A DNA stretch of 25,838 nucleotides, taken from IMG/VR virus record IMGVR_UViG_3300027896_000196, positions 1 to 25,838 of that record, one strand, 5' to 3'. Position 1 is the first letter of the stretch. Every line of letters starts with the position of its first letter. This document shows, piece after piece, positions 1 to 25,838 of the stretch. Origin of the DNA: a virus. The notes under the pieces were generated by a model. That model was not told where the DNA came from and ran no database searches. It was given only the letters and a program-made list of their open reading frames with translations. Both the position numbers and the translations under genes were made by a program.

Positions 1-2
1 TG

Positions 3-8
3 TATAAT
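3..8 (+). promoter_or_regulatory. Candidate -10 box for the plus-strand gene
   Basis: The hexamer TATAAT matches the sigma-70 -10 consensus exactly and lies 39 bases before the ATG at 48. A start of transcription around 14-17 would give a leader of about 30 bases containing the ribosome-binding site. Any -35 element would lie outside the window, so only half of the promoter can be judged. In DNA this rich in A+T a chance match is possible. It is the only promoter-like signal that I could tie to a gene start here. Confidence 0.45.
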
Positions 9-18
9 ATAGTAAAGG

Positions 19-33
19 TAGGTATTTAACCTA
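19..33. promoter_or_regulatory. Operator-like palindrome in the leader of the plus-strand gene
   Basis: A perfect 5-base inverted repeat, TAGGT and ACCTA, is separated by ATTTA. It lies just downstream of the TATAAT box, where transcription would start, and just before the AAGGAG ribosome-binding site. The position suits a repressor site or a small leader hairpin. The arms are short and A+T-rich, so this could be coincidence. No second copy was seen elsewhere in the window. Confidence 0.25.
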
Positions 34-47
34 AAAGGAGACTTTTT

Positions 48-881
48 ATGAAAATTAAGAGCTTTTTAATCTTGCTTTTTGCTTTTATGACAGCAACTCA
101 AGCCCAAACCTGCACAATTTGTGGCGTTATATCAGGGCCTTTGGCACCAAGTAATCCAATTTTTAAACTAGTTTTTATAGGACTTCCAAATTCTTGGTTT
201 TTGTCAGATAGTGTTGTTACAAAAGGCGCAATAGCATCTAAAGATTTTAATAATAGTTGGGTAGGCACAACTTATCTTAAGCCGTTAACTAGAGGTTATA
301 AGGTGCAAAAGCCCGATTTTTATTACGATTCTGTAGATTTCGGTCATACATTTATACGCCATGTCTTTGTAGTTATTGATACTCAGCCGCCATCAATTTT
401 AAATGTCACTGTTACGAAGAATCTTAAAGTTGGGGATTCCGGCACATTAAGTTATTTAGTTGTGGATAACTCATTAAGATTTTCGAGCAGGCGAGTCGAT
501 ATTAGTTATAATAGGGAACCTTGGCAACTTGTTAGTAACTTGTTTAATCCTGGCTATGTAGCTGATACATCTGACAGTATAAGCAAAAGAATATCAACTA
601 GGTCTCTAAGATTTGTTCCTACTACTTATGGCCTTTGTCAGTTTAAAATCACTGTTGGCGATTCAGATATTAACAATCATAAAAATGTCACAATTGCCTA
701 CTCTGACACTTTCAGAGTTCAACCTCTTGTTGGAATAAAAATAGATAAAAAATCAAAATTAAAGACTCAATTATATTTCCCTAAAATATTTAACATAAAA
801 GGTCAATTATTAGGAGAAAGAAACAAATTTAGAGGAATCTATCTAAAGCGTGGCATTACTAAATTAGAATTATCCTATTAA
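48..881 (+). CDS. Secreted Ig-like protein with a sorting-domain-like C-terminus
   Basis: This 277-residue protein has a clear signal peptide (residues 1 to about 19: MKIK, a hydrophobic run, then ATQA before Q20). A CxxC pair follows at C22/C25. Residues about 108-225 look like an Ig or FN3-type beta sandwich: they begin with DTQPPSI and contain VVDNS and a paired Tyr/Trp region. Residues 243-268 (KIFNIKGQLL, then RGIYLKRG) resemble the core of C-terminal sorting domains used by type IX-like secretion in Bacteroidota and Fibrobacterota. The resemblance is judged by eye. The start has a good AAGGAG site at 35-40, 7 bases before the ATG. It is the only plus-strand gene and ends 2 bases from the stop of the convergent fibre gene. 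It may be a phage-carried cargo gene or a host gene beside a prophage. The function is not recognised. Confidence 0.75.
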   Translation: MKIKSFLILLFAFMTATQAQTCTICGVISGPLAPSNPIFKLVFIGLPNSWFLSDSVVTKGAIASKDFNNSWVGTTYLKPLTRGYKVQKPDFYYDSVDFGHTFIRHVFVVIDTQPPSILNVTVTKNLKVGDSGTLSYLVVDNSLRFSSRRVDISYNREPWQLVSNLFNPGYVADTSDSISKRISTRSLRFVPTTYGLCQFKITVGDSDINNHKNVTIAYSDTFRVQPLVGIKIDKKSKLKTQLYFPKIFNIKGQLLGERNKFRGIYLKRGITKLELSY

Positions 882-883
882 AG

Positions 884-3800
884 CTAATCTCTGTATAAGG
901 GCTTATTAGGCAGTCTATAAACTGCAACAACATTTTTATCTCCGTTAATATATCCAGTATAATTGTCAATGCCTAAAGAATCGCTCCGTGAAAAAATTAT
1001 TAAGATTCGTTCGCTGTTAAGAAATCTAATATCCGAACTATTTAAGACTTCTGCTATAATAGCATAGAATATTTTTCTGGAATTGGGTTCTTGAAGAGCC
1101 TCCGTTCTAAAAATTAAATCTTTAGAGCAAGTCTTATAAAAAAATCTACCTAGAGTATCACTTGAAGAATTTGAAAAAATAAATTCCCCATTTAAATCAG
1201 CTGAGACATAATAAGGGATTTGAACAAAACCACCATCAATAGAAAAATTAGAAAATTTAAGAGGTTCTATATTGTAGAATTGATTGTCATTAATAAAATT
1301 AGAATTATTAATTGGAATATTAATTAAAGGCTGAATGTATGGCTCTTTACTTAGGAGACTACCCCCTGTGCCAAAATTAGATATATTAATTTTCGAAGTT
1401 TTGGTTAACATTTTGCAGGTAAGACTATTTGGCAAATCTGAAATACACTGATAAGGCTGATAGTAATAACCGATCATAAGACCATCAGAAGTTCCCGAAA
1501 ATAAAAAAGAATTTTGTTTTAAAAGAGCCTGAATTGTTATGACTACTGGACTAGTCGTTGTAAAGGGTATCCCTTGATCATATATTACAAATTTTAAAAT
1601 AGTACCTAAACTTTGAATTTGTATAGGATACATTTTATTGCCAGTTGAGGCAATATTTAGCCAACAAAAAGGAAGAATAAGACCTTCCTCTTTAGGAATT
1701 GAGGGTAATCGCATAGTAGAAGATATACCAATTATATTGCATCCACCTAAATGTAAAGAGCCCCTATTAGAATCTACTGTAATTGCTCCTGATATACCTG
1801 TAGAAGCATTAATTGTTAAAATATCTGACAAACAAAAGGTTTTTAAACTCTTTTCTCCTTGAATAAAATTAACCGTAGCTCCATTTCTAATATTTTTATT
1901 GTTGCTATTGGCAATTACAAAAGCAACCATTTCGTAAACAGATCCTATAATATATTCATAGCCAGGAACTATCACTATTTGGATTATTCCTGTTTGCGTT
2001 AAAATGTCAGCTAATCGTAAAGAAAGACCAGCTGATATGTTATTAATTTTAGAAACTGCCGCTATTGAATAAATAGAGGTTGAATCAGGGCCTAATTTTG
2101 ATAATGGTATAGATAAAATTTTATTAGACCCTGAAACATTGCTACTATCAGCACGTACAAAATAATGAAGTTCTACTGTAGAAGCCATAGTCGCTGTTGT
2201 GCTACTACTATCCGATCCTGGATATGCTAAAACATAGTTATTATAACCAGAAAGGCCCGAATCCCACTGTTCTACTATTTTACCTGACACTTCATTTTCA
2301 AAAATTCCGTGATATAAAAGTGCTCCTGTATCACTATAATTTTTTACAATTTTAGGGTCAGAAGGAAGATAGGTCAATGATGTTGAATCTGTTCGAATAA
2401 AAGTAGCTTTTATATCATATCCTCCATTGTACCCTAAACCTGGATCCTGGGTTATAGTATTAGCAAAATTTTTAAAATTAAAAGTCAACATACTTGTGCC
2501 ATACCCAGTAAAGTCTCCTGGGACAATTTTTCCATTATTAGCTAGGGTACTTGAAACATAAGTAGCTGAACTACGTGCTGGGGTTTGAGTAAAAAACCCT
2601 GTATAATTATATTTTTTAAGGGGATCAAGAATTATAGGATCAGGGATTACTGTAGTTGCAGGCCAAGGATTTGGATCTGAATAGATAGTAACTATTTGCA
2701 CGTCCGAACTTATTTTACCCGTCACGGCATCACTCAAACTGTCTCCGATTTTTTGGCCCCCGTCATTATCCGTACCACCTATCCGATCAAGCTGCAGGAT
2801 CTGTGTGCCGTATCTGTCCGTTCCTAGGGTGTTTCTGGCAAAGCGAGTCTCTAGTTTATTGTCAAGTAGCCTATCCATATTTTCTTCGAGCAGTTGCTCC
2901 GCAGACGGCACCAAAATCTGATGTCGGACATCCAGCATGTCTGCATCAACCACATTATCAGATGTCAACAGATCAGGTCTGATAGACCTGCTGTTGGCAT
3001 TATTAGTGGAGCCATTGCCATTGTTTAGGGGGTCAAAATCCGAGCTATTTCTTCGCCCTATGAAAGCCATGGGAATGGCATAGCTATAGCCATCGACTGT
3101 GCCACCGCATTCTGCACGCCACATTCCATAATCGCCTGTAGTCGGGCCCATGTTAGTAAACGCTGAGTGGGGTCCCAGTGTATTGGGTCCTTGGCTTAAT
3201 ACGATCTGTGAGCCCAGTCCAGCTTCCGGATAATTAAAGGGGTCTACATCTGGCACCACTCTAATTTTATATTGTACTTGGACTCTTTTTGTAGTCTCAA
3301 TATTTGTGGTAGGGTGGATTTCATCATCGAGTAAATAGACGGTTGTATCTACATTGCCTTCATTGTAGACTCTCTGTACTTGACGATTGACAACGTAAGG
3401 ATTCTGAACGAGCCATAGTGCACCACTATTAATAGTATGCCATATTTGGGAGAATTGACCTGCTATCCATCCTTTAGCTTTATCTGCCATGTGTATGGCA
3501 TTGATATCGTAGGCTGTCTGGGGGTCCTGCAGGGTCCATGTCCCCCCGAGGTCATTGGATTCCAGAACAATGCCTGAGTCATACCCTCCTTTTAATACGG
3601 GATAATTCAGTTTATAGTAATAAGATATTCGCACCTGGGCAAAAGCAGAGGGAGCCAGAGCAAGAGTAATTTGCCCGTTAGCCCCATCAACGGAACTAAC
3701 AGCAGCAGTAGAGCCATTGACTTTAACAACTACATCGGACGTAGCAGTTGTAGTTGTGCCCGTGCCATTGCCTTTTGTAATGGGCTTATTCTGGACATTA

Positions 3801-5293
3801 AAAACTTTATTAATTCCATCAGCCTGACTGGACATGTCCTCATTATTTACTCTGCCATCTAAGGGTATTGTAGTTGGTATAGTACCTTTTTTACCAGTGA
3901 TCCAGGCCTTGCCCCTGACTATATTGTCATCTATTTTGTACCAATAATAAGCAATAACTTTGGCACAAGAAGCAGGAGCCGCGTTGAGAACTATCTGGCC
4001 GCTGGCTCCGAGTAAGGAGTCAACAAGAACAGCCGTGCCATTAACCTTCACAATGACATCAGCCGGTAAATTAGTTATAGTGCCTGTGCCGTCGCCTTTT
4101 GTAATGGGCTTATTCAGGACATTAAAAGTTTTATTAATCCCGTTAGCCTGGCTGGATACGTCTTCTCCTGCAACATAATCGTCTAATGTGGGAGCCATAG
4201 TCACGTCTGTATATTCTACTGATAGGCTATTATTGCCATTAATTCTATTGGACTGGGAATACCATGTAGCCCCACTTGTAGATGTAGCCAGGATCACGCC
4301 ATTGGCTCCCACGGCAAATCCAATATTAATGTCATAAAAATATACGGAATTCAATTTACTTGTAATGCCACTAGTCTGGACTGCCCAATGGGTTCCTCCA
4401 TCAGACGTTCTGAGAATGACTCCGGAGTCTCCTACTGCCCAGCCATTTTGGGTGTCAAGAAAATATATAGATCTTAAATTGTATGAAACGCCGCTATACT
4501 GAGCTGTCCAATTTATTCCGTTAGTAGTTTTTAAAATTATGCCTGAGTCTCCGACAATCCAGCCAATAAGCGAAGAATACATGAAGATGCCATTGAAATT
4601 ATCAATGTATCCGCTGGCCTGTACGGTCCAATTTTGGCCTCCTGTAGAGGTCCTGGCCATGGTGCCGTTATTACCGACTACCCAGCCTATGGAAGGAGTA
4701 ACGAAGTAGACACTATTAAGTTGATTTTTGGTAGCGATGGTCTGAACATCCCAAGTCTCTCCTGCGTTCTCCGTATAGAGTACTAGGCCATTTTCTCCTA
4801 CAGCCCATGCCACATTTGTATTAACGGCGTCGATGTCGAGGATAGTATCGATAATGGTAATGGGTCCAGGTCTGTTTGTAGGGTCGTTAGGCCCCAGCAG
4901 AGCTCTCCAAACTTCCAGGAACACCCCATTTACCTGTGCCGCTGAAATAGGGGCCGTGGGTAGCTTGACGAGATTTGCGTTGGCTGTAGACGTGTTTGTG
5001 CCTGTTACATAAACAACCTGGCCGTTGACTAAAGCATATTCTGGAACAGCGTTAGAAGGGTCTTGAGTATAAAAAGAATTTTTAAGCAGAGAACTGGTGT
5101 AATAAGGTCTGAAAGATAGCCAGCCTGAAGGTAGAGACGACAGGCGTCGTTGCCCCAGTTGGTTTTGAATCTGCTGGAGCAGATTGACTTCTGTGTCTAA
5201 TGGGGGCTTGCCCTTCTGGAAAATAACCGTGTCGTAGTTATAGCCGTTGGGTTCGTCTACATAAGAAACACCAGTTCCAAGATTTTCTGCCAT
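884..5293 (-). CDS. Large tail fibre / host-contact protein with a seven-bladed Ycf48-like propeller
   Basis: This 1469-residue protein is probably the fibre or receptor-contact protein and the last gene of the baseplate series. Residues 1-140 are a conserved-looking attachment region (DTVIFQKGKPPLDTEVNLLQ). Residues 151-347 hold five repeats of about 40 residues of Ycf48/BNR type (GWxVGDSGxIxxTxxGGxxW). A sixth blade starts near 360, is interrupted by two tandem 108-residue units, and resumes at about 566-589. A seventh follows at 595-632. Residues 640-860 form a second conserved-looking region (RPDLL, DVRHQILVPSAEQL). Residues about 865-1469 are a Ser/Asn-rich beta region of unknown type, probably the distal tip, encoded by much more A+T-rich DNA. 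The start at 5293 has a TAGGAG site overlapping the stop of the wedge gene. Ycf48 folds are used here as a structural scaffold; nothing suggests a photosynthetic role. No catalytic site was recognised. Confidence 0.85.
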   Translation of the reverse strand: MAENLGTGVSYVDEPNGYNYDTVIFQKGKPPLDTEVNLLQQIQNQLGQRRLSSLPSGWLSFRPYYTSSLLKNSFYTQDPSNAVPEYALVNGQVVYVTGTNTSTANANLVKLPTAPISAAQVNGVFLEVWRALLGPNDPTNRPGPITIIDTILDIDAVNTNVAWAVGENGLVLYTENAGETWDVQTIATKNQLNSVYFVTPSIGWVVGNNGTMARTSTGGQNWTVQASGYIDNFNGIFMYSSLIGWIVGDSGIILKTTNGINWTAQYSGVSYNLRSIYFLDTQNGWAVGDSGVILRTSDGGTHWAVQTSGITSKLNSVYFYDINIGFAVGANGVILATSTSGATWYSQSNRINGNNSLSVEYTDVTMAPTLDDYVAGEDVSSQANGINKTFNVLNKPITKGDGTGTITNLPADVIVKVNGTAVLVDSLLGASGQIVLNAAPASCAKVIAYYWYKIDDNIVRGKAWITGKKGTIPTTIPLDGRVNNEDMSSQADGINKVFNVQNKPITKGNGTGTTTTATSDVVVKVNGSTAAVSSVDGANGQITLALAPSAFAQVRISYYYKLNYPVLKGGYDSGIVLESNDLGGTWTLQDPQTAYDINAIHMADKAKGWIAGQFSQIWHTINSGALWLVQNPYVVNRQVQRVYNEGNVDTTVYLLDDEIHPTTNIETTKRVQVQYKIRVVPDVDPFNYPEAGLGSQIVLSQGPNTLGPHSAFTNMGPTTGDYGMWRAECGGTVDGYSYAIPMAFIGRRNSSDFDPLNNGNGSTNNANSRSIRPDLLTSDNVVDADMLDVRHQILVPSAEQLLEENMDRLLDNKLETRFARNTLGTDRYGTQILQLDRIGGTDNDGGQKIGDSLSDAVTGKISSDVQIVTIYSDPNPWPATTVIPDPIILDPLKKYNYTGFFTQTPARSSATYVSSTLANNGKIVPGDFTGYGTSMLTFNFKNFANTITQDPGLGYNGGYDIKATFIRTDSTSLTYLPSDPKIVKNYSDTGALLYHGIFENEVSGKIVEQWDSGLSGYNNYVLAYPGSDSSSTTATMASTVELHYFVRADSSNVSGSNKILSIPLSKLGPDSTSIYSIAAVSKINNISAGLSLRLADILTQTGIIQIVIVPGYEYIIGSVYEMVAFVIANSNNKNIRNGATVNFIQGEKSLKTFCLSDILTINASTGISGAITVDSNRGSLHLGGCNIIGISSTMRLPSIPKEEGLILPFCWLNIASTGNKMYPIQIQSLGTILKFVIYDQGIPFTTTSPVVITIQALLKQNSFLFSGTSDGLMIGYYYQPYQCISDLPNSLTCKMLTKTSKINISNFGTGGSLLSKEPYIQPLINIPINNSNFINDNQFYNIEPLKFSNFSIDGGFVQIPYYVSADLNGEFIFSNSSSDTLGRFFYKTCSKDLIFRTEALQEPNSRKIFYAIIAEVLNSSDIRFLNSERILIIFSRSDSLGIDNYTGYINGDKNVVAVYRLPNKPLYRD
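3611..4165 (-). repeat. Tandem in-frame repeat inside the fibre gene (two copies, 324-base period)
   Basis: The copies lie at 3935-4165 (residues 377-453) and 3611-3841 (residues 485-561), exactly 324 bases or 108 codons apart. Both encode EDxSSQAxGINKxFNV, then NKPITKGxGTGT, xVxVKVNG, a GQIxL strand and a closing YYxYK. The similarity is also visible in DNA: 21 identical bases begin at 3771 and at 4095. This points to a fairly recent duplication of a small beta domain inside a propeller blade. Copy number in such arrays can vary between relatives. Confidence 0.85.
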
Positions 5294-5305
5294 TTTTCAA
5301 AGCTC

Positions 5306-8300
5306 CTAGTCCTGTGGCGTATCAAAATTAATAGCCAAATTTCCGATAGTTAAATATTCAACAGAAGCCACGTTTATATCTTTAGTTCCTTTTTCCCCAT
5401 AGACATAATATGCTACCTGATAATCTTTAGTATCCGGCAACAGCCCGTCTTTTGTGCTTACCACAATTTTACCGTCTGCTTGAATATAGCCTCTACCTGG
5501 GCCTCCTGAGACGTCCAGGACGTCTTCCTGAAGAACCAGCGGCATGCTGTCTTCAAAAATTCCTCTGAAGAGATTATCGGAGCCGCCCTTATCAACTGTG
5601 GCATAAGTGAGCACTGGTATGACTGTAATAAAAGATCTTACTAAGCCTTCATTAAAAATTTCAAATTGGGTATGGCCGATGTCGTCTCGAATAATAAAAG
5701 ATCCGTCAGACTTGACCATTCTATTCAAAGGCAGAGCCATATAATTAACTTCCGGTAAATCTTGTATAAGCTGTATTATTTTGCTCTGAGTAAGCGTCTC
5801 TCCAATACTCAGGCGGTTAATATAATTGCCTATGGCCGTGCCTATTTTAGTTCTTAAAGTAGCCTGATAGACATTGATTTGTCCTCCATAGGTGGAGTAC
5901 AGAGGCGCTGCCGTGGGGACTACTGTAAATGCAAAGTCTACATTATTTTCAACGGCCTGTTTTACGATGACATCTGCACAGGCATGTTTCATCTTGTCCA
6001 TTTCTGTCTGGACGGTTGTTAGCAGGTCATTTATAGTATACGTCACGACAAAGTTTTCAATAGCTGTATAACTTATTAAAACTTCCTGGCCATTTTGGAT
6101 GTAGCCGCTTTCAATCAGCAGAATATTAGTAGGGGTTGTCGTGGCCCCGGGAATGATACGATAGTCAATATTTTCCGAGTAAGTAATTGTACTAGTGTTG
6201 TTCCGGACAATAATTGTTGTGGGGTCGGCTCCCAGATATACAAGTGGTTCTTGTTTACCAATAATCATGACGTGGGCTTCGTTGCTGACTGGTTGAAAGG
6301 TTTCCAAGGGCAAATTATTGGCAAATTTTATACGGACGCTGGTTGTAGCTATAGTAGAATTGCCGTTAGCCAAGGGGTCTGCAAGAGCCACGAGTTCGTA
6401 GTTTTCTGGAGTCAGGGGTCCTGAGAGTTGTCCTACAACTGAGACAATATTAATTACAGGCTGATTTTTCAAGATATATGTATCGGAGCTTCTGTATTTG
6501 TAGTCTACTTTAATTACGTCTGCGGAGGCCAGGCCTATTGCGACGTTTTTAGGCAGGGTTTCGTTTAATTTTATAGTATCTCCGTCGCCTATAATCTGAT
6601 AGCCTGTTATGTCATAATCCTGCACTTTTGTAGCGTTATGTACCAGGCTCACGCTAAAGATAGGTGTATGAGCTGTAACCAAAGGATTTAAAGATTTGAA
6701 TTCATAAGCAGGGGCGTTGATAACTGCAAAGGTTTCACCTGACATGGTTCCTTGGTTGTCCCCGATGCTTTCATATGAGAAGGCTATTTGGTCCGAGACT
6801 TGTTTTAATCTTTGGCCTTGGACATAGACATCTACTTTGCCTCCTACGTGTTGATTTCGGAGGGAGTCATAGTCTCGAATCATCAGGGGGTCACCTGCTG
6901 CCTGGATCATCATGCGTTGGACTCCGGATACTCCGGCTGCTGTTTTATTGTAGCCTCCCAGGGTTCCTGTGTCTGCATACATAGCTAATTCTATTCTAGT
7001 GGACAGGTCATGGTTAGATTCTTCGTCCTGGCCGAAGGCTATGGGGTTCGGGTTTTCTACTTTAAAATTGGAGTCAGCGCCTGAGCTAATAGATGTAACG
7101 GTGAAGGAGTCTGCATTTCCGGTGCTTCCTGCTGTCAGTGCCTGTACTTGAACTGATACCTCATACTGGTTTGTAAGGGAGTTATAAAATTGAGCTGCGT
7201 TAGCCAATGAAATGGTTTTACTTTCCAGAGTCATATAGGCTTGAGAGGGGATTCCCTGGTCGAGGTCGCCTTGGGAGGTTACGGTGGCTCCTTGGTTGAC
7301 TATCATGTCTCTAATGGGGGCTGTGCCCGTGTAGAAAGTAACGTAGCCGATAGCTGATGTAGCTCCTTTTCTGATGGTGTCTACATTTGAAGCCAGGGCA
7401 TCGAATTGGCTGTCTATGAGGTTTTGGACATCCTGATCTCTTGTCAGTCCCAGAGCTATTTTAAGGGCTTGTTTGGGCATGGAAGATGAGACGGGGTCGC
7501 TTATGCCGTCGTGATTGGCGTCATCGAAATCCTGTAGGGCGCTTACGGACAGGGATATGGCCAGAAAATTTTGTATGACGTAGACCCGGGCCATTTCTTC
7601 TGATGGTGGGTCGAGAATATCTCTTATAACTGATCCTGGGAGCATGGAGACATTTTTATTTCCGGTCAGGAGTTCCTGGCTGAATGTCAGGATGATGTCT
7701 ACCTGGGATCTATTAGGAAGAGTTTTAAGTCCTGTAGTAATAGTGACAGGGGATCCTTGGAGTTCCATTGAGTAGGCGCTTTCTGTAACTTGTCCAAGGA
7801 CTGGGTCATAGATCACGGCTGTTATTACGAAGAAGAAGGGTTGATCTTGATTGAGCAGGACATTGGGTAATGTTCCGGCTGATATTAGGGCTGACAGGAC
7901 GGTATTGGTCAGAGTAAAGGAGTAGTAGTAGGTTCTGATTACTTCTTCGGTGGTGGTTGTGACTCTGACATTTCCAGCAGTATCCACAGACTGACTAATA
8001 GGACTAGTAGTATCTTCATAATAGGTATAGGCGGACACTATTTGGGGGTTCATTTTTGCATAGGTTCTTGATGAGCCTCCGCCGCTTTCTACTGCGACGT
8101 AATAGTTATATCCGATGGTTTGTGGTTCGGGGTTTTGGGCGTTCAGGGCTTCTATGCTATCCTGATATGATCTGAGTCTGACTCCTGTAGGGGGAGTCAC
8201 GGTTATTTTTGTATTTGAGCTCAGGATAGTTATTTGGATAGTAGTCGGGGCACTTTGTGTGCCGTCCTGGTCTATAGCTATGATAGATAGGTTGTTTGCT

Positions 8301-8494
8301 CCTATGGGGAGAGTTCCGGACCAAGCCCATATGCTACTTCCTGAGGTGTAGGTAACTCCGAAGGTGGAGTTATTAACTAGGATGTTTTTTGTATTAGGGG
8401 CGACCGTAGTCCCTGACAGGGTCTGAGTTGGGATGTCAGAGGCGTAGTTGACTCCGTTAGTGGGGAGTAGTATGATGGGTGCTAGTATAGTCAT
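5306..8494 (-). CDS. Baseplate wedge protein, baseplate-J family, with inserted beta domains
   Basis: This 1062-residue protein is expected to form the baseplate wedge ring that links the hub to the fibres, like P2 gpJ, Mu gp47 or T4 gp6. The baseplate-J core is recognised at residues about 385-560, including AIGYVTFYTG, the QDEESNHDLSTRIE helix and the GVSGV segment. A C-terminal wedge part lies at about 818-965 (YINRLSIGETLTQSKI, then the DLPEVNYMALPL segment). Family members are often 300-500 residues, so this one is strongly enlarged. Residues 1-92 are an Ig-like domain. Residues about 570-815 are an insertion between the two core parts; it includes a domain (588-685) also present in the 1763-residue protein. 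D325-x-N327-x-D329-G330 resembles a calcium loop. The gene starts 2 bases after the stop of the gene before it and has no clear Shine-Dalgarno site, so its translation is probably coupled. Confidence 0.88.
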   Translation of the reverse strand: MTILAPIILLPTNGVNYASDIPTQTLSGTTVAPNTKNILVNNSTFGVTYTSGSSIWAWSGTLPIGANNLSIIAIDQDGTQSAPTTIQITILSSNTKITVTPPTGVRLRSYQDSIEALNAQNPEPQTIGYNYYVAVESGGGSSRTYAKMNPQIVSAYTYYEDTTSPISQSVDTAGNVRVTTTTEEVIRTYYYSFTLTNTVLSALISAGTLPNVLLNQDQPFFFVITAVIYDPVLGQVTESAYSMELQGSPVTITTGLKTLPNRSQVDIILTFSQELLTGNKNVSMLPGSVIRDILDPPSEEMARVYVIQNFLAISLSVSALQDFDDANHDGISDPVSSSMPKQALKIALGLTRDQDVQNLIDSQFDALASNVDTIRKGATSAIGYVTFYTGTAPIRDMIVNQGATVTSQGDLDQGIPSQAYMTLESKTISLANAAQFYNSLTNQYEVSVQVQALTAGSTGNADSFTVTSISSGADSNFKVENPNPIAFGQDEESNHDLSTRIELAMYADTGTLGGYNKTAAGVSGVQRMMIQAAGDPLMIRDYDSLRNQHVGGKVDVYVQGQRLKQVSDQIAFSYESIGDNQGTMSGETFAVINAPAYEFKSLNPLVTAHTPIFSVSLVHNATKVQDYDITGYQIIGDGDTIKLNETLPKNVAIGLASADVIKVDYKYRSSDTYILKNQPVINIVSVVGQLSGPLTPENYELVALADPLANGNSTIATTSVRIKFANNLPLETFQPVSNEAHVMIIGKQEPLVYLGADPTTIIVRNNTSTITYSENIDYRIIPGATTTPTNILLIESGYIQNGQEVLISYTAIENFVVTYTINDLLTTVQTEMDKMKHACADVIVKQAVENNVDFAFTVVPTAAPLYSTYGGQINVYQATLRTKIGTAIGNYINRLSIGETLTQSKIIQLIQDLPEVNYMALPLNRMVKSDGSFIIRDDIGHTQFEIFNEGLVRSFITVIPVLTYATVDKGGSDNLFRGIFEDSMPLVLQEDVLDVSGGPGRGYIQADGKIVVSTKDGLLPDTKDYQVAYYVYGEKGTKDINVASVEYLTIGNLAINFDTPQD

Positions 8495-8496
8495 TT

Positions 8497-9231
8497 TTAG
8501 GCGATTTGTAAAAATTGTGTAAAGTTAACAGTTTGTCCTGATTTAGCTCTTACGGCTATATTGGCTCTTAGTATTGATGAATCATTAGTATCGAAGGATA
8601 CTTTGACGTTTTCTACTACGTCCAGGGTTTCTCCTTGGGACATTGTTCGTCCTGTTGACATGTATTGATTCTGCAGGCCTTTAAAGACCTGTAGTGTATT
8701 GCTTATTTCTTGAGTGACTCGTGATACTATATAGGGTTGGTTATAGACTCTTTGTCCTATAAGGTTTACGAGTCCTGTACCTACAAAGAGTTGAAAAGGA
8801 TTACTTCTGAGCTCTGTAATTGTAAATTTTTCAACGTTTTGTAGTAAAAGGTTCTCGTTTCTGTTTACTAGCAAATCTCCTGTATTTCCGTAATTTATGT
8901 CGTCTATTTGTCCCAGGCCGATGCATTTGGGGCAATAATTTTTTATAGTGATATAAGTTATTTCAAAGTAATCTTCTATGGCTTTCCATTCGTTTTTAAA
9001 AACGATCTTTTTATTTAGTCCGGACTGTAATGTTTGGTCCGGTATTTCCATGATAAAATATGCTGTTTTTGGTACTATATCGTCGGACGCATACATGTCT
9101 ATATTTAAAGATGATAAAGGTTTAGAAGTTGTTATAGTTCTCCTGTCTGAATTAAGGGTCACGGGTTCTTTGAAGACCCTGTGGTCGCATATTGTTGCTA
9201 ATTTAAGATCATACGTCATGGGAAAAGACAT
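8497..9231 (-). CDS. Probable gp25-like baseplate wedge protein with a CPKC motif
   Basis: This protein has 244 residues from the ATG at 9231. The frame extends three codons upstream to a TTG at 9240, but neither start has a strong ribosome-binding site, and the ATG is the simpler choice. The centre carries CPKC (100-103) followed by a GLGQIDDI segment. The C-terminal half (about 125-230) alternates helices and strands, with NPFQLFVGTGLVNLIGQ, a conserved-looking EI helix and a final VSFDTND strand. This layout recalls gp25-like wedge subunits, and gp25-type genes usually sit directly before the baseplate-J gene, as here. The assignment is inferred from pattern and position. Only one cysteine pair is present, so a metal site would need another partner or a second subunit. 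Confidence 0.6.
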   Translation of the reverse strand: MSFPMTYDLKLATICDHRVFKEPVTLNSDRRTITTSKPLSSLNIDMYASDDIVPKTAYFIMEIPDQTLQSGLNKKIVFKNEWKAIEDYFEITYITIKNYCPKCIGLGQIDDINYGNTGDLLVNRNENLLLQNVEKFTITELRSNPFQLFVGTGLVNLIGQRVYNQPYIVSRVTQEISNTLQVFKGLQNQYMSTGRTMSQGETLDVVENVKVSFDTNDSSILRANIAVRAKSGQTVNFTQFLQIA

Positions 9232-9253
9232 TCTTATCAAGAGATTATTACAA

Positions 9254-11305
9254 TTATGACCGCCACAGCATGAAGGCGATTACTGTACCGTTGGCATTTT
9301 TGTACGCATATTTATCTAAAAGATTTATATCCGGGTTATTGTTTGGTGAATTTTTCTGAGCAATTTTTTGGGCTTTATTAAGAGCTCCGTCTTTATTATT
9401 GTCGGTTCCTCTGGTTACCAGCAGAAATGCATCTGTAGGGGCCTTGGCTCCTTCAGTAGCAGGTGGTGGGGTTCCAGCCTGTTCAACTGTCGTTGTGGGC
9501 GTAGGTGTAGCAGGGGTTGTTAGAGCACCAGGTTTTGTATTAGTCGCACTGGCAAGAGCATTAGCTTTCCAGGTTTCTAGATTAGAGGGCGTAGTAAGGC
9601 TAGGGTTTAAAATATTAGCATAGGGATAATTTTGTACTGTGGGGTTTGCTGTTGGAGAATTTCCAGTATTAGAACCTGTAGATACTACGGGATTAGTGAT
9701 TTTAACATTTGTAGATGAAGACGGAGCCACGGTAAAGACAGGGATAGACGCTGGAGTTAGTGGCAATTTAGTATCTACAGGTTTGCTGGGGTCTTTGTCT
9801 CCTATAGTATTAAGTACGGAAGAAGCGGGGGCCTTCATATCAGAGACGGGTACTGCATCTGAAGATGCTGACGGTGCAGATACGTTGGCTCCCGTAGCAC
9901 TTGAAGTAGTAGTTTTGGCTGCTGGGAGTCTGTCTAAAGGATATGAAATAGTGCCGAAATCGTTGCTTTCAAATATGCTTGTATAATTATAGACCCAATC
10001 AGGAGCGTCTATTGGTAATTCTCCTACGAGTCCTTCGGTGGAGGCATTTATAGTTTTTTGAAAATTAGTGGCTGCTGCAAGGGCATCTCTGAATTTTTGG
10101 GCTCCTGCATTTTTTGCTTCTTCATATTTATCTTTAACTTGGTCTGACTTTAAATTTTTAGAAGTATCCGGAGGTCTGACAATTTTTGGGCATAGGGGTA
10201 AAGGTAAAAATTTTGTATTTTTTTCCTGGAGAGACTTTTTTAAACCGGCAAGCCAAGTGGGGCATTCAAAGGAGCCATAATAGTATGTGTCTCCGAGACT
10301 CATAACTACGCTGGGATAGTGTATGGTTTTATCCTTCAGGGAAGTTCCCTCGGGGAGTATGGTTTCAGCTTTCTTACTAATCCCGTCAGAAATAGAGGAG
10401 TCGTTAACTACTGTAACAATATTTTTTATAAACTGGTCTACGACGTCTACAATCTTTGTATTAGCGGCGGCACCCCTAAAGGTATCCAATTTTTCTTTAA
10501 TAATTTTTAAATTTTGTTCACAGCCTGGATCATTAAAATCAAGCTTAGTATTTTCTTGCAGAAATTCAGGATATGACTGAGCATGAGCCCAAAAATGCTT
10601 ACGAATATTGCTCATGGTTGTGGCGGCTAATTTAGCTTCATCAGGATAAGCTCTTTTACCCTCTTGATCTGTAGAATACATATTATAAGCTTTAGATAGT
10701 CCTTGTAAGAGCAATAAACCGGAGACATTTGATTTAGCTATGGCGTCTTGCTCAATGTCACTTTGATCAGGAGACAAATAATTTCCTACAGAAGAAACCA
10801 AACTGCCTGCTTTATAAAGAATATTTTTTGATCGGGCTTCTTCAGCACTTTTAATAGCTGTCTGAAAACTAACAATTGTAAGACTATATTCTCTAATAGC
10901 TGTATCTATCTGCATTAATTCATTGTTTATTTTATTTAAGGCTTGTTCCATTTCTGAAACGCCATGAATACTTAAATATGTCTGAAATTTATCATGGTTT
11001 ATACTTGGGTCTGTACCTGCCTCTTTTATTTGTTGTTCATAAGATGACTGCCAGTCAGCACGAGTATTTGTACCTCCACCAGTATGGCTATAAATAAAGG
11101 CTTGATCAAGCGTGCTATATAATCGGCTCTTGATGTGAGACTCACTCAATCTAAGTTCAGTCTGTGTCTTTTCAAGAGTGACAATTCTTTGTTGAGCTTT
11201 TTGAATGCCATTACGAAAGCCCGTAATACTATTACCCACAAGAAGATGATTCAAGCGTGCTATATCATTAGTAGTAGTGACTAGGACTTGGCTATCTTGA
11301 GACAT
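9254..11305 (-). CDS. Baseplate-associated structural protein with a helical body and long Ser/Thr/Pro linker
   Basis: This 683-residue protein is not recognised. Residues about 30-60 and 115-160 are helical with coiled-coil character (runs of Gln, Glu, Lys and Leu). A mixed region follows to about 460, with cysteines at 262, 348 and 372. Residues about 462-625 form a low-complexity linker dominated by Ala, Ser, Thr, Pro and Val. A compact C-terminal segment (626-683) carries a D635-x-N637-x-D639-G-x-L-N loop resembling EF-hand or dockerin calcium loops. A body, flexible linker and small end domain would suit a tether on the outside of the baseplate. The start at 11305 has an AAGGA site at good spacing. 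It sits between the 612-residue protein and the gp25-like gene, which supports a virion role. Confidence 0.6.
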   Translation of the reverse strand: MSQDSQVLVTTTNDIARLNHLLVGNSITGFRNGIQKAQQRIVTLEKTQTELRLSESHIKSRLYSTLDQAFIYSHTGGGTNTRADWQSSYEQQIKEAGTDPSINHDKFQTYLSIHGVSEMEQALNKINNELMQIDTAIREYSLTIVSFQTAIKSAEEARSKNILYKAGSLVSSVGNYLSPDQSDIEQDAIAKSNVSGLLLLQGLSKAYNMYSTDQEGKRAYPDEAKLAATTMSNIRKHFWAHAQSYPEFLQENTKLDFNDPGCEQNLKIIKEKLDTFRGAAANTKIVDVVDQFIKNIVTVVNDSSISDGISKKAETILPEGTSLKDKTIHYPSVVMSLGDTYYYGSFECPTWLAGLKKSLQEKNTKFLPLPLCPKIVRPPDTSKNLKSDQVKDKYEEAKNAGAQKFRDALAAATNFQKTINASTEGLVGELPIDAPDWVYNYTSIFESNDFGTISYPLDRLPAAKTTTSSATGANVSAPSASSDAVPVSDMKAPASSVLNTIGDKDPSKPVDTKLPLTPASIPVFTVAPSSSTNVKITNPVVSTGSNTGNSPTANPTVQNYPYANILNPSLTTPSNLETWKANALASATNTKPGALTTPATPTPTTTVEQAGTPPPATEGAKAPTDAFLLVTRGTDNNKDGALNKAQKIAQKNSPNNNPDINLLDKYAYKNANGTVIAFMLWRS

Positions 11306-11319
11306 TGCTTAGCATCCTT

Positions 11320-13158
11320 TTATTTTTTTGAAAAAACAGATGTTATAAAGTCAAAAGCGGCAACCATAGCTGCCACGGCACTTTTTCCTATAGATGATCC
11401 GTAAACAAATACAAAGCCTATTGTTATCCCATTAGGTCCACTAAAAGGCGGAGACCCGGGAGGCAATTTAGCGTTCTGGATTCGTTCCACAAATACGGGC
11501 ATGCCCCCTGACATGGGCTTTAAATTTAAAAAGGACACGGAAGGTCCCAAAGTAAAATTCTGGAGCATATTTATCATATAGGTCAGGACATTTACCATGT
11601 CAATATACATTTGAATTTTTTCTTTAATTTGAACAAGAAAGGCATTAAAAGCGTCAGAAGCATTTGTAACCATACCCTTAAGAGAGTCAAGAAGTTGATG
11701 ATATAAATCTACTATTTCTGCTGCCCAGGGTATAAGAGCTTGTATTTGTATTGATTGCCATGTATTTATTTTTACGTGGCCGTCAGATATAGAAAGTAAT
11801 TCCCAACGGCCATATGGGTGGGCAATTACATCTGTAGTAGCATAGGCATCATTACAGGCTTTTATTGTCACGACTAGCTCTTTAGAAAAGGGCCCTGATA
11901 AGCGTCCTCCGGGAAGACAGGACTGAACCACGTAATAAATCTGAGTTACTACCTCTCCGTTTATTGTAGGCTGGCCATTAGAATTAAGAACGAAGTCCGT
12001 ATCAATATATTCTATGGTTGGGCCTAGGGCGTTGTTTATTACTTTTGGGTTTCCTTTATTAAAATCAGGATCCTTATATACTGTTTCTAATTTTTCAGGA
12101 TAGGGCAAAGGAGCTCCTACAATAAAAGATTCTCCTAAAAGCTTCGCGTCTTCCTCTAGGATTTCTTTAGTTACACTTGTATCTCTAGGTGCAAATATAT
12201 TAGCAAACCAAGCCTTAACAACAGTTAATAACCCGGGCTCTCCTGTCTCTTGGTCGTCTACAAGATAAGTAGGAAAAAATTCTACAAACTGTTTAGTTCC
12301 ACCGGGTATTCTACTTCGGGATATTTTATAAGATGATGTTATATAAGTATTATCCCATTGAATTTTTACGCCATAAGATTGCTTACCCTTACTATCCTCA
12401 AAAAAGCCGCACTGCCCATTTAGATTAGTAGGAGCCGGGGGCTCTAAATTGAACCCAAAAAGTTTCATGAAGCTGAACATACCAGCCATGTGTTTGAGTT
12501 CAGTCCAAATAGTATCTAAAGAAGTAGAGTCAAGGACCATAACGCATCCGCCTACGTAGTCCCCTTCAACAAAAGGCGGCTTATGTTTATCAGGATTATA
12601 TAGTGATGTATTAAGTCTTGAAATGAAACCTTGGAAGCCTCCATAGGCCTCATGAGGGGCATCAGGGTCTCCTGATTTACTGGAAAGGAAAGCTGGCGGA
12701 GCCACAACATTAAGATATACCCCTGAGGTAAGACCTTCTGCCAAAAGTTTATCCACTTTAGCTTCAGCAATATTTATCACACTAAGAAGAAGTCTGGAAA
12801 AAGAACTGAAGCTATTAATAAAAAGGCCTATTACGGACAAGACCTTTTCAAGGGCTGCTATAATAGTGTTTAATTTATTAAGGGCTTTTGTAATAAGGTC
12901 CGAATTAAAGCCAGGAATTTTCAGAGAATAAGGCATCCATTGGTCACTTCCAACAGCGGGTTCCGTGACTGCGGCAGTTGCAGCTTCAGCAGCGGCTAAA
13001 GCGGCTGCCGCCAAGTCTTCCGTTGTAGGCACCACTACGGGCTTTATAACGACGGGAGGAGCCACAGGCATAGTCAGAGTCGTTGAACTGCTTGGGTTCG
13101 CTGGAATGTAAGGAAAGGCCTTCAGGAGCCCTTTAAAATCTAATGATGTTGTGGACAT
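11320..13158 (-). CDS. Baseplate-associated protein with an interrupted FN3-like fold
   Basis: This 612-residue protein has no confident family. Residues 27-75 are rich in Pro, Val and Ala. Residues about 85-140 are amphipathic or hydrophobic helices. Residues about 240-285 (PAPTNL, VKIQWD, YKISRS, IPGG) look like the first strands of a fibronectin type III fold. Its later strands appear at about 380-435 (QIYYVVQS, PGGRLSGPFS, ELVVTIKA). Roughly 95 residues are inserted between them. The C-terminal third is again helical (480-535) and ends in a Gly/Ala-rich hydrophobic segment (575-610). It is flanked by structural genes on both sides and starts 2 bases after the stop of the small 73-residue gene, with only a weak AAGA site, suggesting coupling. 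It is probably a virion protein; its exact place is unknown. Confidence 0.6.
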   Translation of the reverse strand: MSTTSLDFKGLLKAFPYIPANPSSSTTLTMPVAPPVVIKPVVVPTTEDLAAAALAAAEAATAAVTEPAVGSDQWMPYSLKIPGFNSDLITKALNKLNTIIAALEKVLSVIGLFINSFSSFSRLLLSVINIAEAKVDKLLAEGLTSGVYLNVVAPPAFLSSKSGDPDAPHEAYGGFQGFISRLNTSLYNPDKHKPPFVEGDYVGGCVMVLDSTSLDTIWTELKHMAGMFSFMKLFGFNLEPPAPTNLNGQCGFFEDSKGKQSYGVKIQWDNTYITSSYKISRSRIPGGTKQFVEFFPTYLVDDQETGEPGLLTVVKAWFANIFAPRDTSVTKEILEEDAKLLGESFIVGAPLPYPEKLETVYKDPDFNKGNPKVINNALGPTIEYIDTDFVLNSNGQPTINGEVVTQIYYVVQSCLPGGRLSGPFSKELVVTIKACNDAYATTDVIAHPYGRWELLSISDGHVKINTWQSIQIQALIPWAAEIVDLYHQLLDSLKGMVTNASDAFNAFLVQIKEKIQMYIDMVNVLTYMINMLQNFTLGPSVSFLNLKPMSGGMPVFVERIQNAKLPPGSPPFSGPNGITIGFVFVYGSSIGKSAVAAMVAAFDFITSVFSKK

Positions 13159-13160
13159 AG

Positions 13161-13382
13161 TTAGAATCTTTTTAAATTGTTAACTTTCTTTTGAAGATCC
13201 ATTCCATAGTCATGTATAGCATGACCTAGAAGTTCCGTTGTTTCTTTAATAGCTCTCACAAAAGGACTCTCAGTACTGGCCCTTTGCCATACATCTTCTA
13301 CGGCATCAGGCTTTTGTTGATATTTAGAGCCGTCTGATTTGACGCTATCTGTTGTTCGATCTGTTTCAGCTTGGCGTAGCAC
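13161..13382 (-). CDS. Small helical protein overlapping the end of the 1763-residue gene
   Basis: This 73-residue protein has a GTG start at 13382. A perfect AGGAGG site lies 5 bases before it, inside the coding region of the 1763-residue gene. The two genes overlap by 85 bases in different frames. Its stop lies 2 bases before the start of the 612-residue gene, so it fills what would otherwise be a 139-base gap in a tightly packed series. The product is highly charged: residues 1-35 are polar, and residues about 40-73 would form an amphipathic helix ending in KKVNNLKRF. No family is recognised. It could be a small assembly factor or adaptor for its neighbours. The ribosome-binding site, position and spacing make it a convincing gene. 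Confidence 0.7.
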   Translation of the reverse strand: MLRQAETDRTTDSVKSDGSKYQQKPDAVEDVWQRASTESPFVRAIKETTELLGHAIHDYGMDLQKKVNNLKRF

Positions 13383-16300
13383 CCTTGCCTCCTATTAAAA
13401 CGGTTATTAGCCCATGTATATAAGTCTCCAGGGACCCCTGTAGTTTCTGTCTTTAAAATTTCTTCTGCAGCCAAATCGTTTCTTATTTCGCCTTCACGAG
13501 TATTTAATTGTGTTGTTCGTGTATCAGTAAGATAAGGATAACGACCCGTAGCAAAAGAATATCTCTGATTTAATGTCAGTTCTGAAATAGTTTGATATGT
13601 GATTGTTGCATCTCTTAAGCCATAATATACTGTAGCATTGGGGTTTATTGGGCTATAATTTAGCTTAAACGCTGCTGAAGAGTAATCATTATAAACAGGA
13701 TCCCCTGAAGTGGAAAAACCACTAATGCCATTAATTATATTTTTAATGTAGCCCACAGTAGAATCGCTATATACAAGGGCTGTAGAATCCGCGACCCCAC
13801 CTACTTTCCAGTAAAGATTCAATGCTGTAGAATCAGTAATATAATAGGCATTGCTTACCGGGGCACCTGCTTGTATTGTAAAAACGGGTGTATTAGCAAG
13901 ATTAAATTGAATTTGATTTGTAGCACTGTAATTGCCCCCGACGGAGCCATCCCACCCCGTCCAGGTTCCCCCAACTATTGACCCATCGCTAAAAGTAACA
14001 ACAGGAGTATAGAGGCCATATAGTGGGATATCATAATTCAATATTCTTGGATCATATAATGGATCCGGTGTAACAGTAAGAGTTATAGACGTCAGCCCAT
14101 TTATATTAGTAAAATCCTGAGTGAATTCTTGAAAATTAATGGGCCATTTCCAATCCAATGTTAGAATATCTAAATTATAGCCCAACGCAGCATTAGCCTG
14201 ATCAAGAGCTATAGAAGCATTTAATAAAGCCGCAGAAGCGTCCGTATAAGAAGTAATAATCGAAGGCTCTTTTATAATTTGATTAAGGGCACTTATTTGG
14301 GCTTCTATTTTAGGGATTTCATTATTGAGACTATCTATTTCTCCATTTATAGCAGTAGATGCATTAACTAGGTCATTATTAATACGGTCCATTCTATTAT
14401 ATTCATCAAACATAGCTATCAAAGCCACAGCCTCATTTACAAGATAGCCAGCTTCTGAAGAATCTGATATAATTTCAGGTAGATGACTGTTTCTATCAAA
14501 ATTTCCTATAGAGACAGCTCCTGGAACAAAGCCAAGTTTAGATGTGGTAGCGTTATCTCCCAACTTTAAATAGTTTATAGGATAGGAAGCTCTTAGGACC
14601 ATTGTGGATAAATAGCCATAACTCTGAGTGGGGTCAACGACATTTTCAACAGTAGCTGATAATCCCGGGATATTACTGGTTAACTGCTCTGCTATCTGAG
14701 CAATGTTAAGCTTTGAAACAGGCGGCTGAAGAGCTGCTATAAGCTGTGGAGGCAAAGGTAGTGCTCCAAAGCGGATAAGAGGGTCTAAAAATACATAAGT
14801 GCTGTCTGAGCTATCCAAAGTACATGTAAATACATCTCCTGAAACAAGATTAAAGTTATTATTTTTAGAGCCCACATGTTTCGGACCAATATAGCCGTCA
14901 TCGTCATAAAGAGGGAAAGGAGACGCTGCCGTATAGGACTCCCCATTTATAGTATCCGACGTTGACTGTTCTTCAAAAGGCCTATCCAGGGTCAATGAAT
15001 TGTTGCTATTTATAGCGTAGACATTATATAGAGCAGTTGAGTCCGTTCTTTTTATTACGGAATTCAGGGGTAGATTTTGACTTGTTAATTGATACGACCA
15101 CTGAGTACCAACCCCAACTACGTCTGCGGAGCCCTGAGTAAAGATAGCTCCGACATTAGTATAATAACCCGTGAGTGGGTTGCAAATCATGGGTTCCATA
15201 TTTGTGTAATCAGCTTTGGAGAATATTCTATTTATGGATTTATTAGCTGCAAGTTGTTGTTCCTCTGAGAATATCCCGTCATTATTAAAGAGCTTTGGTC
15301 CTGTAGCAGCTTCCATTTCTAAGCCATAGCTGGTGAGCCTGTTCTGAAAGAAGTCATAAATCTTTTTGAATATTCTACATTCAATCTCTTCATCCTGGCG
15401 TTTATATTCATTCCCTGCCAGGCCGCCACTACTGGGATCCTGGCTCTCATCACCATAGACGCTACCGCCCTGGCCGGTATTACCGTTTAATTGGAGAGCT
15501 TCGCTTTGCATTCTGGGAATAGTCACTGAACTGAAAAAGTCTTTCTGGTCGAGCACTTGAATATAAAACTGGTCAAGATTGTCGTATTCAAAAGAGGCAA
15601 AGACATTAGATTTAGCTGGGAGGATTGTGAAGTATTTTAAAGAGTATGCTACTTGGGAAGTATTAAGAAAACGACGGCCCATATAATCTAAATTATAGCG
15701 GTCGTATTGTTTTATGGGGTTAGTTAATTCAATGACTCCTGGCTCATTTATATTAAAATTTGTAGTGTCAACAAAATTGATAAAAGGTGACTGGTTACTA
15801 TATCTCAAAGCATTAGAGGCATATAATACTGTACTGGAGTCTTTATAAACTGTGGAAGCAGTGGGAATAATTTTATTAGACTGCCAGGAGGGCACATAAT
15901 TCAAAACAGATACTATGGGAGACAGTGCAGTAGAAAGAGTTCCAAGTGTCGGATAATTACTATAGAGGAATGATGTGTTATCGATATGAATAGAAGATGA
16001 ATCAGATACAACATTAAGAATTCTGTTATCTATACCATTTAAAATGAAGGCTGGCTGGCTTTTCAGAGTTACGATAGGCTCAAAAGGTATTATTTCTGTT
16101 GTGCCTTCATTATAAACGGGGGCATCAGAGCATGTAAGTAAAGAGAGAGCAATAGCATCAGTACAGTCTTTTACAATTTCAGACGTCAAAGTCACTTGAG
16201 TTTTTGAGCCGTCGAATGTTGCACTTAGAACTAAATAAAGATTATTTAAGACATCTATTAAAGTCCCCTGTCTAAAAAGATTGCTGATATTACTACCTGA

Positions 16301-18589
16301 AAAAGATATAGTAGTTGACCCCGATATTATGGGGTCGGCGGTAACGAGAATAGGTAGAAACATTACAAAGGAGTCAGAAAAGAAAATTTTAGGATTTGTA
16401 ATATCCTGTGAGATGGAACCCTTTATTGTGACTCTCGTGCCAAGGCCGTCATATACGACAGTATCTACTACATAATAAAATTGGCTGGCTGAATCAGGCA
16501 GGCCAAGATTGAGTATTGCTCCAGGAGATACTGATGTTGTAAGGTCTATACCTTCAAGATAAATAGTCTGGAATCCTGTTAAAATATTTAAATAGTTTAC
16601 ACTGACTGGAACATATTCGACAGTTTCGTTAGGAAATTTATAGTCAACTACAACGATATCCTTTGCTCCTAGCCCTATGCTTGCATTTAATGTTGGAGAC
16701 AAGCCTATTGTATTTCCTATACCTGAAAGACCCGTCAGGTCATAATCTTTATTTCTTGTCTCATTATATACTCTTAAAACAGTTATATCCTGAGAGTCAA
16801 AACTAAGTGCTGTATTATATAATTGAAATTTATAAGTTGGGGCGTCTAATACTGTAAGCCGGGCATCAATCACAGTACAGAAAGAAGTCCCATCAGTATA
16901 AGTCATGTTGTTAACTTGTTTAGATAATGCTGTGTAAGTAACTGAAAAGGTGCTTGGAGTAGTTACAGCTCCTAAGAGTATTATGGTTCCTGTTAAATAG
17001 CTGACAACATAATCTTCCCCCTCGGATAGATAAGCTCCAGCTTTAGAAACAATCATGGAACCTTGCTTTATAGGATATAAGCTGGTTTTTAATTGAGTCT
17101 GGCCTACCTGTGCTTGGATAGCATCAGTAAGGGATCCTTGTGCCTCAACCATATAATGCATTTCATAAATGTCATTAGGCCCGGGGTGATCTTGTGCCTG
17201 GGGCTTAAATTTTCCAGTATCAGGTTGAAAAATAATGTCATCTGTAGGGGAAGAGGGAAAAGATATTTGCTGTTTCACGCCATTCAAATAGACAGTGAAA
17301 CCATAGTCTATTACAGAATTATAGCTGACGCCTACATATTTAACAACCGGCTCATTTATTATTGAGTCAGTAATTTCCAATATGCCGGAATAGGGTTCAA
17401 GAGCATAATCTTTATAAGGGGTCAGGGTTGAGCCATTAAGAGTTATATTTTCCGATCCGGGCATTATTCCAGTAATAGCGGCACCTGAACTATCCAATAA
17501 TTGCATTTGTCCGCTTGATGTGCTTGAGGGACTAGGCTGAACATTTTTAACGCCCTTAAGAAACATAATATTGGCTACCTGGCGTTGGTCAGGAGGCGGT
17601 GGAGGCGTATAAAGAGGGCTCTGACTGAAACTTAAAACATAATCCTGATTGCCTTGTGGAAACTGGTCTACTAATTTCTGGTTAATCTTTAACTGCATTG
17701 TCTCAGGATGAGGAACAACAGGCAAAGAGTACTGGAAAGTATCATAAATAGTAGATTTAGAAAAAGTTTTGCTAACTGTATTAACATCCATTATATCCGG
17801 AGCAGTTGATACTAGTGAAGACGTAAATCTTTCATTTAACCCATCAGCAAGAGGAATATAATTTAAAGATGTTGGAAGGCCGCTCCCCGTAGTAGAGTCA
17901 TATTTCCATTTAGCCGCCTGGGTGTCATACACAATATTATCAGTGGAATATCTGATATCCGTATTACCAATAGCCCATTTTTTTGAAACATAGCTCTCAT
18001 AGGCAGTGACTCCTGCATAAGGGGAGACAAGTTCGAGCTCTGTAGAAGAAGGAATATTCTTAATTCTATAATAGACTAAATAGCTATTAGACCTGATAAA
18101 GTCACCTACTGAAAAGCCTGTTGTAGATGAGACAGTTACCGTAGTAGAGCCATTATAAAAATTTGCCTGGCCTGTTGAGGTATTAGTTATTACATCGGGC
18201 TCAACAACATAGCTTCTCTGCCCTAAACCGAATGTAATCTGATAGGTCCCTTCAAAGCCGGAGCTGCTATCCAATTCAAAGCTGTCAGCAGTTAATCTTT
18301 TAGAAACAAAGAATAAGCTATTATTTGCTGAAAGGCTGTCATTGGGGAAAAGAGCTGAAGTATCTAAAGAACTATATGGCGGCTCAAAATAAAAATCTGT
18401 AACTATATTGCTGTTAGGGGAAAAGGAGCCATCTCCTATAATAGCACTACTTGATGGAATATATTGTCCGTTAACATAGACGGGTCCCGTAGTCTGGGCA
18501 TTATTAATGCCTGACTTCACCCCACGAATTTCATAGGGAGTAAAATCTAAAGATTTATAAGTTAAAAGAGTACTTGGCGTTGTAGTCAT
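13298..18589 (-). CDS. Giant multidomain baseplate/fibre structural protein
   Basis: This 1763-residue protein is not assigned to one family but is built of recognisable phage-type beta modules. Residues about 140-200 and 1143-1207 look like the strand-rich surface modules of fibre proteins (NGSTTVTV, GDFIRS; VGVGTQWSYQL, NSLTLDRPF). Residues about 380-425 and 512-555 share the pattern 'GxxLxxxxDYxxxxxxGxIxL ... Y'. Residues 578-675 match the domain inserted in the baseplate-J protein. A Gly/Ser-rich hinge lies at 1036-1060. A long coiled-coil hairpin is likely at about 1395-1440, with more helices at 1690-1755. A Pro run sits at 329-333. The start overlaps the stop of the upstream gene by ATGA. 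The end overlaps the 73-residue gene. The shared domain and its place after the spike gene suggest a baseplate-peripheral role, such as a wedge extension or fibre connector. Confidence 0.7.
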   Translation of the reverse strand: MTTTPSTLLTYKSLDFTPYEIRGVKSGINNAQTTGPVYVNGQYIPSSSAIIGDGSFSPNSNIVTDFYFEPPYSSLDTSALFPNDSLSANNSLFFVSKRLTADSFELDSSSGFEGTYQITFGLGQRSYVVEPDVITNTSTGQANFYNGSTTVTVSSTTGFSVGDFIRSNSYLVYYRIKNIPSSTELELVSPYAGVTAYESYVSKKWAIGNTDIRYSTDNIVYDTQAAKWKYDSTTGSGLPTSLNYIPLADGLNERFTSSLVSTAPDIMDVNTVSKTFSKSTIYDTFQYSLPVVPHPETMQLKINQKLVDQFPQGNQDYVLSFSQSPLYTPPPPPDQRQVANIMFLKGVKNVQPSPSSTSSGQMQLLDSSGAAITGIMPGSENITLNGSTLTPYKDYALEPYSGILEITDSIINEPVVKYVGVSYNSVIDYGFTVYLNGVKQQISFPSSPTDDIIFQPDTGKFKPQAQDHPGPNDIYEMHYMVEAQGSLTDAIQAQVGQTQLKTSLYPIKQGSMIVSKAGAYLSEGEDYVVSYLTGTIILLGAVTTPSTFSVTYTALSKQVNNMTYTDGTSFCTVIDARLTVLDAPTYKFQLYNTALSFDSQDITVLRVYNETRNKDYDLTGLSGIGNTIGLSPTLNASIGLGAKDIVVVDYKFPNETVEYVPVSVNYLNILTGFQTIYLEGIDLTTSVSPGAILNLGLPDSASQFYYVVDTVVYDGLGTRVTIKGSISQDITNPKIFFSDSFVMFLPILVTADPIISGSTTISFSGSNISNLFRQGTLIDVLNNLYLVLSATFDGSKTQVTLTSEIVKDCTDAIALSLLTCSDAPVYNEGTTEIIPFEPIVTLKSQPAFILNGIDNRILNVVSDSSSIHIDNTSFLYSNYPTLGTLSTALSPIVSVLNYVPSWQSNKIIPTASTVYKDSSTVLYASNALRYSNQSPFINFVDTTNFNINEPGVIELTNPIKQYDRYNLDYMGRRFLNTSQVAYSLKYFTILPAKSNVFASFEYDNLDQFYIQVLDQKDFFSSVTIPRMQSEALQLNGNTGQGGSVYGDESQDPSSGGLAGNEYKRQDEEIECRIFKKIYDFFQNRLTSYGLEMEAATGPKLFNNDGIFSEEQQLAANKSINRIFSKADYTNMEPMICNPLTGYYTNVGAIFTQGSADVVGVGTQWSYQLTSQNLPLNSVIKRTDSTALYNVYAINSNNSLTLDRPFEEQSTSDTINGESYTAASPFPLYDDDGYIGPKHVGSKNNNFNLVSGDVFTCTLDSSDSTYVFLDPLIRFGALPLPPQLIAALQPPVSKLNIAQIAEQLTSNIPGLSATVENVVDPTQSYGYLSTMVLRASYPINYLKLGDNATTSKLGFVPGAVSIGNFDRNSHLPEIISDSSEAGYLVNEAVALIAMFDEYNRMDRINNDLVNASTAINGEIDSLNNEIPKIEAQISALNQIIKEPSIITSYTDASAALLNASIALDQANAALGYNLDILTLDWKWPINFQEFTQDFTNINGLTSITLTVTPDPLYDPRILNYDIPLYGLYTPVVTFSDGSIVGGTWTGWDGSVGGNYSATNQIQFNLANTPVFTIQAGAPVSNAYYITDSTALNLYWKVGGVADSTALVYSDSTVGYIKNIINGISGFSTSGDPVYNDYSSAAFKLNYSPINPNATVYYGLRDATITYQTISELTLNQRYSFATGRYPYLTDTRTTQLNTREGEIRNDLAAEEILKTETTGVPGDLYTWANNRFNRRQGCYAKLKQIEQQIASNQTALNINKSLMP
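13388..13393 (-). promoter_or_regulatory. AGGAGG ribosome-binding site inside a coding region
   Basis: On the minus strand this reads AGGAGG, the full Shine-Dalgarno core, 5 bases before the GTG of the 73-residue gene. It lies inside the final codons of the 1763-residue gene. It decides the start of the small gene and is the strongest such site seen in the window. Confidence 0.75.
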
Positions 18590-19188
18590 GTCAGTATTCC
18601 TATTCCGGGTGCTACTACAGGTATTGGCCCCACTGGAGGAGGGGCAGGGGTACCTATATCAGTAATAATAACGCTAGCGGCCATAATATGTGTGCAGATT
18701 CCAAAAGCTATGGCTGAAATCATTTTTCTCATGCTTACTCCATGTATTAATCTAAAAATTTCTTGTTGATAGATGAGGCTTTCTAAAGCCGATGGAATCA
18801 GCCCTGATATTGTCCCCGTGCCGATTCCTGGTCCGCCGCCCATGACTGAACCTTGCATTGTTACGGAGCTCATTGAGCTAACAACTCCAAAAGACACGGC
18901 ATCGCATAATTTTCTAAAATCTTTTCCTCCTATGCCCATTGATTGCCCTTTAAGGAGTATCAAGGAGGACATGCTATCAGGTACCAAGCCTACAATGACT
19001 CCTGCCTGAGTCCCATACCCAGGGCCTATTACTGTATTCATGCTGTTGACTACAGCTGAACTTAAAATATACTGACATGTTGCTGAGCATATAGCTGATA
19101 CTATAAAAGGAAACTTATTCCCAGCTAGTAGCTGTGAAGCAGCTTTTGCCTGAATGGCACTTTGCATTGTAGGAGGATTTAATGGCAT
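18586..19188 (-). CDS. Hydrophobic, Gly-rich protein built from about 2.5 internal repeats
   Basis: This protein has 200 residues. A unit of about 63 residues appears at about 26-90 and 91-152, with a half copy at 153-180. Each full unit is a hydrophobic segment (AICSATCQYILSS; DAVSFGVVSSMSS; SAIAFGICTHIMA), then GxGxGTxxGxxxGLxPxxxxSLI. The end is Pro-rich. The hydrophobic segments could be buried helices or membrane-like segments. The order hub, spike, this gene suggests a spike-associated or tip-adjacent part, but the Pro-Ala-Ala-Arg signature of PAAR tips is absent. A holin is possible but unlikely in the middle of baseplate genes. The start overlaps the spike gene's stop by one base (TAATG), and the stop overlaps the next start (ATGA), so the three genes are probably translationally coupled. 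Confidence 0.6.
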   Translation of the reverse strand: MPLNPPTMQSAIQAKAASQLLAGNKFPFIVSAICSATCQYILSSAVVNSMNTVIGPGYGTQAGVIVGLVPDSMSSLILLKGQSMGIGGKDFRKLCDAVSFGVVSSMSSVTMQGSVMGGGPGIGTGTISGLIPSALESLIYQQEIFRLIHGVSMRKMISAIAFGICTHIMAASVIITDIGTPAPPPVGPIPVVAPGIGILT

Positions 19189-21149
19189 TAGATTGCTATT
19201 CCTACTTTCATGCTCCCGCTAAAAGGAGTACCTACGACTGGGTCATAAGCAGACGGGACTCCTGGCAAACCAACCAGAGCACCGCCAGGCGTAGCTCCGG
19301 TACCTATTTTTACTATAGGAGCTGATACATTCACAAGTAATTGTCCCTCTATATTCACAGCTGATCCTGATATTGATACCGCCCCTGCAGAAGATTTTAC
19401 TTTTATGGCTCCTGCAGTAACGGATACTTCATAATTTCCTGCTTTAACTGAATTTTTAAAATTTCCAGCTATAAGAGAATTTTCTATACTTCCTGCCGTA
19501 ATAGTTGTTGATCTTTTCCCAAAAGTTGTAATAGTTTCTGTTATATTTCCCCTAAGTACGGTTAACTCATCATTTCCAGTTGTGATAGTAGTTTTTCTAG
19601 TCCCTATCTTAGATTGTTTTTCTTTAACTACTGTTTCAGAAAATACTCCAAGAACATTTATGCTTTTATCACTTTGTACGGACTCTGAATAAGACCCCCC
19701 GATATTCTCCGTTTTAAGGCCGTTTATTTTATAAGTGATATTAGATACAGTTTCTGTTTTGTCTCCCATTATTATTTCAGAAACGTTACCTTTTAAATTT
19801 TCCTGTTTAGCAAAGCCGTCGTCGTCTTTTCCAGCTACATTTATATAAATACTTTTAGAAGTCCTAATATCTATACTGCGGCCTTTAAAGTCCTGGTTAT
19901 GAGCTCCTATATTCCAACGCAGGCCCCCTTTGGCGGTTAAGTCCCAGGAGTTATTAATATCTGTTGAGACTCCCCATATTTCTTTTAAATTGCCCTGGGC
20001 TAATATGGACATAGACCTGCCAGCACCTAAAGGATTTCGTGTAGAGGCAGGAAGATTCATGTAATAGTGGCCTTCTTTGTCCATTCCTATAAAAGCCTGG
20101 GCTTTAAGGAAGTGCATGGCATAGGCCAGCCCCAGTGCTTCGGGTTCATCAAGGCCATTATTTTGCACGGCTTTTTCAAGAGCAAAAGCTCCTTTATTAT
20201 CATTGGCTGATGCAAAGAGTCGTGCCTTTAATAAGGAGCCATATTTTTGGGGGTCTTTAAAATCGGCACCTATATAATTTCCAAGGGTCATGGTAACTAT
20301 GGGGTCTTTATCAGAAATAGGAGATGAGCTATTTATGTCATTAAGATCTAATTTTCCATTTCCATATTCATCTACATCTATGCGGTATTCAGAATAAAAT
20401 AGAGTATCTCCTGTAATTGGTTCTCCGTGGGGGACAATATAAATATTATCTTTCCCACTATTATGGGTGACAAGGCTTCCATTATTATCAAGTTTATTTC
20501 CATTACTGTCATAAATTTTTAATTTATTTCTCAGAGCCGGGCCCATATTAACTGAGATGCCATCAGCAAAAATAAAATTATTTAAAGAAGTGGCAATAAT
20601 GGCTTGGTCATCTTCCCTTATAAATATTGAATCTAGGGCGTCGTCTTTAAGCTCTACACTTTTATTAAGAAAAAGAGATGCTCCGCCAGATGCCGTTACA
20701 GCCATGTCGCCAACAGTCATTTTTCTAAATTTATATTGGATCTCATTAATGTCACTTGTTGACATGGCATCAGGAAGAATTTTTATTTTATTATAGTTTA
20801 ATCCAGCGTCTAGTCCTGTAGGCAAGCAAGACAATAAAAGAGGGGCACCTTTGCCGTCTCCTTCATCATAAAAGCCAAAGACGCCCAAAGAACCTTTTGA
20901 AGGCAAGCTACCAATACATCCGGACGGGCCCCAATATGGAAAACTAATGGGAACTCTATCTCTTACACCTTCTTTTTTATTCATCCATTGAACAGTTAGC
21001 TCATATTTATCTAAATCTACTTCTTGAATGAGTCCAATACGTAGATAATAGTATTGCTTATAGGTATCTCCTTGACGGACACCCTGTGGGGGCTTTTCAC
21101 CTGGGATATATATTCTGTTAGAAAATCCTGATCCTATTGTTCCTGCCAT
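19188..21149 (-). CDS. Baseplate spike protein (gp5/gpV type, no lysozyme domain)
   Basis: This 653-residue protein is expected to form the trimeric spike under the hub that pierces the outer membrane. Residues about 33-112 form an OB-fold as in gpV/gp5 (IGLIQEVDLDKYELTVQW, PYWGPSGCIGSLPSKGSLG, VFGFYDEG). No lysozyme domain follows; residues 113-415 are a mixed region with an EF-hand-like loop at 260-271 (DEYGNGKLDLND). Residues about 420-615 are a repetitive, short-strand region (IRTSKSIYINVAG, ETVSNITYKI, GSYSESVQSDKSINVLG, TITTG, SAGAVSISGSAVNI), typical of the triple-stranded beta-helix of spikes. The last 40 residues are Gly/Pro-rich. The start has an AGGA site 7 bases upstream. It lies directly after the hub gene, as in other myophages. 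Confidence 0.85.
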   Translation of the reverse strand: MAGTIGSGFSNRIYIPGEKPPQGVRQGDTYKQYYYLRIGLIQEVDLDKYELTVQWMNKKEGVRDRVPISFPYWGPSGCIGSLPSKGSLGVFGFYDEGDGKGAPLLLSCLPTGLDAGLNYNKIKILPDAMSTSDINEIQYKFRKMTVGDMAVTASGGASLFLNKSVELKDDALDSIFIREDDQAIIATSLNNFIFADGISVNMGPALRNKLKIYDSNGNKLDNNGSLVTHNSGKDNIYIVPHGEPITGDTLFYSEYRIDVDEYGNGKLDLNDINSSSPISDKDPIVTMTLGNYIGADFKDPQKYGSLLKARLFASANDNKGAFALEKAVQNNGLDEPEALGLAYAMHFLKAQAFIGMDKEGHYYMNLPASTRNPLGAGRSMSILAQGNLKEIWGVSTDINNSWDLTAKGGLRWNIGAHNQDFKGRSIDIRTSKSIYINVAGKDDDGFAKQENLKGNVSEIIMGDKTETVSNITYKINGLKTENIGGSYSESVQSDKSINVLGVFSETVVKEKQSKIGTRKTTITTGNDELTVLRGNITETITTFGKRSTTITAGSIENSLIAGNFKNSVKAGNYEVSVTAGAIKVKSSAGAVSISGSAVNIEGQLLVNVSAPIVKIGTGATPGGALVGLPGVPSAYDPVVGTPFSGSMKVGIAI

Positions 21150-21157
21150 AAAATTTC

Positions 21158-23392
21158 CTATTTAGTAACAGCTGCTTGTGACAAAAGTATTGGAGGAGTA
21201 TTTTTTTCCGCCGTCATAATAGCCGGAGCTGCAAATACAATATTTTTAACATCTCCTGATGTAGTCTCAGAAGATGGCATGGATGTAGTTTGATCTGATA
21301 TCTTGCCTAATATTGCAGGCATACCCTCTCCATTTGGATTAATATAAAAATTAGGAACTATCCCTTCCTGATCGTCAAAGAATAGGGGATTCATAGCTTC
21401 TGATTCATTCTGATAAATTGGTCGAGCCATTGTTGTTAAATATATGTCTTTTAACATTGACACATTTGTCGTGTTTGAATCAATACAAAGGGCATTAGTT
21501 CCCCTGCCATACAAAAAAGACCCAACGACTCTATATCCATCTTCATCTGTAAAAGGTACAGTAGTATTAGTCACGACTCTCTCATCAAAAGTAGCGTTAG
21601 GGTTTCTTGGTTCTAAAGTATAGCCACCTTGCTGAATTGAAGATATACTAGGATCTAAAGCTTGATTTTGCTGAGCAAAAAGTGAAGGTATTGGCTCAGC
21701 ACCAGGAGTAGTTTGTAATGGCGTTGAATAAATAGGGCTGCTTAATCTATAAACATAGTCTTTTAAAGGTTTAGGATTCCAACTTTTTTTATCATCTGCG
21801 GGTATATATTCTTTTCTTCTTTCAGTTTCTACACCTAGGGTTGTAGTAAAAGACCCACCATAATCAAAGCTATGAGATATAGATTTAACATAATGAAAAC
21901 TATCTCTATGTTCAATATAAATAGGATATCCAAGTCTCATTTCGGGCCGACCAGGAATTTGAATTGTACCTGTAACTGTCTTTGCATTTGTAGTTGCAAG
22001 ATATCCTAGGGCTAAACTTCTTGCTATATCTGGATCACTTATTATATAGTCATAATTGAGAGTAGCGGCTCTAACTCCATATTTTTTTGTAAGATCTACA
22101 TCCATATGGGCTCCAGTACCCCTACCTGTGGCCTGAGCATACAAGCCCCTCTGAAAAGAGGTAGTCACAGTTACAAATGTTACCACACCCTCAGAATCTT
22201 TTCCAAAAGAGCAGCTTATTATGTCATTAGGAAGTATAGTATATGGTTGTATACCTTTAACATTTAAATTATAAAAAGGAGGCTTAAATACAAAGTTGCC
22301 GTTAACATCCTGAAAAAACTCATAATGGGTTCTGTTTTTAACATTAATGGCTATTTCAAGTTTAGTTATATATTCACTCTGACTAAAATCCCCCATTTTT
22401 GAATAATCGAGGAAAGGGACAAAGTCTTTTAATAAAGCATTATCAAGTTTAAATTTAGCAGTTCCTCTTCTTTGCAGAGGATTCAGTATATTGGAATCTT
22501 TAGACGTGCTTGTTTTATTTTCATAAGGAGCTATTATTTCTAAACCATTATGATCTACTCTTTGACCGTCTAATCCATACATTTTAAGGAGATTGCCAGT
22601 ATTAGCAAATCTGCCATTCCAATAAGTTAAAATGTCCCCTAGAACCGCATTAGAAAAAGTTCCTGGAGGAAAAATATTATTAGGCGGGGTTGTGGAACCT
22701 ATCCATGCACTAGTTATAAAATTACTCATAGCTAATTTAGGTAATTCCCCGGGCTTCTCAGGATTTGCAGTGCCAGTCATGAGATTATTTAAAGTATAAA
22801 TAATATTAAAAGGATTATGATCTTTAAAAATAGTAGAAAAAACAGTTAAATCTTGCTGGCCATTAGCAACAACATTACTTTCAAGATTGGGATGAACATT
22901 TAAAGTGCTGTATGACCACCAATGAAGCATGTCTGCACAGCTTAAAGATATTTTATAAGCTCCACCTGAAAAACTTTCTTCTACATGTACTATAAAACCC
23001 CAAAAAGCAGGATAATATTTTGGGCTGCCGTCCACCATGAAACGACCTTTAAAGAAAATTTTAACTTCCATCATCGGAATAAAAACAGGAATGCGACTAG
23101 GGGCGTCATCTCCCGTAGGACCCGGGTAGGGTATCCAATAAGCCGAGTTAGAACCATAAATTGGAGTAGTAATTTCTACGGACGCTTGAGACGCTCCAGG
23201 ATTTTCCATGGTATTAGAAACAGATATATTTGTTATGCCACTATTAAAAGAGACTTTGCCCTCATTAACAGCCGCAGGCACTAGAACCATAGAGGTCAGA
23301 CTGCCATTAATATAAACAAGGGCATCAGGAGCTAACTTTACTACTCCTCTATTATAAAATTCTTTTAAAGTAAAAATGCCATCATCTGACAT
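21158..23392 (-). CDS. Baseplate hub protein (gp27 / gpD-like)
   Basis: This protein has 744 residues from the ATG at 23392. The frame stays open to 23500, which would overlap the previous gene by 107 bases. The start at 23392 is preferred because it lies one base after that gene's stop and has a GGAAGGGG-type ribosome-binding site. Early barrel strands lie at about 45-160 (ITNISVSNTMENPG, MMEVKIFFKGR, FWGFIVHVEES, YKISLSCADMLHWWS). A second barrel spans about 340-525 (EFFQDVNGNFVFKPP, then GRPEMRLGYPIYIEH and YVKSISHSFDYGGSF). These are hallmarks of late-control-D/gp27 hubs, which join the tail tube to the spike. About 220 residues at the C-terminus (525-744) are extra, flexible-looking and rich in Pro, Ser and Thr. 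Family members are often 350-450 residues. Confidence 0.85.
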   Translation of the reverse strand: MSDDGIFTLKEFYNRGVVKLAPDALVYINGSLTSMVLVPAAVNEGKVSFNSGITNISVSNTMENPGASQASVEITTPIYGSNSAYWIPYPGPTGDDAPSRIPVFIPMMEVKIFFKGRFMVDGSPKYYPAFWGFIVHVEESFSGGAYKISLSCADMLHWWSYSTLNVHPNLESNVVANGQQDLTVFSTIFKDHNPFNIIYTLNNLMTGTANPEKPGELPKLAMSNFITSAWIGSTTPPNNIFPPGTFSNAVLGDILTYWNGRFANTGNLLKMYGLDGQRVDHNGLEIIAPYENKTSTSKDSNILNPLQRRGTAKFKLDNALLKDFVPFLDYSKMGDFSQSEYITKLEIAINVKNRTHYEFFQDVNGNFVFKPPFYNLNVKGIQPYTILPNDIISCSFGKDSEGVVTFVTVTTSFQRGLYAQATGRGTGAHMDVDLTKKYGVRAATLNYDYIISDPDIARSLALGYLATTNAKTVTGTIQIPGRPEMRLGYPIYIEHRDSFHYVKSISHSFDYGGSFTTTLGVETERRKEYIPADDKKSWNPKPLKDYVYRLSSPIYSTPLQTTPGAEPIPSLFAQQNQALDPSISSIQQGGYTLEPRNPNATFDERVVTNTTVPFTDEDGYRVVGSFLYGRGTNALCIDSNTTNVSMLKDIYLTTMARPIYQNESEAMNPLFFDDQEGIVPNFYINPNGEGMPAILGKISDQTTSMPSSETTSGDVKNIVFAAPAIMTAEKNTPPILLSQAAVTK

Positions 23393-23393
23393 T

Positions 23394-24788
23394 TTAGCCC
23401 CTTCCACCATTAGTTTGTTGTTGTCTATAGACAAGATAATTAGGAGGAACTCCAACGGGTGTAGATTGCCCATAAGAAGCCCCTTCCATAACATTAGCAT
23501 AATTAGAAGCTGCTTCTTTAGTCAACTTTGGAGCATTAGGATTCAATTCAAGATGTATTGGATCATTTGCCTCATGCGGTTGCCAAAAACCAAATTCTTC
23601 CATAAAAGTTTGGCCCGTACTAGGATCTATTTTTTTTAGATTATTTAGCGTGGCTCTATCTACATCTAAAGCTTCGCCATCTTCGTGTTTACTGGTTCCA
23701 GGTTTATCTACGGGATATTTTTTATTTGTATTATCATATAATATTTTTTGCTGCTCATAAGTTCGATAAGCCGATGTAACATCTATTGTTGTGCCATATA
23801 TTTCCTTATATCTTTGTGCCATACCATATAAAGCGGCTTTGGTATTAGGGGCTAAGTTTGTAACATCTGCTGGAGCTCCTCCAAGAGTTCCTTGAGGCTC
23901 AGCATTTATGCCTACAGCTTTTAGATCTACTTTACTATCATCTTTTGTGTAGCCACTTTCTGTGCTCTCATCAGGCTTTAATGTACTCTCTATTAAAGTC
24001 TTGCCTCTTCTATTTAAATTACTTAATAGTCTTGCAGCTATTCCGGTATTTTTAAGAGGTTCCTCTCCAATACTTATAAAATGCCCTCTGATTTCATTAT
24101 AGTCATTACTTAGAGAACTCACTACAAATTCAAAGTTATAATCAAATAGAAAAGGCTTCTCTGCATTTTCATCTATAGTAAAGTTATTAAAATGACCCAA
24201 ATAGGACTGGCCATCATAAGTTATTTCAATACCATGTATTACATTTATTACCCTGGTAAAAGCTGTCCTTATAGATGCTGGGTCAACAAACTCATATCCA
24301 TTATTCCTGTAAGCATAAAGTAGAGCAAAAAAATTATGCATACCCATAGAAAGTCTACGGTCTACCGCTGTTAAGCCCGCCCCACTAACCATAAAGGCTG
24401 CTGTAGTTCCAGTAGCTGTTAATAGGTCTTGATTGGGGCCCCATAATTGAGTTATATAGCCGTCTCTAGTATAAGCAGCATGTACCGTAGATGTTTTACC
24501 ATGGTTCATGTTTGCCGGGTTAATCAACATAGTAAATTGCAGCTTATTATTATTTATATCAGGAGCAGATATAGTCATAGGTAATGCTGGGTCTTTAGCT
24601 CCTGTAACCCCTTTAATAGACCCCGCAATATCAATATTTCCATCAGGGCTTGGGTTAGCTGCCGTAAGTATAGACAACCCTTCAGGGGTGGCAGCAAAGT
24701 TCTCAAATTCCAGAAATGAATAATTACTGGTATTTTCTTTTATGCCCATTAAAAAGGTGCCAAGATCTGTAAATGAAGTTTTTCCCAT
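23394..24788 (-). CDS. Tail-tip protein fused to an M15-family peptidoglycan peptidase
   Basis: This protein has 464 residues. Residues 87-225 match the next gene upstream (see the 298-residue entry): an NPA strand, an LWG segment, GTTAAF, and a GHF strand before FDYNFEF. Residues about 310-420 are an M15 zinc peptidase domain: SAYR (339-342), S366-x-H368-xx-G-x-A-x-D375, and H412. The likely zinc ligands are H368, D375 and H412. D409, three residues before H412, takes the catalytic-base position, as recalled for the T5 endolysin, where Asp rather than Glu is used. Such enzymes cut peptide bonds in peptidoglycan (L-Ala-D-Glu or D-Ala-D-Ala type). Being attached to a tail part and next to the hub, it probably opens the cell wall locally during DNA entry. 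The start lies 2 bases after the previous stop and has no strong Shine-Dalgarno site. Confidence 0.82.
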   Translation of the reverse strand: MGKTSFTDLGTFLMGIKENTSNYSFLEFENFAATPEGLSILTAANPSPDGNIDIAGSIKGVTGAKDPALPMTISAPDINNNKLQFTMLINPANMNHGKTSTVHAAYTRDGYITQLWGPNQDLLTATGTTAAFMVSGAGLTAVDRRLSMGMHNFFALLYAYRNNGYEFVDPASIRTAFTRVINVIHGIEITYDGQSYLGHFNNFTIDENAEKPFLFDYNFEFVVSSLSNDYNEIRGHFISIGEEPLKNTGIAARLLSNLNRRGKTLIESTLKPDESTESGYTKDDSKVDLKAVGINAEPQGTLGGAPADVTNLAPNTKAALYGMAQRYKEIYGTTIDVTSAYRTYEQQKILYDNTNKKYPVDKPGTSKHEDGEALDVDRATLNNLKKIDPSTGQTFMEEFGFWQPHEANDPIHLELNPNAPKLTKEAASNYANVMEGASYGQSTPVGVPPNYLVYRQQQTNGGRG

Positions 24789-24790
24789 AA

Positions 24791-25687
24791 TTATGGATTC
24801 GTTTTAGGGGCCTCTGACTGATCTAAGGTCTGCCCAGTAGGGCCTATTTTTCCTGTTTGACCAATAGCGGAATAAGGATTATTTGAAGTCATCCCCAAAG
24901 GAATTTTTTTAGTTTCCGTTATTAAAGGAGATGCCCCAGAAAAGCGATAGACAGTCCGTTCCGATTTAAATGTTATTGTGTATTGAAATCTAAAAGGAGA
25001 CGCAGAGTCTTCCACGGTATCTATATTTTCAAAATAGCCTCGATAGCAGGCATAATCATAAGTCATTTCAATATAGAATCTTTCTTGGACCATACCTCTA
25101 ATATCAAAAGTAGCTGCATTAGCATTCATCAGACTAATAACTTTTTTGAATTCTTTATAGGATGCTGTTTCTCTTCTCATTACTGTTGCCAGGCCACTTG
25201 TATTATTAATATCTAAGGATACAGGATTAAATGTACCCGTGTCAGGAAGTTTAGCATATTGATTAAAGGAATCTCTAATATTACGATCATTGAGTCCGGG
25301 CTCAGGAGGCGGAGTCAATGTCGGGGGAAGACCCTGCCATATAAAGGCTGCGGTACTTCCTTGAAAGGATATAGTGTCAAAATCTTCCCCCCAATGTTCT
25401 TCTAGCCAGCCAGACATAGTCTGAGTTCTACCAACCATTTTTGACATGTTTACTGTTATTGAAGCTGGATTCACCGACAAAACTATACCTAAAATGGTCT
25501 CCTCATCTATCGTATAAGGTACGGCATTTCCGCTTTCGTCAATTGTGCGAATTACAAAAGGAACCCTGTCAACGGGTCTTTCATAGCCTTGAGTATTATA
25601 TAAATAATTATTCAAAGCTGGAAAATACGTCGGTGAAGACGCAGCCGAATTTAAGGTATCATTTAAATAATAGTTTTTATCAGCCAT
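24791..25687 (-). CDS. Tail-tip structural protein, paralogue of the N-terminal half of the next gene
   Basis: This protein has 298 residues. Residues 69-117 (SVNPASITVNMSK, EEHWGEDFDTISFQGSTAAF) and about 172-240 (FYIEMTYDYACYRGYFENI, SPFRFQYTITF) align with residues 87-135 and about 144-225 of the peptidase fusion. The shared marks are an NPA strand, a hydrophobic-WG turn, GxTAAF, a GxF strand and a final FxFxYxxxF strand. The last 45 residues are polar and rich in Gly, Pro and Thr. It sits between the possible tape measure end and the hub. That is where tube-initiator or hub-adaptor proteins (the T4 gp48/gp54 or XkdP zone) are usually encoded. I infer a role joining tube and hub; the family name is not certain. 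Confidence 0.7.
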   Translation of the reverse strand: MADKNYYLNDTLNSAASSPTYFPALNNYLYNTQGYERPVDRVPFVIRTIDESGNAVPYTIDEETILGIVLSVNPASITVNMSKMVGRTQTMSGWLEEHWGEDFDTISFQGSTAAFIWQGLPPTLTPPPEPGLNDRNIRDSFNQYAKLPDTGTFNPVSLDINNTSGLATVMRRETASYKEFKKVISLMNANAATFDIRGMVQERFYIEMTYDYACYRGYFENIDTVEDSASPFRFQYTITFKSERTVYRFSGASPLITETKKIPLGMTSNNPYSAIGQTGKIGPTGQTLDQSEAPKTNP

Positions 25688-25691
25688 AGGA

Positions 25692-25838
25692 CTATGCCGC
25701 GTTAGTTAATTTTTCTCGATACATTGCTGCTCTTATTTCATTTAAAACTCTTTGAGCTAAATTTTTTTCCGTAAGTCCAAGAGCATTAAAAGTTATACTA
25801 AGGGCTCCTTTACCCCCGCCTCCAGGAGTATTTCCTGT
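25692..25838 (-). CDS. C-terminal end of a truncated gene (possible tape measure protein)
   Basis: The gene runs off the right edge; only its last 48 codons and a TAG stop are present. The visible part is a Gly-rich stretch (TPGGGGKGA), then a helix (LTEKNLAQRVLNEIRAAMYREKL). The stop lies 4 bases before the start of the 298-residue gene, so both belong to the same series. Its place just before the tail-tip genes would suit the tape measure protein, which normally precedes them. The fragment itself has no diagnostic motif, so this rests on gene order only. Confidence 0.45.
   Translation of the reverse strand, partial: TGNTPGGGGKGALSITFNALGLTEKNLAQRVLNEIRAAMYREKLTNAA

Follow-up and report, generated by a model that had tools for sequence, protein, structure and literature searches.

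A predicted Ycf48-type seven-bladed propeller with two related inserts in blade 6 of a likely baseplate protein from a large phage

Introduction

The solved structures closest to the propeller described here are Ycf48 and HCF136 (PSII_BNR; PDB 2xbg and 5ojr), seven-bladed rings of Asp-box repeats that are free-standing photosystem II assembly factors. Among phage proteins, gp131C of the large phage phiKZ is a seven-bladed propeller at the baseplate periphery, with an unconfirmed role (PMC4901313); by description it is the C-terminal domain of gp131 (PDB 4GBF). The phi11 receptor-binding protein (Gp45, PDB 5EFV) carries a five-bladed propeller with a putative sugar cavity and takes part in host recognition at the baseplate (PMC4901313); it is trimeric with a coiled-coil stem. 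In the cyanophages S-8S56, S-CAM9 and S-SSM7, Ycf48-type repeats occur in a "baseplate wedge initiator" at the gp7 position, beside the gp6-position gene. In the S-8S56 protein (3891 aa) the repeats lie near the C-terminus. A propeller carrying an inserted domain is also found in the integrins, where the alpha-I domain is set into the propeller and widens ligand binding (PMC12422189). This is a works-alike only: an unrelated animal receptor with one insert at another site. Among the papers searched, none dealt with a Ycf48-type propeller in a phage tail.

The locus analyzed here is located on a 25.8-kb metagenome-derived viral contig (IMG/VR record IMGVR_UViG_3300027896_000196), whose full 25,838 nucleotides are called the window below. 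Pfam, the AlphaFold strands and the ring model of a relative show seven Asp-box repeats in a predicted closed seven-bladed ring, as in Ycf48 and HCF136. The ring differs from these in being a domain of a viral tail protein, encoded in a tail gene cluster and bearing inserts in blade 6. It differs from phiKZ gp131 in sitting in a scaffold loop, and from phi11 Gp45 in having seven blades; neither 4GBF nor 5EFV was among the PDB sequence matches of the window propeller.

Results

The propeller gene follows baseplate J

The tail gene cluster is on the minus strand of the window. The propeller gene is an open frame for 1469 aa (Table 1) and starts 12 bases after the baseplate J gene. It is likewise directly downstream of baseplate J in all relatives whose gene order was inspected; the position directly after gp6/baseplate J is the same as in T4 and the cyanophages. 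The product is thus likely located at the baseplate. A previous sequence-only reading had placed the repeats at 3398-4843, which matches our numbering (residues 151-632), and had called the protein a fibre. Given this gene order, we correct that label as unproven.

Table 1. Coordinates of the propeller gene, its parts and its upstream neighbour in the window
Feature	Residues	Positions	Strand	Evidence
Whole gene	1-1469	884..5293	-	Open frame; full-length relatives
N-terminal scaffold, ending in conserved VFLEVW strand	1-142	4868..5293	-	Kept in propeller and propeller-less homologues
Propeller blades 1-5	143-354	4232..4867	-	Pfam PSII_BNR; AlphaFold strands
Blade 6 strand A	355-370	4184..4231	-	Family alignment; model strand 359-369
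Unit 1, A-B loop of blade 6	377-461	3911..4165	-	Unit profile E 7e-41; site shared by all one-unit relatives
Blade 6 strand B (KAWITGK)	462-468	3890..3910	-	Conserved family strand B; model strand 460-469
Seam joining strand B to unit 2	469-484	3842..3889	-	Missing in one-unit relatives; low pLDDT at 471-477
Unit 2, B-C loop of blade 6	485-569	3587..3841	-	Unit profile E 2e-37; window only among the matches listed
Blade 6 strands C and D	573-595	3509..3577	-	Alignment; model strands 575-579 and 586-589
Blade 7	596-632	3398..3508	-	Alignment; model strands 597-630
Second part of conserved scaffold	640-830	2804..3376	-	Kept in propeller-less homologues
C-terminal part, least conserved	841-1469	887..2773	-	Mean pairwise identity 0.38-0.39
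Neighbour: baseplate J/baseplate wedge subunit (T4 gp6-like)		5306..8494	-	Pfam PF04865 7.6e-14; phrog_6 3.8e-22

A conserved scaffold holds the propeller

Queries with a single protein, either the full window product or the ring alone, recovered no relative among viral contigs, and alignment queries were needed. When the window protein was aligned with the phage homologues from LR745208 (485 kb) and Tunturi_5 (gp247; 309 kb; a cultured phage of Tunturiibacter), the alignment picked up 364 relatives in viral contigs; we kept the best 80 matches, which represent 78 loci. Plasmid matches were cellular YCF48-related proteins. Five loci in metagenome-assembled bins gave no usable host signal. Two scaffold relatives (L094 and L095) are found on one 195-kb contig (JAKQDD010000002.1) from a bin classed as a Verrucomicrobiota MAG; this contig may belong to a phage or prophage.

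The relatives are of two kinds, with and without the propeller. Where measured, the propeller-less homologues have the VFLEVW strand, a loop of about 42-63 residues and then an RVQxQY strand; the propeller itself is therefore an insert in a scaffold loop. A propeller-less paralogue is also present downstream in the propeller phages L007, L009-L012 and L044. It lies about 5-6 kb from the propeller gene in L007 (19985-23047), L009 (19532-22606) and L010 (19478-22498), and the same spacing is found in L011 (19270-22305), L012 (20148-23228) and L044 (14654-17359).

The scaffold had no match in Pfam or PDB and only scattered weak matches in PHROGs (best phrog_14489, in 5 of 32 members). Its identification as T4 gp7, T4 gp8 or cyanophage gp7 was rejected for lack of a match; hhalign against T4 gp7 and cyanophage gp7, with single sequences on one side, gave probabilities below 1%. 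The cyanophage gp7-position protein was the top fold match among viral proteins. Its scaffold similarity was undetectable, and we therefore treat the cyanophage case as a parallel rather than as shown homology. In T4 gp7 (L087 5061-8159) one Asp-box-like stretch (VSNDKGQTWKAV) was seen by eye only, and the protein gave no profile match to the propeller family.

The propeller is predicted to be a closed seven-bladed ring

Residues 143-632 form a Ycf48-type seven-bladed propeller by Pfam match and AlphaFold prediction. Pfam PSII_BNR matched in four stretches with 87.4 bits (cut-off 27; E 1.4e-24), and the solved structures that matched the repeats by sequence were Ycf48 (E about 1e-14) and HCF136. 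An AlphaFold model of residues 1-840 of the window protein with 29 relatives (model 1; mean pLDDT 74.6, pTM 0.52) has seven blades of four strands each, mostly at pLDDT 84-95. Residues 1-50, 134-147, 471-477, 563-571, 635-669, 761-772 and 806-840 are of low confidence, and two of these stretches (134-147 and 635-669) are the linkers between ring and scaffold. In blade 6 the order is strand A (359-369), unit 1, strand B (460-469), unit 2, strand C (575-579) and strand D (586-589).

Foldseek with the 840-residue model was uninformative on ring closure because the alignments apparently failed to span the two inserts. The ring alone was therefore folded from L010, a relative with one unit and 54% identity to the window protein over residues 1-840 (51% over the ring). 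This ring-only model (pLDDT 91.9, pTM 0.85) matched designed closed seven-bladed rings with TM scores of 0.85 and 0.81 (by target length), an eight-bladed design more poorly (0.65), and Ycf48 with 0.70-0.73. This comparison is good evidence that the propeller family forms a closed seven-bladed ring, closure having been measured on the one-unit relative. For the two-unit window protein, a closed ring is supported by homology together with model 1. The earlier proposal of five clear Ycf48/BNR blades followed by two more, one of them split, agrees with the Pfam score and the Ycf48 structure matches. The prediction found seven four-stranded blades and not fewer, and together with the L010 ring it points to one closed ring interrupted in blade 6 rather than an open array of repeats.

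Blade 6 carries an insert throughout the family

Among the best 80 of the 364 relatives, all propeller proteins that cover blade 6 have an insert between strand A and a conserved strand B with the consensus (K/R)AW(I/V)xG. In at least 12 distinct relatives the insert is a single 85-aa unit in the A-B loop, followed by strand B; this set takes in L013 (a divergent copy, E 2e-5) and L008 (partial). A second group (L016, L018-L035 and L037-L040) has an unrelated module of about 150 aa at this site, shorter in some members. Two units were found only in the window among the matches listed. The one-copy and two-copy forms of the unit, for which the sequence-only reading had proposed to search, do occur; a zero-copy form, that is an empty blade 6, was not seen in propeller relatives covering blade 6 among the best 80 of 364.

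In the window, the conserved strand B is KAWITG (462-467), located after unit 1. YVAGE (373-377) had previously been taken for strand B of blade 6. In the relatives that stretch varies and leads into the unit, and this assignment is given up. Two 108-residue units had also been described. Both copies are real and 108 residues is the correct repeat period, but homology is confined to the first 85 residues of a period. The remaining 23 residues differ between the two periods because blade strands lie in them.

The unit itself had no PDB match below E 0.1. Its nearest Pfam model is DUF2460, to which unit 2 scored 17.3 bits (cut-off 30.4); weak matches to this model occurred in three of nine units, with a best E of 0.0034. 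An RNA-ligase domain was considered and rejected, its scores falling under the cut-off.

Discussion

Host-surface binding or a structural role

We estimate a probability of about 0.6 that this is a nested baseplate protein in which a scaffold holds a seven-bladed propeller and blade 6 of the propeller holds modules, duplicated here, that putatively bind the host surface; the architecture comes from alignment and structure prediction. The protein would belong to the baseplate of a large contractile-tailed phage and would have been made by nested insertion. The scaffold, known also without a propeller, would hold the closed Ycf48-type ring in one loop. Blade 6 would serve as a fixed acceptor of smaller modules, and family members would normally carry a single one, between strands A and B. 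In the window phage the 85-aa module would have been duplicated, with the second copy between strands B and C. Ring and modules may be displayed at the baseplate periphery and may bind a ligand on the host surface, a role that has been proposed for other phage propellers. The function we favour, adhesion, is plausible by analogy to the precedents phiKZ gp131C and the phi11 receptor-binding protein.

The main rival keeps the same architecture and gives it a structural role. Propeller and modules would be spacers or contacts, between wedges or to fibres, and the receptor would be bound elsewhere, e.g., by the C-terminal part or by another gene product. We consider this less probable than adhesion, yet a serious contender. 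The conservation of ring and unit is close to that of the scaffold, and neither is hypervariable: in the one-unit class plus the window, blades 1-5 have a mean pairwise identity of 0.55, the unit 0.54 and the N-terminal scaffold 0.57, and the variable part is the C-terminal one (0.38-0.39). The unit profile also matches other large tail proteins near scaffold genes, including the annotated tail sheath of Tunturi_5 (L096 2173-5787) and an unannotated LR745208 ORF (L097 2152-6225) with two copies by eye. This recurrence argues for a general tail add-on rather than an adhesion-specific domain. The cyanophage Ycf48-type repeats, in a gene adjoining the gp6-position gene, are likewise consistent with a structural role. 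Against it, the homologues and paralogues that lack the propeller indicate that it is not needed for the basic job of the scaffold. In addition, the occupation of one blade 6 site by two unrelated modules in different lineages looks more like an exchangeable surface part.

Taking the adhesion reading further, we tentatively propose an undescribed baseplate family with a plug-in propeller, a blade 6 cassette site at which modules are swapped, and a duplication that would have led to a two-sided adhesion head. This extension is doubtful enough to be put forward as a suggestion. If true, two unrelated module types are exchanged at blade 6 between lineages and each ring face carries a module. Most tail-base proteins of large phages lack annotation, and the present scaffold, unmatched in Pfam and PDB, is an example. 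A fixed acceptor loop and insertion at three nested levels (scaffold, propeller and module) would show how phages add surface domains and keep the closed ring unbroken, and the forms with one and with two units are a natural pair for comparing structure and adsorption.

Placement of unit 2

The sequence-only reading had envisaged a two-domain arm projecting from blade 6. Both units are indeed in blade 6, but as two inserts: the A-B loop holds unit 1 and the B-C loop holds unit 2. They therefore do not make up one two-domain arm at one point. In the propeller fold, the A-B and C-D loops are on one face of the ring and the B-C and D-A loops are on the other. By this topology the two units should leave the modelled ring on opposite faces.

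Unit 2 could also be located in the C-D connection or in another pairing of strands, which we regard as unlikely. The seam GTIPTTIPLDG (470-480) is also strand-C-like, by eye KAWITGKKGTIPTT could pass for a complete B-C hairpin (GWAVGDSGTILKTT), and the pLDDT of the seam is low at 471-477. Model 1, however, assigns strands C and D to 575-579 and 586-589, after unit 2, and the stretch there (SGIVLESNDLGGTW) corresponds in the alignment to strands C and D in every relative. The seam resembles the lead-in to unit 1 as well (LDGRVNNED after strand B compared to LDDYVAGED, by eye). With unit 2 in the B-C loop, this resemblance suggests a duplication spanning the lead-in, the unit and strand B, with later loss of the second strand B.

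Origin of the two units

Units 1 and 2 share 56% aa identity over 85 residues (BLASTP 3e-24, two-sequence comparison). Their DNA is 78% identical over the first 43 codons and then falls to about 55%. In a small tree of units they are sisters (support 0.925) and unit 2 has the longer branch, which fits a duplication in the lineage of the window. That the two-unit form is a metagenome assembly artefact of a one-unit protein is very improbable: the contig is metagenome-derived and no other sequence among the matches listed has two units, but the frame is open, the copies are too different for repeat mis-assembly, and each is the closest relative of the other, as expected of a within-lineage duplication.

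Shared domains were also observed in other genes of the window. A VanY-type D-Ala-D-Ala carboxypeptidase domain (Pfam 4.5e-7) in the product of 23394-24788 (-) makes this protein a candidate tail-borne peptidoglycan hydrolase; the protein has a domain in common with the product of the adjoining 24791-25687 (-) (23% identity, E 5e-9). A module of about 75 aa is common to residues 591-667 of the baseplate J protein and residues 580-652 of a 1763-aa tail protein (13298-18589, -), with 40% identity (E 1.6e-10), and is read as module exchange within one tail cluster.
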